Below are positions 1-64,000 of a stretch of 64,000 nt of DNA, piece after piece (positions within the stretch are counted from its first letter, which is position 1; every line of letters starts with the position of its first letter). The notes beneath the pieces were generated by a model that saw only the letters and a program-made list of their open reading frames with translations, ran no database searches and had not been told where the DNA came from. The translations under genes and the position numbers were made by a program. The DNA lies in assembly GCF_001046635.1 (NCBI RefSeq), contig NZ_KQ130454.1, forward strand, positions 131,501 through 195,500, in the 5' to 3' direction. Source of the stretch: Novosphingobium barchaimii LL02 (GTDB taxonomy: Bacteria; Pseudomonadota; Alphaproteobacteria; Sphingomonadales; Sphingomonadaceae).

Positions 1-179
1 AGGGTTTCGCGGATCTGCAGGACTTCGGCGTCCGACAGGTCCTGCACGCGGCGGGTATGGTCGATGCCGAGCTTGTCGGCGATCTGAACGGCCTTGGTGC
101 GGCCGATACCATGGATGTAGGTGAGCGCGATGATAACGCGCTTGTTGGTGGGGAGATTGACCCCGGCAATACGTGCCAC
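1..179 (-). CDS. rpsM: 30S ribosomal protein S13, N-terminal part (cut by window edge)
   Basis: Only the first 59 codons are inside the window. The frame opens with GTG at 179 and reads [15 protein letters not shown], the conserved S13 N-terminus, followed by the helix-hairpin-helix region ([10 protein letters not shown]). S13 sits in the 30S head and contacts the initiator tRNA and the 50S subunit. A ribosome binding site (GCAGGAG) lies 7-8 nt upstream of the GTG. It is separated from the upstream genes by about 300 bp with two promoter-like sites, so it probably starts its own unit (usually rpsM-rpsK-rpoA-rplQ). Confidence 0.97.
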
Positions 180-340
180 TTAAAAACTCCTGCTCCACAG
201 GGATCGAAGGCGACCCCTATCTCAACGCTGTGAACACCCGAGCAGAAATGGCAAAAGCCCGGTTGGCAAAACGCGCTGGTTCTAGGAACGCTGCGCTCTT
301 GGCCTTGCCGGACTTGCCGTATGCTGTCGAATGAAGGGGG

Positions 341-369
341 CGCTTAGAACGATTCGCTCAGGCTGTCAA
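341..369 (-). promoter_or_regulatory. Candidate promoter P2 for rpsM
   Basis: On the minus strand TTGACA (369-364), a 17-bp spacer and TAAGCG (346-341) form a housekeeping-type promoter. The -35 is perfect and the -10 is weak, which is common in high-GC alphaproteobacteria. It lies about 160 bp before the rpsM start. Confidence 0.5.
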
Positions 370-436
370 CGCCCGGAGCGCCGAGGGACGGCGACCGCCC
401 GCCGAATGGCAGTAGGCCTGTCGCGCTTGTGGGTAG

Positions 437-465
437 TGTTTACCGTAAATCAGAGGGCCAGTCAA
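437..465 (-). promoter_or_regulatory. Candidate promoter P1 for rpsM
   Basis: TTGACT (465-460), a 17-bp spacer and TAAACA (442-437) on the minus strand make a second promoter-like element, about 100 bp upstream of P2. The gap 180-487 contains these two sites and no gene I can support. Tandem promoters here would separate rpsM transcription from the secY-adk unit. Confidence 0.5.
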
Positions 466-487
466 AGCGCGTGATGCGCAGCCGCCT

Positions 488-1207
488 TCAGCGACCGACG
501 ATCGTCCCATCACCGGACAGAGGCTCTTGCGCCAGCGGCACAACACCACCCGCCGCAGACCCGGGATCGGCCGGCGCAGATTCAACCATAGGCGCCGCCG
601 GTTCGGTAGCAGCCTCCGGTTGTCCCGGCGGAAACGCCGCCGCGAAGGCGCCGCCCAGCTTCTCACCAAGACGGCGGACTTGCTGGCCCACCATCGCATC
701 GACGCCCGGCGCGAGCTTTTCAAAGGGCGTACGCGTAAAGCCGCCCACGACGTACTCTAGCAACACTTGAGTGCCGCCCTTCGCACCCGGCTTGAGCTGG
801 ATAGTCAAAGTGGCATTTGCCGCATCTGCTTGCATGGGGCCAAGCGCGCCCAACAGGCGCAGAGCACGCGGCCGCTCTATGTAGATCACCCTCATATGCT
901 CGACACTGCCGCGCGGCGACGCATTGGCCGATGAGGCGTTGGGCAGGATTTCGCAGAAGCAGCCCCCTGCCCGCGCATCGAGCGACAGGTTGGCCGCTTC
1001 ACCCGACCAGGTGTGATCCGAATCCCACCAGACCGAAGGCTTGATGAGGACCGCCCAGGCCTCTTCAGCAGAAGCCGACACGTCGATGACATGGCGCACT
1101 ACGAAGCCGGCTTGCGATACCTGCGCAACGCTGGCCGCCGCCGGCAACGGCACTGCCGCGGCGCCGAAACCCATGACTGGAGCAAGCGCGATTGCAAGAC
1201 GCTTCAT
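488..1207 (-). CDS. Exported SRPBCC (START/polyketide-cyclase-like) domain protein
   Basis: The 239-residue product starts with a signal peptide (MKRLAIALAPV, Ala-rich, cleavage near residue 26). Residues 30-165 look like an SRPBCC ligand-binding fold: HVIDVSASAEEAWAVLIKPSVWW at the start is the typical first strand and helix, and a C-terminal helix follows near VDAMVGQQVRRLGEKL. The last 50 residues are a Pro/Ala-rich tail. The internal ATG at 1207 was chosen because it starts the signal peptide. It follows adk by 60 bp on the same strand, so it may be co-transcribed. Ligand and role are unknown. Confidence 0.75.
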   Translation of the reverse strand: MKRLAIALAPVMGFGAAAVPLPAAASVAQVSQAGFVVRHVIDVSASAEEAWAVLIKPSVWWDSDHTWSGEAANLSLDARAGGCFCEILPNASSANASPRGSVEHMRVIYIERPRALRLLGALGPMQADAANATLTIQLKPGAKGGTQVLLEYVVGGFTRTPFEKLAPGVDAMVGQQVRRLGEKLGGAFAAAFPPGQPEAATEPAAPMVESAPADPGSAAGGVVPLAQEPLSGDGTIVGR

Positions 1208-1266
1208 CGGATACCAGCCCCTTGCACTAGGTACCGGCCATTCCGCCAGCAACCGGGCGATTGCGC

Positions 1267-1914
1267 TTACCTGGCGAGGATCGCCTCGATCGCTGCGGTC
1301 ACGTCGTCCATGTCAGCCATGCCGTCGACCTTGCTGACGATACCGCGCGCCTCGTAGACGGGCAGGATCGGCGCCGTCTTGGCCCGGTACTCGGCCATGC
1401 GTGTACGCACGGTCTCCGCATTGTCGTCGGGCCGGCGCTTGAACTCATGGCCTCCGCACTTGTCGCAGGTGCCTTCCACGTGGGGCTTCTCGAACGTGTC
1501 GTGGTAGCCCTTGCCGCAGGTTGCGCATGTGAAACGGCCGGTAATGCGCTCGACAAGCGCATCCTCGTTCACGTCCAACTCGATTACATGATCGAGTTTG
1601 CGATCGCGGGCTTCAAGGATCGAGTCGAGCGATTCGGCCTGAGCCTCGGTGCGCGGGTAGCCATCGAAGATGGCGCCCGCTTCCGGGCCCATCGCATCGA
1701 GTTCATCGCCGATAAGCGCGGAGACGATTGCGTCCGAAACCAGTTCGCCGCGCTCCATCACAGCCTTGGCTTCAAGCCCGGTTGGCGTGCCCGCCTTGAC
1801 CGCAGCGCGAAGCATGTCACCGGTCGACAGCTGCCGCATGCCGTGCTTCTCGACCAGGCGCTGGGCCTGTGTGCCCTTGCCTGCCCCCGGCGGTCCGAGA
1901 AGAATGATATTCAC
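1267..1914 (-). CDS. adk: Adenylate kinase (zinc-type LID domain)
   Basis: Catalyses ATP + AMP = 2 ADP in the cytoplasm. The 215 residues are full length for the long bacterial form. The P-loop GPPGAGKGT is at residues 7-15, the AMP-binding region carries STGDMLRAA, and DGYPRT is present. The LID domain (about 125-165) contains two CxxC pairs (CATC and CDKC), so it should hold a structural zinc, unlike E. coli Adk. It lies downstream of secY (65-bp gap), the classical spc-operon position. Confidence 0.98.
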   Translation of the reverse strand: MNIILLGPPGAGKGTQAQRLVEKHGMRQLSTGDMLRAAVKAGTPTGLEAKAVMERGELVSDAIVSALIGDELDAMGPEAGAIFDGYPRTEAQAESLDSILEARDRKLDHVIELDVNEDALVERITGRFTCATCGKGYHDTFEKPHVEGTCDKCGGHEFKRRPDDNAETVRTRMAEYRAKTAPILPVYEARGIVSKVDGMADMDDVTAAIEAILAR

Positions 1915-1979
1915 GCCTTTACCCCCTCAAGTTCCATGCGGTCTTCGCCCGCTTTATTCAGCCGCCCCTGTGGCTGCCA

Positions 1980-3347
1980 TCAGCGCAGGCGGCCCTTCAG
2001 CTTCGCCTTCTTGATAAGGTCGCCATACTGGTGTGCCAGCAAGTGCGACTGAATCTGCGTAATCGTATCCACGGTCACGTTGACCACGATCAACAGACTG
2101 GTGCCACCCATGAACAGGAGCGGCAAGCCCGTCATCGACAGAAAGTACTCAGGCACCGTGCAGACGATGGTGAGATAGATCGCACCGATCACCGTGATCC
2201 GGGTGAGCACGTAGTCGAGATAAGTCGCGGTGTTCTTGCCCGGACGGATACCGGGGATGAACCCGCCGTTCTTCTTGAGGTTGTCCGAGGTCTCTTCCGG
2301 ATTGAAGACGACCGCCGTGTAAAAGAACGAGAAGAACACGATTCCGGCCGCGTATAGCAGCATGTAGAGCGGCTTGCCGTGACCCAGGTACTGGTTCAAC
2401 GTGACGACGACCTTACCCATCGTCGAATCCGGGCTCAGCGTATTGCCGGCAAACTGGGTGATGGTCAGCGGCAGCAGCAGCAGTGAACTGGCGAAGATCG
2501 GCGGGATCACGCCTGCGGTGTTGAGCTTGAGCGGCAGGTGGCTGCGGTCAGCCTGCATCATGCCGCGCTGCGTCGCACGCTTGGGATACTGGATCAGCAA
2601 GCGGCGGGTTGCGCGCTCGCAGAAGCAGATCATCAGGATCATCGCGATCAGCAGCGCGATCAGCGCCACGATCAGGAAGGTGCCGGTGTCGCCTGCGCTG
2701 TAGGCCTGACCGACGTTGCTGGCGAAGGTCGGCATCTGAGCGACGATGCCCGCCATGATGATGAGCGAAACTCCGTTGCCGATACCGCGCGAGGTGATCT
2801 GCTCACCCAGCCACAGCAGGAACATCGTGCCGCCCACAAGGCTGATGACCGCGCCGATGCGGAACATGATGCCCGGATCAACGACTGCCTCAAGACCGCT
2901 CGACGCGCCGTACGCTTCGAGGCTTACGGCAAGGAAGTAACCCTGCAGCGCGCAGAGGCCGACGGTGCCGTAGCGTGTGTACTGGTTCAGCTTCTTGCGT
3001 CCGGCCTCGCCTTCCTTCTTCAGCGCGACGAGCGCTGGATGCAGCGAAGCGGCCAACTGAACCACGATCGAGGCGGTGATGTAAGGCATCACGCCAAGAG
3101 CGATGAGGCTCATGCGCGAAAGCGAGCCACCCGAGAAGGTGTTGAACAGGTCGAGGATTCCGCCCTGTGTCTTGCTATAGAGCGATTCGAGGATCAGCGG
3201 GTTCACGCCCGGCAGCGGAACGAAGCTCAGGAAGCGGAACACGATCAGCGCACCAATGGTGAACAGGATACGCTTCTTAAGCTCAGTGGCCTTGGAGAAG
3301 TTGGCCAGGCTCAGCGTACTGGCAATATTGTCGGCGCGGGAAGCCAT
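1980..3347 (-). CDS. secY: Protein translocase subunit SecY
   Basis: Central channel subunit of the SecYEG translocon in the inner membrane. The 455-residue protein has about ten hydrophobic segments, begins MASRADNIASTLSLANFSKATELKKRI, and carries the conserved RGIGNGVSLIIMAGI and the C-terminal cytoplasmic loop region (GFIPGIRPGKNTA). Length is normal. It is separated from rplO by 224 bp containing a terminator-like hairpin and a promoter-like site, so it may be transcribed separately from the upstream ribosomal genes; adk follows. Confidence 0.98.
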   Translation of the reverse strand: MASRADNIASTLSLANFSKATELKKRILFTIGALIVFRFLSFVPLPGVNPLILESLYSKTQGGILDLFNTFSGGSLSRMSLIALGVMPYITASIVVQLAASLHPALVALKKEGEAGRKKLNQYTRYGTVGLCALQGYFLAVSLEAYGASSGLEAVVDPGIMFRIGAVISLVGGTMFLLWLGEQITSRGIGNGVSLIIMAGIVAQMPTFASNVGQAYSAGDTGTFLIVALIALLIAMILMICFCERATRRLLIQYPKRATQRGMMQADRSHLPLKLNTAGVIPPIFASSLLLLPLTITQFAGNTLSPDSTMGKVVVTLNQYLGHGKPLYMLLYAAGIVFFSFFYTAVVFNPEETSDNLKKNGGFIPGIRPGKNTATYLDYVLTRITVIGAIYLTIVCTVPEYFLSMTGLPLLFMGGTSLLIVVNVTVDTITQIQSHLLAHQYGDLIKKAKLKGRLR

Positions 3348-3384
3348 GACGTTCTGAAAGCCTCGAATGTTCTAATTGGATTCG

Positions 3385-3413
3385 CCCTTAGCGGCTGTGG
3401 CCTGCCTTGTCGA
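3385..3413 (-). promoter_or_regulatory. Candidate promoter for secY-adk
   Basis: Minus-strand TCGACA (3413-3408), 17 bp, TAAGGG (3390-3385). It lies about 38 bp upstream of the secY ATG and downstream of the hairpin at 3507-3540, so it would restart transcription after termination. The -10 is a weak match. Confidence 0.4.
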
Positions 3414-3506
3414 ACCCTGGAAGGAAACTGGCCATATAGACATTCGGAAGATGTCTGAAAGCCCTTGACGCGCAAAATGCACGGCGCGCCGGAATGGCGC
3501 TCCATA

Positions 3507-3540
3507 GCAAAAGAGGGCGAAGCGCTTGGCGCCCGCCCTC
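3507..3540 (-). terminator. Rho-independent terminator-like hairpin after rplO
   Basis: On the minus strand GAGGGCG pairs with CGCCCTC (3540-3534 with 3519-3513), with an inner AAGCGCTT palindrome, and TTTTGC follows directly. It sits 32 bp beyond the rplO stop. Confidence 0.7.
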
Positions 3541-3571
3541 TTCCGTTAGCTTTGGTGCGTTAGCAACAGCC

Positions 3572-4051
3572 TCAGGCCGCAGCTTCTTCCTTGGCAGGAA
3601 GGATCACCGAACCGCCGAGCTTCTCAACAGCAGCAACGGCACCGGCCGAGGCGCCCGCGACGTTGAAGGTGACCTTCGACGTCAGTTCGCCCTTGGCGAG
3701 GAGGCGCACGCCATCCTTGCCGCCGCGTGCCATGCCGGCAGCCTTCAGCACAGCGTGGTCAACCACGCCGGCAATGTCGAGCTGACCAGCGTCGATCGCC
3801 TTCTGGATCAGGCCGAGGTTCACTTCTGCGTAGTCCTTGGCAAACTTCCGGTTCGAGAAGCCACGCTTAGGGATACGCATGTGGAGCGGCATCTGGCCGC
3901 CCTCGAAGCCGTTGACCGAAACGCCCGAACGCGCCTTCGCGCCCTTCTGGCCGCGGCCCGCGGTCTTGCCCTTGCCCGAGCCGATACCACGGCCGACGCG
4001 GATGCGGCGGTGACGGGCGCCGGCGTTGTCGCGGATGTCATTCAATTTCAT
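3572..4051 (-). CDS. rplO: 50S ribosomal protein L15
   Basis: Late-assembly protein of the large subunit. The 159-residue product starts [16 protein letters not shown] at 4051 and has the Gly-rich N-terminal extension ([18 protein letters not shown]) that threads into 23S rRNA. An in-frame upstream extension exists but lacks L15 similarity, so the conserved start is used. It is normally directly downstream of rpmD; here a lipoprotein gene is between them. Confidence 0.97.
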
Positions 4052-4176
4052 GGTCTGCACTCGCTTTCGCTTTGGTCGCGCTTGATGGAAGTCGGGCCCG
4101 TTAGAGGAAACGGGCGCGCGTGTCACGTATTGATTTGAAGTCGGGGGGCTGCCTTACCGCAGCGCGGTCCGCGCCC

Positions 4177-5376
4177 TCAGCTTCCTCCGCCGAAGCCCAC
4201 CAGTAGCTTCGCACTTTCCGGCACGCGGGTTCCAAAGGCATCGCGGGCCGGCGTCCAGCGCACGATCTCCACCGCAAGGCCGCACAATTCCTTGTCGAAG
4301 CCCGGCGATACCGAGGCCGGATCCATCTTGCATTCCGTCGTGTTACCCTGCTCGTCCACCTGGAAATTGAGGTCGTGGCGTGCAAAGTCCTGGCGCTTCA
4401 GAATACGCTGATAGCGTTCCTTGAGTTCGGTCAGCGCATGATTGAATTCCGAAAGACTTGCATCATCCCAGCGCGGCTTCTGGCGCAAACTGGCGAATTC
4501 ATCCTCTGTGACCAACGGACGCATGAGCCGAATCATCGCATACCAACGCATGAGCCGGGCGACCTGCAATGGTGATTCGCGGTCGATGACCGACTGGCAG
4601 ACCGCGCCTGTCGGGCTCGCCTTCGCCTGCAACAGTGCCTCAGCCGCAGGCCATCGGTGATAGGCAACCGCCCAGGCCAAGGGCGTCAGGCCGAACATGT
4701 CGGGCGCATTCACATCCTGCTTGTCGCGCTCGACCAGCACCCCGATGTCGTAGACCGACCCTCGCCTCGCGGCAGCCCCCAGACCGTAGGCCATGCGCGC
4801 GGCGCCCAGTTCGGCGAAGCCATACGGCTGTACGATGCCCATGTCAGGATTGTCGGAAATCGTTTGAGCGGGGCCGGCCTTGTCGAGGGCCCGGCAAACA
4901 TCGGCATAAGGGTAGCGCGGATCGGCGAGCATCGTCGCGTTATAACGCCGGCCAAATCCCGTCACCGTGTCGTCCGGCATCTGCTTGTCGCTCCTGGCAG
5001 TATCGTCAGCCACGAACGCCAATGCACGCACCGACCAAGGTGACAGGCCGCCAATCACCCGGCATTGCACCCCATAAGGCTCCGTGGTTATCCCCTTGGC
5101 AGTAGTTGCCGCTGCAAGTCGGTAGTCGCCCGCATCCAGTGCGTCATTCGCTTCAGCGACGGCATTCGCGGTCCCGTTGCCCAGCGCTTTGCGAACTGCG
5201 GCGTCGCTTTTTCGCAGGCGTTCCAAAAAATCTGTGTTGGAACGCACATCATTGCACTTGGCCAGCGCAGTGCCTCCGGCGATGACGTCATCCCCCGCGT
5301 CCTGCTGCGAACAGGCGGTGGCACCCAAGGCGCCCAGCCACAGAAACGAGACTGCCAGAAGCCGCTTGCCGATCAA
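4177..5376 (-). CDS. Lipoprotein with ankyrin-like and TonB-C-like regions, inserted in the spc cluster
   Basis: About 399 residues. The N-terminus is a lipoprotein signal (hydrophobic stretch ending in LGATAC, then SQQ), so it should be lipid-anchored in the periplasm. Residues near 225-255 look like one ankyrin repeat (MFGLTPLAWAVAYHRWPAAEALL). The C-terminal 60 residues resemble the TonB C-terminal fold found in many sphingomonad proteins: LNFQVDEQGNTTECK, then LCGLAVEIVRWTPARDAFGTRVP. I chose the TTG at 5376 because GGGGA lies 6 nt upstream; an alternative TTG is at 5397 with a poorer binding site. Function unknown. Its position between rpmD and rplO is abnormal, and hairpins lie on both sides. 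Confidence 0.8.
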   Translation of the reverse strand: MIGKRLLAVSFLWLGALGATACSQQDAGDDVIAGGTALAKCNDVRSNTDFLERLRKSDAAVRKALGNGTANAVAEANDALDAGDYRLAAATTAKGITTEPYGVQCRVIGGLSPWSVRALAFVADDTARSDKQMPDDTVTGFGRRYNATMLADPRYPYADVCRALDKAGPAQTISDNPDMGIVQPYGFAELGAARMAYGLGAAARRGSVYDIGVLVERDKQDVNAPDMFGLTPLAWAVAYHRWPAAEALLQAKASPTGAVCQSVIDRESPLQVARLMRWYAMIRLMRPLVTEDEFASLRQKPRWDDASLSEFNHALTELKERYQRILKRQDFARHDLNFQVDEQGNTTECKMDPASVSPGFDKELCGLAVEIVRWTPARDAFGTRVPESAKLLVGFGGGS

Positions 5377-5517
5377 GACTTGTCCCCGAATGGCCAATAC
5401 AAAAACGAACGTCCGCGCAGCCCTCCAAAGGGTCGTCGCGATGGAGCGGAGGCGAATAGCACAGCGGGCGATAGTGGGAAGAGTGTTGTCATACTGCCCC
5501 TGCCCGCGCCTCTCATG

Positions 5518-5548
5518 CAGAAAGGCCCCGGTGTTTCCACCGAGGCCC
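5518..5548 (-). terminator. Terminator-like hairpin after rpmD
   Basis: Minus strand: GGCCTCGGTG (5547-5538), GAAA tetraloop, CACCGGGGCC (5533-5524), one G-U pair, then TTTCTG. It lies 30 bp after the rpmD stop and before the inserted lipoprotein gene. The T-tract is short, so it could also be an attenuating or processing hairpin. Confidence 0.6.
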
Positions 5549-5577
5549 TGTCTGTATCATCATCCGAACCCGAAGGT

Positions 5578-5754
5578 TCAGTCGACGATCTTCACCATGT
5601 GCGGCAGCTTGGCGATGGCGCCAAGAACCTCGGGAGTGTCTTCACGCTCCACGACACGGTTCATCTTGCCCAGGCCAAGACCGATGAGGATCTTCTTCTG
5701 GCTTTCAGGGCGACGGATCGGCGAACCGATCTGCTTGATCTTGATCTTCGCCAT
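5578..5754 (-). CDS. rpmD: 50S ribosomal protein L30
   Basis: A 58-residue protein beginning [15 protein letters not shown] and containing [18 protein letters not shown], the typical L30 core. It binds 23S rRNA domain II/5S region of the large subunit. It follows rpsE by 5 bp. Full length for a bacterial L30. Confidence 0.97.
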
Positions 5755-5759
5755 GATGA

Positions 5760-6503
5760 TTACTCCACGATGGCTTCAGCGGCGGCCTCGGCCTCCACTT
5801 CGGAAACACCGCCGGCGCGGCCCAGAAGGTCAGCGACCTTCTTGCCACGACGCTGAGCAACCGACTTCGGCGAAGTCTGGTTGGACAGCGCGTCGAAAGT
5901 GGCGCGGATCATGTTGTACGGGTTCGAGGTGCCCACCGACTTGGTGACGACGTCATGGACGCCCAGGCTCTCGAACACGGCGCGCATCGGACCACCGGCG
6001 ATGATACCCGTACCGGCAGGAGCCGAACGGACGTTCACGTTGCCGGCGCCGAAGTGGCCCTTGCCGTCGTGATGGAGGGTACGGCCCTCCTTCAGAGCGA
6101 CGCGGATCATCTTCTTCTTTGCAGAAGCAGTCGCCTTGGTGATCGCCTCGGGGACTTCACGAGCCTTCGAGTGGCCAAAGCCAACCCGACCCTTGCCGTC
6201 ACCGACCACAACCAGTGCCGCGAAGCCGAAGCGCTTACCGCCCTTGACCGTCTTCGACACGCGGTTGATGTGGACCAGCTTCTCGATCAGTTCTTCGCCC
6301 TGATCTTCATCACTGCGGCCACGGCCGTTGCGATCGTCACGACGACCGCCACGGTTGTTGCCACCACGATCGTTACCGCCGCGGTCGTTGCCGCCACGGC
6401 CACGACCGCCACGACCACGTCCACCCTCACGGGCTTCCTGCGGTGCAGCGCCCTGGGGCGCTTCAGCCGAAACCGGCTGTTCGTTGTTGTTTTCGTCTGC
6501 CAT
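5760..6503 (-). CDS. rpsE: 30S ribosomal protein S5 with long Gly/Arg/Asn-rich N-terminal extension
   Basis: S5 is needed for decoding fidelity and mRNA helicase activity at the entry site. The conserved part begins near residue 70 ([20 protein letters not shown]) and contains [19 protein letters not shown]. At 247 residues it is far longer than the usual 160-200. The extra 65 N-terminal residues contain repeated RGGRGRGG and NDRGG units. There is no alternative start near the conserved core with a better binding site, so the extension appears real. Confidence 0.96.
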
Positions 6504-6505
6504 GT

Positions 6506-6844
6506 TCAGAACTCCAGCCCGCCTTCGCGGGCGGCATCGGCCAGCGCCTTGACGCGGCCGTGGTACAGGAAGCCACCGCGGTCGAACACGACCGAGGTAA
6601 TGCCAGCCTTGACGGCCGCCTCGGCGAGTTCCTTGCCAATGCGGACAGCAGCGTCGATGTCAGTGCCCTTGGCGCCGAGCGTATTAGCTGCGGCGACAGT
6701 GTGACCCTGCGCATCGTCGATGATCTGCGCGTAGATGTGGCGGCCGGTGCGATGCACCGACAGACGGGGACGACCACCCGAACGCGCCTTGAGCGCGGTA
6801 CGGACGCGGCGCGCACGGCGCGCGAAGAGAGACAGCTTTGCCAT
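6506..6844 (-). CDS. rplR: 50S ribosomal protein L18
   Basis: 5S rRNA-binding protein of the central protuberance. 112 residues, starting [19 protein letters not shown], with [19 protein letters not shown] and the C-terminal [21 protein letters not shown] signature. Its ATG overlaps the rplF stop by one base (TAATG), indicating translational coupling. Confidence 0.98.
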
Positions 6845-7377
6845 TACTTCTTCTTCCCTTCCTTGCGGAAGACGAACTCGCCGCGGTAACGGATGCCCTT
6901 GCCCTTGTAAGGCTCGGGCTTGCGCCAGCGACGAATCTCGGCCGCAAGCTGGCCGACCTTCTGCTTGTCGATACCAGAGATCTCGACCGTGGTGTTGTCC
7001 GGGGTCTTGACCTCGATGCCTTCCGGCACGTCGATGTCGACATCGTGCGAGTAGCCCAGCTGCAGCTTCAGGGTCTTGCCCTGCGAAGCGGCACGGTAGC
7101 CGACGCCCTTGATCTCGAGGACCTTGGTGAAGCCGTTGACAACGCCTTCGATCAGGTTCGAAACCAGGGTGCGCTGAAGGCCCCAGTGGCTGCGCGACGA
7201 CTTCGAGTTGCCGATGGGCGTAACCGCGATGGTTTCGCCCTCGACCGAAGTCTCGACGAGGTTCGACAGGCCCATGTTCAGGGTACCCTTGGGCCCCTTC
7301 ACCGAGAGGACGCCGTTGTCGATCTGGGCGGTTACACCACCCGGGATCGCAACCGGCTTTTTACCGATGCGGCTCAT
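6844..7377 (-). CDS. rplF: 50S ribosomal protein L6
   Basis: Binds 23S rRNA near the factor-binding site. 177 residues beginning [15 protein letters not shown], two repeated L6 domains, and the C-terminal signature [14 protein letters not shown]. Start overlaps the rpsH stop by one base (TGATG). Confidence 0.98.
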
Positions 7378-7772
7378 CAGAAGACCTCCGCAAGCACTTC
7401 GCCGCCGACGTTCGCGGTGCGAGCTTCGGCATCCGAAAGCACGCCGCGCGGCGTCGAGACGATGGTGATGCCAAGACCGTTGCGTACGATCGGAAGTTCC
7501 TTGGAACCCGAATAGACGCGGCGGCCAGGCTTGGAGACACGGGCAATGTGCTTGATGGCGGGTTCGCCTTCAAAGTACTTCAGCTCGATACGCAGCTGCG
7601 GGTGAGCGCCGGTCGCATCGTCGGAGAAGCCACGGATGTAGCCCTCGCGCTGAAGCACTTCCAGGACGCGCGCACGAAGCTTCGAAGCGGGCGAAAGGAC
7701 GGTGTCCTTCTTCGCCTGCTGCCCGTTGCGGATGCGGGTGAGCATGTCACCCAGGGGATCGGTCAATGCCAT
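7377..7772 (-). CDS. rpsH: 30S ribosomal protein S8
   Basis: Assembly protein that binds the central domain of 16S rRNA; in E. coli it is also the translational repressor of the spc operon. 131 residues, [18 protein letters not shown] at the N-terminus and [20 protein letters not shown] at the C-terminus. It is 10 bp downstream of rpsN. I could not identify an S8-binding mimic near rplE by eye. Confidence 0.98.
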
Positions 7773-7782
7773 TTTCTAACCC

Positions 7783-8088
7783 TTACCAGCTCGACTTCGT
7801 CACACCGGGGATCATGCCCTTGTTGGCAAGATCACGCAGCTCGATGCGGCAAAGGCCGAACTTGCGGTAGTAACCGCGCGGACGGCCGGTCGTTGCGCAA
7901 CGGTTGCGAACCCGGGTGGGGTTTGCGTTACGCGGGATCTCGGCCAGCTTCAGGCGGGCGATCAGGCGCTCGGTTTCTTCGAGCGACTGGTCGTCGGCAA
8001 CCGCCTTGAGGGCAGCATACTTGCCTGCATACTTCTTAACGAGCTTCTTGCGACGCTCATTCTTGTTCACGGAACTCAGTTTCGCCAT
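7783..8088 (-). CDS. rpsN: 30S ribosomal protein S14 (long, zinc-free form)
   Basis: 101 residues with the conserved [23 protein letters not shown] core. The two CxxC pairs of the short zinc-binding form are absent, so this is the long C-minus type. It helps assemble the 30S head. Lies between rplE and rpsH in the usual order. Confidence 0.98.
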
Positions 8089-8114
8089 GGACTTAAGCTC
8101 TCTTCTTCAGCGGC

Positions 8115-8696
8115 TCACGCCGCCTCCTTCTGTTCCGACTCTTCAGCCGGGAACGGGAAACCGAACAGACGCAGCAGCTCGCGCGCCTCGTCGTCGGTCT
8201 TCGCGGTGGTGGTGACGATGATGTCCATCCCACGCACCTTGTCGATCCGGTCGTAGCTGATCTCCGGGAAGATGATCTGCTCCTTCAGGCCCATGGCATA
8301 GTTGCCACGGCCGTCGAACGACTTCGGATTCAGACCACGAAAATCTCGGATGCGCGGCATCGCCACGGTCACCAGACGATCGAGGAATTCATACATACGC
8401 TCACGGCGCAGCGTCACCTTGCAGCCGATCGGCATGCCTTCGCGCAGCTTGAACTGTGCGATCGACTTACGGGCCTTGGTGATGACGGGCTTCTGGCCGG
8501 CGATGAGTTCCATCTCGGCGGCAGCAGTCTGGACCTTCTTCTTGTCCTGGCTGGCCTCACCGACGCCCATGTTGAGCGTGATCTTTTCGATCTTCGGGAT
8601 TTCCATCACGTTCTTGTAACCGAACTTCTCGGTCATCGCCTTCGCGATTTCGGCGTCGAACTTGGTCCGCAGGCGCGGAATGTACTGCTCAGCCAT
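8115..8696 (-). CDS. rplE: 50S ribosomal protein L5
   Basis: 5S rRNA-binding protein at the central protuberance contacting S13. 193 residues with [36 protein letters not shown] and the C-terminal [18 protein letters not shown]. Its last 12 residues (EESEQKEAA tail) extend beyond the typical 179-residue form. The start overlaps the rplX stop by 8 bp. Confidence 0.98.
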
Positions 8697-9006
8697 CGAT
8701 CGTCTCCCCGGACTTCACGGCCACGCGGACCTTCTTGCCGTCCTTGGTTTCAAAACGAACGCGGGTCGGCTTGCCGTCCTTGTCCGCAACGGCGACCTTG
8801 CAGATGTGCATCGGCGCAGGGATGCGATCGATGCCACCCTGAGGGTTCGCCTGGGTGGGCTTGCGGTGACGAGTGGCGACGTTGACGCCCTCGACAACGA
8901 CCTTGCCGTCCTTGGGCTGAACCTGGAGCACCGTACCGGTACGACCCTTGTCCTTGCCCGAGAGAACGACGACCGAGTCGCCCTTCTTGATCTTAGCGGC
9001 AGCCAT
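8689..9006 (-). CDS. rplX: 50S ribosomal protein L24
   Basis: Assembly initiator protein. 105 residues starting [21 protein letters not shown], the KOW motif. The open frame extends far upstream but the conserved L24 start at 9006 overlaps the rplN stop by one base, as expected for coupled translation. Confidence 0.97.
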
Positions 9007-9374
9007 TACAGCACCTCCGGCGCGAGCGAGATGATCTTCATGAAGCCACGGCCACGAAGTTCGCGGACCACGGGGCCGAAGATACGAGTGCCGATCGGCT
9101 CCTCGTTCTTGTTGATCAGCACGGCAGCATTGCTGTCGAAGCGGATCACGCTTCCGTCGCCACGGCGCACATCCTTGCGGGTGCGCACGATGACGGCGCG
9201 GTGAACGTCGCCCTTCTTGACGCGAGCACGCGGCTGCGCCTCCTTGATCGACACCACGATGATGTCGCCGACGCCCGCGAAACGACGCTTGGAGCCACCC
9301 AGTACCTTGATGCACTGGACGCGCTTTGCGCCGCTGTTGTCCGCGACGTCGAGATTGGATTGCATCTGGATCAT
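9006..9374 (-). CDS. rplN: 50S ribosomal protein L14
   Basis: 122 residues beginning [27 protein letters not shown], the highly conserved L14 N-terminus. It contacts 16S helix 14 in a subunit bridge. It is the first gene after a 194-bp gap with two hairpins, corresponding to the classical S10/spc operon boundary. Confidence 0.98.
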
Positions 9375-9424
9375 CGATCCGGGTCCTTCTCAACTGGCTT
9401 GCCGGAACCAGTCCGGCAGTTCCT

Positions 9425-9449
9425 AAAAATACAGGCCCCCGAAGAGGCC
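9425..9449 (-). terminator. Terminator with UUCG tetraloop between rpsQ and rplN
   Basis: Minus strand: GGCCTC (9449-9444), TTCG loop, GGGGCC (9439-9434), then TGTATTTTT. This is a classic stable tetraloop followed by a T-run. It marks the end of the S10 block. A second hairpin (TCGCCCG/CGGGCGA, 9454-9470) lies just before it. Confidence 0.65.
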
Positions 9450-9525
9450 CGAGTCGCCCGCAACGGGCGAAGGCGGCCCTTTGCCGCATTCACCCGCTCA
9501 GGTCAACTCTCGTCAGGCAAGGCCA

Positions 9526-9551
9526 AAGCCGGAGCCGCTAAGCTCCGGCTT
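9526..9551 (-). other. Perfect 10-bp stem-loop between rpsQ and rplN
   Basis: AAGCCGGAGC and GCTCCGGCTT (9526-9535 and 9542-9551) form a perfect stem with a 6-nt loop, 18 bp past the rpsQ stop. Without a strong T-tract it may be an mRNA-stabilising or processing hairpin ahead of the UUCG terminator. Confidence 0.6.
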
Positions 9552-9568
9552 CGTGTCTCAGCCGAGGA

Positions 9569-9838
9569 TCAAACCTCTGCTTCGAGTGCCGTACCCTTGC
9601 TCGCCTGAAGACGGTCAAGAACTTTCCAGGTCTTGGTCTTCGAGTAGGGCGACGTCTCCTCGATCCGGACTTTCTCGCCGGTCTTGAAGGCGTTGTCCTC
9701 GTCGTGGGCGTGGTACTTCTTCGAGCGGCGGATGATCTTCCCGTAAAGGGGGTGCTTCACCTTGCGCTCGACGAGCACGGTCACGGTCTTGTCCGTCTTG
9801 TCGGAGACGACGGTCCCGCTAAGAATACGCTTGGGCAT
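9569..9838 (-). CDS. rpsQ: 30S ribosomal protein S17
   Basis: Early 16S rRNA-binding assembly protein. 89 residues: [25 protein letters not shown] and [31 protein letters not shown] are diagnostic. Last gene of the S10 block, 12 bp after rpmC. Confidence 0.98.
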
Positions 9839-9850
9839 CGTTGCTTCTCC

Positions 9851-10057
9851 TTACGCCTTCGCCGAACCAGAACGCTCGGCCTGGAGCGTCTTGATGCGGG
9901 CGATGTCGCGACGGACTTCCTTGATGCGTGCCGGACGCTCGAGCTGGCTCGTGGCGGCCTGGAAACGCAGGTTGAACTGCTCGCGCTTGAGGTCGACGAG
10001 GTCAGCGGTCAGCTGGTCGTCGCTCTTGGCGCGAAAGTCTTCGGTCTTGGCGGCCAT
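9851..10057 (-). CDS. rpmC: 50S ribosomal protein L29
   Basis: Located at the peptide exit tunnel, near the SRP and trigger factor docking site. About 68 residues: [30 protein letters not shown]. Two adjacent ATG codons (10060 and 10057) overlap the rplP stop; the second is better spaced from GGGAGG (6 nt) and is used here. Confidence 0.97.
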
Positions 10058-10491
10058 CATTCGCCTCCCAGGTGGGTCGTGTCGCCGAGACGGGCAACGA
10101 CCTTGGTCTTGATCGGCAGCTTCATCGCAGCACGTTCGAACGCTTCTGCAGCGAGCGGGCCGGCAACGCCGTCCAGTTCGAACAGAATGCGACCCGGCTT
10201 GACGCGGGCTGCCCAGTATTCGACCGCACCCTTGCCCTTACCCTGACGGACTTCGGCAGGCTTCTTGGAAACCGGCACATCCGGAAAGATGCGGATCCAG
10301 AGGCGACCCTGGCGCTTGATGTGACGCGTGATCGCGCGGCGAGCCGCTTCGATCTGGCGGGCGGTGATCCGCTCGGGCTCCATGGCCTTGAGGCCGTAGG
10401 AACCGAAGTTCAGGTCGGTGCCACCCTTGGCGTCGCCCTTGATCCGGCCCTTGAAGGCCTTGCGGAACTTGTGCTTTTTTGGTTGCAGCAT
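10057..10491 (-). CDS. rplP: 50S ribosomal protein L16
   Basis: Organises the A-site tRNA region of the large subunit. 144 residues starting [19 protein letters not shown]; contains [27 protein letters not shown] and [11 protein letters not shown]. Length is slightly above the usual 136-140. Overlaps rpmC. Confidence 0.98.
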
Positions 10492-10512
10492 GGTGCTAAC
10501 TCTATCCTAGGA

Positions 10513-11208
10513 TCAGCGGGCCGGACGGACGCCGGAAGTCTGAGCTTCCATCATCAGTCGGTCCTGCGCCATCGGGTCGTGACCAAGGATTTCGCCCTTG
10601 AAGACCCACACCTTGATGCCGATGATGCCGTAGGCGGTCAGCGCCTCGACGTCAGCATAATCGATGTTCGCACGCAGGGTGTGAAGCGGCACGCGGCCTT
10701 CGCGGTACTGCTCGACGCGGGCGATTTCGGCACCGCCAAGACGGCCGCCGCACATGATCTTGATGCCTTCGGCACCCAGACGCATGGCAGACTGCATCGC
10801 GCGCTTCATCGCCCGGCGGAACGCCACGCGGCGGATCAGCTGGTCGGCGATACCCTGAGCAACGAGCCTTGCATCGACTTCCGGCTTGCGGATTTCGACG
10901 ATGTTCAGCTTCACTTCGCTCTTGGTCATCGAAGCAAGCTGCTTGCGCAGCTTTTCGATGTCAGCACCCTTCTTGCCGATGATGACACCGGGACGAGCCG
11001 CGAAGATCGAGATGCGGCACAGCTTGGCCGGACGCTCGATCACCACCTTGGAGATAGCTGCCTGGGGCAGCGTCGCCATGATGGACTTGCGGATCTTGAT
11101 GTCTTCTTCAAGAAGCTGGCGGTAGTCCTGGCCTTCCGCATACCAGCGGCTGTCCCAGGTGCGGTTGATCTGCAGACGCAGACCGATCGGATTGCTCTTA
11201 TGACCCAT
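10513..11208 (-). CDS. rpsC: 30S ribosomal protein S3
   Basis: Forms part of the mRNA entry channel. 231 residues starting [22 protein letters not shown], with a KH domain ([18 protein letters not shown]) and the C-terminal [18 protein letters not shown]. Placed 3 bp after rplV. Confidence 0.98.
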
Positions 11209-11211
11209 GGA

Positions 11212-11589
11212 TCAGGCCTCCTCGACTTCGCGAACGACGATCCGGAGCCGTGAGAACGGCTTGAGGATGCGGGTGGACTTGCCGCGACCACGAGCGTGGA
11301 AACGCTTCATGGTGATCGACTTGCCGACCGACGCCTCGGCGACGACGAGAGCGTCGACGTCGAGGTTGTGGTTGTTTTCCGCATTGGCGATCGCAGAGGC
11401 CAGGACCTTGCGAGCGTCAACAGCCATCGCCTTCGTGGAGAAGGAGAGGATGTTCATCGCGTCTTCGACGCGCTGGCCACGGATAAGGGCAGCAACCAGG
11501 TTGAGCTTCTGGGCCGAACCACGAATGTTCGTGTTGACCGCAAGAGCTTCCTTGTCACCGACGCGGCGGGGTGCAGCTTGCTTGCTCAC
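11212..11589 (-). CDS. rplV: 50S ribosomal protein L22
   Basis: Its extended hairpin lines the exit tunnel. 125 residues: [22 protein letters not shown] and the loop [23 protein letters not shown]. Start overlaps the rpsS stop by 4 bp. Confidence 0.97.
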
Positions 11590-11867
11590 TTGCGCTTGCC
11601 CTTCTTGTCGGCGGCGTGGCCCGGGAACGTGCGGGTGGGAGCGAACTCACCCAGCTTGTGACCGACCATGTCCTCGTTGACCGAGACCGGGATGAACTTG
11701 TGCCCGTTGTAGACCGTGAAGGTCAGACCAACGAACTGCGGGAGAATGGTGGAGCGGCGCGACCAGGTCTTGATCGGGCCACCACGGCTGCCGGCATCCT
11801 GCGCGACTTCAGCCTTCTTGAGAAGGTAGAGGTCAACGAAGGGGCCTTTCCAGACGGAACGTGCCAT
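11586..11867 (-). CDS. rpsS: 30S ribosomal protein S19
   Basis: 30S head protein forming a complex with S13. 93 residues beginning [20 protein letters not shown] with [23 protein letters not shown]. The 6-bp gap to rplB and overlap with rplV indicate one transcript. Confidence 0.98.
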
Positions 11868-11873
11868 CGTGAC

Positions 11874-12710
11874 TTACCTCTTCTTCTTGGCGTGACGCGA
11901 ACGGATGATAAGCTTATCCGTCTGCTTGTTGTTGCGAGTGCGAGCACCCTTGGTCGGCTTGCCCCAGGGCGTAACCGGGTGACGACCACCCGAAGTACGA
12001 CCTTCACCACCACCGTGCGGGTGATCGACCGGGTTCTTTGCCACACCACGCGTAAGCGGACGACGGCCCATCCAGCGCTTGCGACCGGCCTTTGCGAGGG
12101 TCTGGTTGCCGTTGTCGGGGTTCGACACGGCGCCCACGGTGCCCATGCAATCGCCGCGCAGGTAGCGCTGCTCGCCGGAGTTGAGGCGCACGATCACCAT
12201 GCCGCGGTCACGACCGACGACCTGAACGTACGTGCCTGCCGAACGGGCGATCTGGCCACCCTTGCCCGGCTTCATCTCGACGTTGTGGCAGATCGTGCCA
12301 ACCGGCATCTGCGACAGGAGCATGGCGTTGCCAGGCTTCACGTCGGTCTTCTCGCCGGCGACGACAACGTCACCGACCGCAAGACGCTGCGGCGCGATGA
12401 TATAGGTCTGCTCGCCGTCGGTGTACTTCACCAGAGCGATGAAGGCCGTGCGGTTGGGATCGTACTCGATACGCTCCACGGTCGCTTCCATATCGAACTT
12501 ACGACGCTTGAAGTCGATGAAGCGATACTTCTGCTTGTGACCGCCGGCGATACCGCGCGAGGTCACGTGACCCTTGTTGTTGCGGCCGCCGGTCTTGCTC
12601 TTGCCTTCGGTCAGCGCCTTGAGGGGCTTGCCCTTCCAGAGCGACGACTTGTCGACGAGGACCAGGCCACGGCGTGCCGGGCTGGTCGGGTTATATTTCT
12701 TCAGTGCCAT
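11874..12710 (-). CDS. rplB: 50S ribosomal protein L2
   Basis: Needed for subunit association and the peptidyl transferase centre. 278 residues from the conserved start [15 protein letters not shown] at 12710; carries the active-centre region [26 protein letters not shown] with its conserved His. The longer upstream frame has no conserved residues and was not used. Confidence 0.98.
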
Positions 12711-12714
12711 CTGA

Positions 12715-13026
12715 TCAGCCCCGCACGCCTTCGGTGACGTCAATCGACTGGCCTTCGGCCAGCGTGACAATCGCCTTCTTCACGTCGCTGCGGCGGTATT
12801 CCCTACCGCGCCAGCGCTTGGTCTTGCCCTTGACGACCAGGGTGTTGACGCCAGTTACCTTGACATCGAACAGCGCCTCGACGGCAGCCTTGATCTGGGG
12901 CTTGGTCGCTGCATCAGCCACCTTGAAGACAACCGCGTTATGCTCGGAGAGCAGGGTCGACTTCTCAGTGATGTGCGGCGAGAGGATCACGTCAAAATGA
13001 CGGATGTCCACGTTGCTCTTAGCCAT
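12715..13026 (-). CDS. rplW: 50S ribosomal protein L23
   Basis: Exit-tunnel protein that binds trigger factor and SRP. 103 residues: [40 protein letters not shown] and [15 protein letters not shown]. Its start overlaps the rplD stop by 8 bp. Confidence 0.98.
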
Positions 13027-13645
13027 TGAAACGGGCCTCCAGCTTTTCGACAGCGGCGCGGGTCAGCACCAGCGTGTCGTGCTTCAGGATGTCGTAGACA
13101 TTGGCGCCGACAGCAGGAAGCACGTTGACACCGATGATGTTGCGGGCGGCGAGAGCGAAGCCCTCGTTGACCTGCTCACCGTCCATGACGAGGATCTTCT
13201 TGCCGAAGTTCGCCTTGGCGAGATCACCGACGAGAACCTTGGTCTTGCCATCGGCAACGTCGAGCGAGTCGACGATGACAAGGCCGTTCAGGGCCTTGGC
13301 CGACAGTGCCATCTTCAGGCCGAGCGCACGGATCTTCTTGTTAAGCGACGGGTTGAAATCGCGGCGACGTGCGCCGTGAGCCTTACCACCACCGATGAAG
13401 ACGGGAGCTGCACGATCGCCGTGACGAGCGGTACCACCACCCTTCTGGCGGCCGAACTTCTTGCCGGTACGCGCAACATCCGAACGCTCGCGAGTGGCGC
13501 GGGCGGTGCCGCGACGGTTCTCGAGCTGCCAGGTGACCACGCGGTGCAGGATGTCCGCGCGCGGCTCGAGGCCGAACACGTCGTCCGAAAGCTCGATGTC
13601 GGCGTTAGCGGCCGAGCCATCGATATTGAGGACTTGAACCTTCAT
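13019..13645 (-). CDS. rplD: 50S ribosomal protein L4
   Basis: Tunnel protein; in E. coli it represses its own S10 operon through the mRNA leader. 208 residues. It contains the loop region [29 protein letters not shown]. Whether it autoregulates here is unknown, but the structured region upstream of rplC at 14404-14758 is a candidate target. Confidence 0.97.
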
Positions 13646-13647
13646 GA

Positions 13648-14403
13648 TTAGCCCTCCTGGCCTTCGGTCGCTTCGGGAGCCGCCACGTCAGCGGGGGTCT
13701 CGGCAGCGGCCGTGTCGTTGATGTTGGAAGCCTGAAGCAGGCCGGCGGGGTACGGAGCCTCAGCGTGACGGTCGACCTTGACGGCGTCCGAAACGGTGAG
13801 CCAGCCATTCTTCGAACCAGGGACCGAGCCCTTGACGAAGATCAGACCACGCTCGTCATCCACGCGGACGACTTCGAGGTTCTGCTGCGTACGCTGACGG
13901 TCACCCATGTGGCCGGCCATCTTCTTGTTCTTGAAGACCTTGCCCGGATCCTGGCGCTGACCGGTCGAACCGTGTGCACGGTGCGAGATCGAAACGCCGT
14001 GGGTTGCGCGCATACCGCCGAAGCCCCAGCGCTTCATAGCGCCCTGGAAGCCCTTACCCTGCGTGTGACCGCCTACGTCGACCAGCTGGCCAGGCACGAA
14101 GTGCGAAGCTGCGATCGTCGAGCCAACCTCGAGGAGGGCGTCGTCGGCGACGCGGAATTCCGCGACGCGCATCTTGAGGGAAACTTCAGCCTTGGCGAAA
14201 TGCTCGCGCTGCGGCTTGGCGACGTTCTTCTGCTTGGCTTCACCAGCACCGAGCTGAACCGCGACGTAACCGTCACGATCAGAGGTGCGGACCGAAACCA
14301 CCTGGCAGCCTTCCAGGGCCAGGACGGTGACGGGCACATGGCGGCCATCCTCCTGGAACAGGCGGGTCATCCCGACTTTCTTGGCGATCACGCCGGTACG
14401 CAT
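13648..14403 (-). CDS. rplC: 50S ribosomal protein L3 with C-terminal extension
   Basis: 251 residues from the conserved start [16 protein letters not shown] (ATG 14403, GGAG 6-8 nt upstream). It contains the Gln-methylation loop region [41 protein letters not shown]. The last 45 residues (Ala/Glu-rich, ending EATEGQEG) go beyond the usual 205-215-residue form. Early assembly protein near the peptidyl transferase centre. Confidence 0.97.
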
Positions 14404-14758
14404 GACCTTCTCCTTACAGAGGCGTGCGCAGGACCATCCCCCGCACGCGTGTCCAACCCTATTTGTGATACGAACCCCGTCCGGGTCAGGTGTTCCCTGC
14501 TGACCCGGAAATGGGCAGCGGAAACGAGACGGGGGACGCATTCCCGACGCTTCCCGAAGGCGGCGCCAGAGGTATCCCTTGTGTCCCCTTCGGTTTCCCT
14601 CCGGGGCGCTGTCTATGCGGGTTTCTCCCCGCAGAGCCGGCCACTAGGGCCGACAAGGTATTCAGGATCCGAAGATCCGAAATTCGCCTCGATCGTTTAA
14701 AGTCCGATCGGAAAGGACTTATCGGGGCGACCCTTGAGGATCACCCCGTAAGCTGGCT
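14404..14758 (-). promoter_or_regulatory. Structured 355-bp intergenic region between rpsJ and rplC
   Basis: No gene seen. Several hairpins can be drawn on the minus strand: one overlapping the rpsJ stop (AAGCTGGC/GCCAGCTT, about 14751-14772), one with TGCGGG/CCCGCA arms, a perfect 9-bp stem CCGGGTCAG/CTGACCCGG (14481-14489 with 14500-14508), and a GCGTGCG/CGCACGC stem (14422-14428 with 14442-14448) close to the rplC binding site. In most bacteria rpsJ and rplC are only a few bases apart, so this is a candidate regulatory leader. Confidence 0.5.
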
Positions 14759-15070
<312 letters not shown>

Positions 15071-15128
15071 TACCTACTACCGATGAGAAAGAGCCAAAGG
15101 GCCGAAGCCCCAATAAATTCGAGACGCG

Positions 15129-15157
15129 CCCCTACATGGTCGGACCGAGTCGATCAA
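15129..15157 (-). promoter_or_regulatory. Candidate rpsJ promoter
   Basis: Minus strand TTGATC (15157-15152), 17 bp, TAGGGG (15134-15129), predicting a leader of about 50 nt before rpsJ. The element resembles the secY candidate (same spacer, G-rich -10). Confidence 0.35.
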
Positions 15158-15282
15158 GCCCTGATTTCTCGGGCCTCGAAAGGATTTCGGCAGCCGGCCG
15201 CGCGGTTCGTCGCATCCCCTCTTCCCTGCGCCGGATACCGCGCCTAGGCTCTTCCGGCGACGCCTAACAGAAGCCGCTGCCA

Positions 15283-15783
15283 ATGTCCTCAACCACCACG
15301 ACAATTTCCAGCGCGCTTGCCGCGCTCCTGCTTGTGTGCCTTGCGTCCGGCGCCTCTTCAGCCGCCGACGCTTCCTACGGCCCCGTCGGCAAGAACGACC
15401 CCGTCGACCTTTCCAACACCGACGTTCTCACCGGCCACGCCACTCTGCCCGACCCCACAGGCGGCCCAGTGGACGATGCCTGCCTCGCCGCGGCCCGCGC
15501 CAGCAATGGCGGCAATGACGGAACGATCGTCGTATGCTCGCACGGCGGTGACGGCGCCAGCGAACGGGTACCAGCGTCCAGGTCCGTCGACGAAAGCACC
15601 AATACCGGCGACCTGCACCCGCCTGACGTTTCGGGGCTGCCCGGCTGCCTTGGTCCGTGCATCACCATACCGTTCGGCCGTGTGCCGCCGCCGGTCTACT
15701 ATATCGACCTCAGCACCATCCCCGAAGCCCCCAAGGGCTCGGATGCTTGGAAGATCGGGCAAGGAGAGATACGCGCACCCTAG
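15283..15783 (+). CDS. Small exported protein of unknown function between rpsJ and tuf
   Basis: 166 residues on the opposite strand to its neighbours. Residues 1-27 are a signal peptide (hydrophobic core, ASSAADA cleavage region). The mature part contains DACLAAARASNGGNDGTIVVCSH followed by a run ending RVP, which resembles the IvVCgrR...RlP motif of small periplasmic proteins common in sphingomonads; this comparison is from memory. Cysteines at CLGPC suggest an oxidised periplasmic fold. It converges with tuf and diverges from rpsJ. Function unknown. Confidence 0.65.
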   Translation: MSSTTTTISSALAALLLVCLASGASSAADASYGPVGKNDPVDLSNTDVLTGHATLPDPTGGPVDDACLAAARASNGGNDGTIVVCSHGGDGASERVPASRSVDESTNTGDLHPPDVSGLPGCLGPCITIPFGRVPPPVYYIDLSTIPEAPKGSDAWKIGQGEIRAP

Positions 15784-15823
15784 CTTGCCCCGGACGCCGG
15801 GATGCGGTCAGTCGCCCTGGCTG

Positions 15824-15866
15824 CCAAAAACGCGAAATGCCCGGCCTTGCTTGCGCAAGGCCGGGC
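15824..15866 (-). terminator. Strong tuf terminator
   Basis: A perfect 12-bp stem GCCCGGCCTTGC/GCAAGGCCGGGC with a 4-nt loop (15839-15866). On the minus strand it is followed by ATTTCGCG and TTTTT. It lies 33 bp after the tuf stop and ends the str operon. Confidence 0.85.
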
Positions 15867-15899
15867 CAATCACTGTAGCCGTAGCTTCAGATCAGCGAA

Positions 15900-17090
15900 T
15901 TACTTCGTGATCTTCGAAACGACGCCCGAACCAACGGTACGGCCGCCTTCGCGGATTGCGAAGCGCAGGCCATCGTCCATGGCGATCGGCGCGATGAGCT
16001 TGACGCTGATCGTGACGTTGTCGCCCGGCATGACCATCTCGGTGCCCTCGGGGAGGATCACTTCGCCGGTCACGTCGGTGGTGCGGAAGTAGAACTGCGG
16101 ACGGTAGTTGGCGAAGAACGGCGTGTGACGGCCGCCTTCATCCTTCGACAGAACGTAGACTTCAGCCGAGAACTCGGTGTGCGGGGTCACGGTGCCCGGC
16201 TTGGCCAGAACCTGGCCGCGCTCAACGTCTTCACGCTTCAGGCCGCGAACCAGCGCGCCGATGTTGTCGCCTGCACGACCTTCATCGAGCAGCTTGCGGA
16301 ACATTTCAACGCCGGTGACGACGGTCTTCTGGGTGTTGCGGATGCCGACAACTTCGACTTCCTCACCAACCTTGACGATGCCGGTCTCGACGCGGCCGGT
16401 AACAACCGTACCACGACCCGAGATCGAGAACACGTCTTCGACGGGCATCAGGAACGCCTTGTCGGTGGGACGCGGCGGCTGCGGGATGTAGCTGTCGACA
16501 GCAGCCATCAGCTCAAGGATCTTTTCCTTGCCGATGTTGTCGTCGCGGCCTTCGAGAGCAGCGAGAGCCGAACCCATGATGATGGGAATGTTGTCGCCGT
16601 CGAAGTCATACGACGAGAGCAGTTCGCGAACTTCGAGTTCGACGAGCTCGAGCAGCTCGGCGTCGTCGACCTGGTCGACCTTGTTCATGAACACGACGAG
16701 CTGCGGCACGCCAACCTGGCGAGCAAGCAGGATGTGCTCGCGGGTCTGCGGCATCGGGCCGTCAGCAGCGTTCACGACCAGGATAGCGCCGTCCATCTGG
16801 GCAGCACCGGTGATCATGTTCTTGACGTAGTCAGCGTGACCCGGGCAGTCGACGTGTGCGTAGTGACGCTCGGCGGTCTCGTACTCGACGTGTGCGGTCG
16901 AGATCGTGATGCCGCGCTCGCGCTCTTCGGGAGCCTTGTCGATGTTCGCGAAGTCAACGGCGGTGCCGCCGAAAGCTTCAGCCATCACCTTGGTGATTGC
17001 TGCGGTCAGCGTGGTCTTGCCATGGTCGACGTGACCGATGGTGCCGATGTTGCAGTGCGGCTTGTTCCGCTCAAATTTAGCCTTGGCCAT
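15900..17090 (-). CDS. tuf: Elongation factor Tu
   Basis: GTPase that delivers aminoacyl-tRNA to the ribosome. 396 residues: G1 [10 protein letters not shown] (residues 19-28), G3 [13 protein letters not shown]4 NKVDQVDD, domains 2 and 3 complete, ending VVSKITK. Lies 114 bp downstream of fusA. Only one tuf copy is visible here; a second elsewhere cannot be excluded. Confidence 0.99.
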
Positions 17091-17204
17091 GTTTCAAACC
17101 TTCTTTCGTCTTGATTTCGAATCTGCGGGTAATCGGAGCGGAGCCCGCGGACGCAGGCGCCGCCCCTAGAACCATTCGTATTGTCAGGCAAGCACTCTTG
17201 GCCG

Positions 17205-19289
<2,085 letters not shown>

Positions 19290-19367
19290 GGGAGAATCCT
19301 TAGCAGGAGTTTTTGGGAGCGAGAGCGGCCTTCAGATAAGACCTTGCCCCCTGAAATAATAGTGTGA

Positions 19368-19405
19368 CGCCCGAATGACCATCCCATACGAGAGGCATCC
19401 GGGCG
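19368..19405 (-). other. Stem-loop between rpsG and fusA
   Basis: CGCCCGGATG pairs with CATTCGGGCG on the minus strand (19405-19396 with 19377-19368, one G-U pair, 18-nt loop), starting 11 bp after the rpsG stop. No T-run follows, so it is more likely an intercistronic regulatory or stability element than a full terminator. Confidence 0.45.
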
Positions 19406-19416
19406 ACACTGCGCAG

Positions 19417-19887
19417 TTACCAGCGGTAGTGCGAGAAGGCGCGGTTCGCGTCCGCCATGCGGTGCGTGTCTTCGCGCTTCTTCACGGCGTTGCCGCGGTT
19501 GTTCGAGGCATCCAGCAGCTCGCCCGAGAGGCGTGCGGCCATGGTGGTCTCGGGGCGGTTGCGTGCCGCGGTGATGAGCCAGCGGATCGCCAGAGCCTGT
19601 GCGCGCTCGGGACGGACCTCGACGGGGACCTGGTAGGTCGCACCACCGACGCGGCGCGAACGCACTTCGATCTGGGGCGAGACGTTGTTCAGGGCGTCAT
19701 GGAACAGCTGGATCGGGTCCGACTTGGCGCGGGTTTCCATGGTTTCCATGGCACCGTAGACGATCGCTTCGGCGATCGACTTCTTGCCGTCGTACATGAG
19801 GTTGTTCATGAACTTGGACAGGATGAGATCCCCGAACTTGGGATCGGGAAGGATAATCCGCTTCTCGGGACGACGACGACGTGACAT
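19417..19887 (-). CDS. rpsG: 30S ribosomal protein S7
   Basis: Initiates assembly of the 30S head and, in E. coli, regulates the str operon. 156 residues from [20 protein letters not shown] (ATG 19887), with [38 protein letters not shown]-like core and [12 protein letters not shown]. The short upstream extension lacks conservation. Confidence 0.98.
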
Positions 19888-19981
19888 CGCATGTATTCCT
19901 TGTTTTTTCGGGCGGGAGCCTGAGGCCCCCCGCCCGGTCAATCTCTACAATCGTGCGGCGCGATGAAAGCGCCGCGACCGA

Positions 19982-20353
19982 TCACTTCGGACGCTTGGCG
20001 CCGTACTTCGAACGGCTCTGCTTGCGATCCTTCACGCCCTGCGTGTCGAGCACGCCGCGCAGGATGTGGTAGCGAACGCCGGGAAGATCGCGGACGCGGC
20101 CGCCGCGGATGAGCACGACCGAGTGCTCCTGCAGGTTGTGGCCTTCACCCGGGATGTAGGAGATGACTTCGCGGCTGTTGGTCAGACGCACCTTGGCGAC
20201 CTTGCGGAGTGCCGAGTTCGGCTTCTTCGGGGTCGTGGTGTAAACGCGGGTGCAAACGCCGCGCTTCTGCGGGTTCTGCTCCATCGCAGGAACCTTGGAC
20301 TTGGCCTTCTGCGGTTCGCGGCCCTTGCGGACCAGCTGGTTGATAGTGGGCAT
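19982..20353 (-). CDS. rpsL: 30S ribosomal protein S12 with Arg at position 88
   Basis: Decoding-centre protein, 123 residues. Contains [12 protein letters not shown] with Lys43 retained, and [14 protein letters not shown] in which the position equivalent to the conserved Lys (K87/K88 in the common numbering) is Arg88, encoded by CGC at 20092-20090. Lys-to-Arg at this position is a known streptomycin-resistance substitution in other bacteria. First gene of the str operon, with a long leader. Confidence 0.98.
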
Positions 20354-20796
20354 CTATACTCTTCTTTCAAATTGGGAGTGCGATGGATGCGCTCCGAAAA
20401 AATCATCGGCCGAAATACATCGAAGCGCACCGATCGCACCCCGGTTCTGCAAACCGGGCCGATAAGCCTTGCGAAAGGAAGAGTGCGAGAGGGTTCACGA
20501 AGCGGCGATGAAGGAATGCGCGAACCGCGTGCGCCCCGGCAAAGACCGGAACCACCATCGGTTTGCGCAGACCATGAAGGCCGCGAACGTGAGCCGAAAA
20601 ACACTCCACCCGGCGCGAGGCGCTACCGGATTACTCTGCCACCCTGCCGCCCTGCCCGACGCGAATCGGAGAAAGGGACGTGTCTTCCAAGGTCTGTCCG
20701 CAGCGGCGAAACCGCTGGAACTCCACGGAAAACTGCCGGAATGGCAATGTTCAGCTCTATGTCGTCCACCGCGAGTAGACCCGCGAGGGATGCGGG
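20354..20796 (-). promoter_or_regulatory. Putative structured leader upstream of rpsL
   Basis: No convincing gene. Close to rpsL the minus-strand RNA can form nested stems: GTGCGAT/ATCGCAC outside (20439-20433 with 20384-20378), TGCGCT/AGCGCA inside (20429-20424 with 20393-20388), with a T-rich segment in the loop, and a neighbouring CCCGGTT/AACCGGG hairpin (20440-20458). If the promoter at 20797-20825 is used, the leader is about 440 nt, unusually long for a str operon. Confidence 0.4.
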
Positions 20797-20825
20797 CCTG
20801 TAGGGGATTGGGGGGATTGGGTCAA
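20797..20825 (-). promoter_or_regulatory. Candidate str operon promoter
   Basis: Minus strand TTGACC (20825-20820), 17 bp, TACAGG (20802-20797). It is the best promoter-like element in the 810-bp gap between rpsL and the TetR gene. Nothing else is recognised in 20826-21163. Confidence 0.45.
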
Positions 20826-21163
20826 GGACTGAGGGGCCTGGCAGCTTCGCGCCCACCCAAGCCGTTCGAGTGGGAAAATGGCCTGCCAATGAGCGGTCAG
20901 TCCGTTTATGACCGGGGCTGGGACGAAACCGTCGTTCGAGCCCTGCTCCCCGAACGACGGCTTCGGCCGGAAGCGGTCATCCTTGCCGTCCCATCCCCCA
21001 GTGGACGCGAAAGAATGGCGGACTGCGGGTCGGGAGGTTTCGAGAAAGCGATAGCGATCGCTCCCGTCAGCCTGCTACCCAGCTTTCTCAAAAAGGATCG
21101 AGAAATGGGAATCTCATGAACCCGCCTCAAGAGCAGGTTTTAGGAACATGGCCTCGCGGTGAT

Positions 21164-21793
21164 TTAGCTTTTTGCGCCATAGCGCAGCCCATCCAGCATT
21201 AGCATGACCATGCGCTCGGTATGTGTCGCGCCATCACCCCCGGAAGCCACGGCAAGGTTCCCGATCGCCCGTAATATATCATAGGGCGTAATATCGGAAC
21301 GGGTCTCGCCACCACGGGCGGCAGCATCCAGCAGCATCGCCAAAGCGGGCTCGAACCGGCTTCGGAAATAGTCGGGCAACGTGGCGAACGTCGGATCACC
21401 GGAATGAAGTGCTGCTGCCAACCCCTGCTTGGTGGCAAGAAAGCGCGTGTACCGCATCAGCCAGGCGCCCAGCGCCTCGGCGGGCTCGTGTTCGACGGCA
21501 AGCGTCGCTGCTGCCGCAGCGCATGCATCGACCTCGCGACGGAACACCGCTGCGATCAAATCGGCACGGGTGGGAAAGCGGCGGTAGAGCGTTCCCAGCC
21601 CGACACCGGCTTGCGTCGCGATCTCCCGAATCGGTGCATCGACGCCCGAACGGGCAAACACGATCTTGGCGGCTTCCAGAACGGCTTCCTCGTTCCGGCG
21701 CGCGTCGGCGCGCATTCGCGGCGCGGCCGTTCCCGCCTCGTTCGCAGTCGGTGCCACGACCTCAACCGCGTTCCGCAATTTGGCCGACACCAT
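21164..21793 (-). CDS. TetR-family transcriptional repressor
   Basis: 209 residues. The N-terminal HTH (about residues 30-75) reads RNEEAVLEAAKIVFARSGVDAPIREIATQAGVGLGTLYRRFPTRADL; the rest is an alpha-helical ligand domain of the TetR_C type. ATG 21793 has GGGAGG 8 nt upstream. Divergent from the hydrolase-SDR pair with two palindromes between them, so it most likely represses both directions and is induced by a small substrate of those enzymes. Inducer unknown. Confidence 0.9.
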   Translation of the reverse strand: MVSAKLRNAVEVVAPTANEAGTAAPRMRADARRNEEAVLEAAKIVFARSGVDAPIREIATQAGVGLGTLYRRFPTRADLIAAVFRREVDACAAAAATLAVEHEPAEALGAWLMRYTRFLATKQGLAAALHSGDPTFATLPDYFRSRFEPALAMLLDAAARGGETRSDITPYDILRAIGNLAVASGGDGATHTERMVMLMLDGLRYGAKS

Positions 21794-21815
21794 CTTCACA
21801 TCCTCCCTTGATAAA

Positions 21816-21859
21816 CGGAACAATGATCCGTATTTGCTATGTAGCGGATCGTTGTTCCG
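21816..21859 (+). promoter_or_regulatory. Double-palindrome TetR operator
   Basis: CGGAACAATGATCCG (21816-21830) and CGGATCGTTGTTCCG (21845-21859) are near-perfect inverted copies (one mismatch), 29 bp centre to centre. Each arm is itself a CGGA...TCCG palindrome, as expected for a TetR dimer site. It covers the divergent promoters. Confidence 0.7.
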
Positions 21860-21886
21860 CTTGATAATTGGGAGTTGCGCCGCCTC

Positions 21887-22810
21887 ATGTCCAGTTCATT
21901 TGCGGAAACCCGACACTCCGCTGTCATCTCCATCGCGCCAATCATCTTGCCGTCACCGGGCCGGGGTGTTGATCTGCATGTGCGGGTGTCAGCGCCGGTC
22001 GTGGGCGAGGCGCTGTCCGTCCTCATCTTCTCGCACGGTAACGGCCAATCGCTGTACGCCTACGGCCCGCTTGCCGACTATTGGGCCGCAAACGGCTTTG
22101 TGGTGATCCAGCCGACGCATCTGGACTCGCGGATGCTTGGCCTTTCCCCTGATGATCCGCGTCGCCCGCATCTCTGGCGCTTCCGTGAGGAGGACCTGCT
22201 AACGGTTCTCGACGGGCTTGACCGCATTGAGGGCGAAGCGCCCATGATCAGGGGCAGGCTCGATCGCTCGCGCATTGCGGTCGCCGGTCATTCCTGGGGC
22301 GGGCAGACCGCCGGCACCTTGCTCGGTGCCACCCATCCCGATCCTGACAACGGCTCGGTGGTCAACAGGCAGGATGGCCGCATCAAGGCAGGCGTGCTGC
22401 TGGCCGCGCCCGGCAGCGGCGAAAACCTGACCGAACAGGCAGCCCGCACCTTCCCTTTTATGCACCCGGACTTCTCGACCATGACGGCGCCGACCATGAT
22501 CGTCGTGGGTGACCATGACATGGGCAGGCTTTCGACACGCCGGTCCGACTGGTGGCGCGATGCCTACGATCTTAGCCCATCTCCCAAAGCACTTTTCACG
22601 ACCTTTGGCGGCGAACATGCCCTCGGCGGCATCCCAGGCTACGAAGCGCGCGAGACGACTGACGAACGGCCCCAGCGTGTGGCCGCGATTCAGCGTCTCT
22701 CAACCGCCTTTCTCCGCAGCGCGCTCTATCCCGGCGATTCCACTTGGGCCGAGGCTGTCGCGGCGCTGACGGCCGATGCCGCGCCGGAAGGCAGCATCGA
22801 GACAAAGTGA
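21887..22810 (+). CDS. Alpha/beta hydrolase (chlorophyllase/PAF-acetylhydrolase-like)
   Basis: About 307 residues with an oxyanion region LIFSHGNGQSLYAYGPLADYWAANGFVV, the nucleophile elbow GHSWGG (Ser), an acidic residue near VVGDHDMG and a late His (GGEHALGG). No signal peptide is visible, so it is likely cytoplasmic. ATG 21887 is used; a TTG lies 12 nt upstream but has no room for a binding site. First gene of a two-gene unit with the SDR, controlled by the divergent TetR. Confidence 0.85.
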   Translation: MSSSFAETRHSAVISIAPIILPSPGRGVDLHVRVSAPVVGEALSVLIFSHGNGQSLYAYGPLADYWAANGFVVIQPTHLDSRMLGLSPDDPRRPHLWRFREEDLLTVLDGLDRIEGEAPMIRGRLDRSRIAVAGHSWGGQTAGTLLGATHPDPDNGSVVNRQDGRIKAGVLLAAPGSGENLTEQAARTFPFMHPDFSTMTAPTMIVVGDHDMGRLSTRRSDWWRDAYDLSPSPKALFTTFGGEHALGGIPGYEARETTDERPQRVAAIQRLSTAFLRSALYPGDSTWAEAVAALTADAAPEGSIETK

Positions 22811-22900
22811 GCCGGACGTACCCGTTGCGGCTCCCTCATATTGGCGCGCCAAACTCCATCACTGATCGCGCTCGGCATCATCACCACAGGAGCTACCCAC

Positions 22901-23650
22901 ATGAACAAGATCCTTATCACCGGCAGTTCGTCCGGATTCGGGCTTGAGACTGCCCGCTACTTCCTCGATCGCGATTGGACCGTCGTTGCCACCATGCGCG
23001 CTCCTCGGGCGGACGTGCTGCCCGCTTCCGAGCGGCTACGCGTCATCGCGCTCGACGTAACCGACGCCGCCAGCATCGCGCGCGCCGTAGAGGAAGCAGG
23101 ACCGATCGACGCCCTCGTCAACAATGCCGGTGCCGGCCTCATGGGCGCGCTGGAAGGCGTGTCGATCGACGCGATGCGCCAACTCTTCGAGCTGAACACG
23201 TTCGGCACCATGGCGATGACGCAAGCCGTTCTGCCGGCCTTTCGTACGCAAGGGTCAGGCGTGATCGTCAACGTTTCGTCGGCCGTAACGCTCAAGCCAT
23301 TGCCGATGCTGTCCGCCTACACCGCCAGCAAGGCGGCTGTAGAGGCGTTCAGCGAAGACCTCACCCTTGAGGTTGAGCCGTTCGGCGTCCGCGTGCGGCT
23401 AGTCATTCCCGGCCGCGCTCCGGAAACGTCGTTTAGCGCGACCGCCCGCGCCCGTTCACAGAACGGCATTCCCGAAGCCTACGCCGCATGGGCCAAGCAA
23501 GTGTTCTCCGCAGCGCCACAGCAACCCGCCGAAGTCACCATGGCGGCTGATGTGGCGGAAGCGGTCTGGCAGGCCGTTACAGATGCGTCCTCACCGTTTC
23601 GCATCCCTGCCGGTGCTGATGCTGTGACGCTTGCTGCAAAGGTCGCTTAA
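22901..23650 (+). CDS. Short-chain dehydrogenase/reductase
   Basis: 249 residues of the classical SDR family: TGSSSGFG dinucleotide motif at residues 7-14, NNAG, the catalytic Ser in NVSSA, and YTASK (Tyr/Lys). AGGAG lies 8 nt before ATG 22901. The gene follows the hydrolase by 90 bp. Substrate unknown; the pair suggests an inducible detoxification or ester/alcohol catabolic function. Confidence 0.9.
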   Translation: MNKILITGSSSGFGLETARYFLDRDWTVVATMRAPRADVLPASERLRVIALDVTDAASIARAVEEAGPIDALVNNAGAGLMGALEGVSIDAMRQLFELNTFGTMAMTQAVLPAFRTQGSGVIVNVSSAVTLKPLPMLSAYTASKAAVEAFSEDLTLEVEPFGVRVRLVIPGRAPETSFSATARARSQNGIPEAYAAWAKQVFSAAPQQPAEVTMAADVAEAVWQAVTDASSPFRIPAGADAVTLAAKVA

Positions 23651-23671
23651 CGGCTGATCCTTCCCCTCGTT

Positions 23672-23700
23672 GGCCGGGTCGTTCGATACGATCCGGCCTT
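23672..23700 (+). terminator. Terminator-like hairpin after the SDR gene
   Basis: GGCCGG and CCGGCC arms with internal TCGT/ACGA pairing (23672-23698), followed by only a short TTCTCG. Weak T-tract, but well placed 22 bp after the stop. Confidence 0.45.
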
Positions 23701-24177
23701 CTCGAAAGGGAAGGCTGAAGGAGAAGCCCGGGAACGAACCAGCCTTTCCAGGCGCGACGTCGAGGCGCTTTCCCAAAACGTGTTCCCAAATGTGTTTTCC
23801 CGAAAACTGCCAGTTGGAGATGGAGAAACGGGACTGCTGCGGATGCCTGAAGCGAACGGTTTCAGGAGGCTGTTACCATCTGCAGGATGGAGGAGATTGG
23901 GGCGGCTGCAAACGGCAGCTTCATGATGCACGGTCGGCGACTCCTGCCAAATCCGGACGTTGGCGCCGTCGCAAGGGAACGGCGATATTTGGTCGGCTGC
24001 TGCCGGGGTGTGAGCGGCAGCTATCCCACTTTCTGCTCTCTGAACCCGACATTCGCCTACCGGCCATTTCGCCCACATCCACATCGCACAAAAACCATTT
24101 TCCTACACACCCCGCTCTCCCATACATAGGTCCGCCATCGGGAACGTCCCTTCCACCACCATGGAGTGACCTGCCTC
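23701..24177. other. Intergenic region without a recognised gene
   Basis: About 480 bp. Open frames in it have no recognisable domain, no good ribosome binding site and skewed residue composition. It contains segments such as GACATTCGCCTACCGGCC that resemble degenerate intergenic sequences I associate with sphingomonad genomes. Nothing more can be supported. Confidence 0.4.
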
Positions 24178-24921
24178 ATGTCGCGATCGACACGATACCT
24201 TTCGCCGTCCCTGCCCGAACTTGCCGCCGATGCCGGGGATGAGCGGGTGCTCGCTGCCTCGCGGTCGGTGAAGCCGTCGCGGCGGACGTCGCGCAGCGCC
24301 TTTTTCGAGGAACCGCCCGAGGAGGACGATCCGCTGCTCGGCTTCGAGCCCTATCTCCACGCGGCGCCGCGCCGCAATTCGATCACGCCGGACCGGCAGC
24401 GCGCCTTCATCGCCGCGCTCGCCGCCAGCGGGATCGTCACGCAGGCGGCGCGCTCCATCGGGGCGAGCCTGGAGGCGCTCTACAAACTGCGCCACCGCAA
24501 GGGCGCGGAAGGGTTCAGCGCCGCGTGGGACGCGGCCATCGACCGGGGCATGATGCGGCTGGAGGACTGCGCGCTGGAACGCGCGATCCAGGGCGAGGTG
24601 CGCCCGGTGGTGAGCATGGGGCAGGTCGTCACCAGCTATATCCGCCACGACACCGCGCTGATGATGTTCCTGCTGCGCACCCGGCGCGCGGGGCGGTTTG
24701 CCACGGTCGATCCCCGGACAAATCCGCAGCCCGGCGATGCCCTCTACGAGAAAGTGCTGGCGGACTACCGGGCGCGCCAGCCTTCGTCCGAGGCGGTGCT
24801 CGACAGCATCAACGCCAAGATCGAAAAGATGCGCGAACGGCGCCTCGCCCACGAAGCCGTGCTGGCGCAGGACTTCGCGCTGGCGGCGGAGGAAGAGGCG
24901 GAAAGCTACTGCGGCGCGTGA
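24178..24921 (+). CDS. HTH-containing protein of unknown function (terminase-small-subunit-like N-terminus)
   Basis: 247 residues. Residues 65-120 (ITPDRQRAFIAALAASGIVTQAARSIGASLEALYKLRHRKGAEGF) form a helix-turn-helix like those of phage terminase small subunits, but there are no other phage genes nearby. The C-terminal half is charged and helical. ATG 24178 chosen; the stop lies inside a 21-bp tandem repeat. Convergent with the next lipoprotein gene. Function unknown; DNA binding is an inference. Confidence 0.75.
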   Translation: MSRSTRYLSPSLPELAADAGDERVLAASRSVKPSRRTSRSAFFEEPPEEDDPLLGFEPYLHAAPRRNSITPDRQRAFIAALAASGIVTQAARSIGASLEALYKLRHRKGAEGFSAAWDAAIDRGMMRLEDCALERAIQGEVRPVVSMGQVVTSYIRHDTALMMFLLRTRRAGRFATVDPRTNPQPGDALYEKVLADYRARQPSSEAVLDSINAKIEKMRERRLAHEAVLAQDFALAAEEEAESYCGA

Positions 24922-24997
24922 ACGCGCTATTGCTGCGCGTGAACGCGGTGCTGCCGCGCGTAAACGCGCTTTTGCTCCGCGTGAACGCGGTCAGCGG
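24914..24997. repeat. 21-bp tandem repeat, four copies
   Basis: Four imperfect units of exactly 21 bp start at 24914, 24935, 24956 and 24977. Each contains CGCGTGAACGCG (or CGCGTAAACGCG), an imperfect palindrome. The array spans the stop codon of the HTH gene and reaches the stop of the convergent lipoprotein gene, so it could form a bidirectional 3' structure. Confidence 0.85.
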
Positions 24998-25398
24998 CGG
25001 CCGCGGCGATCCGGGCCGCGATGGTCGCCGCCGCCGCGTCCGCCGCGCCCGGCTCCGTCTCCGCGCCATTGGGGCATGTGCATGCCCTGCTGCGGGCGGA
25101 ACTCGCCGTGCTGCTGGCGGTAATTATGCTGACCCTGCGGGGCCTGGCGCATGAAGTGGTTGCGATCGGCCCGGCGGTAGCGGCGGTCGCGCTCGTTGCT
25201 GCGGTAGTAGAAGTAATCGTCGCCGCCCCAGTAGCCGTCGTAGATCGAGCCGTAGTGGCCATCGTACCAGCCATCGTAGGCATAGGGGCTGCCGTAGCCC
25301 ATCTGCACCCCGCCATAGCCGCCGTACCCGTCCGTGGCACAGGCGCCCAGCGAGAGGGACGATGCGGCGAGCGCCAATGCGGCGACCTTGATGTTCAT
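24991..25398 (-). CDS. Gly/Tyr-rich lipoprotein with basic C-terminus
   Basis: 135 residues. Signal peptide with lipobox LGAC at residues 17-20. The mature part is rich in Gly, Tyr and Asp (DGYGGYGGVQMGYGSPYAYDGW), then very Arg/Gly-rich to the end (GRGGRGGGDHRGPDRRGRR). No catalytic motif. An EcfG-type promoter site lies 58-83 bp upstream of the start, so it is a likely general-stress envelope protein. Confidence 0.8.
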   Translation of the reverse strand: MNIKVAALALAASSLSLGACATDGYGGYGGVQMGYGSPYAYDGWYDGHYGSIYDGYWGGDDYFYYRSNERDRRYRRADRNHFMRQAPQGQHNYRQQHGEFRPQQGMHMPQWRGDGAGRGGRGGGDHRGPDRRGRR

Positions 25399-25455
25399 GG
25401 CTGCAACCTTTCGAGGACCGGGCGCCTGCGAAGGGGCGCGTGCGTACTCGTGGTA

Positions 25456-25481
25456 AACGCGCGGTCGGGGCCGCGGGTTCC
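25456..25481 (-). promoter_or_regulatory. EcfG-type promoter for the Gly/Tyr-rich lipoprotein
   Basis: Minus strand GGAAC (25481-25477), 17 bp, CGTT (25459-25456): a full match to the alphaproteobacterial GSR sigma consensus. It sits just after the Rieske gene stop. Confidence 0.6.
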
Positions 25482-25488
25482 GGGTCCG

Positions 25489-26907
25489 TCAGCCGATGTC
25501 CAGCCGGGTGGGCGCCCCTCTCCCGCCCATGAAATTGGCGAGGTTGCGGTGCAGGTTGATGACCTTCTGCTCCTGATGCGGGTTGGGCAAAGGACCGCGA
25601 AAGCCGCTGGACTTCATGCCCTTCTGCACGAACTGCATGTTGGAGAAATCCTGCGCCAGCACCGAGCCCCACAGCTCTCCCACGGGGTCTGCGTAAGTCC
25701 ACTGCGTTTCGGGCACCTCGCCCTCCGGGAAGCGTTCGAGGGCGTAGCTTTCGAACACGCACTTGTTGGGATCGTCGCCGTAAGGGCGCACGCGGTAGCA
25801 CAGGGCGAAGGTCACGCCGTGGAGGATGTTCTGGTTGGGAAACAGGCCCCAGGCGAGGCCCGCCTCGGCCATGATGGCGGGCGGGACATCGGGCCAGGCG
25901 ACCCCGCGCGCGGCGTCGTCCTTGCGGGCCGAGGCCATCCAGTGGGCGATGACCTCCTGCGCGGGGGTGCCCTCCGGCAGCTCGTCGACGAGACGGCTGG
26001 CGGCGTTCACCAGCGTCTCGGTCGAGGCGGAGTAGTTCACCGTCTCGTAGTTTTCCTTGATGAGTTCATAAGTGGAGAGGCGCGCGTCGTCGCCCTTGCC
26101 GGCGCGGGTGGTGCCGGCGCTCTCGCTCATCGCGAACCTGGCGTCGCGGGTGTCGTAGCTGGAGACGGAGTGCAGCCCGTACTGCTTCGACAGCGCATAG
26201 TAATTGCCATAGGCGAGCAGCTGGGTGTGCGTGCCGGCGACGTGGTAGGGTTCGAGGAACGCCTCGATCGCGGTCTTCCAGTTGCAGTCGTAGATGGCCC
26301 ACTGGCGCCATTTGTAGTGCATCTTCTCCAGCTCGAAATGGCCGAGGATCTCGCCTGCGCGGCCCATCCACTCCTTCAGCGGCACGGCGTCCGGGTCCAT
26401 GGTGACGTAGATGTAGCCGCCCCAGGTATCGACCTGCACCGGCGACAGGCAGGTCATTTCCGCCGTCAGCTTGTTCTGCCAGTCCTGCGGGTCGAGGATG
26501 TAGCTGTTCTGCCCGTCGAGGTCGAAGGTCCAGCCGTGGAAGCCGCAGATGAAGCTGCGCCGGTTGCTGCCCCGCACATCGTGGACCTTGCCCGGCAGCA
26601 TGTCCGGCACCGAAACGAGCTGGCGCCCCCGGTGCGGGCAGACGTTGTGGAAGGCCTTCAGGGTGCCGTCCTCCTTGCGCAGGACGATGATCGATTCGTC
26701 GGCGACGTCGTAGGTCATCCAGTCGCCGGGGTTGGGCAAATCGCTCTCCCGCTCGACCATCTGCCAGATCTTCGGCCAGAGCTGCTGCTTCTCCGCCGCG
26801 AGGTAGTCCTTCGAAAGGAAGGCCTCCACCGGGTAGGTGGCCAGCACTTCCGCGTCCATGTCGGCGGCGGTCAGGCGGGACGGTTCGAAGGCTTCTGGCT
26901 TGGTCAC
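25489..26907 (-). CDS. Rieske-type aromatic ring-hydroxylating oxygenase, large subunit
   Basis: About 472 residues. The Rieske [2Fe-2S] motif is intact: CPHRG near residue 87 and CGFHGW near residue 120. The catalytic domain has DCNWKTAIEAFLEPYHVAGTH with the two iron-binding His. The start is GTG 26907 (GGGAG 6 nt upstream) or ATG 26913, which is too close to the binding site. No reductase or small subunit lies next to it, so electron transfer partners must be elsewhere. Substrate cannot be deduced. Confidence 0.9.
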   Translation of the reverse strand: MTKPEAFEPSRLTAADMDAEVLATYPVEAFLSKDYLAAEKQQLWPKIWQMVERESDLPNPGDWMTYDVADESIIVLRKEDGTLKAFHNVCPHRGRQLVSVPDMLPGKVHDVRGSNRRSFICGFHGWTFDLDGQNSYILDPQDWQNKLTAEMTCLSPVQVDTWGGYIYVTMDPDAVPLKEWMGRAGEILGHFELEKMHYKWRQWAIYDCNWKTAIEAFLEPYHVAGTHTQLLAYGNYYALSKQYGLHSVSSYDTRDARFAMSESAGTTRAGKGDDARLSTYELIKENYETVNYSASTETLVNAASRLVDELPEGTPAQEVIAHWMASARKDDAARGVAWPDVPPAIMAEAGLAWGLFPNQNILHGVTFALCYRVRPYGDDPNKCVFESYALERFPEGEVPETQWTYADPVGELWGSVLAQDFSNMQFVQKGMKSSGFRGPLPNPHQEQKVINLHRNLANFMGGRGAPTRLDIG

Positions 26908-27143
26908 GGGCATCTCCCTTTGCGAACCCGGCCGCGCTCCTTCTGAACGGGAGCATGATGGCCGGGCCGCATCGTTATTCAACACCGCTGTCTATTAACC
27001 GAAGGCCCGCATGGTTTCCAGAGCCTGAGATGCGCAGCGCCCCCGCGATGGCGGCTTCATATGCAAAGGGAGAGGACGCCCGCCGGCGCCCCCTCCCCCT
27101 GCATTCTCCTCCACGGGAGAAACCGGTCGGATCGTGCTCTGTC

Positions 27144-29630
27144 TTAGAGAGCGATGATCCCGCCATCGTTCTTGGTGATGGCGATCAGAGCGGAGCGCGG
27201 ACGCACATTGGCGGCCGGGGTGCTGCCATCCTGGGTGTAGGGCCAGTGGCTGGAGGGAGTGGCTGTCGCGCCGCTCTCGCCAGGGTGCTGGATGCCCACG
27301 AACAGGGTGCGCCCGTCCGGGGTCATGTCGATGCCGGTGATTTCGCACTGAACCGGACCGACCAGGAAGCGGCGCAGGTTGGCGGCGGTCGCCTTGGCGC
27401 CCACGATAGTCGCCTGCGTGCCGGTGCCGCCGTTGGTGTTGGTGATCGTCACCGCGCCGCCGTCACCGACACGGCCCGGGATCGCGGCCAGCAGCATGCA
27501 GTTGGTACGATCGGTCAGGGCGCCGTCGTCGGTCTCGATCCACATCACCGGGTTGATCTGACCGGCCGGGTTGGTCGAACGCGAGAAGTACGCGCCGTCC
27601 GGGCTGGAGAAATCGTTCGCGGTGGTGAGACCCGAGATGTTCACGTTCACCGGATCGGCATCGGTCGAGTCCGCGCCGAAAAGGTAGATGTCCCACTTGA
27701 AGGTCAGCGCGCTGGTGGTGTCGCCGTCTTCGCGCAGGCGCACGATGTGACCGTTGGGATTGCCGGTCTGCGCCGTGTTCGACGCCCCGCGGGGATCGTT
27801 GTACGAGCGCGGGTTGGCGGCATCGGTGCCGTTCACCGGGCGGAAGCTGTTGTTCGAGTTGGTGAGCGTGAGGTAGATTTCGCCGGTCACCGGGTTACCC
27901 ACGGTCCATTCCGGGCGGTCCATCGGCGTCGCGCCCAGTGCGTCGGCGGCGAAGCGGGTGTTGACGCAGATGTCGGCCTGGCTTTCGAAGGTATAGGCCG
28001 GATACGTCCCGCTGGCGGGGCGGACCGGGAAGGTCGGGCTGTAGACCAGCGGCATCCAGGTGCCGGTGCCGTTCGCGTTGAACTTGGCGACGTAGAGAAT
28101 ACCGGCGTCGAGGTACTTGTCACCCATGGCAAGGCGGTCGCTGGCATTGGCGTCCGCTTCGGCCCAGGTGGCGGTGGAAACGAACTTGTAGAGATACTCG
28201 CCGCGCGAATCGTCACCCATGTAGACGCCCAGCTTCTGGCCGGTGGCGATACGCACGAAAGCGCCTTCGTGGCCGAAGCGGCCCAGCGCGGTGCGCTTGC
28301 GCGGGGTCGACTTCGGGTTGAAGGGATCGATTTCGACCACCCAGCCGAACTGGTTCGGCTCGTAGCGGAAATCGGCGGTGGCAGGCGCGGTGGCGCTGCT
28401 GATCGTCGCGTTCCAGCGGGTGAAGCGGTCGTCGGTGGTCGAAGCGGTCGACCAGCGGTTGTTGCCCGTGGTGCTGGTAATGCCGTTGCGCTGCAGCGAG
28501 GCCAGTTCGCGCGGGGTGCGCAGGGCGTTGTCGGAAGCATCGCGGCGGAAATAGCCGGCGTAGTTTTCCTCGCAGGTGAGGTTGGTGTTCCAGCCTGTCA
28601 CGCCGTTGGCGCAGTTGTTGATCGTGCCCCGGCCCGCCTTGCCGTCGTTCGAGTAGGCGGTGACGAGGTAGGACGAACCAGCAGCCGGGCCGTGGAACGA
28701 CATCGGCGTGTTGGGGGTAATGCGGCGGTTGAACGTGCTGTCCTGCTTGTACGTCCACTTGCGGTTGCCGGCGTCGACATATTCGACGACCGAAACGCCG
28801 TGGCACTCGATCTCCTTGAGGGCTTCGGCCATCGGGCGGGCGCCGCCGACGGTGGTCGGGCCATTCACGTGCAGGTACTGCTCGGTGATGTTCTCGTGGT
28901 TCTGGACCATGAGACCGCGCGTCGAGCTGTTCACGTCGGGCGTGCCGGTGGCCGACAGGCCGAAGAAGTGCAGCGCGTCGTGGTGGTCGCCGATGCGGTT
29001 GGCGAAATCGGTGTCGGTGCCGTCGTTGGCATAGGCCGGCGTCGCGGCGGTCAGCGGATCGCCAAGACGGGTCATGACCGTGACGGAGTAGCCTTGCGGC
29101 ACCACGGCGACGTCGGCCAGGCTGTGGGGAACGGCGGTGAAGCCCAGCACAGCGGGCGAAACGCGCACGGTGGTGGTGGCGGTGCTGGTTTCACCGAAGG
29201 CCGAAGTGGCGGTATAGGTGAATACCAGGTCGGTCGCGGCGGCTACGGCCGGGGCGATGAAGGTGACGGTGCCGCTGGTGCCCGAAAGTTCGACTTGCGT
29301 GCCGCTGGTCTGGGTCCAGCGCGGCGCGACGCTGTCGCTCAGCGTGCCCGAAGCGGAACCGGTCAGCGTGACGACGCGGCCGGCGCTGGTGGCGGCATTC
29401 GCGCCCGCCGAAACCGTTACCGCGCCCAGGTCGCTGTTACCGTCATCGTCGCCGCATGCGGCAAGCAGGCTGGTGCCCATGAATGCCATGGTGGTGGCTC
29501 CGGCGCCGCGAAACAGGGCCTGCCGGCGCGAATAGCGCGAAGCGGCCATGCTTTCGAGCGTGGGCTGGATGGAATCGTTGGTGTCGATGTCACCGTCGGA
29601 ATAGCCGACTGTGGAAGTGCTCTCGGTCAT
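27144..29630 (-). CDS. phoX: PhoX-family (DUF839) phosphatase, Tat-exported, with Ig-like insert
   Basis: 828 residues. The N-terminus has a twin-arginine motif (SRRQALFRGAG, about 34-44) and LLAAC, so the protein is Tat-exported and may be lipid-anchored. Residues 70-165 are a Ser/Thr/Ala-rich Ig/PKD-like module. The rest matches the PhoX/DUF839 type: MVQNHENITEQYLH, GTINNCANGVTGWNTNLTCEENYAGYF, NQFGWVVEIDPFNP, MGDDSRGEYLYKFV, PDGRTLFVGIQHPGE. PhoX enzymes are Ca/Fe phosphomonoesterases. A Pho-box-like site is upstream. Conservation of each metal ligand was not checked. Confidence 0.85.
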   Translation of the reverse strand: MTESTSTVGYSDGDIDTNDSIQPTLESMAASRYSRRQALFRGAGATTMAFMGTSLLAACGDDDGNSDLGAVTVSAGANAATSAGRVVTLTGSASGTLSDSVAPRWTQTSGTQVELSGTSGTVTFIAPAVAAATDLVFTYTATSAFGETSTATTTVRVSPAVLGFTAVPHSLADVAVVPQGYSVTVMTRLGDPLTAATPAYANDGTDTDFANRIGDHHDALHFFGLSATGTPDVNSSTRGLMVQNHENITEQYLHVNGPTTVGGARPMAEALKEIECHGVSVVEYVDAGNRKWTYKQDSTFNRRITPNTPMSFHGPAAGSSYLVTAYSNDGKAGRGTINNCANGVTGWNTNLTCEENYAGYFRRDASDNALRTPRELASLQRNGITSTTGNNRWSTASTTDDRFTRWNATISSATAPATADFRYEPNQFGWVVEIDPFNPKSTPRKRTALGRFGHEGAFVRIATGQKLGVYMGDDSRGEYLYKFVSTATWAEADANASDRLAMGDKYLDAGILYVAKFNANGTGTWMPLVYSPTFPVRPASGTYPAYTFESQADICVNTRFAADALGATPMDRPEWTVGNPVTGEIYLTLTNSNNSFRPVNGTDAANPRSYNDPRGASNTAQTGNPNGHIVRLREDGDTTSALTFKWDIYLFGADSTDADPVNVNISGLTTANDFSSPDGAYFSRSTNPAGQINPVMWIETDDGALTDRTNCMLLAAIPGRVGDGGAVTITNTNGGTGTQATIVGAKATAANLRRFLVGPVQCEITGIDMTPDGRTLFVGIQHPGESGATATPSSHWPYTQDGSTPAANVRPRSALIAITKNDGGIIAL

Positions 29631-29723
29631 GGTTGCCCCGTTTGGTTTTGGTCGCGGGGGCGAGAGCTAAGGGCGTTTCATGACAACAACGCGCAAGTTC
29701 GATGGCATTTCGATGGCTTAATT

Positions 29724-29741
29724 CTGACAATAATCAGACAG
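29724..29741 (-). promoter_or_regulatory. Pho-box-like direct repeat upstream of phoX
   Basis: Minus strand CTGTCTG-ATTA-TTGTCAG: two 7-mers related to CTGTCAT with a 4-bp gap (11-bp period), the PhoB box arrangement. Another single TTGTCAT lies at 29686-29680. About 95 bp before phoX; consistent with phosphate-starvation induction. Confidence 0.5.
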
Positions 29742-29830
29742 CCGTGCAGAACGGCCTGTCGCATCGACGGATTTGAGCGCGATACTATATTCGTATTTAC
29801 AATGGAGCAATGAACTCCGTTTCGCGCGGC

Positions 29831-30583
29831 CTACCTTTCGCTGGGGTAGATACTGCCCAGGACACGGCGAAAGTGTGCCTCCACCTGATCGTTGCAGGAG
29901 CAGGCGCGCTCCTTGAGGCCGGGACGGTCGAGCACCTCGATACCGCCGCGCCGGGTACGCACCACGCCGTCGCGCTTGAAGCGTTGCAGCACGCGGCTGG
30001 CGTAGCTGCGGCCGATACCCATCATCGAGGCGAGTTGTTCCTGCGTCATCGTCACGTCGTTGCGGCCGATCCGGTCGACCGCGGCGGTGAGCCATTTGGC
30101 AGCGCGCTGTTCGATGGTGTGGACCGCGTTGCAGGCGATCGACTGGAACACCTGCGCCATGACGCAGTCGGCATAGCGCGAGAACAGGTGCGCGATCGCA
30201 GCAGAGCGGTCTTTCGCCTCCTCGAGGTCGTGCATGCTGATGCGCAGGAAGAGGCCTTCGTGCAGGACGTTGGCGCGGGCATAGGCAGGCAGCGATCCGG
30301 CGCTGACGATGCCCCCCAACGCGCCTTCGCGGCCGATCAGGATGGTCTCGACGGCCATGCCGTCCTCCATCTCGACGAAGTACGAGCTCATCGCGCCGTC
30401 GGTGGGGAAGTAGCAATATTCGACGTTGTCGCCGGGGTTGTAGATAATCTCGGCGGACTTGAGCCGGCATTCGCTCAGGCGCGGCTCCAGCAGGGCCAGA
30501 TCATCCTGCCGCAAGGCCGAAAGCAGGTCGCTGCCGGCAATGGCCGCAGCCGAAACCGGGCTTGTCTGCGGGATTGAGCTCAT
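29831..30583 (-). CDS. Crp/Fnr-family transcriptional regulator
   Basis: 250 residues. Residues 25-140 form a cyclic-nucleotide-binding-type beta barrel (IIYNPGDNVEYCYFPTDGAMSSYF). The C-terminal HTH is DVTMTQEQLASMMGIGRSYASRVLQRFKRDGVV. The N-terminal Fnr iron-sulfur cysteines are absent. ATG 30583 has GAGGA 7 nt upstream. Divergent from bphO; the palindromic EcfG-type site at 30726-30752 points towards it too, about 140 bp away. Confidence 0.9.
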   Translation of the reverse strand: MSSIPQTSPVSAAAIAGSDLLSALRQDDLALLEPRLSECRLKSAEIIYNPGDNVEYCYFPTDGAMSSYFVEMEDGMAVETILIGREGALGGIVSAGSLPAYARANVLHEGLFLRISMHDLEEAKDRSAAIAHLFSRYADCVMAQVFQSIACNAVHTIEQRAAKWLTAAVDRIGRNDVTMTQEQLASMMGIGRSYASRVLQRFKRDGVVRTRRGGIEVLDRPGLKERACSCNDQVEAHFRRVLGSIYPSER

Positions 30584-30725
30584 GGGTTCGTCCTCGACGC
30601 GCGGACCCGATGACGGGCCAATGGCAAGGATAACCCCTGTTATCCCAACCGGTTCCCTCACTTCCCTGGCCGAGCGATCATAAGTGAACAGACGAGGCGG
30701 CAGGGCGGTGCTACTATGTTACTCA

Positions 30726-30752
30726 GGAACATTCGATCGCGATGTGTGTTCC
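30726..30752. promoter_or_regulatory. Bidirectional EcfG-type promoter (crp-like / bphO-bphP)
   Basis: GGAAC (30726-30730), 17 bp, GTTCC (30748-30752). Read on either strand it is GGAAC-N17-GTT. On the plus strand the predicted start is about 55 nt before bphO. Same architecture as 46089-46115 and 49304-49330. Confidence 0.6.
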
Positions 30753-30814
30753 GGGAACGGAGCGGGCCAAACGGTTCGCTTGATATCGGCCGGAAGGCCA
30801 TTTAGCGGATTACC

Positions 30815-31420
30815 ATGCACGCCGACCCCGGACCAACCGTATTGCCCGATATGCTGAGCCTCCTTCGAGATGCGACGGGCCCTTCCCATGAGCGTCTGGA
30901 CGCTTCGTTTGGTTCCCTGACTTTGTCCGGCCGCTCCGATCTGGCCCGTTTCCTGGCGGCCCACGCGATTGGCCTGGCGCCGCTGTTCCCGGCGTTCCGC
31001 GGGTTCGTCGAAGAACGACTGGGACTGGAATGCCCGGACTATCCGGCGATGCTGCGCGCCGACCTTGCCGCGCTGGGCATCGATGTCGCGGCTTTGCCGG
31101 TAGTGGACGTGCCGGCCGAAATCACGGGCGACGACGCGGCCGCGGGCGTGGCTTATGTGGTCTGCGGCTCACGCCTCGGGCTGACCATGATCCGCCAGCG
31201 GGGCTACTGGGGCGAGGCCGAGGGTTTCCGCTCCGCCTACATGACCGATGGACGCGGCCACGAGGCCTGGAAGGCGCTGGTCCCGACGCTGCGGGGCGGA
31301 ACCTTCACTCCCGCGCAGGCTGAGGCCGCGCGCGCCGCCGCGCTCGCCGCATTCGCTGTTTTCACAGGTGCCTTCGCCGCCAGCGTCGACGTCTCTGCCG
31401 GGCAGCGCACCGATGGCTGA
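30815..31420 (+). CDS. bphO: Heme oxygenase-like protein (biliverdin supply for the phytochrome)
   Basis: 201 residues of the heme oxygenase fold: an early helix with the presumed proximal His (GPSHERLD, residue about 24) and a distal-helix-like segment YVVCGSRLGLTMIRQRGYWGE. It should open heme to biliverdin IXa, the chromophore of the next gene product. The stop overlaps the phytochrome ATG by 8 bp (translational coupling), the standard bphO-bphP arrangement. Confidence 0.88.
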   Translation: MHADPGPTVLPDMLSLLRDATGPSHERLDASFGSLTLSGRSDLARFLAAHAIGLAPLFPAFRGFVEERLGLECPDYPAMLRADLAALGIDVAALPVVDVPAEITGDDAAAGVAYVVCGSRLGLTMIRQRGYWGEAEGFRSAYMTDGRGHEAWKALVPTLRGGTFTPAQAEAARAAALAAFAVFTGAFAASVDVSAGQRTDG

Positions 31421-33989
31421 TTACGAAGACGCCGCCCGCCCGGTCGACTTGTCGACATGCGATCTTGAGCCGATCCACATCATCGGCCGGATCCAGAGCT
31501 TCGGCTGGCTCCTGTCGTTCTCCAGCGACTGGATCATCAACCACGTCTCGCTCAACTGCGAGGCGCTGTTCGGCAAGGCCCCGCGCGATCTCATCGGCCT
31601 TTCCGCCACCGAGTTCCTTGGCGTCAGCGCCCTGCACGACATCCGCACCCGCCTGCAGATCCTGGGCAGCACCAACGCCGTCGAGCGCATGTTCGAGATC
31701 AACCTGCTGGGCGACGGCCAGGTGTTCGACCTTGCCGTCCATCCCTCCGGCCGATCCTTCGTGCTGGAAATCGAGCCCCACGAAGGCGGCAAGCGGCGCG
31801 ATTTCGTCTCCTACGTCCGTCCGATGATAGAGCGTCTGCGCAGCGCGCCGACGATCGAGCAGCTATGCACCAGCGCCGCGCGTCACCTACGCGGGCTGAC
31901 CGGGTTCGACCGGGTGATGATCTACCGTTTCGAGGGCGACGGCGCGGGCGAAGTCATCGCCGAAAGCCTCAACGGCATGGTCGACAGCTTCAAGGGCCAG
32001 CACTTCCCTGCTTCCGACATTCCCGCCCAGGCGCGCCGGCTCTACACCCGCAACATGCTGCGCATCATTTCGGACATCGACGATCCGACGGTGCCGATCT
32101 ACCCCGCCACCGGCCCCAACGGCGACCCGCTGGACCTGACCATGTCGGGCCTGCGGGCGGTCTCGCCGATCCATATCGAGTATCTGCGCAACATGGGGGT
32201 CAGGGCCTCGATGTCGGTCTCGATCATGCGCCGGGGCAAGCTGTGGGGGCTGATGGCCTGCCACCACTATTCGCCGCTCATCCTGTCCTACTCGGTACGC
32301 ACCGCCGCCGAGCTGTTCGGCGAATTCTTCGCCTATCTGCTGGAGCAGAAGGAAACCGATTTCTCGCTCGAGAAACGCGCGGAATCGATGCGCCTTCACG
32401 ACGAGATAATGGCCCGCGTCGCCAGCGGCGGATCGCTGCTGGAAGCCTTCGACGAGTTCACCGACTCCATCGGCCAGGTCATCCCCTTCGACGGCGTCGT
32501 CGGGTGGGTCGACGGGCGCTTCCTCGCCCATGGCAGCACGCCGAGCGAGGAACAGTTCTCCGCGCTTGCCCGCTTCCTCAACACCGCCGGCGCCAGCACC
32601 GTATGGTCGACTGACAACATAGGCGCGGTCTACGACCCTGCCGCCGAGTGGATCGACAAGGCCGCCGGCCTGCTCGCCCTGCCCGTCAGCCGATCGCCGC
32701 GCGATTACATCGTGCTGTTCCGCGCCGAACACGTGCGCGAAATGAAATGGGCCGGCAATCCCGAGAAGGCCGTCGAACTGGGCCCCAACGGGTCGCGCCT
32801 CACCCCGCGCAAGAGCTTCGAGATCTGGAAGGAGGAACGCCGCGGCTATGCCCGCGCGTGGACCGACGAGGAAGTATCGACAGCCGAATCGCTGCGCATC
32901 ACCCTGCTCGAAGTGGTGCTGCGTCTGTCCGAGGCCGCCCATAACGAGCGCGAACAGGCCAGCCTCCAGCAGGACATGCTGATCGCCGAGCTGAACCACC
33001 GCGTGCGCAATATTCTCAACCTGATCAGGGGCCTCGTGGCCCAGAGCAAGGAAGGCGCCAGGACGATCGACGAGTTCGCCGAGATCGTCGGCAGCCGCAT
33101 CCACGCCCTCGCCCGCGCCCATGACCAGGTGACCCGCGTCGACTGGTCGCCCTCCTCGCTCTACGACCTGATCCGCACCGAGACCGAGGCTTATGCCAGC
33201 CACAGCCTGGACCGCGTGGTCATTGAGGGGCCGGACGCTCTGATCGCACCGGGTGCCTTCACTACCCTGGCCCTCGTCATCCACGAGCTGGTGACCAATT
33301 CGTGCAAATACGGCGCCCTGTCGGATTCGCGCGGGGTCATCCAGATCGTGCTGAGCCGCGGTGACGACGGCTCGCTGGAGATCGACTGGCGCGAGGAAGG
33401 CGGGCCCCCGGTAAAAACGCCGACCCGGCGCGGCTTCGGTTCGACCATCATCGAGCGCACCATCCCGCACGAACTGGGCGGATCCGCGTCCGTGATCTAC
33501 CCCGAGGAGGGGCTGCACGCCCTGTTCGTCGTACCTGTGGACCATATCTCCAGCTTCGAGACGCCCGGTGCGCCCCGCCGCACCACCGTTTCAGAGCCCC
33601 CCCAGCCGGCCGACTTCACCGCGGAACTGGCGGGCGGCGTTGCGCTGATCGTGGAGGATAACGTCATCATCGCCATGGAGGCGGAAGACATCCTGCGCGG
33701 CTTCGGTTTTTCGGACTGCCGCATCGCCGGTTCGGTGGACACCGCGATGGATGTGCTGGACGCGGCCGAAGTCAGCTTCGCCATGCTCGACGTGAACCTG
33801 GGCAAGGACACCAGCGCCCCCATCGCCAGCGCGCTGCAGGAGCGGGGCATCCCGTTCATCTTCGCCAGCGGCTATGGCGAGCGCTCGCTCCAGAACGGCG
33901 AATTCAAGCGCGTTCCGGTAGTGACCAAGCCCTACGGCGAACGCGACGTGCGCGCGGCGATCGGCCGGGTGATGAAAGCGCGCGGCTGA
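31413..33989 (+). CDS. bphP: Bacteriophytochrome with HWE histidine kinase and fused receiver
   Basis: 858 residues: PAS (Cys16 in DLSTCDLEP, the biliverdin attachment site), GAF (DIPAQAR near 201), PHY with the tongue motif PRKSF near 463, HWE kinase (H-box ELNHRVRNIL near 526, N-box HELVTNSCKYGALS, and WREEGG), and a C-terminal receiver (about 745-858, phosphoacceptor Asp in MLDVNL). The receiver has PFIFASGYG, close to the FAT-GUY signature of receivers involved in the alphaproteobacterial stress response. Red/far-red sensor. Preceded by bphO and an EcfG-type promoter. Confidence 0.95.
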   Translation: MADYEDAARPVDLSTCDLEPIHIIGRIQSFGWLLSFSSDWIINHVSLNCEALFGKAPRDLIGLSATEFLGVSALHDIRTRLQILGSTNAVERMFEINLLGDGQVFDLAVHPSGRSFVLEIEPHEGGKRRDFVSYVRPMIERLRSAPTIEQLCTSAARHLRGLTGFDRVMIYRFEGDGAGEVIAESLNGMVDSFKGQHFPASDIPAQARRLYTRNMLRIISDIDDPTVPIYPATGPNGDPLDLTMSGLRAVSPIHIEYLRNMGVRASMSVSIMRRGKLWGLMACHHYSPLILSYSVRTAAELFGEFFAYLLEQKETDFSLEKRAESMRLHDEIMARVASGGSLLEAFDEFTDSIGQVIPFDGVVGWVDGRFLAHGSTPSEEQFSALARFLNTAGASTVWSTDNIGAVYDPAAEWIDKAAGLLALPVSRSPRDYIVLFRAEHVREMKWAGNPEKAVELGPNGSRLTPRKSFEIWKEERRGYARAWTDEEVSTAESLRITLLEVVLRLSEAAHNEREQASLQQDMLIAELNHRVRNILNLIRGLVAQSKEGARTIDEFAEIVGSRIHALARAHDQVTRVDWSPSSLYDLIRTETEAYASHSLDRVVIEGPDALIAPGAFTTLALVIHELVTNSCKYGALSDSRGVIQIVLSRGDDGSLEIDWREEGGPPVKTPTRRGFGSTIIERTIPHELGGSASVIYPEEGLHALFVVPVDHISSFETPGAPRRTTVSEPPQPADFTAELAGGVALIVEDNVIIAMEAEDILRGFGFSDCRIAGSVDTAMDVLDAAEVSFAMLDVNLGKDTSAPIASALQERGIPFIFASGYGERSLQNGEFKRVPVVTKPYGERDVRAAIGRVMKARG

Positions 33990-34048
33990 GACGCCCTGAG
34001 ATTCAGGGCTGACCGGGCTGCCGCGACGAAGCGGCAGCCCGCACGAGA

Positions 34049-34288
34049 CTACATCCAGCTGCGGCCATCAGCGCCGGCGCAGCCATACGGCGGCAATTGA
34101 CCCGGGAAACGGGCCTGCATCTTGTGGCAGCCCCAGGCCCGCAGGGGCGCCGGCGCATAGCCGTTCAGCGCGATGCCGACTTCATCGTAAGGGCTCTCGG
34201 CCTGCGCCACGTACATATACCAGCGGCCGCCGAACATCACCGTCGCCGCGACGACGACGACAATCAAAAACTTCAATACTTTCTGCAT
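34049..34288 (-). CDS. Small membrane-anchored protein of unknown function
   Basis: 79 residues from MQKVLKFL. One N-terminal membrane segment (LIVVVVAATVMFGG), then a periplasmic part with ESPYDEVGIALNGYAPAPLRAWGCHKMQARFPGQLPPYGC. The SPYDEVGI...WGC...LPPYGC pattern looks like a conserved sphingomonad family, by memory. Two cysteines may form a disulfide. Stands alone, convergent with the phytochrome. Confidence 0.7.
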   Translation of the reverse strand: MQKVLKFLIVVVVAATVMFGGRWYMYVAQAESPYDEVGIALNGYAPAPLRAWGCHKMQARFPGQLPPYGCAGADGRSWM

Positions 34289-34514
34289 TCTAGCCTTCCA
34301 GATAACCGGGCGGGCGGCTGTGCCGCCGTTAGCCGCAAGCATCAAGGCAATTCTGCCGCAAGCGCCGCCACAGGCATACAGCGACCCCAGCAAAGCCCGC
34401 GACCGTCACCTGGCAACCGAGATGTTCCGGGTTCAACGCCGAAAAGGAGCCTTGCCGGACACGCCCCAAAGCGGACATAGACCTGAGTTGCACGCTCGCC
34501 CACAAGTTGCCATC

Positions 34515-34901
34515 ATGCGGCACATGTTTGAAGGAACGCTTGCTCGACAATATAGCAACAGGCTCCAATTGGTGGTGCTTCTGCTCATCTGGAGTTTGTC
34601 GAATTGGATTGTCAGTTTTTTCGCTGACGATTTGAGCAACCCGGTGAGTTTCGCAGCGGTCATTCCCTTGGGTGTGATCTACGCTCTGGAGAAGATTCGG
34701 CTGATGTCGTGGTTCTCGGGACTTACACTTCCAGTTTTAGCGGTTGTAATATCCGCCCATCTGTTTCTTTGGATAGGGCACAGGGTCCCGTACAGCTCAA
34801 GCTGGGCCATCAGCGGGACGTGTATCGCTCTCGTTTTATCACTCTGTTTTCTGATGGTCCGCTTATGGACATGGGACAACCGAAACCGAACTGTCACCTA
34901 A
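34515..34901 (+). CDS. Predicted four-helix inner membrane protein, unknown
   Basis: 128 residues with four hydrophobic segments (LQLVVLLLIWSLSNWIVSFF, VSFAAVIPLGVIYALEK, WFSGLTLPVLAVVISAHLF, ISGTCIALVLSLCFLMV). The start is uncertain: ATG 34515 is chosen, ATG 34524 is possible. The DNA is AT-richer than the flanks. No family recognised. Confidence 0.55.
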   Translation: MRHMFEGTLARQYSNRLQLVVLLLIWSLSNWIVSFFADDLSNPVSFAAVIPLGVIYALEKIRLMSWFSGLTLPVLAVVISAHLFLWIGHRVPYSSSWAISGTCIALVLSLCFLMVRLWTWDNRNRTVT

Positions 34902-35043
34902 TCACCATCTCCGCCCACTCGCATCGAAAGCCGATCGATAGACCGGAGTCGCCCCAAAGGCGACATTGCAGGGCGGACCGCCTTCCGGTATTTACCACTT
35001 CCTTGACGCTTATTTCGACGTGGTATGGTAGGATCAGGCATTC

Positions 35044-35322
35044 ATGTTAGGCGTTAATAGCCATTTCTATCATAAATGTATGAGGCTGGGGATGTCTCTT
35101 GGCTTGGTGATATTCGCGATTTGCACAATAGCGTATGTTATATCTTGGTTAGGTGTATTCGATTTTGGCATTTTCAAAGCTGCCTCTTTAGAATTACATC
35201 TCGATGCGTCGCCTGCAGGAATGCAAGAGCTTCTGCGAGTGGCGATGATCTCTCTTGCCTTGTCATTATTCATTGCGATTTGGCTCAAGTGGGTTGCCCC
35301 CTGGCTCGACGCTGGAAGGTAA
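35044..35322 (+). CDS. Small two-helix membrane protein, unknown
   Basis: 92 residues with hydrophobic segments GLVIFAICTIAYVISWLGVF and LLRVAMISLALSLFIAIWL. ATG 35044; an alternative ATG at 35080 would give a shorter N-terminus. In the AT-richer stretch; no family recognised. Confidence 0.5.
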   Translation: MLGVNSHFYHKCMRLGMSLGLVIFAICTIAYVISWLGVFDFGIFKAASLELHLDASPAGMQELLRVAMISLALSLFIAIWLKWVAPWLDAGR

Positions 35323-35490
35323 GATCCAAGAGAACCGAGCCCATTGCCCTTGGAATGCAATGGCAGCTACCCACCCGGAAATCGCCAATCTGCGCCCTTC
35401 CGGCCACGCCCGCATTGCTGCCGTATTCTTTTTGGCTACAAGGATACTGAACGCAAACAAGGTGCAGACTTTGCCCATGGCATTTCAAAC

Positions 35491-35775
35491 ATGACGCACG
35501 AACGTGCACGTTTCTTGCTGACATTGTTTGGAGCAGTTGCACCAGCCATCGTTTTAGGATTGGTGCCTGTTATCCTGATTTGGGCTGCGCCTTATGCCGC
35601 GCTCGTCGGATTGCTGATCATTATGGGAGCGCTTTTCATCATGGTAGGGCATGCGCTTCTCGTAGCCCTGACCGTATTCTGGGGATGCGGCGAATGCGGG
35701 AGGCAATATTTCGCCTTTTTTATGCCCTACTGGCCTTTTGATCGAGATTGTCAAAACTGCCACACCCCCGATTGA
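35491..35775 (+). CDS. Small membrane protein with C-terminal zinc ribbon
   Basis: 94 residues: two long hydrophobic helices (residues 5-55) then GCGECGRQYF...DCQNCHTPD, two CxxC knuckles that could bind one zinc. Start ATG 35491. Same helix-plus-zinc-ribbon design as the next gene, suggesting a related pair. Unknown function. Confidence 0.55.
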   Translation: MTHERARFLLTLFGAVAPAIVLGLVPVILIWAAPYAALVGLLIIMGALFIMVGHALLVALTVFWGCGECGRQYFAFFMPYWPFDRDCQNCHTPD

Positions 35776-35941
35776 ATGCCCAAACGAGTGCGGCGATTGG
35801 CGGCTTCCCACCATTTTTCGTCGTTGCCGTGCCGTCGTTGAGCGCGAAGTTCCTGAAAGCCGACCGGCAGCTACCGGGGCGAAAGCGGCCTGACGGCTCC
35901 CGCCCACTTGCGGACGTTCGCGGTTCGGTTAGTTTCGGGTG

Positions 35942-36220
35942 ATGGCGTTGAACCCTACAACAAAGTTGAGACTGGCAGTTCTCGCCCGACCCGTAGCTAT
36001 TGCGCTCGCACCGGTCGCAATCGCGCTCATGGCTGGAGGCGCAAGCTTTTGGCTAATGGCAGCGTGGCTTGTTGGAAACGGGATATTGGCATTCGCTACC
36101 GCATGCCCTCGCTGCCGCCAGAGCATCTATTGGAACGAGCAGCACCCTTGGAGATCAATCCTCGCCAAGCCGCATAGGGTTTGCACACGGTGCAGTTTTG
36201 CATTCCAAGAACAAAGGTGA
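35942..36220 (+). CDS. Small membrane protein with zinc ribbon, second of the pair
   Basis: 92 residues: two hydrophobic segments, then CPRC...CTRC with SIYWNEQHPW between them. Likely a membrane-anchored zinc ribbon facing the cytoplasm. Start ATG 35942 (a GTG precedes it directly). Similar 3' flanks after this gene and its predecessor hint at duplication. Confidence 0.55.
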   Translation: MALNPTTKLRLAVLARPVAIALAPVAIALMAGGASFWLMAAWLVGNGILAFATACPRCRQSIYWNEQHPWRSILAKPHRVCTRCSFAFQEQR

Positions 36221-36351
36221 CCAGCTTCGACGTTTGACGGCGGCTTTCCACCAAACTCGGTCATTGCCGATGCCGTCCAGATCGTCCGCTCCCACCCCTG
36301 ATCAGTCATAAAACACAGCGACGGCGCGCCTGAAAGCGGTCATCCAGTTCC

Positions 36352-38124
36352 TCAGGCCCGCATCCGCTCCTCGCCGCGATCGGCGTTCCACATCTCGACC
36401 CAGCCGCGCACGTTTTCGTACGGCATCGGGCGGCAGATGCCGTAGCCCTGCCCGGCGTGGCAGCCCATCGCCACCAGCATCGCCTGTGTCTCGGGGTCCT
36501 CCACACCCTCCGCCACCAGCGGAATGCCCAGGCTTTCGCACAGCACGACGAGCGAGTGGACCAGCGACTGGTCGAACCGGCTTTCGGTGAAGCGCGAGAT
36601 GAAAGAACGGTCGATCTTGATCTCGCTCACCGCGAATTCGCGCAGATAGCCGAACGAGGTGAACCCGGCGCCGAAATCGTCGATCGCCAGCGAGATCCGG
36701 TGATCGTGAAGCTGCTCTATCACCCGCCTTGCCTGCGCCGGATTGGCGATCAGCGCCGTCTCGGTCAGTTCCAGCATCACCCTTGCCGGGTCCACCCGGT
36801 GCCGTGCGGTGGTCTGCACGACGCGGCTTACGAAACCGGGCCGCTCCAGCATCCGGGCCGAGACGTTGATGCAGATCGCCGCGTCGCCCAGCAGGTGCTG
36901 CACCTTGGCGAACTGTTCCAACACCACGTCGAGGCTGAGATACGTGAAGGATTCCAGCAGGTGCGACTGCTCGACCGTCTCGATCAACACGTCGGCCGCG
37001 ACCGGGCCGATCTGGGGATGGGTCCAGCGCACCAGCGCCTCGAAGCCCAGGATCAGGCCGTTGCGCATATCGACCTTGGGCTGCCAGTGCCAGTCGATCG
37101 CGCGCCCGGCGATCGCCTGCTCGATGTCGCGCAGCATACCGCCCTGACCGGCCGCGCGCGGCGCGCCGCGATCCTCGCCGCGCGCGAGGACGGTCTTGTC
37201 GGCGCCCCCGCCGCGCTTGGCCTCGTACATCGCCTCGTCGGCCGCGCCGAGAAGCTCCTCGGGCGCGAAACCCAGCAGCGGGCACAGCGCGATGCCCAGC
37301 GAAGCGCCGACATGCAGCATCCTCTCGCCATGGACGATGGGCTGCGCGATCAGCTCGGTGAGTTTGGCGGCGACGGCCAGCGCCGATTCCTCGCCGTCGA
37401 CATTCTGTAGCAGCACCGCGAACTCGTCCCCGCCAAGGCGGGCGATGGTGTCCACCTCGCGCAGGTGCTCGCGCAGGCGGCGGCCGATGGCGATCAGCAC
37501 CGCGTCGCCGGCGGCATGGCCGAAGCTGTCGTTGATCTCCTTGAAGCGGTCGAGGTCGATCATCACCACCGCGAAGGGATCGCCGCTGCGCCGCGCCCGC
37601 GCGCAGGCCTGGCCGAGCCGGTCGGAGAACAGCGTGCGGTTGGGCAGGTCGGTCAGCGGATCGTGCAGGCTGCGATGGGTCAGTTCCTCTTCCTGCCGGC
37701 GCAGGTCCAGCCGGTACTGGCGCCAGGCCATCCCCTCCTCGACCGACGCCGCCACCCGTTCAGGCGAAAGCGAGCGCTTCGTGAGGTATTCGGTCATGCC
37801 CGACTTGATGGAGTCCGCCGCGATCTGCTCGTCCGCATTGCCGGTGACGGCGATGATCGGGCAATCCGGGTCGATCTCGCTGCGGATCGCGGGAAGCAGA
37901 TCGCGCCCGTCTCCATCGGTCAGCCCGAAGTCGAGGAAGACGATGTCGAAATGCGCCTCCGGCTGGCGGATCAGCCCCAGCGCCTCGGCCTGCGAGGCAG
38001 CCTGCTCCACGGTGATCTCACGCGGGCCGCGCCGCAGCATCCGCATCAGCCGTTCCCGGTCCACGTCGTCGTCGTCCACGATCAGGGCGTGGATGTTCTG
38101 GGTACCGTTGTGCAGGTTATCCAT
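36352..38124 (-). CDS. Response regulator with GGDEF and EAL domains (c-di-GMP turnover)
   Basis: 590 residues: receiver (about 11-125; DDDD acidic pocket, VFLDFGLTDG phosphoacceptor, K near EYLTKRS), GGDEF domain with intact RLGGDEFAVLL (near 233), EAL domain with GFEALVRW (near 360), INVSARML, LELTETA, DDFGAGF, IKIDRSF, AEGVED and GQGYG. Both catalytic signatures look intact, so it could make or degrade c-di-GMP. Start MDNLHNG at 38124. Last of a three-gene unit with a kinase and a receiver. Confidence 0.92.
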   Translation of the reverse strand: MDNLHNGTQNIHALIVDDDDVDRERLMRMLRRGPREITVEQAASQAEALGLIRQPEAHFDIVFLDFGLTDGDGRDLLPAIRSEIDPDCPIIAVTGNADEQIAADSIKSGMTEYLTKRSLSPERVAASVEEGMAWRQYRLDLRRQEEELTHRSLHDPLTDLPNRTLFSDRLGQACARARRSGDPFAVVMIDLDRFKEINDSFGHAAGDAVLIAIGRRLREHLREVDTIARLGGDEFAVLLQNVDGEESALAVAAKLTELIAQPIVHGERMLHVGASLGIALCPLLGFAPEELLGAADEAMYEAKRGGGADKTVLARGEDRGAPRAAGQGGMLRDIEQAIAGRAIDWHWQPKVDMRNGLILGFEALVRWTHPQIGPVAADVLIETVEQSHLLESFTYLSLDVVLEQFAKVQHLLGDAAICINVSARMLERPGFVSRVVQTTARHRVDPARVMLELTETALIANPAQARRVIEQLHDHRISLAIDDFGAGFTSFGYLREFAVSEIKIDRSFISRFTESRFDQSLVHSLVVLCESLGIPLVAEGVEDPETQAMLVAMGCHAGQGYGICRPMPYENVRGWVEMWNADRGEERMRA

Positions 38125-38174
38125 GGGCAGAGGTCCTTGCGAAGTGAGGAGCCAGGCCTCGAGAAACGCGGGTC

Positions 38175-38651
38175 TCACGGCAGATGCTGCGTTCGGGCGT
38201 ACTGCCCGATGAAGTCGGCCAGGCGGGCGAACTGCGGGCCCACGCTGGACTTAACCATGTAACCGGCGACGTGCCCGTCATAAGCGCGGCAGCGGTCCTG
38301 ATCGCGCGCCGAAGTGGACAGCACGAACACCACGGTACGGCGCAGCGCGATGTCGGCCCGGATCACGTCAAGGAACTGGAAGCCGTCCATGCCCGGCATG
38401 TTGAGGTCCAGCAGCACGATGACCGGGGTGTCGATGTGCTTGCTGGGATGGCGGCCGCGCAGGATCTTCAGCGCCTCGCCGCCGTCCCCGGCGGTCACGG
38501 TGCGGCAAGGCACCAGGTGCTTGCGGAACGAGCGCAGCACCCCCTCTATCGCCACATCGTCATCATCGACCAGCAGCACCGTACAGTCACCCAGGCCATG
38601 GCGCGCGCCAAGGACGTCGCATTCGCTGGGTATAGGGCCGAATTCATTCAT
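38175..38651 (-). CDS. Single-domain response regulator (Rcp1-like)
   Basis: 158 residues, one CheY-like receiver: LLVDDDDVAIEGVLRSF, phosphoacceptor in VLLDLNMPGMDGFQFL, and the lysine in YMVKSSV. The insert after the fourth strand (STSARDQDRCRAYDGHVAGYMVKS) is typical of Rcp1-type regulators of phytochrome-like kinases. Start overlaps the kinase stop by 8 bp. Confidence 0.9.
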   Translation of the reverse strand: MNEFGPIPSECDVLGARHGLGDCTVLLVDDDDVAIEGVLRSFRKHLVPCRTVTAGDGGEALKILRGRHPSKHIDTPVIVLLDLNMPGMDGFQFLDVIRADIALRRTVVFVLSTSARDQDRCRAYDGHVAGYMVKSSVGPQFARLADFIGQYARTQHLP

Positions 38652-40113
38652 CGTCGTTTTCCCTCAGCAGGATACGGGGCCAGTGGACTTCGAACGTGGC
38701 GCCGCCCAGCGGGCCGTTGCCCTGAACGGAGACGACGCCGCCGTGAGCATTGATCATGCGCCGGGTGAAGGCGAGGCCCACCCCGTCGCCATCGGTGCCG
38801 GGCGAGGCCCGGTGAAACAGCTTGAAAATGCGCTCCTCGTTGCCGGGCGGGATGCCCTGCCCGTCATCCTCGACGGTGAAGACCGAGAAGCGGCCCTCCT
38901 CGCGCATGGCGATGCGGATGCGGCCGCTTTCTCCGCCGTGGTGCTTCACTGCATTGGAGATGAGATTGCGCAGCGAGGTGGACAGCGGTGCGCGCGGGGC
39001 CATCAGGTGCTCTCCGGCGATCTCCACGTCGACCGTGAAGCTGTCCGGAATGCGGCTCATCACCAGCGCTTCCTCGACCAGTTCGCGCGGGTCGATGGAA
39101 TGCATCTGCGGATCGCGCACCCCGGCGCGGGCATAGCTGAGAAGATCGTCGATCATCTGCTCGCACCGCGCGATGCGCTGGGTGATGCGATCGAAATTGT
39201 GCCGCACGCTTTCAGGCAGCGCATCGACGCCGAAAGTCTCGTCGAGGTCTTCGCGAATCCAGGTGACCAGATCGCCGATGCCCCGCAGCGGCGAGCGCAG
39301 GTCGTGGCTGGCGACGTAAGTGAACTCCTCAAGCTGCGCATTTGTCTGCTGCAGCGCCGTTTCGGCTCGCTTGCGGTGAGTGATGTCGCTGACGATGGCC
39401 ATGAACAACGGCTGCCCGGGGTTCTCGAAACGGGCCAGCGCGACTTCGACGGGGAATTCGCTGCCAGAGCGATGCAGCCCGGTAAGGTCGCGGCCCGCCG
39501 CCATCGCCCGCGATTCAGGCGCGTCCCGGTAGCCGGCCAACTGATGGGCATGGGCATCACGGTAGCGTTCCGGCAGCAGCATGTTCAGCGGCTGGCCGAT
39601 CATGTCGACCACCTGATAGCCGAATTGCGTTGCCAGCATCGCATTGGCCTGGGCGATGCGCCCCTTGCCGTCCACCACCACGAGGCCCAGCGGCAGGGTC
39701 TCGAACATCTGGGTGAAGCGGCGCTCTGCGGTGAGTTCGCGGGTGGTGTTGCGCAAGTAGATGACCGCCCGGCCCTCGTCCTCCCCCGCGATCGGGGTCA
39801 GGGTGAGCGAGGTCGCCGGACGCGAACCGTCGGCGGCGTGAAGGGTGAACTTGCGGGTCCAGGCATCGCGCTGCCCGATCGGGGCGCCGAAGAACACCTC
39901 GAACATCTGGCGCAGCATCTCGGCGTCATCCTCGCCGAACATGACGAAGAGCAGGCCGTTGCGCAGGCTTTCCGGGTCGGGCTCCGCCAGCAGCGTGGCG
40001 CAGGCGGCATTGGCCCAGGCGATGACCCCCGCCGCATCGACGATCATCGCGCCGATCGGCGCATGAACGAGCGGGGCCTGGATATCGGGCTTGATGTGCA
40101 CTGCCAGCGTCAA
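38644..40113 (-). CDS. PAS-PAS histidine kinase (HisKA type)
   Basis: 489 residues, apparently soluble. PAS1 about 15-130, PAS2 about 140-255, a short coiled coil, HisKA H-box EFTYVASHDLRSPLRGI (His near 268), and HATPase_c with N-box LRNLISNAVKHHGG, DDGQGIPP and DGVGLAF. The architecture and the downstream Rcp1-like receiver resemble phytochrome-family kinases, but no GAF/PHY is present. First gene of the kinase-receiver-GGDEF/EAL unit. Confidence 0.92.
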   Translation of the reverse strand: MTLAVHIKPDIQAPLVHAPIGAMIVDAAGVIAWANAACATLLAEPDPESLRNGLLFVMFGEDDAEMLRQMFEVFFGAPIGQRDAWTRKFTLHAADGSRPATSLTLTPIAGEDEGRAVIYLRNTTRELTAERRFTQMFETLPLGLVVVDGKGRIAQANAMLATQFGYQVVDMIGQPLNMLLPERYRDAHAHQLAGYRDAPESRAMAAGRDLTGLHRSGSEFPVEVALARFENPGQPLFMAIVSDITHRKRAETALQQTNAQLEEFTYVASHDLRSPLRGIGDLVTWIREDLDETFGVDALPESVRHNFDRITQRIARCEQMIDDLLSYARAGVRDPQMHSIDPRELVEEALVMSRIPDSFTVDVEIAGEHLMAPRAPLSTSLRNLISNAVKHHGGESGRIRIAMREEGRFSVFTVEDDGQGIPPGNEERIFKLFHRASPGTDGDGVGLAFTRRMINAHGGVVSVQGNGPLGGATFEVHWPRILLRENDDE

Positions 40114-40288
40114 GTGTCCTGCCTTCGCGAAGGAGGGCCGTGACGCGAAGGGAGACGCGAAACCGGCACCTGTTGCTGCAAAGAGCTACAGGCGCAGGGT
40201 TATCGATCGCACAAACAACATCTAGGGATGCCCCCCTAGACGCCAGCAATCGCAACGATTGTAATGGTTAAAGGCAGCCAGCCGGACG

Positions 40289-40792
40289 TTAAAGCGGCAG
40301 GAATTTTCCCGCCTCGCGGTCCTTGCGCACCTTCAGCCCGTCGAACACCGAACCGCTCATGGTGATCCACACACCGGGCCGCGCGGCCTGGCAGGTGGCA
40401 AAGGCCATGCCGAGGTTGAAGGCGGCATCGCTTCGCGCAAAGCGCGCCGGGGCAAGCGCGCCGCACAGCACCACCGTCTTGCCCTCGATATGGGCGAGCG
40501 CGGCGGCGGTCTGCGTCATGGTATCGGTGCCGTGCGTGATGACGACCAGCGTTTCAGGCGCATCGGCGATGGTCGCCGCGATCAGCGCCCGGTCCTCGTC
40601 GGTCAGCTCCAGGCTGTCCTTGCGCAGCAGTTCAAGGATGCGGAAAGGATGCGCCACGCGCGCGGTTTCGAGCAGTTCGCCGATCACGCTTTCGACGATC
40701 TGGTATTCGCTGAGCGCGTCGAAGTACTGCTTGTCGATCGTGCCGCCGGTGGTGACGACGAGGATGGCGGGAAGGGGCGCGGATGAAGTCAT
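40289..40792 (-). CDS. Single-domain asparaginase-like protein
   Basis: 167 residues covering only the N-terminal half of L-asparaginase. Both catalytic threonine motifs are there: TTGGTIDK (about 14-21) and THGTDTM (about 86-92). The C-terminal domain is missing. It ends cleanly, so it is either the known short asparaginase-domain family or a truncated gene. Activity is uncertain. Confidence 0.8.
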   Translation of the reverse strand: MTSSAPLPAILVVTTGGTIDKQYFDALSEYQIVESVIGELLETARVAHPFRILELLRKDSLELTDEDRALIAATIADAPETLVVITHGTDTMTQTAAALAHIEGKTVVLCGALAPARFARSDAAFNLGMAFATCQAARPGVWITMSGSVFDGLKVRKDREAGKFLPL

Positions 40793-40896
40793 GGCCTTCC
40801 TTTAGCGCCGGAAGGGCGTCGCGGGCAATGACCGCTCTGCGATCTTGCGGGGGCAAGCCCCGTGCCCCGGCCGCCGCGCCGTGCCAGCATGGCGGC

Positions 40897-42090
40897 ATGA
40901 GCCATTCCTCCGCCGACGCGCGCGCCGAACTCGCCTCCGACTGGCCCACCGTGCTGGCCGCCGCGCTGGCCATCGGCGTGGGCATGATGGGCGTGGGTTT
41001 CTATTCGCTGGGCCTGTTCGTCACCCCGCTCCAGGCCGAATTCGGCTGGACCCGCGCGCAGGTTTCGGGCGCGGCGACGTTCCAGCAACTGGGCATCTTC
41101 CTGTCCGCCCCCCTTATCGGGCGGCTGGCGGACCGCTTCGGCAACCGCCGCATCGCCATCGCCAGCTACATCGCGACGCCAGTGGCGTTCCTGGCGCTGG
41201 CACAGACCGGGCCTTCGCTGACGGCATGGTACACATTGTGGCTGCTGGTCTCGCTGGCCGGCTGCGGCACCACCCCGGCGATCTGGGCGCGCGTGGTCTC
41301 GCTGCGCTTCGATTCCGGGCGCGGTTTTGCATTGGGGCTGATGCTGATGGGCACGGGCATGGCCGCGATGCTGGCCCCCGCGCTGCTTGGCCCTGTCATC
41401 GCCGCGCAAGGGTGGCGCACCGGACTGCTGGTGATCGCCGCTGTCGTGGCCGCTGTCGGCATTCCTGTGAGCCTGCTGACGGGACGCGGCGAGACTGCGC
41501 GGCGCCCGCTTCGGCTGGCCAGCGAACGCGGCCGCACCGAGATTACCGGCGCCACCGTGAAGATCGCCGCGATCGGTTTCCTGCTCGGCGTGATCGTCGC
41601 CGCGCTGATCGTCCATCTCGTGCCGATGCTGGTCGACCGGGGCATTGCCCCCGCCCGCGCCGCCGGCGTCGCCGCGTTCATCGGCGCTGCCGTGGTGGTC
41701 TCGCGCGCGGTGGTCGGCTGGCTTTTCGACCGTTTCCACGCCCCGCGCGTCGCTTGCCTGTTCCTCACCTCGCCGGTGATCGCCTGCGCGGTGCTGTATT
41801 TCCACGGGCCCGCCATTCCCGCCGCCCTGCTGCTGGGCCTTGCTGCCGGGGCGGAAGTCGACATGCTGGCCTATTTCACCAGCCGCTATGCCGCGCTGGA
41901 AAATTACGGCGCCACATATGGCCTGATCCTGGGTCTGTTCAGCCTGGGCGCCGCTTTCGGCCCGCCGCTGTTCGGCTGGTCCGTCGACGTGACCGGAAAC
42001 GCCGACCTCGCCCTTGCCTGCTCGGGCGCGGCGCTGGTGGGGGTGCTGGCGCTGATCGCAACACTCGGCCCCTATCGCCGCCCCGGTTAG
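40897..42090 (+). CDS. MFS transporter, oxalate/formate-antiporter-like
   Basis: 397 residues, about 12 membrane segments. MFS motif A between TM2 and TM3 reads GRLADRFGNRR. The TM10 region AAGAEVDMLAYFTSRYAALENYGATYG closely matches the pattern in the MFS gene at 61846 (GAEGDILAYLVARHF), so the two belong to one subfamily (monocarboxylate/oxalate-formate type). Start ATG 40897. Substrate unknown. Ends 10 bp from the convergent topoisomerase gene. Confidence 0.85.
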   Translation: MSHSSADARAELASDWPTVLAAALAIGVGMMGVGFYSLGLFVTPLQAEFGWTRAQVSGAATFQQLGIFLSAPLIGRLADRFGNRRIAIASYIATPVAFLALAQTGPSLTAWYTLWLLVSLAGCGTTPAIWARVVSLRFDSGRGFALGLMLMGTGMAAMLAPALLGPVIAAQGWRTGLLVIAAVVAAVGIPVSLLTGRGETARRPLRLASERGRTEITGATVKIAAIGFLLGVIVAALIVHLVPMLVDRGIAPARAAGVAAFIGAAVVVSRAVVGWLFDRFHAPRVACLFLTSPVIACAVLYFHGPAIPAALLLGLAAGAEVDMLAYFTSRYAALENYGATYGLILGLFSLGAAFGPPLFGWSVDVTGNADLALACSGAALVGVLALIATLGPYRRPG

Positions 42091-42100
42091 GCCTTGGCCA

Positions 42101-43102
42101 TCACCCGCAATCCGCGGCCTTCAGGAATTCCAGCAGCCCGCGCTCCTCGCGGCTCATCCAGCGGGTGCGGCGCGGAAGGCGCTCGGGCATCGTGCCCGCA
42201 CCGTCATCGCCCTTCGCCGCCGCGATCACCGCCGGGTGGACGTAGGACTTGCGCGCGATCGCCGGAGTATTGCCCAGACACTGCGATACCTCGTCCAGCA
42301 GGGTGCGCAGCGAAACGCCAGGCTGCTCCCACAGCGCGGTGAAGGCCAGCGTGCTCGCCGCCCAGGTGCGAAAATGCTTGGCGGTGAAGTGTTCGCCCTG
42401 TTCGGTGACGCCCATCGTCTCGGCCAGGTATTCGTTGACGTCGTGGCTGTGCACGGGGACCGGCGTGCCATCCTCGTCCAGATACTGAAACAGGTGCTGG
42501 CCGGGCAGGTCCTGCATCTTGCGCACGCAGCGCACCAGCGAGGGATCGTCACAGGCGATCTCCTGCAGCTTGCCCGACTTGCCCTTGAAGCGCAGCAGCA
42601 GGGTGCCGCGCTCGATCTTCGCATGGCGGCTGCGCAAGGTGGTGGCGCCGAAGCTCTTGTTGGCCTTGGCATAACACTCGTTGCCGACCCGGATCGCGCC
42701 GGTATCCAGCAGCGCGATCACCGAGGCAATGGCCCGGTCGCGGCCCAGCTTGCGGGCTTTGAGGTCGCCCTCCACCCGCTCACGCAAGGCCGGAAGCGCC
42801 TCGCCGAAACGCGGGCACAGCTCGAACTTCATCGCCTCGCGCGCCTCGCGCCAGTCGGGGTGATAGCGGTACTGCTTGCGTCCGCGCGCGTCGAAGCCGG
42901 TCGCCAGCAGGTGGACGTGGGGTTCGGGTGAAAACCAGCAGTTCGCATAAGCCGGCGGCAGGGCGATCGCATTGAGCCGGTCGATCTCGTCCCGGTCGGT
43001 GATCCGCTCTTCGTCGGGGCTCCAGTAGGCCCACTTGTTGCCGCGCACCTGCCTGCGGGTGATCCCCGGCACCGTGTCATCGGCGAATTTAAGACGCGCC
43101 AT
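42101..43102 (-). CDS. DNA topoisomerase IB
   Basis: 333 residues, the poxvirus-like bacterial type IB enzyme that relaxes supercoils through a 3'-phosphotyrosine link. Seen: YRYHPDWREAREAMKFELCPRFGEALPALR (N-terminal domain end), RVGNECYAKANKSFGATTLRSRHAKI, HFRTWAAS (catalytic His/Arg) and the active-site Tyr in ARKSYVHP. Full length. Monocistronic. Confidence 0.93.
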   Translation of the reverse strand: MARLKFADDTVPGITRRQVRGNKWAYWSPDEERITDRDEIDRLNAIALPPAYANCWFSPEPHVHLLATGFDARGRKQYRYHPDWREAREAMKFELCPRFGEALPALRERVEGDLKARKLGRDRAIASVIALLDTGAIRVGNECYAKANKSFGATTLRSRHAKIERGTLLLRFKGKSGKLQEIACDDPSLVRCVRKMQDLPGQHLFQYLDEDGTPVPVHSHDVNEYLAETMGVTEQGEHFTAKHFRTWAASTLAFTALWEQPGVSLRTLLDEVSQCLGNTPAIARKSYVHPAVIAAAKGDDGAGTMPERLPRRTRWMSREERGLLEFLKAADCG

Positions 43103-43175
43103 GAGAATTCCGCTTTCCGTTCAGTCCCTTGCCTCAGTTAAACGCGCGAAGCGCTGCGAAGTTGTCATCTTTGCC

Positions 43176-43201
43176 GGAAACCGGATGCCGATCGGGCCGT
43201 T
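43176..43201 (+). promoter_or_regulatory. Weak EcfG-like site before the hemerythrin gene
   Basis: GGAAA (43176-43180), 17 bp, CGTT (43198-43201), one mismatch in the -35. About 40 bp before the start codon. Plausible because the next gene downstream has a full site. Confidence 0.35.
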
Positions 43202-43238
43202 CCTTGAGCAACGAAACAGCAATTACAGGACCGCAACC

Positions 43239-43721
43239 ATGGCAGACCTCACGATCTTCGAGGAACTCAAGGCCGACCACGACAAGCACCGCAAGATGCT
43301 CGCCGAGTTGGGCGAGACCCAGGGCGACAGCGAGGAGCGCCGCAAGTTGTTCGAAGCGCTGCGCAAGGAACTGCAGGCCCACGCCGCCGCTGAGGAGGAA
43401 TCGCTCTATTCCACCATGCTTGGCAACCCGGACCTGCGCGACGAAGCGCGCCACTCGGTATCCGAGCATAAGGAAATCGACGATTACCTTGGCGAGCTGT
43501 TTGAAATCGACATGGGTTCGTCCGCATGGCTGATGAAGTTCAAGGACCTGCGCCACCGTTACCTTCACCACATCGACGAGGAGGAGGAAGACATGTTCCC
43601 GTCTGCCGAAAAGGCCCTGTCGGCACAGACGGAAAAGAAGCTCGCCGCCACGTTCGAGGAGCGCAAGCCCAAGGAACTCGCCGCCGCCGAAAAGGAACTG
43701 CCGGGCGACGCGCGCGAATAA
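43239..43721 (+). CDS. Hemerythrin HHE domain protein
   Basis: 160 residues. Four-helix bundle with di-iron ligand candidates: HDKH, HAAAEEESLY, HSVSEHKEID and HRYLHHIDEEEEDMF. Likely binds O2/NO or stores iron in the cytoplasm; such proteins are often in general-stress regulons. The C-terminal 30 residues are Lys/Glu-rich. AGGA lies 8 nt before ATG 43239. Ends in a clear terminator. Confidence 0.88.
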   Translation: MADLTIFEELKADHDKHRKMLAELGETQGDSEERRKLFEALRKELQAHAAAEEESLYSTMLGNPDLRDEARHSVSEHKEIDDYLGELFEIDMGSSAWLMKFKDLRHRYLHHIDEEEEDMFPSAEKALSAQTEKKLAATFEERKPKELAAAEKELPGDARE

Positions 43722-43752
43722 TTCGGCCTTCCGGTCAATCGATAGACCAGTC

Positions 43753-43794
43753 GGGCCTTCCCAGCGACAGACGCCGGGGAGGCCCTTCTCTTTT
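43753..43794 (+). terminator. Terminator of the hemerythrin gene
   Basis: GGGCCTTCCC (43753-43762) pairs with GGGGAGGCCC (43776-43785, one G-U), followed by TTCTCTTTT. 32 bp after the stop. Confidence 0.8.
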
Positions 43795-43797
43795 GGG

Positions 43798-43823
43798 GGA
43801 ACACGCAGCGCTTGCGGTGCGTT
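43798..43823 (+). promoter_or_regulatory. EcfG-type promoter for the PPOX stress protein
   Basis: GGAAC (43798-43802), 17 bp, CGTT (43820-43823), full consensus, immediately after the previous terminator and about 30 bp before the next start codon. Confidence 0.65.
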
Positions 43824-43854
43824 TATAAATCAAACAGCAATAGAGGATACCGCC

Positions 43855-44319
43855 ATGGACAAGGACATTCGCGAGACTTTCTGGAAGTCGTTCCAGACCA
43901 GCCCCTTCATCATGATCAAGCTGGACGGCGCCCCCGGGCATGCTGAACCGATGACCGCCCAACTCGACAAGGAAGCGCATCACGCTGTCTGGTTCTTCGC
44001 CAAGCGGGACAACCGTATCGCCCCCGGCGGCAAGGCGATGGGCCAGGTCATGACCAAGGGCCATGACGTATTCGCCTGCATCGACGGCACGATCGTGGAG
44101 GAAACCGATCCCGCCCTGCGCGACAAGCACTGGAACAATGCCGTCGAGGCCTGGTTCCCCAATGGCAAGACCGATCCTTCGGTCGTGATGCTGCGCTTCG
44201 ACATCCAGGACGGCGAAGTCTGGACCGCGGACATGGGCATCAAGGACGTCTTCAAGCTTTTGACCGGCAAGCCCATTCACGGGCAGGACGCCGGCGAACA
44301 CGCGCTCGGCGCGGTCTGA
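43855..44319 (+). CDS. General stress protein, pyridoxamine-5'-phosphate-oxidase fold
   Basis: 154 residues of the split-barrel flavin-binding fold (general stress protein 26 type): FQTSPFIMIKLDG, HAVWFFAKRDNRIAPGG, GQVMTKGHDVFACIDGTIVEETDPALRDKHWNNAVEAWFPNGKTDPSVVMLRF. GAGGA is 7 nt before the ATG. A full EcfG-type promoter is upstream. Probably binds a flavin or deazaflavin; substrate unknown. Confidence 0.88.
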   Translation: MDKDIRETFWKSFQTSPFIMIKLDGAPGHAEPMTAQLDKEAHHAVWFFAKRDNRIAPGGKAMGQVMTKGHDVFACIDGTIVEETDPALRDKHWNNAVEAWFPNGKTDPSVVMLRFDIQDGEVWTADMGIKDVFKLLTGKPIHGQDAGEHALGAV

Positions 44320-44347
44320 CACCCTCTCGGACCTGCGTGAGCAGCGG

Positions 44348-44378
44348 GGGCGCGGTGGCTTCGGTCATCGCGCCCTTT
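44348..44378 (+). terminator. Weak terminator after the PPOX gene
   Basis: GGGCGCG and CGCGCCC (44348-44354 and 44369-44375) with a 14-nt loop, followed by TTTCC. Nothing else recognised in 44320-44494 (AT-poor, no supported gene). Confidence 0.4.
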
Positions 44379-44494
44379 CCACGTCCCCCTCGTCCGGTTC
44401 GGGACCGACGATATTTCCGGCGCTGAGAGCCCGTTTCAAAATGCGCAGGAGATGGCATTTTGAATGCTGCACCAGCCCATTCTCAAACGATCTC

Positions 44495-44532
44495 TCAAAC
44501 AATAAACGCCGCCGCAGAAACTGCGACGGCGT
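44495..44532 (-). terminator. Terminator downstream of the single-domain receiver gene
   Basis: Minus strand ACGCCGTCGCAG, TTT loop, CTGCGGCGGCGT (12 bp, one G-T), then TTTATTGTTTG. Ends the sigma factor-receiver unit about 105 bp beyond the receiver stop. Confidence 0.75.
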
Positions 44533-44636
44533 CATAGTATTGCAGGCATCTGGAGACCAATTGCTTCGTCCCCTTACCCTCTTTCTCAGGCCCCATGTCT
44601 TTATGGTTACGGGCCCGGGCTCTTGCGGCCCCTCTC

Positions 44637-45071
44637 CTAATCGCAAATACGGGTCTTTATCTGGCACAGCGGCTCCAGCTCGTCCGGGCGGACGGCATCG
44701 GGGCAACCGGACAAGGCATAGGAAATCGCCGCGAGGATTGCCTGGCGGGTGAACGGCTTCTGGACGATGCCGACAGCGGTGGGCGCAGGCGTGTCTATCT
44801 GGCCGGGATTGGCGGTGACATAAATGACGCGGGCACCGTAACGACCGGAAAGGTCGCGGGCGATGGCCGGGCCCGTAAGCCCGTCGCGCAAGTTGAGATC
44901 GACGAGCGCCACATCCGGCACATCGCCCAGTAAACCCAGCGAAGCCATATCAGGGAAGGTGCCGAGGACGGAGTGACCGCCATCGGCAAGAATGTCTTCC
45001 AACTGAAGGGCAACCAGAAACTCGTCCTCGACTATGAGGATTTTACCTGGGGCCGGGATTTTCGTACCCAA
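44637..45071 (-). CDS. Single-domain response regulator, PhyR-receiver-like
   Basis: 144 residues: ILIVEDEFLVALQLEDILADGGHSV, phosphoacceptor in VALVDLNLRDG, RVIYVTANPGQ and KPF. It resembles the receiver half of PhyR (VIFITAYPE) and lacks an output domain, so it may be a phosphate sink or donor in the stress circuit. It follows the ECF sigma gene by 32 bp on the same strand. Confidence 0.88.
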   Translation of the reverse strand: MGTKIPAPGKILIVEDEFLVALQLEDILADGGHSVLGTFPDMASLGLLGDVPDVALVDLNLRDGLTGPAIARDLSGRYGARVIYVTANPGQIDTPAPTAVGIVQKPFTRQAILAAISYALSGCPDAVRPDELEPLCQIKTRICD

Positions 45072-45103
45072 GGTACAATATTCCTTGTTTCGAAATCCGG
45101 CCG

Positions 45104-45787
45104 TCAGGCAGCCAGCAGACTGCGGCTCTGCACCATCTTGGGGTCGACGTTGGCAACCTTAAGAAGTTCGCCGAAGAAAGCGTCGATCGCATCGCCGGTG
45201 AGGACGAAGTTGTGGCGGAAGTCGGGGAGCTGGCCGGATTCGATGATCTTGGACAGCATCGCGCGGGCGCGGCAGATGCGGCTCTTCACGGTGCCCAGTG
45301 CGATGCCGCAGATATCGGCGATTTCCTCGTAAGAGAGATTGCCGGCGGCGACGAGCACCAGCGCTTCACGGTAGCTTGCGGGAATGGCGGTCAGTGCCCG
45401 CAGGACATCGGCCAGTTCGACCGCGCTTTCCTGGCTGGCTTCCGCCCGCAGGATACGCTCTGCAGCCAGTTCGTCGTACTCGCCATGGAAGCGGGCACGG
45501 CGGGCTTCGGAGTAGAAGTGGTTGCGCAGGATCGTGAAGGTCCATGCCTTGAAGTTGGTGCCCGCGGCATAACGCTCACGCGCGGCCCATGCGCGCAGCA
45601 TGGCTTCCTGCGCAAGATCGTCTGCGCGGTCGCGGCAGCCGCAAAGGCCACGAGCGAATGCACGAAGGTGAGGGGCCACGTCAGCCAGTGCGCGCTTGAA
45701 GTCGCGGTCGTTAAGCGCGACCTTGATTTCAGCCGCCACCGTCTCAGGCTGCTCTGCCTCGACGTTTGCTTCGATCGTTGCCGACAT
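45104..45787 (-). CDS. ECF sigma factor, second EcfG-like paralogue
   Basis: 227 residues. Region 2: HLRAFARGLCGCRDRADDLAQEAMLRAWAARERYAAGTNFKAWTFTILRNHFYSEARRARF; region 4: IPASYREALVLVAAGNLSYEEIADICGIALGTVKSRICRARAML. It is similar in pattern to the EcfG at 49647 but has a 40-residue N-terminal and a 35-residue C-terminal extension. ATG 45787 has GGAGGG 7 nt upstream. An EcfG-type promoter precedes it, so it is probably part of the general stress regulon. Confidence 0.92.
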   Translation of the reverse strand: MSATIEANVEAEQPETVAAEIKVALNDRDFKRALADVAPHLRAFARGLCGCRDRADDLAQEAMLRAWAARERYAAGTNFKAWTFTILRNHFYSEARRARFHGEYDELAAERILRAEASQESAVELADVLRALTAIPASYREALVLVAAGNLSYEEIADICGIALGTVKSRICRARAMLSKIIESGQLPDFRHNFVLTGDAIDAFFGELLKVANVDPKMVQSRSLLAA

Positions 45788-45821
45788 GGCGTTACCCTCC
45801 ATAGAAACCTGTCGGAAATCA

Positions 45822-45847
45822 AACGTCACCGGATCGAAATTGGTTCC
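45822..45847 (-). promoter_or_regulatory. EcfG-type promoter for the second ECF sigma gene
   Basis: Minus strand GGAAC (45847-45843), 17 bp, CGTT (45825-45822), full consensus, about 35 bp before the start codon. Confidence 0.65.
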
Positions 45848-45989
45848 CGAAATGTGACATTTACCTGCACGCATGTTCAGGAAACCCACGACTGTTTCTT
45901 CTCAAACCCCGCAACAGCAGGCTTTGCAGCATTTCCAGCAGGATCGAAGAAAGTTTTTTCACACCCCGGCCGGAACAAGCGCGGCCCAG

Positions 45990-46086
45990 AAACTTTGAGG
46001 CCTCCGTCCACCATGTCGGTAAACGAAGGCCTCGGGATCGGGTCATCACCGGTTGCGGGGGGGTGGGGGAGCCGGTGATGACAATG
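45990..46086 (-). ncRNA. Candidate GsrN-like stress sRNA with C-rich loop
   Basis: A minus-strand transcript from the EcfG-type site at 46089-46115 would start near 46085 and meet a perfect 11-bp stem (GTCATCACCGG, 46082-46072 with 46052-46042 on the minus strand) whose 19-nt loop is CUCCCCCACCCCCCCGCAA. A second stem, GAGGCCT with AGGCCTC (46033-46027 and 46003-45997), follows. Caulobacter GsrN is a GSR sigma-dependent sRNA with an exposed C-rich loop. Ends are inferred; no strong T-tract is seen after the second stem, so the 3' end is uncertain. Confidence 0.4.
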
Positions 46087-46088
46087 AG

Positions 46089-46115
46089 GGAACGTGACAC
46101 CCCGCGGTTGGTTCC
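46089..46115. promoter_or_regulatory. Bidirectional EcfG-type promoter (phyR / candidate sRNA)
   Basis: GGAAC (46089-46093), 17 bp, GTTCC (46111-46115). The minus-strand reading is a full GGAAC-N16-CGTT; the plus-strand reading is GGAAC-N17-GTT and would drive phyR from about 140 bp upstream. Confidence 0.6.
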
Positions 46116-46259
46116 CGAAAAAGCGGTCTACCGTAAAAAATTTTCCGGTTGCCCTATCTGTGCTGCGGAGTCAGACAAATGACATTGGCCCACAGGCGCA
46201 AGGGGCGCCCAACGACGTGCAATCGGGAATGACTTCCCAAAAAGGCCTGAGGAACATGA

Positions 46260-47051
46260 ATGTCCGTTTCTGATCAGATCGCCATACAGCTGCCCTACTT
46301 GCGGCGCTACGCACGCGCCTTGACGGGTTCGCAGCAATCGGGCGACGCTTATGTACGCGCAACGCTCGAAGCGGCGCTTGCCGACCGCTCGCTGCGCGAA
46401 GCGATCGCGCACAGCCGCGCGGCGCTTTACGGCGCCTTCACCCGCATCTGGGCGACAAGCCATGTCGAGGAGCCCAGCATGGGCGGCGCCGGCCTGCACG
46501 AACAGGCTGCGCAGGAGCGCCTCTCCACGATCGCGCCAACGCACCGTCAGGCCCTGCTTTTGACCACCGTCGAGGAATTCTCGCGCGAGGAAACCGCGCA
46601 GATCCTCGATCTCTCGGTCGGGCAAATCGATGCCCTGGTCAGCCAGGCCATCCTCGAAATCGAGGGTGAAAGCGCGACGCAGGTTCTCATCATCGAGGAC
46701 GAGCCGCTCATCTCCATGCAGCTCGAAGGCCTCGTCACCGATCTGGGCCATACCGTGGTCGGCACCGCTGCCACCCATGCCCAGGCGGTCGAAATCTTCT
46801 CGCGCCATCCAGCCGGCCTCGTGCTTGCGGATATCCAGCTTGCAGACGGCAGCTCGGGCATCGACGCGGTTGAAGACCTGCTCAAGTTCGGCGACGTGCC
46901 GGTAATCTTCATCACCGCCTACCCGGAACGCCTCCTCACCGGGGAGCGGCCCGAGCCGACCTACCTGGTGACCAAGCCTTTCCAGGAAGCAACCGTGCGC
47001 GCTTCGATCAGCCAGGCGCTGTTCTTCAATTCAAGCCGGTCGGTAGCCTGA
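46260..47051 (+). CDS. phyR: PhyR, anti-anti-sigma response regulator of the general stress response
   Basis: 263 residues: an N-terminal sigma-like domain (about 1-130; LPYLRRYARALTGSQQSGDAYVRATLE and APTHRQALLLTTVEEFSREETAQILDLSVGQIDALV) and a C-terminal receiver (LIIEDEPLISMQLEGLV, phosphoacceptor in VLADIQLADGSSG, VIFITAYPE, VTKPF). When phosphorylated it binds NepR and frees EcfG. GAGGA 6-7 nt before ATG 46260. Adjacent to the kinase, nepR and ecfG as in other alphaproteobacteria. Confidence 0.97.
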   Translation: MSVSDQIAIQLPYLRRYARALTGSQQSGDAYVRATLEAALADRSLREAIAHSRAALYGAFTRIWATSHVEEPSMGGAGLHEQAAQERLSTIAPTHRQALLLTTVEEFSREETAQILDLSVGQIDALVSQAILEIEGESATQVLIIEDEPLISMQLEGLVTDLGHTVVGTAATHAQAVEIFSRHPAGLVLADIQLADGSSGIDAVEDLLKFGDVPVIFITAYPERLLTGERPEPTYLVTKPFQEATVRASISQALFFNSSRSVA

Positions 47052-47096
47052 TCGCCACGCCCCCGCTTCGGCGGGGGTGTGTTTCCACAGCCGGGC

Positions 47097-47471
47097 TTAC
47101 AGGCCCAGTTGGCGCTGATCCCCCGCCGCAAGCGGGGGCAGCACACGGCCGAAGCGATCGCGCGGGGCCTGTTTCTCGAAAGGCAGGATCGGCGGCGTGA
47201 AGCCGATATGGCGGACCACGGCGTCGTGAACGGGCACGTCGAACCGCACGCCCACGCAGCAGCCCGACTGCCACACGGCTTCCCCGCAGGCCGTCTCCAG
47301 TTGATAAAGGTCGATGACCACCCGCTGGCCGACGACGCTGCGCGAATCGCCCAGTTCGACCATGCAGCCACCGGCGCAAAGATCGTAAAGAAACGCCGGA
47401 ACCGCTATTTCCCCGATAATGCAGGGAACTTCCTTCTCGACGATGTGCCGGCTCCAACTGCGCGCGTCCAT
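47097..47471 (-). CDS. PilZ-like domain protein
   Basis: About 124 residues. Pattern SRHIVEKEVPCIIGEIAVPAFLYDLCAGGCMVEL followed by GQRVVIDLYQLETACGEAVWQSGCCVGVRFD resembles a divergent PilZ domain (D/NxSxxG is replaced by DLCAGGC). c-di-GMP binding is therefore uncertain. Start ATG 47471 with GGGGGA close by. Between phyR (convergent) and the CHASE-HWE kinase. Confidence 0.65.
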   Translation of the reverse strand: MDARSWSRHIVEKEVPCIIGEIAVPAFLYDLCAGGCMVELGDSRSVVGQRVVIDLYQLETACGEAVWQSGCCVGVRFDVPVHDAVVRHIGFTPPILPFEKQAPRDRFGRVLPPLAAGDQRQLGL

Positions 47472-47552
47472 ACTTCCCCCCGTCATGGTGACGAGGGACG
47501 AATAGTGCAGTTTGACTTAAACAAACGATAACGCCGGCCCGCCAGCCGGCGT

Positions 47553-49217
47553 TCAGCGCCGCTCGTTGCGCAGAACAAACTCGCGCGAGGCGCGCACCGG
47601 AACCTTGAGCCGGCATTCGACGCCGCCGGGGTTGAACTTCAGGTCCACTTCGGACTTGAGTTCATGGGCGACGATCTTTTCGATCAGATCGCGTCCGAAG
47701 CCGCGCTTCTTCGGCTCGGTGACGGTCGGGCCGCCTTCTTCGCGCCAGTGGATCTCCGCCAGTTCCGGCGAGAGCAGCACCCAGTTGACGTGGATGCGCC
47801 CCTCTATCGTGCTGAGCGCTCCGTACTTGGCGGCATTGGTCGCCAGTTCGTGGATCGCCAGACCCAAGGACATCGCATCGTTGGGTGCCAGCTTGATCGC
47901 CGGGCCGGACATCGCGACGTGGCTTTCGTGCCCTTCCATGTAGGGTGCCAGTTCGGAGCGGACGATGTCGCCCAGAGCGGCATTGCCCCAGTCGGACTGC
48001 GAGAGCAGATCGTGCGTTGCCGAAAGTGCGCGGATGCGGGCGGTAAGACTTTCCGTGAAATCGTCTATCCCGGTCGAGCGGCGGCGGGTCAGCGCGGCGA
48101 TCGACAACACGTTGGCCAGGGTGTTCTTGACCCGGTGGTTCAACTCGCGCGTCAGCGAATTGCGGATGGATGCCTGGCTGGTCAGCCATTCCAGCACGAT
48201 CCGGTCCTCTGCCGCGCGCTTGGTGATGAGCCGCCCGATCGCCATGACCATCAGCGAGGCGATCGCCCCGAAGAACAGTGTGATGCGCGACAAGGCGGAA
48301 AGAGCGCCGGCCTTGCGGTCGCTCACCTGCACTACCCACAACTGTCCGGCCACGTCGATCCGCCGCTCTATGCTGGGACCGGACACACCGTCGGCGCGCT
48401 GTTCGGCCATCAGCGTCTCGGACGCGACGTGATCGTCGTAGATCGCAAGGTCGATGCTGTCGTTGCGGTAGAGCTCGCTGGCCGAGGTCAGGAACGCCTG
48501 GGCGCGGAACGGGCTGAACACGAAGCCCTTGACCATGCGGCCCCTGCCCCGATCCTCGAAAACCGGCATATAGATGAGAAAGCCCGCCGCGCGCGAGCTG
48601 CCACGGTCCTGCACCAGGTGAAGCAGGCCCGTGGCAGCCGGCGCGCGGCCGGCGATCGCCCGTTCCATCGCCTTGCGGCGAGCCGGGTCCGAAAACATGT
48701 CGTAACCCTGCGCTTGGCGATTGGGCGCCGACTGCGGTTCGAGATAGACGATCGGGGTCACGATGCCCTGACCGGCGCCGGGCCGCGGGTCGATCGTGAA
48801 ACCGGGGCGATTACCCGCCGTCTTCAGATCGACTTCGAACGAGGCAATGCGGTCGGCACGGATCACCGGCGCCCAGCCCATGCCGAGCGAGCCATAGAGC
48901 GTGCCGTCGCCCTGCAGGTCCTGCGAGAATTCGGAGAACTGCTCCTCCGAAACCTGATCCTGCGTGGCGAACAGGGCGCTGCCAGCGCGCAGCAGGGCGA
49001 TGTTCTCGGTCACGCGGCGCTGAAGGGCAGAGGAAATTTCGGTGAGGTTGCGGTCCAGTTCGACCGCGCGGGTCACTTTGTCAGCACGTTCGATCGCCAT
49101 GACCGAGACGGCCGTGGTGATACTCGCAATGAGGAACAGCAGAAACGGCCAGCCACGCGGATACTTGTGGAACCACGCCTGCTTCTGCACCCTGTCGAGC
49201 AGAGCCTGGTCAATCAC
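47553..49217 (-). CDS. CHASE-domain HWE histidine kinase, likely PhyK-type
   Basis: 554 residues: TM1 about 22-42, periplasmic CHASE domain about 75-250 (FSQDLQGDGTLYGSLGMGWAPVI...), TM2 about 305-330, HWE/HisKA_2 kinase with H-box RELNHRVKNTLANVLS (near 357), N-box HELATNAAKYGALS, and WREEGG. Such kinases phosphorylate PhyR. GTG start 49217 with AGGAAG upstream. Divergent from nepR-ecfG across a bidirectional EcfG-type site. The PhyK role is inferred from family and position. Confidence 0.92.
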   Translation of the reverse strand: MIDQALLDRVQKQAWFHKYPRGWPFLLFLIASITTAVSVMAIERADKVTRAVELDRNLTEISSALQRRVTENIALLRAGSALFATQDQVSEEQFSEFSQDLQGDGTLYGSLGMGWAPVIRADRIASFEVDLKTAGNRPGFTIDPRPGAGQGIVTPIVYLEPQSAPNRQAQGYDMFSDPARRKAMERAIAGRAPAATGLLHLVQDRGSSRAAGFLIYMPVFEDRGRGRMVKGFVFSPFRAQAFLTSASELYRNDSIDLAIYDDHVASETLMAEQRADGVSGPSIERRIDVAGQLWVVQVSDRKAGALSALSRITLFFGAIASLMVMAIGRLITKRAAEDRIVLEWLTSQASIRNSLTRELNHRVKNTLANVLSIAALTRRRSTGIDDFTESLTARIRALSATHDLLSQSDWGNAALGDIVRSELAPYMEGHESHVAMSGPAIKLAPNDAMSLGLAIHELATNAAKYGALSTIEGRIHVNWVLLSPELAEIHWREEGGPTVTEPKKRGFGRDLIEKIVAHELKSEVDLKFNPGGVECRLKVPVRASREFVLRNERR

Positions 49218-49248
49218 CCAGCAACTTCCTGTACTCCAGATTCCGCGC

Positions 49249-49268
49249 TGCGGTCAAAAGTGACCGCA
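49249..49268. promoter_or_regulatory. Perfect 8-bp inverted repeat before the HWE kinase gene
   Basis: TGCGGTCA-AAAG-TGACCGCA. It lies between the promoter site and the kinase start, in the 5' untranslated region. Could be an RNA hairpin or a binding site for a dimeric regulator. Confidence 0.5.
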
Positions 49269-49303
49269 ACGAGAATCGTGCTATGCCACAGATTATGCTC
49301 AGG

Positions 49304-49330
49304 GGAACCATGCTCGACGTGGATTGTTCC
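49304..49330. promoter_or_regulatory. Bidirectional EcfG-type promoter (nepR-ecfG / HWE kinase)
   Basis: GGAAC (49304-49308), 17 bp, GTTCC (49326-49330). Reads GGAAC-N17-GTT on both strands. Provides positive autoregulation of nepR-ecfG and of the kinase. Confidence 0.65.
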
Positions 49331-49480
49331 AATGATCAAACGACGTCTGTCCGGCTTGCAGGAAGACGAAATCCGAGCAGCGCCCGCCCCCGGCCCTTGT
49401 GCCCCAAAGCGAGATAGCGCACCGGGCTTGACCGTACCCCGGTCTCACAGCAAGTGTGCTTCGGTGAAAGGGAGTTCGTG

Positions 49481-49666
49481 TTGAGTCAGCCCAATGGACG
49501 TGGTGATCCCGGCAGGGTGCCGGGCCTGCCGCCGGAAGTCCGCAGAGACGGTGAACCCGGCTGGGCCGGGGGGTTGAGGAAGCTGTATAACTCCGTCGTG
49601 GAGGAACCGCTGCCGGACAGCTTCAAGGACCTCCTGAAGAAGCTGGATGATCCAGGCGATGCCTGA
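49481..49666 (+). CDS. nepR: NepR anti-sigma factor
   Basis: About 61 residues; the diagnostic core LRKLYNSVVEEPLPDSFKDLLKKLDD is at the C-terminal half, the helix pair that clamps EcfG and PhyR. TTG 49481 has GGGAG 6 nt upstream; GTG 49478 is an alternative. Overlaps ecfG by 20 bp or 8 bp depending on the ecfG start, indicating coupling. In the family, NepR holds EcfG inactive in the absence of stress. Confidence 0.93.
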   Translation: MSQPNGRGDPGRVPGLPPEVRRDGEPGWAGGLRKLYNSVVEEPLPDSFKDLLKKLDDPGDA

Positions 49667-50204
49667 GCGGATCAAGGCTTCCCCCGCCGACGAGGGATTT
49701 CGCCTGGAACTGCTCTCAGTCCTGCCTCACCTCCGCGCATTTGCCCGCGGCCTGTCCGGTCGCCCGGATTTTGCCGACGACCTCGTACAAGAAGCCGCAA
49801 TCAAGGCCTGGACCGCGCGGGAGCGGTATCAGGCCGGCACCAACATGCGGGCCTGGACCTTCGCGATCCTGCGTAACCACTACCTTTCCGAACTGCGGCG
49901 CTCGCGGCGCCAGACCGACCTGGACGAGGGCGTGGCCGAGCGCATGCTGGTCATGGAGCCTGACCAGGAAGGCCCGCTGCACCTGGGCGACATGGAAGTG
50001 GCGCTCCAGAAACTCGCGCCTGAACGGCGTGAGGCAGTGCTTCTGGTTGGCGCTTCCGGCTTCAGTTATGAGGAAGCCGCGGAAATCGCGGGTTGCCCGA
50101 TTGGAACGATGAAAAGCCGCGTCGCCCGTGCCCGCGCCGATCTGGCCCGGATGCTGGAAGGCGAACTCGACGCGCTCGACATCAAGAAGCGCAAGACGGG
50201 TTGA
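49647..50204 (+). CDS. ecfG: ECF sigma factor EcfG, master regulator of the general stress response
   Basis: 185 residues (start ATG 49647 or 49659). Region 2 LPHLRAFARGLSGRPDFADDLVQEAAIKAWTARERYQAGTNMRAWTFAILRNHYLSELRRSRRQTD and region 4 LAPERREAVLLVGASGFSYEEAAEIAGCPIGTMKSRVARARADLARM are typical of EcfG sigma factors. It would read GGAAC...GTT promoters. Its 3' end overlaps the convergent MFS gene by 23 bp. Confidence 0.96.
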   Translation: MIQAMPERIKASPADEGFRLELLSVLPHLRAFARGLSGRPDFADDLVQEAAIKAWTARERYQAGTNMRAWTFAILRNHYLSELRRSRRQTDLDEGVAERMLVMEPDQEGPLHLGDMEVALQKLAPERREAVLLVGASGFSYEEAAEIAGCPIGTMKSRVARARADLARMLEGELDALDIKKRKTG

Positions 50205-51366
50205 GCTTTCCTTCTTCGCGCAGCTGAGGCAGCGCGAAGAGGCACAGTACCGATATCACGTGAAAAATGAGCGCGGCGCCTGCCACCGGCACGGTGCCGC
50301 GCTCGATCCAGGGTGAAACAAGCGCCGTCCCCAGCGCCGCCGCCGCCAGCAGGAACAGGATGACGAGGGCGCTGCCCCGCGCGTCGTCGCCGTGGCTGGC
50401 CATCATCGCGCGGAAGAACCCCGGCGGCCCGCGCAGGCCCAGCCCGGTATTGACCGGCACGAACAGCGCCGTAATCACCAGCGCCGACGTCCCGCCGGCG
50501 AGCGCATAGGCGAACTGCCCCAGCGCGGCGACGGCGGCCATGCCCGTCCCGATGTTCAGCACCCGCTCCGCCCCCAGCCGCGCGACAAGGCCGGACGAGG
50601 CATTGGCGGCGACGATGAATGTCGAGATGCCGCATAGCTGCATGATGATGAAGTCGGCCAGGGTGCCCCCATGGACGCGCACGAAGACGGTGGGCATCCC
50701 GAAAACGAAGACCAGCAGCCCGCCCAGCACACAGGCATGGCTGACCGCATAGCGCAGGAACACCGGGTCCTTCACCAGCGCCGCGAAACTGCCCTTGCCC
50801 CGCCGGCTGACCTGGGGAACCCCGCCGGTCAGCGCCAGCAGGGCGGCGACCATCACCGCGGCGCCGGCCATGACTTCGAAGCTCAAGGTCCACCCCCCCA
50901 GCGCGAGCAGTCCAGCGCCGGCGATCGGGGCCAATGCGGGGGCGAGCGATTCAATGCTGGCAAGAAAGCCGATGGCCCTCACCGCCCGGGTTTCGTCGAA
51001 CATCGCCTTGACCACGCCCGGCGCGAAGACCGCCGGCCCGGCCGCGACGACGCCCTGCACCGTTCGCAACGCGATCAACCCCTCGATACTGGTCGCCAGC
51101 GCGCAGGCGAGCGAAAGCAGCGCCGTCGCCAGCAGCGAACCGATGAACAGCCGCGCGGTGGAAACCCGGTCACCCAGCGCGCCGAAGCCGAGCAGGCCGA
51201 TGCAAGATCCACCGACATAGGCCGCCAGCACCAACTGCGCGCGCGATGGATCACCGCCCAGCGCTTCGGGCAGGCGCGGAACCGCAGGCAATACCAGATC
51301 GGTCCCCATCAGGCCGACGATGGTTCCGCCTACCACCATCCCCAGCGTGATCCACCCGCGATTCAC
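50182..51366 (-). CDS. MFS transporter, Bcr/CflA-type multidrug efflux
   Basis: 394 residues, about 12 membrane segments. N-terminus GTDLVLPAVPRLPEALGGDPSRAQLVLAAYVGG and motif A GALGDRVSTARL are typical of the drug:H+ antiporter-1 group. GTG 51366 with a GGGGGG run 6 nt upstream. Overlaps the 3' end of ecfG by 23 bp on the other strand. Confidence 0.85.
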   Translation of the reverse strand: MNRGWITLGMVVGGTIVGLMGTDLVLPAVPRLPEALGGDPSRAQLVLAAYVGGSCIGLLGFGALGDRVSTARLFIGSLLATALLSLACALATSIEGLIALRTVQGVVAAGPAVFAPGVVKAMFDETRAVRAIGFLASIESLAPALAPIAGAGLLALGGWTLSFEVMAGAAVMVAALLALTGGVPQVSRRGKGSFAALVKDPVFLRYAVSHACVLGGLLVFVFGMPTVFVRVHGGTLADFIIMQLCGISTFIVAANASSGLVARLGAERVLNIGTGMAAVAALGQFAYALAGGTSALVITALFVPVNTGLGLRGPPGFFRAMMASHGDDARGSALVILFLLAAAALGTALVSPWIERGTVPVAGAALIFHVISVLCLFALPQLREEGKLNPSCAS

Positions 51367-51474
51367 GATAAGCCCCCCCTTGCAAAGCGCGCCTTGTCGC
51401 AGGTGCGAAAGGATGAGGTCAAGAGTTCCAGAACTGCAGGCAAGGCCTGTCGCGGCGGAACGGATCCTGCGCGT

Positions 51475-51518
51475 CCCAAAAAACAAAACCCCCGCTTCCC
51501 TTCACGGAAAACGGGGGC
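51475..51518 (-). terminator. sodB terminator
   Basis: Minus strand GCCCCCG (51518-51512) and CGGGGG (51494-51489) with additional pairing in the loop (TTTTCC/GGGAAG), followed by TTTTGTTTTTT. Strong rho-independent terminator 26 bp after the sodB stop. Confidence 0.85.
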
Positions 51519-51543
51519 TTCGTATGCCGTAAGGCGGCTGGAC

Positions 51544-52146
51544 TTACGCGGGGTAGGTCCAGGCCGTGCCACGGTCGAAGTTGTCCGAAGCGAACTTCCA
51601 GTTCAGGAGGTTCTCCAGGACAGCCTTCACGTAGGCCGGACGCTTGTTCATCTGGTCGATGTAGTAGGCGTGCTCCCACACGTCGACGGTGAGCAGCGGC
51701 ACCACGTCGCTGGTCAGCGGGCAGCCGGCGTCATGGGTCGAGATGACCTTGAGCTTGCCGGCATCGACGACGAGCCACGCCCAGCCGCTGGCGAAGTGGT
51801 TCACCGCCTCGTTCGAGAGCGCCTCGAGCAGCGCATCCATCGAGCCGAAATCGTTGGTGATGGCGGTGGCCAGGCTCTCGCTGGGCTCGGTCTTCTCGGG
51901 GCTCATCGAGTGCCAGTAGAAGCCATGGTTCCAGATCTGGGCCGCATTGTTGAACTTGGGGCCCGAAGCCGACTTGGTGATTTCCTCGACGGTCTTGCCG
52001 GCTTCGTCCGTGCCTTCGATGGCGGCGTTCAGCTTGTCGACGTAGGTCTTGTGATGAGCGCCGTGGTGGATTTCCAGCGTCTTGGCGGAAATGTGCGGCT
52101 CGAGTGCGTCCTGGGCATAGGGCAGCGGCATCAGGGCAATGGTCAT
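51544..52146 (-). CDS. sodB: Superoxide dismutase [Fe/Mn]
   Basis: Converts superoxide to H2O2 and O2 in the cytoplasm. 200 residues: metal ligands His in LEIHHGAHHKTYVD, His in NHGFYWHSMSP, and DVWEHAYYID (Asp and His). HFASGWAWLV is typical. Metal preference (Fe or Mn) cannot be fixed by eye, though sodB-type is usual in this group. Start MTIALMPLPYAQDALEP at 52146. The 312-bp upstream gap holds no gene I can support. Confidence 0.96.
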   Translation of the reverse strand: MTIALMPLPYAQDALEPHISAKTLEIHHGAHHKTYVDKLNAAIEGTDEAGKTVEEITKSASGPKFNNAAQIWNHGFYWHSMSPEKTEPSESLATAITNDFGSMDALLEALSNEAVNHFASGWAWLVVDAGKLKVISTHDAGCPLTSDVVPLLTVDVWEHAYYIDQMNKRPAYVKAVLENLLNWKFASDNFDRGTAWTYPA

Positions 52147-52363
52147 GTCATGGTTCCTGTTATCAGGGTTGCGAAGGCTTGGCTGCGCCGATGACGAGGG
52201 CATCGAACGCGAAAAATGCGTGCAGGGCCTATTTCTGTCGTGCAGCGCAACAATTCAAGCGTGCAATAGTGGCATTTTGATTTCGCGGCGATTTTATCGT
52301 CCGCGAACGCTCGTCCGGCATGCAGCGCCTGCTGCTCCCACTGAGAAACAATGCCCTGAAACG

Positions 52364-52392
52364 AAAAAGGATGGCGGGGTTGCCGCCATCCT
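52364..52392 (-). terminator. Terminator of the Ala-rich lipoprotein gene
   Basis: Minus strand AGGATGGCGG, 5-nt loop, CCGCCATCCT (perfect 10 bp, 52392-52368), followed by TTTTCGTTTC. Confidence 0.8.
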
Positions 52393-52458
52393 CTCCCTTT
52401 ACCGCCGGCACCCTGCAAGGGGGTAGGGCACCGTTCGATAAGACCGTTGATTCGGCCG

Positions 52459-52734
52459 TTAGTTCTGCTTGGAAGCAGCGTCCTTCATGGCATCGGACTT
52501 TGCATCGCCGGCATTTTCGACCGCGTCAGCCTGGTTCTCGAGCGCTTCCGAAGGCGTACCGCTGGTCATCGCGGCCTGGTCTTCCATCGCATCGGCTGCC
52601 GCGTCGGACTGCGCCTCGACGGCGTCAGCGGCCTTTTCAGTGGCCTCCTGCTGCGGGCTGTTGCAGGCTGCAAGGCCCAGCGAAGCAGAAGCGATGGCAA
52701 TCATTGCAAGACGCGACGTAGTAATGGACTTCAT
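52459..52734 (-). CDS. Small Ala/Asp-rich lipoprotein
   Basis: 91 residues. Lipobox LAAC at residues 17-20; mature part is an acidic, Ala-rich, heptad-like helix (ATEKAADAVEAQSDAAADAMEDQA and ENQADAVENAGDAKSDAMKDAA). Resembles small envelope or osmotic-stress lipoproteins that form coiled coils. Located between sodB and a stress membrane protein. Function unknown. Confidence 0.8.
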   Translation of the reverse strand: MKSITTSRLAMIAIASASLGLAACNSPQQEATEKAADAVEAQSDAAADAMEDQAAMTSGTPSEALENQADAVENAGDAKSDAMKDAASKQN

Positions 52735-52836
52735 GGCGAAAATTCCTTTCCCTCTGTTACTCGACATGGCGCGTATTGTCGGGAGGACGCGCCGGCCTCC
52801 GCGCGGAGCCCGGTTACCGGGCCCCGGCCGCGTGGC

Positions 52837-53106
52837 TTAACGAACCGAGCCGCGACGGAAGAGGTTGACGATCGCCAGCAGGACAACCGCACCCAGGAAC
52901 GAAGCGAAGAGCGACATGATGTCGAACGCGCCGCTGGTGATGGGAGCGCCGCCGATGAGCGGAGTGATGATGAAGCCGGCGATCAGCGCGCCGACAATGC
53001 CGACGACGATATTCAGGAAGATGCCCTGCTGAGCATCGGTGCGCATCAGGATCGAAGCCAGCCAACCAATGATGCCGCCAACGATGAGGATGAGAAGAAG
53101 GGTCAT
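52837..53106 (-). CDS. GlsB/YeaQ/YmgE family (transglycosylase-associated) membrane protein
   Basis: 89 residues from MTLLLILIVGGIIGWLAS; three hydrophobic segments with the Gly-rich repeats GIIGWLASILM, LNIVVGIVGALIAGFII and FLGAVVLLAIVNLF. The family is commonly induced by general stress. A full EcfG-type promoter lies 36 bp upstream. Confidence 0.9.
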   Translation of the reverse strand: MTLLLILIVGGIIGWLASILMRTDAQQGIFLNIVVGIVGALIAGFIITPLIGGAPITSGAFDIMSLFASFLGAVVLLAIVNLFRRGSVR

Positions 53107-53141
53107 TGTACCGTCTCCGAATTGGTGTTGCTGATCCATTA

Positions 53142-53166
53142 AACGGCCAGCTTTCGTCATGGTTCC
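53142..53166 (-). promoter_or_regulatory. EcfG-type promoter for the GlsB/YeaQ gene
   Basis: Minus strand GGAAC (53166-53162), 16 bp, CGTT (53145-53142), full consensus. Confidence 0.65.
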
Positions 53167-53334
53167 GCAGGTGTTGAATTCGGTTCGTCGCAACTGCCGT
53201 CAATCAGGCCGCGCCATCGCCCCAAACAGGAGAGCGGGCACGCCGTGCGGGCCCCAATCGCCGGAGCCGTGGTCGCTGCCCGACGAAACCAACCGCGCGC
53301 TTTCTGGGTTGTCCCCTGCGAGGAGACGCGAAAA

Positions 53335-54078
53335 GTGTATACGTCCGCCCGGCAGCGCATACTTTCGGCGCTTGCTTCGCTGCTGATCGTGGCGGGAGGG
53401 CTAGCCGCGCTTGTTGCCGGCCTTGCCGCGCGCATGACCGCGCAGGAACGGCGCGAGGCCCTCGCCGCAATCCTGCCGCTGCGCGACCCGCCCAAGGAAC
53501 CACGCCGCCCCGAGACGCCGGCCAAGGCGCACTCCACCGCCGCCAAGGGCCGTCCCTCACCCGCCAACTTGCGCAACAAGGCGACACAGATCGTCGCCCC
53601 TCCTGCGCGCTTGCCGCCGCTGATCGTGCCTCCGCCGGTTGTGACCGCGCCGCGTGCCGGGATTGGCGCCGCCGCACAGAGCGGCGCATCCGACCGGCCC
53701 GGCCCAGGACAAGGCGCGGGCGGTATCGGAGACGGTGATGGCGGGGGCGGAAACGGCGACGGGGATGGCGACGACGACACCCTCACCCGGCCAATACAAA
53801 TCCGTGGCCGCCTCCACTTCTCGGACCTGCCCAAGGACCTGCGCGAAACCAAAGCCGGCGGAGAACTGAAGCTGCGCTATCGCATCGGTGTCGACGGGCG
53901 GGTAAGCGATTGCCGTATCCTCGTCTCCAGCGGACGGACGCAGCTGGATGCGACAACCTGCGCGCTGATCACCGAGCGCTTTCGCTTCCGGCCTTCCCGC
54001 AATTCCCGGGGCGACCCGGTTCCCGCCATCATGGTGGAGACACACGGGTGGTATTTCGACCCTGAGGACGAACCATAG
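53335..54078 (+). CDS. TonB-family energy transducer-like protein
   Basis: About 247 residues. One N-terminal membrane anchor (ILSALASLLIVAGGLAALVAGL), a Pro/Ala-rich spacer and a Gly/Asp-rich linker (GIGDGDGGGGNGDGDGDDD), then a TonB C-terminal domain (GGELKLRYRIGVDGRVSDCRILVSSG...LDATTCALITERFRFRP). GTG 53335 with GAGGAG 9 nt upstream is preferred; an upstream GTG at 53245 would add 30 unlikely residues. No ExbB/ExbD nearby. Confidence 0.78.
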   Translation: MYTSARQRILSALASLLIVAGGLAALVAGLAARMTAQERREALAAILPLRDPPKEPRRPETPAKAHSTAAKGRPSPANLRNKATQIVAPPARLPPLIVPPPVVTAPRAGIGAAAQSGASDRPGPGQGAGGIGDGDGGGGNGDGDGDDDTLTRPIQIRGRLHFSDLPKDLRETKAGGELKLRYRIGVDGRVSDCRILVSSGRTQLDATTCALITERFRFRPSRNSRGDPVPAIMVETHGWYFDPEDEP

Positions 54079-54264
54079 CCTGTCCCTGCGCCCCGTGAGA
54101 ATTCCGCCCCTGCCCCGCCCTGAAACCCGATCACCGGCAGCGGCGTTGAGTCAGTAATCCACCGTTGCCGCCTCTCCTCCATCCCGGCGCCCGGCAAGAC
54201 GGGTTGACGCAGCCGCGTCAAGTAGAGCAAGTGTGCCCTTCAAGTCCTTGCGAGAATTGCTCCG

Positions 54265-54726
54265 ATGCTGTCGCAGAAAACACGTTATGCGATCCGGGCC
54301 ATGCAGCACCTCGCGGACAAGCACGGCCAGGGACCGATACCCCTGACCGACATCGCCGAGAGTCAGAACATCCCGGCAAAGTTCCTCACCGTCATCCTTT
54401 CGGAGCTGTCGCGCTTTGGCATCGTCGCCTCGCAGCGCGGCAAGGACGGGGGCTATTGGCTGGGCGTCCCCGCGATCGACATCACGTATGGCGATCTCAT
54501 CCGGGTCATGCGCGGCTCTTTGGCGCTGGTGCCCTGCGCCAGTCGCTTCGCGCACGAAACCTGCAAGAACTGCGTCGAGGAAAAGGACTGCCGCACCCGC
54601 GCCCTGATGCTCCAGCTGCGCGATGCCACTGCCACGCTGCTGGACGGGATCACGCTGGCCGACCCGATCGAACTGGTTCCGGCAGCCTCGGGACTGGAAG
54701 CGGCGGACGACGTGCAGCCGGGCTGA
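54265..54726 (+). CDS. Rrf2-family transcriptional regulator
   Basis: 153 residues: winged helix (LSQKTRYAIRAMQHLADKHGQGPIPLTDIAESQNIPAKFLTVILSELSRFGIVASQRGKDGGYWL) and a C-terminal Cys cluster CASRF...CKNCVEEKDC. The cysteine pattern could hold a metal or Fe-S cluster, but other Rrf2 members (CymR type) sense cysteine synthase state. Followed by yezD-like and tauE genes, so control of sulfur uptake or assimilation is inferred. Confidence 0.88.
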   Translation: MLSQKTRYAIRAMQHLADKHGQGPIPLTDIAESQNIPAKFLTVILSELSRFGIVASQRGKDGGYWLGVPAIDITYGDLIRVMRGSLALVPCASRFAHETCKNCVEEKDCRTRALMLQLRDATATLLDGITLADPIELVPAASGLEAADDVQPG

Positions 54727-54787
54727 TCGTCCCGCCGCGCGGCGCGGTGCTTTGGGCCATGAAAGCAAAGCTACTGCGGCAACCCCA

Positions 54788-54813
54788 TTGTCAACTTATT
54801 AGATTGAGAATAG
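54788..54813 (+). promoter_or_regulatory. Candidate Rrf2 operator/promoter before the YezD-TauE genes
   Basis: An AT-rich island (TTGTCAACTTATTAGATT, then GAGAATAG) in GC-rich DNA, with partial TATT...AATA symmetry. It lies 70-95 bp before the YezD-like start. Assignment to the adjacent Rrf2 protein is inference. Confidence 0.4.
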
Positions 54814-54883
54814 GGAAGGCGCATGGCCTCCGCGCGGGGCCATCGCGGCGGAACGCTGCCCCGCGATGCGAGAGGAGATGTCC

Positions 54884-55060
54884 ATGCGAATTGCCAACCC
54901 CACCGAAGCGCCAGCCGCTGACCATCCGCTGCTCAACGAAGGTGTTCAGCACGTGATCGAGGCGCTGCAGCGCCTGCGCTTCGGCGTTATCCAGCTGACC
55001 GTGCACGACGGCAAGCTGATGCAGGTCGACGTGACAGAGCGCCGCCGCTTCAACACCTGA
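54884..55060 (+). CDS. YezD-like (DUF2292) small protein
   Basis: 58 residues: HVIEALQRLRFGVIQLTVHDGKLMQVDVTERRRF is the DUF2292 core, a small beta-rich protein usually encoded with sulfate/sulfite assimilation genes. AGGAG lies 6 nt before ATG 54884; in-frame upstream ATGs lack a binding site. Exact function unknown. Confidence 0.8.
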   Translation: MRIANPTEAPAADHPLLNEGVQHVIEALQRLRFGVIQLTVHDGKLMQVDVTERRRFNT

Positions 55061-55223
55061 AGGCGTACGTTCCGGCTGCTGGGTACATCGGTCCACCGAA
55101 CGACCCCGCCGCCCCGACCTTGCTTACCCCGGATTGCTCGGCCTGTCCCCGCGCAGCTTCGCAGCGCCCCGGCTAGCGCGAACTCCCCTGAACTGCTCCA
55201 ACCCCGCCACGGGAGGAATTTCA

Positions 55224-56012
55224 ATGCTCGATTCGCTGATGGCAGACCTGCCAGCTCACCTGGCCGAGATCGCCCCCTTCATCGCCATCGGCTTTGCCGC
55301 ACAGATCGTCGACGGTGCGCTGGGCATGGCCTTCGGCGTGATCACGCAGACCCTGCTGGTCAGCGTCGTGGGCGTTGCCCCGGCCGCCGCTTCGGCCAGC
55401 GTCCATCTGGTCGAGCTGTTCACCACCGGCACTTCCGGCCTGAGCCATATCTGGCATCGCAACGTGAACTGGGGCCTGTTCTGGCGACTGGTGCCGACCG
55501 GCATCGTCGGCGGTGTGACCGGCGCCTACCTGCTTTCCAGCATCGACGCCTCGGTCGCCAAGCCTTTCGTCATGATCTATCTGGCGGGCATCGGCGTGTA
55601 CTTGCTGTTTCGCGCCATTCGCATGCGCAAACCCAGCTTCGAAGACCCCCGTTTCACTGCACCGCTGGCGCTGGCGGGCGGCTTCCTGGACGCGGCGGGC
55701 GGCGGCGGCTGGGGCCCGGTGGTCACCTCCAACCTGCTGGTACAAGGCGGAGAACCGGCCAAGACCATCGGCACCGTCAACACCGCCGAATTCCTCCTCA
55801 CCGCTTCGATCTCGACCGCGTTCATCGCCGCGATCGGGCTTTCCGCCTTCACTTCGGCAACGGTCGGCCTCATCATCGGCGGCGTCGTGGCCGCCCCCTT
55901 CGGCGCCCTGTTCGCCAAGCGCATGAAGCCGCGGGTGCTGCTGACGGCCGTATCCATCGTGCTGATCGCAACCAGCGCGTTCAGCGTGTGGAAGGCGTGG
56001 CCCATATTCTAA
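55224..56012 (+). CDS. TauE/SafE-family sulfite exporter or anion permease
   Basis: 262 residues with about eight membrane segments; FIAIGFAAQIVDGALGMAFGVITQTLLVSVVGVAPAAASASVHLVELFTTGTSGLSH is the typical first repeat and GGFLDAAGGGGWGPVVTSNLLVQG the second. ATG 55224 with GGAGG upstream. Together with the Rrf2 and YezD-like genes it suggests a sulfur-oxyanion module. Confidence 0.88.
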   Translation: MLDSLMADLPAHLAEIAPFIAIGFAAQIVDGALGMAFGVITQTLLVSVVGVAPAAASASVHLVELFTTGTSGLSHIWHRNVNWGLFWRLVPTGIVGGVTGAYLLSSIDASVAKPFVMIYLAGIGVYLLFRAIRMRKPSFEDPRFTAPLALAGGFLDAAGGGGWGPVVTSNLLVQGGEPAKTIGTVNTAEFLLTASISTAFIAAIGLSAFTSATVGLIIGGVVAAPFGALFAKRMKPRVLLTAVSIVLIATSAFSVWKAWPIF

Positions 56013-56122
56013 AGCCTATATTCTGACGCCGGTCAGCTTCGCCTCGCGATAGCCGTTGCAAGACCGGTGGCTCTGCGGCAATCCGGCGTCCAGCCGCCTC
56101 GAAGCGGAGAGGAGAGGACGAT

Positions 56123-57445
56123 ATGCCGATGCCCCCCCACATCGACGAGACCCACGACGCGCAGCGCCTTTCTTGGGTGGAAGGCGCCAATGCCGGCGGC
56201 GACTTCCCGATTCAGAACCTGCCGCTGGGCATCTTCTCGCGCGCCGGCGGGGCCCCGCGCGGCGGCGTGGCGATCGGCGATGCGATCCTCGACCTTGCCG
56301 CCCTCGCCCGCGGCGGCCTGCTCTCGGGCGAGGCCCTCACGGCTGCCGAGGCGGCAAGCGCCCCCACGCTGAACGCCGTGCTGGAACTGGGAGCGGCCCC
56401 GCGCCGGGCGCTGCGCCGCGCGGTATCCGCCCTGCTTTCGCATGACGCGGCGCAGCGCAGTCGCGTCGAACCGCTACTGGTCAAGATGGCTGACGCCACC
56501 ATGCACCTGCCCGCCCGGATCGGTGACTACACCGATTTCTACGTCGGCATTCACCATGCCACGACGGTGGGCAGCCTGTTCCGTCCCGACAATCCGCTGC
56601 TGCCCAACTACAAGCACGTGCCCATCGGCTATCATGGCCGTGCTTCCACCGTGCGGCCCAGCGGTACGCCAGTGGTCCGCCCGCTTGGCCAGACCAAGGC
56701 GCCCGATGCGCAGGAGCCCACCTTCGGCCCCGCCGCGCGGCTGGACTATGAGCTGGAGCTGGGGGTCTGGCTGGCAACCGGCAACGCGCAGGGATCGCCG
56801 ATCCCGATTGCCGGTGCGCAGGACCACATAGCCGGGCTCACCCTGCTCAACGACTGGTCCGCGCGCGACGTGCAGGCCTGGGAGTACCAGCCGCTCGGCC
56901 CGTTCCTGGCGAAGAATTTCCTCACCACCGTCTCTCCATGGCTGGTGACTATGGAGGCGCTCGCCCCTTTCCGGCAGGCGCAGCCCCCCCGCCCCGAGGG
57001 CGACCCCCGGCCCCTGCCCTACCTGTGGGACGAGGCCGACCAGGCCGCAGGCTCTTTCGCACTGAACCTTGAGGTCCATCTGTCGAGCGCGGCGATGCGC
57101 GAACAGGGGCTGACACCGCTGCGCCTTAGCCACGGTTCGGCAGATGCGATGTACTGGACCATCGCGCAGATGGTGGCGCACCATGCATCCAACGGCTGCG
57201 CCTTGCAGAGCGGCGACCTGCTGGGCACCGGCACCCTTTCTGGCCCGAGCGAGGATTCGCAGGGCAGCCTGATGGAGATCACTCGCGGCGGCGCGAAGCG
57301 GCTGACGCTGCCCACCGGCGAGACCCGTGCCTTTCTGGAGGACGGCGACGAACTGGCACTGTCCGGCCGCTTCGAGGCGGAAGGTTTCCGCGCGATCGGC
57401 TTCGGGGCCTGCACCGGCATCGTCGAAGCGGCGCGCACGGCCTGA
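56123..57445 (+). CDS. fahA: Fumarylacetoacetase
   Basis: 440 residues. Last step of tyrosine/homogentisate degradation: fumarylacetoacetate to fumarate and acetoacetate. Seen: DFYVGIHHATTVGSLFRPDNPLLPNYKHVPIGYHGRAST (catalytic His), DYELELGVWL (metal Glu), NDWSARDVQAWEYQPLGPFLAKNF and GTLSGP. Length fits the family. Partner genes (hmgA, maiA) are not in this window. Confidence 0.96.
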   Translation: MPMPPHIDETHDAQRLSWVEGANAGGDFPIQNLPLGIFSRAGGAPRGGVAIGDAILDLAALARGGLLSGEALTAAEAASAPTLNAVLELGAAPRRALRRAVSALLSHDAAQRSRVEPLLVKMADATMHLPARIGDYTDFYVGIHHATTVGSLFRPDNPLLPNYKHVPIGYHGRASTVRPSGTPVVRPLGQTKAPDAQEPTFGPAARLDYELELGVWLATGNAQGSPIPIAGAQDHIAGLTLLNDWSARDVQAWEYQPLGPFLAKNFLTTVSPWLVTMEALAPFRQAQPPRPEGDPRPLPYLWDEADQAAGSFALNLEVHLSSAAMREQGLTPLRLSHGSADAMYWTIAQMVAHHASNGCALQSGDLLGTGTLSGPSEDSQGSLMEITRGGAKRLTLPTGETRAFLEDGDELALSGRFEAEGFRAIGFGACTGIVEAARTA

Positions 57446-57454
57446 CTTGATGCT

Positions 57455-57955
57455 TCAGAACGTGAAGGTCACCACGATCGAATCGGCGTAGACGCCGGCC
57501 TTCACGTATTGTCCCGCAGGTATGCGCCCATAGGCCGTCTTCGATGTGTTGAAAATGAGCAGGTTGTTGATCGTCATCGTCTGTACCGTCCCGCCATTAC
57601 TGCCGTTGCCCCAGATCGCGGCGTAGCCGTTGTCCTGATAGATGTTGTAACCCAGCCGCGCGGTGCCGTTGGCCATCTGCCGCGCCGCCGCCGTGGTGGA
57701 CGTGCCCGCGCTCAGCCCCAGGTCGACCGTGGCGGTCATCGGCACGCTGACCGAGATGCAGCTCGCATTCACCGTCGCGGTGGCGGCCGCCGGACTGGTA
57801 CTGCCCGGATTGTACGCGCCGAAACTCAGGTCGGTCGCTGAAACGCTGCAAATGCACACGATGCAGCCCGCCGCCGAGGCCGGCGCGGGAGGGACAAGCC
57901 CGCCGGCCAGCCCGCCGAAAACCAGCACGGAACGGACCAGGGCGGCACGGCTCAT
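57455..57955 (-). CDS. SCPU-domain pilin/adhesin subunit, probable tip protein
   Basis: 166 residues: signal peptide, then spore coat U-type domain (CSVSATDLSFGAYNPGSTSPAAATATVNASC ... RMANGTARLGYNIYQDNGYAAIWGNG). The C-terminal TFTF ending is the usual donor-strand-type beta end. Start ATG 57955 or 57979; the latter overlaps the usher stop (ATGA). Last gene of the pilus operon, in the place of a CsuE-type tip subunit. Confidence 0.85.
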   Translation of the reverse strand: MSRAALVRSVLVFGGLAGGLVPPAPASAAGCIVCICSVSATDLSFGAYNPGSTSPAAATATVNASCISVSVPMTATVDLGLSAGTSTTAAARQMANGTARLGYNIYQDNGYAAIWGNGSNGGTVQTMTINNLLIFNTSKTAYGRIPAGQYVKAGVYADSIVVTFTF

Positions 57956-57975
57956 GACCTTGTGTCCTTCTACTG

Positions 57976-60345
57976 TCATTTCTGCACCCATTCGGTATCG
58001 GACACGCAGGCGGTCGGCGTAGTGGCCGTAAGTCGCGCCTCTCCCGACAGTTCGGGAATAATCGCGCGGCAAAAGCCCGCCGGGCCGGACACGCGCAGCG
58101 CGGCGCCGCCGACATAGGCGTCGATCCAGACTTCGCCGTCGTAGCCTACGACACCGACGCCCCCGGCCCAGGCGAATCTCGATCCGATACGGAGGGGGTC
58201 GCCGTGGCTGTCGACCAGTCGCAGCCGCGCGCCCTGATCTGCCGCGCCGCCGAAGGACACCCGCACCGCCTGCCGCCAGCCGGGCACAACGACCTGCGCC
58301 GCTGCATCGAGGCCTTCGTCAACGGGCATGTCGGCCGGGTCCACGCCGATGTGGTTTTCGGCATAGGGTTGCAGGCCGGTGACGATCACCCGCCGCCCCG
58401 TCTGCGCCTTGCCGGCGCGCGCGCGGTTCTCCACCAGCACGGTGACCGGCGTGTCGCTGTCCACATCGACCAGGGCAAAACCCTGATCGATGTGCGGGGT
58501 GGCCAGAAGCGTGCCGTCCACGCGCAGCAGGCCGCCGCGCGCGTGGGCCTGCACGCCCTGCTGGCCCCGCCGCTGCGCCGCGTCGATTCGCAGGTCACCG
58601 GCCCCGGTGCGATAGGACACCCCGCCCTCCACCCAGGCCGAGCCTTGATCCACCCCGGCCAGCGCGCGCAGACCCATGCCGCTGTCGTCGGGCAGGCTCT
58701 GGTCGTAAGCCAGCGCGGCGCGGCCCTGTTCGGTGATGGCGCTGACACGGCGGCGCGGTCCCAGCGGCACGGTGAGCGAGCCGAAAAAGCCCAGGTCCCG
58801 GCTGCCACGGCCGGCCCGCCCGTTCCGGCGTGGCTCGCTGCCGCGCGCGGTGTACTGGACGCCGACCGCCAGGTAGCCGCCGCGCAGGTTCGTGGAATAG
58901 TAGGCCGAGGCAAGATCGAAACGGCTGGGTGCTTCCCCGCCGATGTCCTGGCGCAGCCGCGCATAGCTGGCGTTGATGTTGCCCGCCCAGCCCAGCGACA
59001 GGCCGCCCGCCACTGCCAGTTCGCTGCGTCCGCCGCCGTTCTGCCGCGCCTCGCCCACTTGCCGAAACCGGGCATCGGCGTGCTCGTAGCTGGCGCTCAG
59101 CGTATAGGCAGCGGTGATGCGCTGGGCCTGCGCGCGGATGAGGGTGCCGGTGCCCGCGCTTCCTTGCGAAACCGCGCCTGAAAGCGAGACTTCGCCCAGC
59201 GGCTCGATGACCATGGCCCCGCCCACCCCGGCCATGCGCGTGGCCTGGCTGACTTCGACGCGGCCTTCCACCGTCAGCGTATTGGTCAAGCCCCGGCGCA
59301 GACCGGAAGCGGCGAACAGCGGCCCGTAGGCGAAGCTGCCAAAGCCGTAGTCCTTGCGCAGCGCCCCCGCCTCGAGCGCGAATTCATTTAGCCCGGGCCG
59401 CAGCAGGTTGGGGCTGGCATAGAAGCTGCGCGTCACCTGCCGGGTGTTGCCCGCCAGATCGCGCACGCTCATCGTCACCTGCCCGGCGCCCGTCAGGCGC
59501 GGTTGCAGGGCGAGATCGAACGTCCCCGGCCCGACACCCAGCGACTGGCGCGAACTTTGGGAAAGCAGTTCGACCGTCGACGGTGTCAGCGCGCTGCCCG
59601 AGATGACCGGCAGCGGGAAGTTGATCGCCTGCGGGTCGAGCGAAAAGTCAGTGCCGAGGAACACGCCGCCATAGCGGACCGGGCGGCTCCACGGCGCGCC
59701 CCGGCCCACGGTGTCGCCCAGCACCAACCGCATGCGCCGCTCCGGTAAATCGCGGCGAAGCGCCGTGTCGAGGCGCACCACGCCCCGGTTGCCGCTGTCC
59801 ACCAGGAAGCTGGAATCGGCAACGCCCCAGGCGCCCGAGAAACCGGCATCGACAAGCCCCGTCAACTGCGTCTTGCCGCTCCAGTTGGAGACGGTAAGGT
59901 CGTAGTCCACGAACTGCGCGGGTACGGCGGGAGCAACCGGCACCCGGCGGCGATCGGCATCGACGACAAGGCGCGGAAACAGCGCGGCATCGGCGTCCAC
60001 GCGCAGGATGCCGCCATCGGTGTCGAGACGGGCGACGAGACCCTTCACCCCGTCGAGCGAGACATAGCTTTCGCCTTCGAGAACCTGCGCGGGCGTAAAC
60101 GCCCTGCCGGTCAGGCCCCATGCCTCCAGATCGCTGCGCCGCGCCAGCAGGCGGCCCTCATGCACCAGCAGCAGGCCTGGCTCCGCCATCGCCTGCCCGT
60201 TGACCACCACGCCGACCGGTATCGGCAGCCCCGGCGCGCCTGGCGCTTCCTGCGCCGACCCGCATCCCGCGCCAATGCCCACGACCACAGGCAGGGCGAT
60301 GGCTGCCGCCAGGGCGGCCCTCAGATGACGGGGCGCGAGCGGCAC
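57976..60345 (-). CDS. Outer membrane usher of an archaic chaperone-usher pilus
   Basis: 789 residues, FimD/PapC-type 24-strand usher: N-terminal domain (IPVGVVVNGQAM...EGRLLARRSDLEAWGL), beta barrel with plug (SWSR-like, VPVISGSALTPSTVELLSQSSRQSL), and C-terminal domains ending EWVQK. Cysteine-containing signal-type N-terminus. GTG start at 60345. Exports subunits received from the chaperone gene 12 bp upstream. Confidence 0.9.
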   Translation of the reverse strand: MPLAPRHLRAALAAAIALPVVVGIGAGCGSAQEAPGAPGLPIPVGVVVNGQAMAEPGLLLVHEGRLLARRSDLEAWGLTGRAFTPAQVLEGESYVSLDGVKGLVARLDTDGGILRVDADAALFPRLVVDADRRRVPVAPAVPAQFVDYDLTVSNWSGKTQLTGLVDAGFSGAWGVADSSFLVDSGNRGVVRLDTALRRDLPERRMRLVLGDTVGRGAPWSRPVRYGGVFLGTDFSLDPQAINFPLPVISGSALTPSTVELLSQSSRQSLGVGPGTFDLALQPRLTGAGQVTMSVRDLAGNTRQVTRSFYASPNLLRPGLNEFALEAGALRKDYGFGSFAYGPLFAASGLRRGLTNTLTVEGRVEVSQATRMAGVGGAMVIEPLGEVSLSGAVSQGSAGTGTLIRAQAQRITAAYTLSASYEHADARFRQVGEARQNGGGRSELAVAGGLSLGWAGNINASYARLRQDIGGEAPSRFDLASAYYSTNLRGGYLAVGVQYTARGSEPRRNGRAGRGSRDLGFFGSLTVPLGPRRRVSAITEQGRAALAYDQSLPDDSGMGLRALAGVDQGSAWVEGGVSYRTGAGDLRIDAAQRRGQQGVQAHARGGLLRVDGTLLATPHIDQGFALVDVDSDTPVTVLVENRARAGKAQTGRRVIVTGLQPYAENHIGVDPADMPVDEGLDAAAQVVVPGWRQAVRVSFGGAADQGARLRLVDSHGDPLRIGSRFAWAGGVGVVGYDGEVWIDAYVGGAALRVSGPAGFCRAIIPELSGEARLTATTPTACVSDTEWVQK

Positions 60346-60357
60346 CGGCCGGGTCCA

Positions 60358-61077
60358 TTATTTCGCGGGATCGAGAGCGATGTCGAATTCACCCTCGTCA
60401 GCGCGCACATGCACGGCCGAGACGCCGCCGGCCGGCAGGCGCTCCACCGGCATCACCTGCGCGCCGCCCGCCAGCAGGTAGAAGGCGCGCTCGGTAGTCG
60501 CTGCCTCGCCGCCTGCCCCTTTCAGAGTGACGGCCAGCACCTTGACGTGGGCAGTGCCCGAATTGGCAAGTCGCAGCGCGTTGCCGGACAATGAGGCGGT
60601 CAGATGCGGCGCGGCCTTGTCGCCCACGCGGAATACCGGGATCGATATGCGCAGCAGCGTCTGCACGGTGCCGGGCACGTCGAAAGCGGGATCGGGAAGC
60701 TGGTCGACGATCAGGCGCCACTGCCGTTCGGCCGGGTTTGCCGAAACGTCGGCAGGCAGGCTGCACCGCACCAGCCGGGTAGCGCCCGGCGCGATCGCGG
60801 CAATGGCGGGGTTGATGACGAAACCGGTGTCGGGGTCGAGGATGTCGGCGCCGCTTTCGTCGCGGCTCCAGGCATAGCCGCGGATCTGCACCGTCACCGG
60901 CTGATCGGAACTGTTGCCCAGTGTCAGCGAGCAGAAACGGCGGCCTGGGGCCACATCGACGCGCACGGGCATGACGCTGAGCGCACCGGCCCGCGCAGGT
61001 GCGGCGCCAAGCGCGCCGAACAAGGCAACGAGCGCGAGCACGGCCGCGGTCAGTCCAGATGCGCGCTGGACGGGCAT
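60358..61077 (-). CDS. Periplasmic pilus assembly chaperone
   Basis: 239 residues: signal peptide, two Ig-like domains (MPVRVDVAPGRRFCSLTLGNSSDQPVTVQIRGYAW and RWRLIVDQLPDP; second domain with GGEAATTERAFYLLAGGAQVMPVERL). Resembles archaic CsuC-type chaperones. It caps SCPU subunits before delivery to the usher. Starts 2 bp after the SCPU pilin gene stop. Confidence 0.88.
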   Translation of the reverse strand: MPVQRASGLTAAVLALVALFGALGAAPARAGALSVMPVRVDVAPGRRFCSLTLGNSSDQPVTVQIRGYAWSRDESGADILDPDTGFVINPAIAAIAPGATRLVRCSLPADVSANPAERQWRLIVDQLPDPAFDVPGTVQTLLRISIPVFRVGDKAAPHLTASLSGNALRLANSGTAHVKVLAVTLKGAGGEAATTERAFYLLAGGAQVMPVERLPAGGVSAVHVRADEGEFDIALDPAK

Positions 61078-61078
61078 C

Positions 61079-61609
61079 TCAATAGGTGACCGTCACGGTG
61101 ACGGAGTCGGTATAAGCGCCGGCGGTGGTGTTCTGGCTGCCGGGAATGCGGCCGTAGACGGTATAGGCGGTAGCGGTGGTCCCGGCCGTGCCGGTCACCG
61201 TGTCGGTGCCGATGGTGTTGCCCCAGTTGGTGGCGCGGGTGGTGTCCTGATAGAGCGCATAGTTGAGCGTGTGACCGCTGCTGGTCAGCTTGCGCACGGC
61301 GGTGGTGGCCCCCGTGCCGGCACCGGCGCTGAGGCCGACATTGTAAGCCGTGCCCTGGGTGCAGGTCACGTTGAGCGTGGTCGATGCATCGACATTGGCC
61401 GAGGAGATCGGGTTGTAGGTCCCGAAGGCAAGCGGGCTGGCCGCGACAGTGCAGGTGGCCTGAACCGTCGCCGTCACCGCGATCGTGTCGGTAGCAGTTG
61501 CCGCCAGCGCGGCCTGGGGAGCGAGGGCGAAACCCGCGGCCAGGACAAGCCCGGCGACAAGGCGGCGAAGGCAGGCCGGAGCCGTGCAGGTGTGGTGAAC
61601 ATTGCTCAT
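61079..61609 (-). CDS. SCPU-domain major pilin subunit
   Basis: 176 residues: signal peptide (cleavage near ALAATATD), then VQATCTVAASPLAFGTYNPISSANVDASTTLNVTCTQGTAYNVGLSAG and YTVYGRIPGSQNTTAGAYTDSVTVTVTY, the CsuA/B-type spore coat U domain. First gene of the four-gene operon; probably the pilus rod subunit. Confidence 0.88.
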   Translation of the reverse strand: MSNVHHTCTAPACLRRLVAGLVLAAGFALAPQAALAATATDTIAVTATVQATCTVAASPLAFGTYNPISSANVDASTTLNVTCTQGTAYNVGLSAGAGTGATTAVRKLTSSGHTLNYALYQDTTRATNWGNTIGTDTVTGTAGTTATAYTVYGRIPGSQNTTAGAYTDSVTVTVTY

Positions 61610-61845
61610 GCCCGACGTTTACCAAACGGTCCTTGCGCAGCCTTCAAACCTGCCCCCCGGTGTTCCCCGTAAGCGGCGTGCAAGCATTCATCAGGGCCGG
61701 GCAGGTCCGCCCGCAACGCTCCGGCGATTTCGGGCCTGCCTTGCCGTGAAACCCCCCGTGTCTGGCGGCACCGCGCTTTTGCCGCGCGTGCGCAACTGGC
61801 AACGTCCGCACCAAGGGAGACGCACTTCCCGGGAGAGACGACACC

Positions 61846-63072
61846 TTGCGCTATCTATCGGAAATCGCGGCCGCGTGGCGCCCGCTGCTGGCCGCTACCC
61901 TGGGCATGGCCACGGGCATGTCGATCATCGGGACGGTCACCAGCGCCATCGCGCCCACGCTCGTCGCCGATGCCGGCTGGTCGAAGGCGGACTTCGCCAT
62001 GGTCGGCACATTGGGCCTGCTGACGGCGTTGGCGATGCCCTTCATCGGGCGCCTCGCCGATGTGCTGGGGGTGAAGCTCACGGCACTGATCGGCATTGTC
62101 GCCATGCCGCTGGCCTTCCTCGCCTATAGCCTGAACGGCGGTTCGTTTGGGATCTATCTGGCCGTCTTCATCTTCCAGAGCATAGTCTGCGTGACCACCA
62201 CCGCCACCGTCTATACCCGGCTGGTGGTGCAGCACGTCATCCATGCACGCGGGCTTGCTCTGGCGATCGTCGCCTGCGGACCGGCACTGTTCAGCGCCGT
62301 GGGCGGGCCGATACTCAACGAATTCGTAGAGGCCAACGGTTGGGCGGCGACATACCGCGCACTGGCGGCCTTCGTGGCGATCGCCGGGATCGTGACGTTC
62401 CTGCTGATCCCCTCCACCGGACGCGACCATGCGCTGGCCGTCCTCACCCCCAAGCGCCGCGCCCGCGACGACTATCCCGAAGTCTTCCGCGAGCCCGCAT
62501 TCTGGATTCTCTTCGCCGCGATGTACCTGTGCAACCTGCCGCTGACGTTGATCCTGGTGCAGCTCAAGATGCTGGCGCTCGACAACGGCGTGACCGCCGA
62601 AGGCGCCTCGATCATGTTCACCGCGCTGGCGCTGGGCATGTTGCTGGGCCGCTTCATCACCGGCGTCGCCCTTGACCGTTTCGCGCCGAACGTGGTCTCC
62701 TTCTTCACGCTGGGACTGCCGGGCATCGGGCTATACGTGCTGGCGACAAGCTACGATGCGCCCGCGGTGGTCACCGCCGCCATCTTCAGCCTGGGCTTCG
62801 CTGTGGGCGCAGAGGGCGACATCCTGGCCTATCTCGTCGCGCGGCATTTCCGTTCCGGCATCTATTCCAGCGTTCTGGGGCTGCTGACGGGCGTATGCTC
62901 GATGGCGGCCGCATCGGGAGCGATGCTGCTCAGCCTGACGCTGGCCCGCACCGGCAGCTTCAACACGTTCCTTGTCATCACCGGGACAACGGTACTGATC
63001 GGCTCGCTACTGCTGCTGATGCTGCGCCGCCCCGCGCAGATCGACGTCGCCCCGGAGCCGATGCCAGCCTGA
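61846..63072 (+). CDS. MFS transporter, oxalate/formate-antiporter-like (paralogue of 40897-42090)
   Basis: 408 residues, about 12 membrane segments. TTG start (61846) with GGGAGAG 8 nt upstream. Motif A GRLADVLGVKL; TM10 region VGAEGDILAYLVARHFRSGIYSSVLGLL matches the related transporter at 40897. Substrate unknown, probably a small organic anion. Divergent from the pilus operon. Confidence 0.82.
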   Translation: MRYLSEIAAAWRPLLAATLGMATGMSIIGTVTSAIAPTLVADAGWSKADFAMVGTLGLLTALAMPFIGRLADVLGVKLTALIGIVAMPLAFLAYSLNGGSFGIYLAVFIFQSIVCVTTTATVYTRLVVQHVIHARGLALAIVACGPALFSAVGGPILNEFVEANGWAATYRALAAFVAIAGIVTFLLIPSTGRDHALAVLTPKRRARDDYPEVFREPAFWILFAAMYLCNLPLTLILVQLKMLALDNGVTAEGASIMFTALALGMLLGRFITGVALDRFAPNVVSFFTLGLPGIGLYVLATSYDAPAVVTAAIFSLGFAVGAEGDILAYLVARHFRSGIYSSVLGLLTGVCSMAAASGAMLLSLTLARTGSFNTFLVITGTTVLIGSLLLLMLRRPAQIDVAPEPMPA

Positions 63073-63092
63073 AAATGACGCAAGGAGGAGGT

Positions 63093-64000
63093 CTACTGCG
63101 CCGCCGCCGCCGCGACCGTGTTCGCCTCGTTCTCGGCCGCGAACTTGCGGGCGAGGACGGCGCAGACCATCAGCTGGATCTGGTGGAAGAACATCAGCGG
63201 CAGGATGATCGCGCCCACCTGCGCCGCCGGGAACAGTACCCCGGCCAACGGCACGCCCGTCGCCAGGCTTTTCTTGGACCCGCAGAACAGCAGCACGATC
63301 CGGTCCTCACGCGGGAAGCCCAGCATCTTGCCGGCCAGCGAGGCCGCCACCATCACCACGGCCAGCACCCCCAGCGAGAGCAGCGCGATCAGGCCCAGTT
63401 CGCCCAGCGTCACCTTCTGCCACAATCCCTCGATCACGGCGGCCCCGAAGGCGGTGTAGACCACCAGCAGGATCGAGCCGCGATCGACGTAGCCGAGCAT
63501 CTTCTTGTTGCGCGTCACGAACCCGCCGATCCACGGGCGCAGGAAATGGCCAGCCAGGAACGGCAGCAAGAGCTGCGAGGCAATGGCGATGATCGGGTCG
63601 GCCGAGAAACCCTGGCTCTTGCCGGTAATCAGCAGCGCCGTCAGCACCGGGGTGATGAAGATGCCCGCCAGGTTCGAGAACGAGGCGCTGCATACCGCCG
63701 CCGCCACGTTGCCCCCGGCAATCGCGGTGAACGCGATCGAGGACTGCACGGTTGAAGGTAGCAGCGTCAGATAGAGCACGCCGGTCGCCAGCGAAGGCTC
63801 AAGGCCCGGGATCGCGCGAACGCCCAGACCGATGATCGGGAACAGCACGAAGGTCACCGCCGCCACCGTCAGGTGCAGCTTCCACGCCTTGGCCCCGTCG
63901 AGGATCGCTTCGCGCGAAAGTTTGGCGCCGTGCAGGAAGAACAGCAGTGCGATACCCGCATCGGCCACGCCGCCCGCGAGATCGGCCCAGATCCCGCGCG
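63093..64000 (-). CDS. Bile acid:sodium symporter-like protein (partial, cut by window edge)
   Basis: The gene ends at 63093 and runs off the right edge. The frame is open through 64000 (RGIWADLAGGVADAGIALLFF upstream of an internal GTG at 63968), so the true start lies outside. About eight membrane helices are visible, with FLHGAKLSREAI, LLPSTVQSSIAFTAIAGGN and FCGSKKSLATGVPLA, signatures of the SBF-like (YfeH/PSE) subfamily. Likely transports an organic anion with sodium; substrate unknown. Confidence 0.9.
   Translation of the reverse strand, partial: RGIWADLAGGVADAGIALLFFLHGAKLSREAILDGAKAWKLHLTVAAVTFVLFPIIGLGVRAIPGLEPSLATGVLYLTLLPSTVQSSIAFTAIAGGNVAAAVCSASFSNLAGIFITPVLTALLITGKSQGFSADPIIAIASQLLLPFLAGHFLRPWIGGFVTRNKKMLGYVDRGSILLVVYTAFGAAVIEGLWQKVTLGELGLIALLSLGVLAVVMVAASLAGKMLGFPREDRIVLLFCGSKKSLATGVPLAGVLFPAAQVGAIILPLMFFHQIQLMVCAVLARKFAAENEANTVAAAAAQ

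Follow-up and report, generated by a model that had tools for sequence, protein, structure and literature searches.

The window analyzed here is a stretch of 64,000 nucleotides of Novosphingobium barchaimii LL02. Its plus strand carries phyR (46260-47051; Pfam PhyR_sigma2, PhyR_sigma-like and Response_reg), nepR (49454-49666; Pfam NepR) and ecfG (49647-50204; Pfam Sigma70_r2 and Sigma70_r4_2). A second EcfG-like ECF sigma gene with Pfam Sigma70_r2 and Sigma70_r4_2 lies on the minus strand (45104-45787). We chose the ATG at 45787 as the start of this gene, from which many related loci align; the list of open reading frames gives a longer frame from a GTG. According to Pfam, PhyR, NepR, the two sigma factors of the EcfG class, a response regulator and an HWE kinase are all encoded within 6 kb of one another in the window, a set that identifies a general stress response (GSR) locus. 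The PhyR-NepR-EcfG switch is well established. Between phyR and the second sigma gene, the initial annotation had placed a candidate small RNA in a region free of genes. Both flanks are borne out by Pfam, and no conserved protein gene was found within the stretch of the RNA.

Promoter and predicted fold of the RNA

The minus-strand consensus promoter for the GSR sigma factor proposed in the same annotation, GGAAC-N16-CGTT, is present at 46115-46091 and is referred to here as P1, the putative EcfG-type promoter of the RNA. Taken by itself, this pattern match is weak evidence, since the window holds 5 instances of the pattern when its gap may range from 15 to 18 nt, where 2.1 would be expected, and 8 of 100 shuffled sequences also reach 5. 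The position of P1 is nevertheless fixed, as every one of the 97 aligned copies has GGAAC 33-34 nt ahead of the RNA start. The covariance model that detected the 67 copies outside the Novosphingobium type (R1) contains no promoter. In copies of the Novosphingobium type the -10 box reads CGTT in 28 of 30; among the 67 others it is CATT in 59. Passages of a study of the EcfG regulon of Sphingopyxis granuli describe GSR promoters of this class as well (GGAAC-N16-CGTT); their -10 is flexible, as many as 14 variants being reported for Sphingopyxis, of which CGTT is the most frequent (PMC7083833). The terms sRNA, small RNA and GsrN are all absent from the main text of that study. One copy (L028/L172), situated 51 nt from a contig end and excluded from the alignment, is without an exact GGAAC.

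Read in reverse, P1 yields GGAAC-N16-GGTT on the plus strand (46089-46113), a possible second phyR promoter that is found in 14 of the 30 Novosphingobium-type copies. GGAAC...GTTCC palindromes from which an EcfG-type promoter can be read on both strands occur in the window at 30726-30752, 44132-44158, 46089-46115 and 49304-49330; the last of these is located between the HWE kinase gene and nepR-ecfG, and the one at 44132-44158 within a reading frame. At 46135-46144, 20-29 nt upstream of the -35 box of P1, the plus strand has an A/T tract, AAAAAATTTT, that might serve as an UP element. Tracts of this kind can be made out by eye in many of the other loci.

The RNA is predicted to extend over about 94 nt on the minus strand (45990-46083), with both ends placed from promoter spacing and structure. 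Hairpin 1 (46042-46082), for which the predicted fold is backed by compensatory changes, starts at 46082, 8 nt past the -10 box of P1. The annotation had described a perfect 11-bp stem with a 19-nt loop within about 10 nt of the promoter, and this element is indeed there: an 11-bp stem carries the C-rich loop CUCCCCCACCCCCCCGCAA of 19 nt at 46071-46053. In the predicted fold, a single-stranded linker of 8 nt, CCGATCCC, follows at 46034-46041. The second stem turned out to be stronger than claimed, hairpin 2 (45997-46033) forming a perfect predicted stem of 16 bp from 46033 to 45997. The window sequence then ends the RNA with the tail AAAGTTT (AAAGUUU in the RNA; 45996-45990). A stretch of 118 nt folds at -58.4 kcal/mol, compared with -41.6 ± 3.2 kcal/mol for shuffled sequences (z -5.3), a value equalled by none of 200 shuffles.

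Distribution, covariation and linkage to phyR

A BLAST search with the stretch comprising promoter and RNA found matches in 55 of 195 Novosphingobium genomes. R1, built from 26 of these RNAs with the promoter left out, found the RNA in 154 of the family's 397 genomes, which represent 39 of its 91 genera; the limits of the family are those set by the search tool. A second model, R2, built from 97 copies, matched 166 genomes in 44 genera of the family; the five additional genera gave weak matches (E 4e-6 to 7e-4) and are excluded from the genus count. No such RNA was seen at the phyR loci from four of these R2-only genera (5 genomes), nor at 14 phyR loci from 13 other RNA-negative, PhyR-bearing genomes. 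Scan matches at two RNA-negative phyR loci, L148 and L157, bear no resemblance to the sRNA and were dismissed.

A pattern scan of named genomes gave at least 120 stretches. Among the matches listed from it, 80 loci were run through R2, and 22 of these hold the RNA at E <1e-10. Twenty of these listed loci belong to Novosphingobium, one to Alteraurantiacibacter buctensis (Erythrobacteraceae) and one to a Pseudomonadota assembly. GGAAC is again found 33-34 nt upstream in 20 of the 22, the exceptions being L234, which starts at the edge of the fetched stretch, and the N. clariflavum copy (L172) mentioned above at a contig end.

Across 387 genomes drawn from the class, R1 gave a single weak match outside the family. 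R2, run on the same sample at E 0.05, matched 33 genomes, 27 of them outside the family; the sequences read from these (L107-L120) resemble unrelated terminators, L065 excepted. The match at L065 (1501-1578; genome G771, outside the family; R2, E 2.5e-7) is RNA-like: its loop is CCCCCCCTCCCTGCAA, its stem is similar, and it has a terminator with a T run. The 70 nt upstream of it contain no GGAAC, and phyR is absent from the 3 kb that were fetched. Apparent second copies within one genome were also rejected: L136 proved to be an ordinary terminator behind a different gene, L135 appears to represent the same place in a close relative, and L137 is weak. The plasmid collection gave no match to the RNA. 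A scan of viral contigs for PhyR returned one distant protein.

In the 97-copy alignment the structure holds in 95% of cells, and 18 of 24 pairs are changed on both sides. The alignment contains 238 compensatory cells, compared with a mean of 51 after shuffling and at most 51 with the pairing partner slid along; because it was fitted to the structure, it leans towards that structure, and related sequences beat shuffles more easily. A first MAFFT alignment of 26 closer relatives had already shown 7 pairs with changes on both sides. Stem changes in both hairpins are compensatory, one-sided G-U forms included. Conservation of stem and C-rich loop in relatives, which the initial annotation had named among the tests on which its proposal should stand or fall, was thus found, together with compensatory changes. 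It is this conservation that places the observation far above chance.

The linker motif CGATCC is kept in 90 of the 97 copies. The loop comes in two types: CCCTCCCGTCC is present in all 67 copies outside the Novosphingobium type and in none of the 30 within it. In the latter, the C-run of the loop varies by single bases, its longest run ranging from 6 to 11. Hairpin 2 likewise differs in loop length from copy to copy. Five loci from the genus of the window (L040 and L093-L096) carry the CCCTCCCGTCC loop type of other genera and have no adjacent sigma gene.

All 97 aligned copies have phyR divergently upstream. Within the fetched DNA, phyR lies divergently upstream in 94 of the 97 loci, at a distance of 133-298 bp in 79 of them and of about 1 kb in 15. 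Genome coordinates place it 1.4-1.6 kb upstream in the remaining three (L040, L094 and L095); in L040 and L095 the gene between phyR and the RNA is one that we take to be Crp-like. Among the window and the 30 first-fetched loci, phyR is divergent in all except L028 (contig end). We further compared the occurrence of RNA and PhyR in 80 Novosphingobium genomes. These were not sampled at random from the 195, some of them had served to build the models, and the counts are uncorrected for kinship. The RNA was found in 64 of them and PhyR in 70. With a close PhyR defined as a match of E 1e-70 or better, a threshold chosen with the results already in view, 63 genomes have both RNA and close PhyR, 15 have neither, and one falls each way: G028 has a close PhyR with no RNA match, and G012 has the RNA, at a contig end, with no close PhyR. 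Nine of the 80 genomes have neither PhyR nor RNA, and six more have a distant PhyR only and no RNA; G007, G019 and G078 are examples from the 16 RNA-less genomes. This pattern suggests loss or replacement of the locus in these 16 Novosphingobium genomes.

Overall, there is strong support for reading the stretch as an sRNA, structured, conserved and placed together with its EcfG-type promoter in the GSR locus.

The sigma gene, termination and competing readings

Downstream of the RNA, a further putative EcfG-type promoter, P2 (GGAAC-N17-CGTT; 45822-45847, minus strand; pattern match), precedes the second sigma gene. The gene is found downstream on the same strand in the window and in the 30 first-fetched loci (31/31). 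With a cut-off of 60% identity, a search of the fetched stretches finds it in 30 of the 97 loci, all of the Novosphingobium type, and in none of the 67 others. Termination was assessed from T runs in the segment between nt 61 of the RNA and the position 20 nt past its end. A run of at least 4 occurs in 63 of the 67 copies outside the Novosphingobium type and in 11 of the 30 within it, the longest run hence being 3 or shorter in 19 of these 30. The window copy has three T after hairpin 2, with no canonical U-run, and is absent from the terminator scan. Because the U-tract is short, termination is uncertain in the window and in most Novosphingobium-type copies.

On the plus strand, a candidate antisense promoter, P3 (GGAAC-N16-CTTT; 45972-45996), is directed through the sRNA towards phyR and was assigned from its conserved GGAAC. 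The GGAAC occurs here in 29 of the 30 Novosphingobium-type copies (28 of 29 in a separate count), L030 being the copy that is without it. It starts 15-16 nt beyond the aligned end of the RNA and 16-17 nt from an NNTT box that overlaps the RNA tail. The -10 reads CTTT, not CGTT, in 20 of 29 copies, and the bases between and beyond the boxes are less conserved. Outside the Novosphingobium type, a P3-like site 3' of the RNA was found in 1 of 67 copies; in these copies, 40 phyR-strand sites of the GSR type lie on the phyR side of the RNA, nearly all of them ending in CGTT.

Four other readings of the stretch were weighed. An open frame of 79 codons' worth of protein (79 aa; 46100-45861, minus strand) appears in the list of reading frames and might be taken for a short protein-coding gene. 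The C-run varies freely in length, and changes by single bases would break any frame; the length of the hairpin 2 loop varies as well. The coding reading is rejected on this ground and retains next to no probability. The RNA itself is a prediction, which leaves room for a DNA-level element or for chance hairpins devoid of RNA function. Such an element would hardly account for compensatory stem changes that include G-U forms or for a promoter held at a fixed position, and we consider it highly improbable. More can be said for a 5' leader or attenuator of the sigma gene, in which the P1 transcript would cross the hairpins and these would set read-through or translation: the sigma gene lies downstream on the same strand in 31 of 31 loci, and the weak U-tract in most such copies makes read-through plausible. 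However, P2, the sigma gene's own promoter, is present between RNA and gene start in all 29 Novosphingobium-type loci tested, with CGTT in 28. The 67 copies that have no sigma gene still keep both promoter and RNA, and in 63 of them a T run of at least 4. For these reasons we read the RNA as a gene and not as a leader; the leader reading appears improbable. The RNA thus seems to be a stand-alone gene, with read-through possible in Novosphingobium.

P3 allows yet another reading. If it is a promoter, the phyR mRNA of Novosphingobium would begin with an antisense copy of the sRNA, and the sRNA could act mainly in cis on this P3-started transcript instead of by its loop on distant mRNAs. A phyR-strand GGAAC at 16-17 nt from a -10-like NNTT in 29 of 30 copies, flanked by less conserved bases, speaks for such a sense/antisense pair. 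Against it stand the mostly CTTT -10 box of P3 and the near-absence of P3-like sites outside the type. With one 3' site in 67 copies and 40 sites on the phyR side, the RNA evidently needs no P3, and a mainly cis-acting role strikes us as quite improbable. A further arrangement, in Novosphingobium, is tentatively conceivable, although we think it rather unlikely. One sigma factor would drive both strands there, and a P3-started phyR leader would be a perfect antisense of the sRNA, so that the two might titrate each other; phyR transcription would time the sRNA, and the sRNA would limit PhyR, amounting to a stress shut-off. The weak U-tract might then be the price of the P3 -10 box and the different loop the mark of a new partner. 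That both features occur in the same group fits such a rebuilding around P3.

Comparison with GsrN and proposed role

The initial annotation had regarded the RNA as a functional analogue or a homologue of GsrN. As described in passages of Tien, Fiebig and Crosson (2018, PMC5869019), GsrN of Caulobacter crescentus is transcribed from a GSR-sigma promoter, measures about 100 nt, has a 5' hairpin with a C-rich loop and a 3' intrinsic terminator, and has homologues that typically lie near GSR genes; the promoter, length, C-rich loop, position and 3' hairpin found here are similar. In the same passages, GsrN pairs by its C-rich loop with G-rich mRNA stretches and activates katG, its validated target. 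GsrN is also reported there to be cleaved internally near nt 53, which is close to the linker of the present RNA at nt 42-49. Homology is not borne out. Class-wide covariance searches gave no convincing match outside the family, and no sequence or covariance relation to GsrN was detectable in these searches, which were run with the family models R1 and R2. The loops also differ, being CUCCCCCACCCCCCC here and CCCCCCUCCCGUCC in other genera as opposed to that of GsrN. katG was rejected as a shared target: it is absent from 3 of 20 RNA-bearing genomes, among them the nearest relative of the window in the set, and a run of four G within 45 nt upstream of the assigned katG start was found at 4 of 25 katG loci, the starts having been assigned automatically and some of them being doubtful. 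The RNA is likely an analogue of GsrN, which it resembles in design.

Putative GsrN-like RNAs of Rhizobiaceae and relatives were placed by similar features, namely promoter, position at the GSR locus and an exposed C-rich 5' loop; in the relevant passages, three of them are assigned from transcriptome data together with promoter and position, and two from position and promoter alone (PMC5869019). The RNA described here shares the proximity to ecfG, nepR and phyR and, in its predicted structure, is a short RNA with a 5' hairpin and an exposed C-rich loop.

Searches against Rfam gave no match at the gathering score in the window or in 10 relatives, and weak listings at relaxed thresholds. One of the models, RF01521 (CC1840, a Caulobacter sRNA), likewise comprises two hairpins, the first with a C-rich loop, and aligns over its full length to one of the relatives (L041, 1515-1601, minus strand). 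The alignment scores 22.4 bits (E 0.2) where the gathering score is 50, so it does not constitute a match, and the family is not listed for the window. Unrelated families score equally low, e.g., Ms1 with 17.9 of 162 bits (E 0.004). In the open-licence literature of PubMed Central we found no description of this RNA.

To look for partners of the loop, perfect complements of 10 nt were searched in 12 genomes. This gave 44 matches, 12 of them the gene of the RNA itself, compared with 85 for the reversed control. Matches to the loop complement are not enriched in these 12 genomes and are, if anything, depleted. Loci were read for 30 of the 44 matches: the RNA gene accounts for 11 of them, and no gene recurs among the remaining 19. 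Short seeds such as those used by GsrN would escape a search for 10-nt complements. We infer pairing through the loop, by analogy, because a conserved loop sits on stems that are free to change.

Promoter, structure, conservation, linkage to phyR and independence from the sigma gene can all be read from the genomic DNA, and we regard it as probable that the stretch is a stand-alone, trans-acting sRNA gene of the alphaproteobacterial GSR. Under stress, PhyR would free EcfG from NepR, and EcfG would then transcribe the RNA of about 94 nt from P1. The transcript would display its C-rich loop on the 5' hairpin, followed by the unpaired linker and by the 3' hairpin that ends it. The loop could pair with G-rich, Shine-Dalgarno-like stretches of mRNAs and alter their translation or stability. 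In this way, a post-transcriptional arm would be added to the stress response, and the RNA might serve as the feed-forward branch suggested in the initial annotation.

Passages of Tien et al. make the case that sRNAs driven by EcfG are prevalent in the stress response of Alphaproteobacteria and report no apparent gsrN-like gene in an Erythrobacter out-group (PMC5869019). The present analysis adds a defined, covarying RNA family that keeps its position next to phyR across 39 genera of a single bacterial family, a carrier from the Erythrobacteraceae included. The RNA gives a concrete locus for work on promoter, deletion and targets in bacteria such as Novosphingobium, and its two loop types, carried on compensating stems, provide a natural experiment on how sRNAs with C-rich loops choose their targets.
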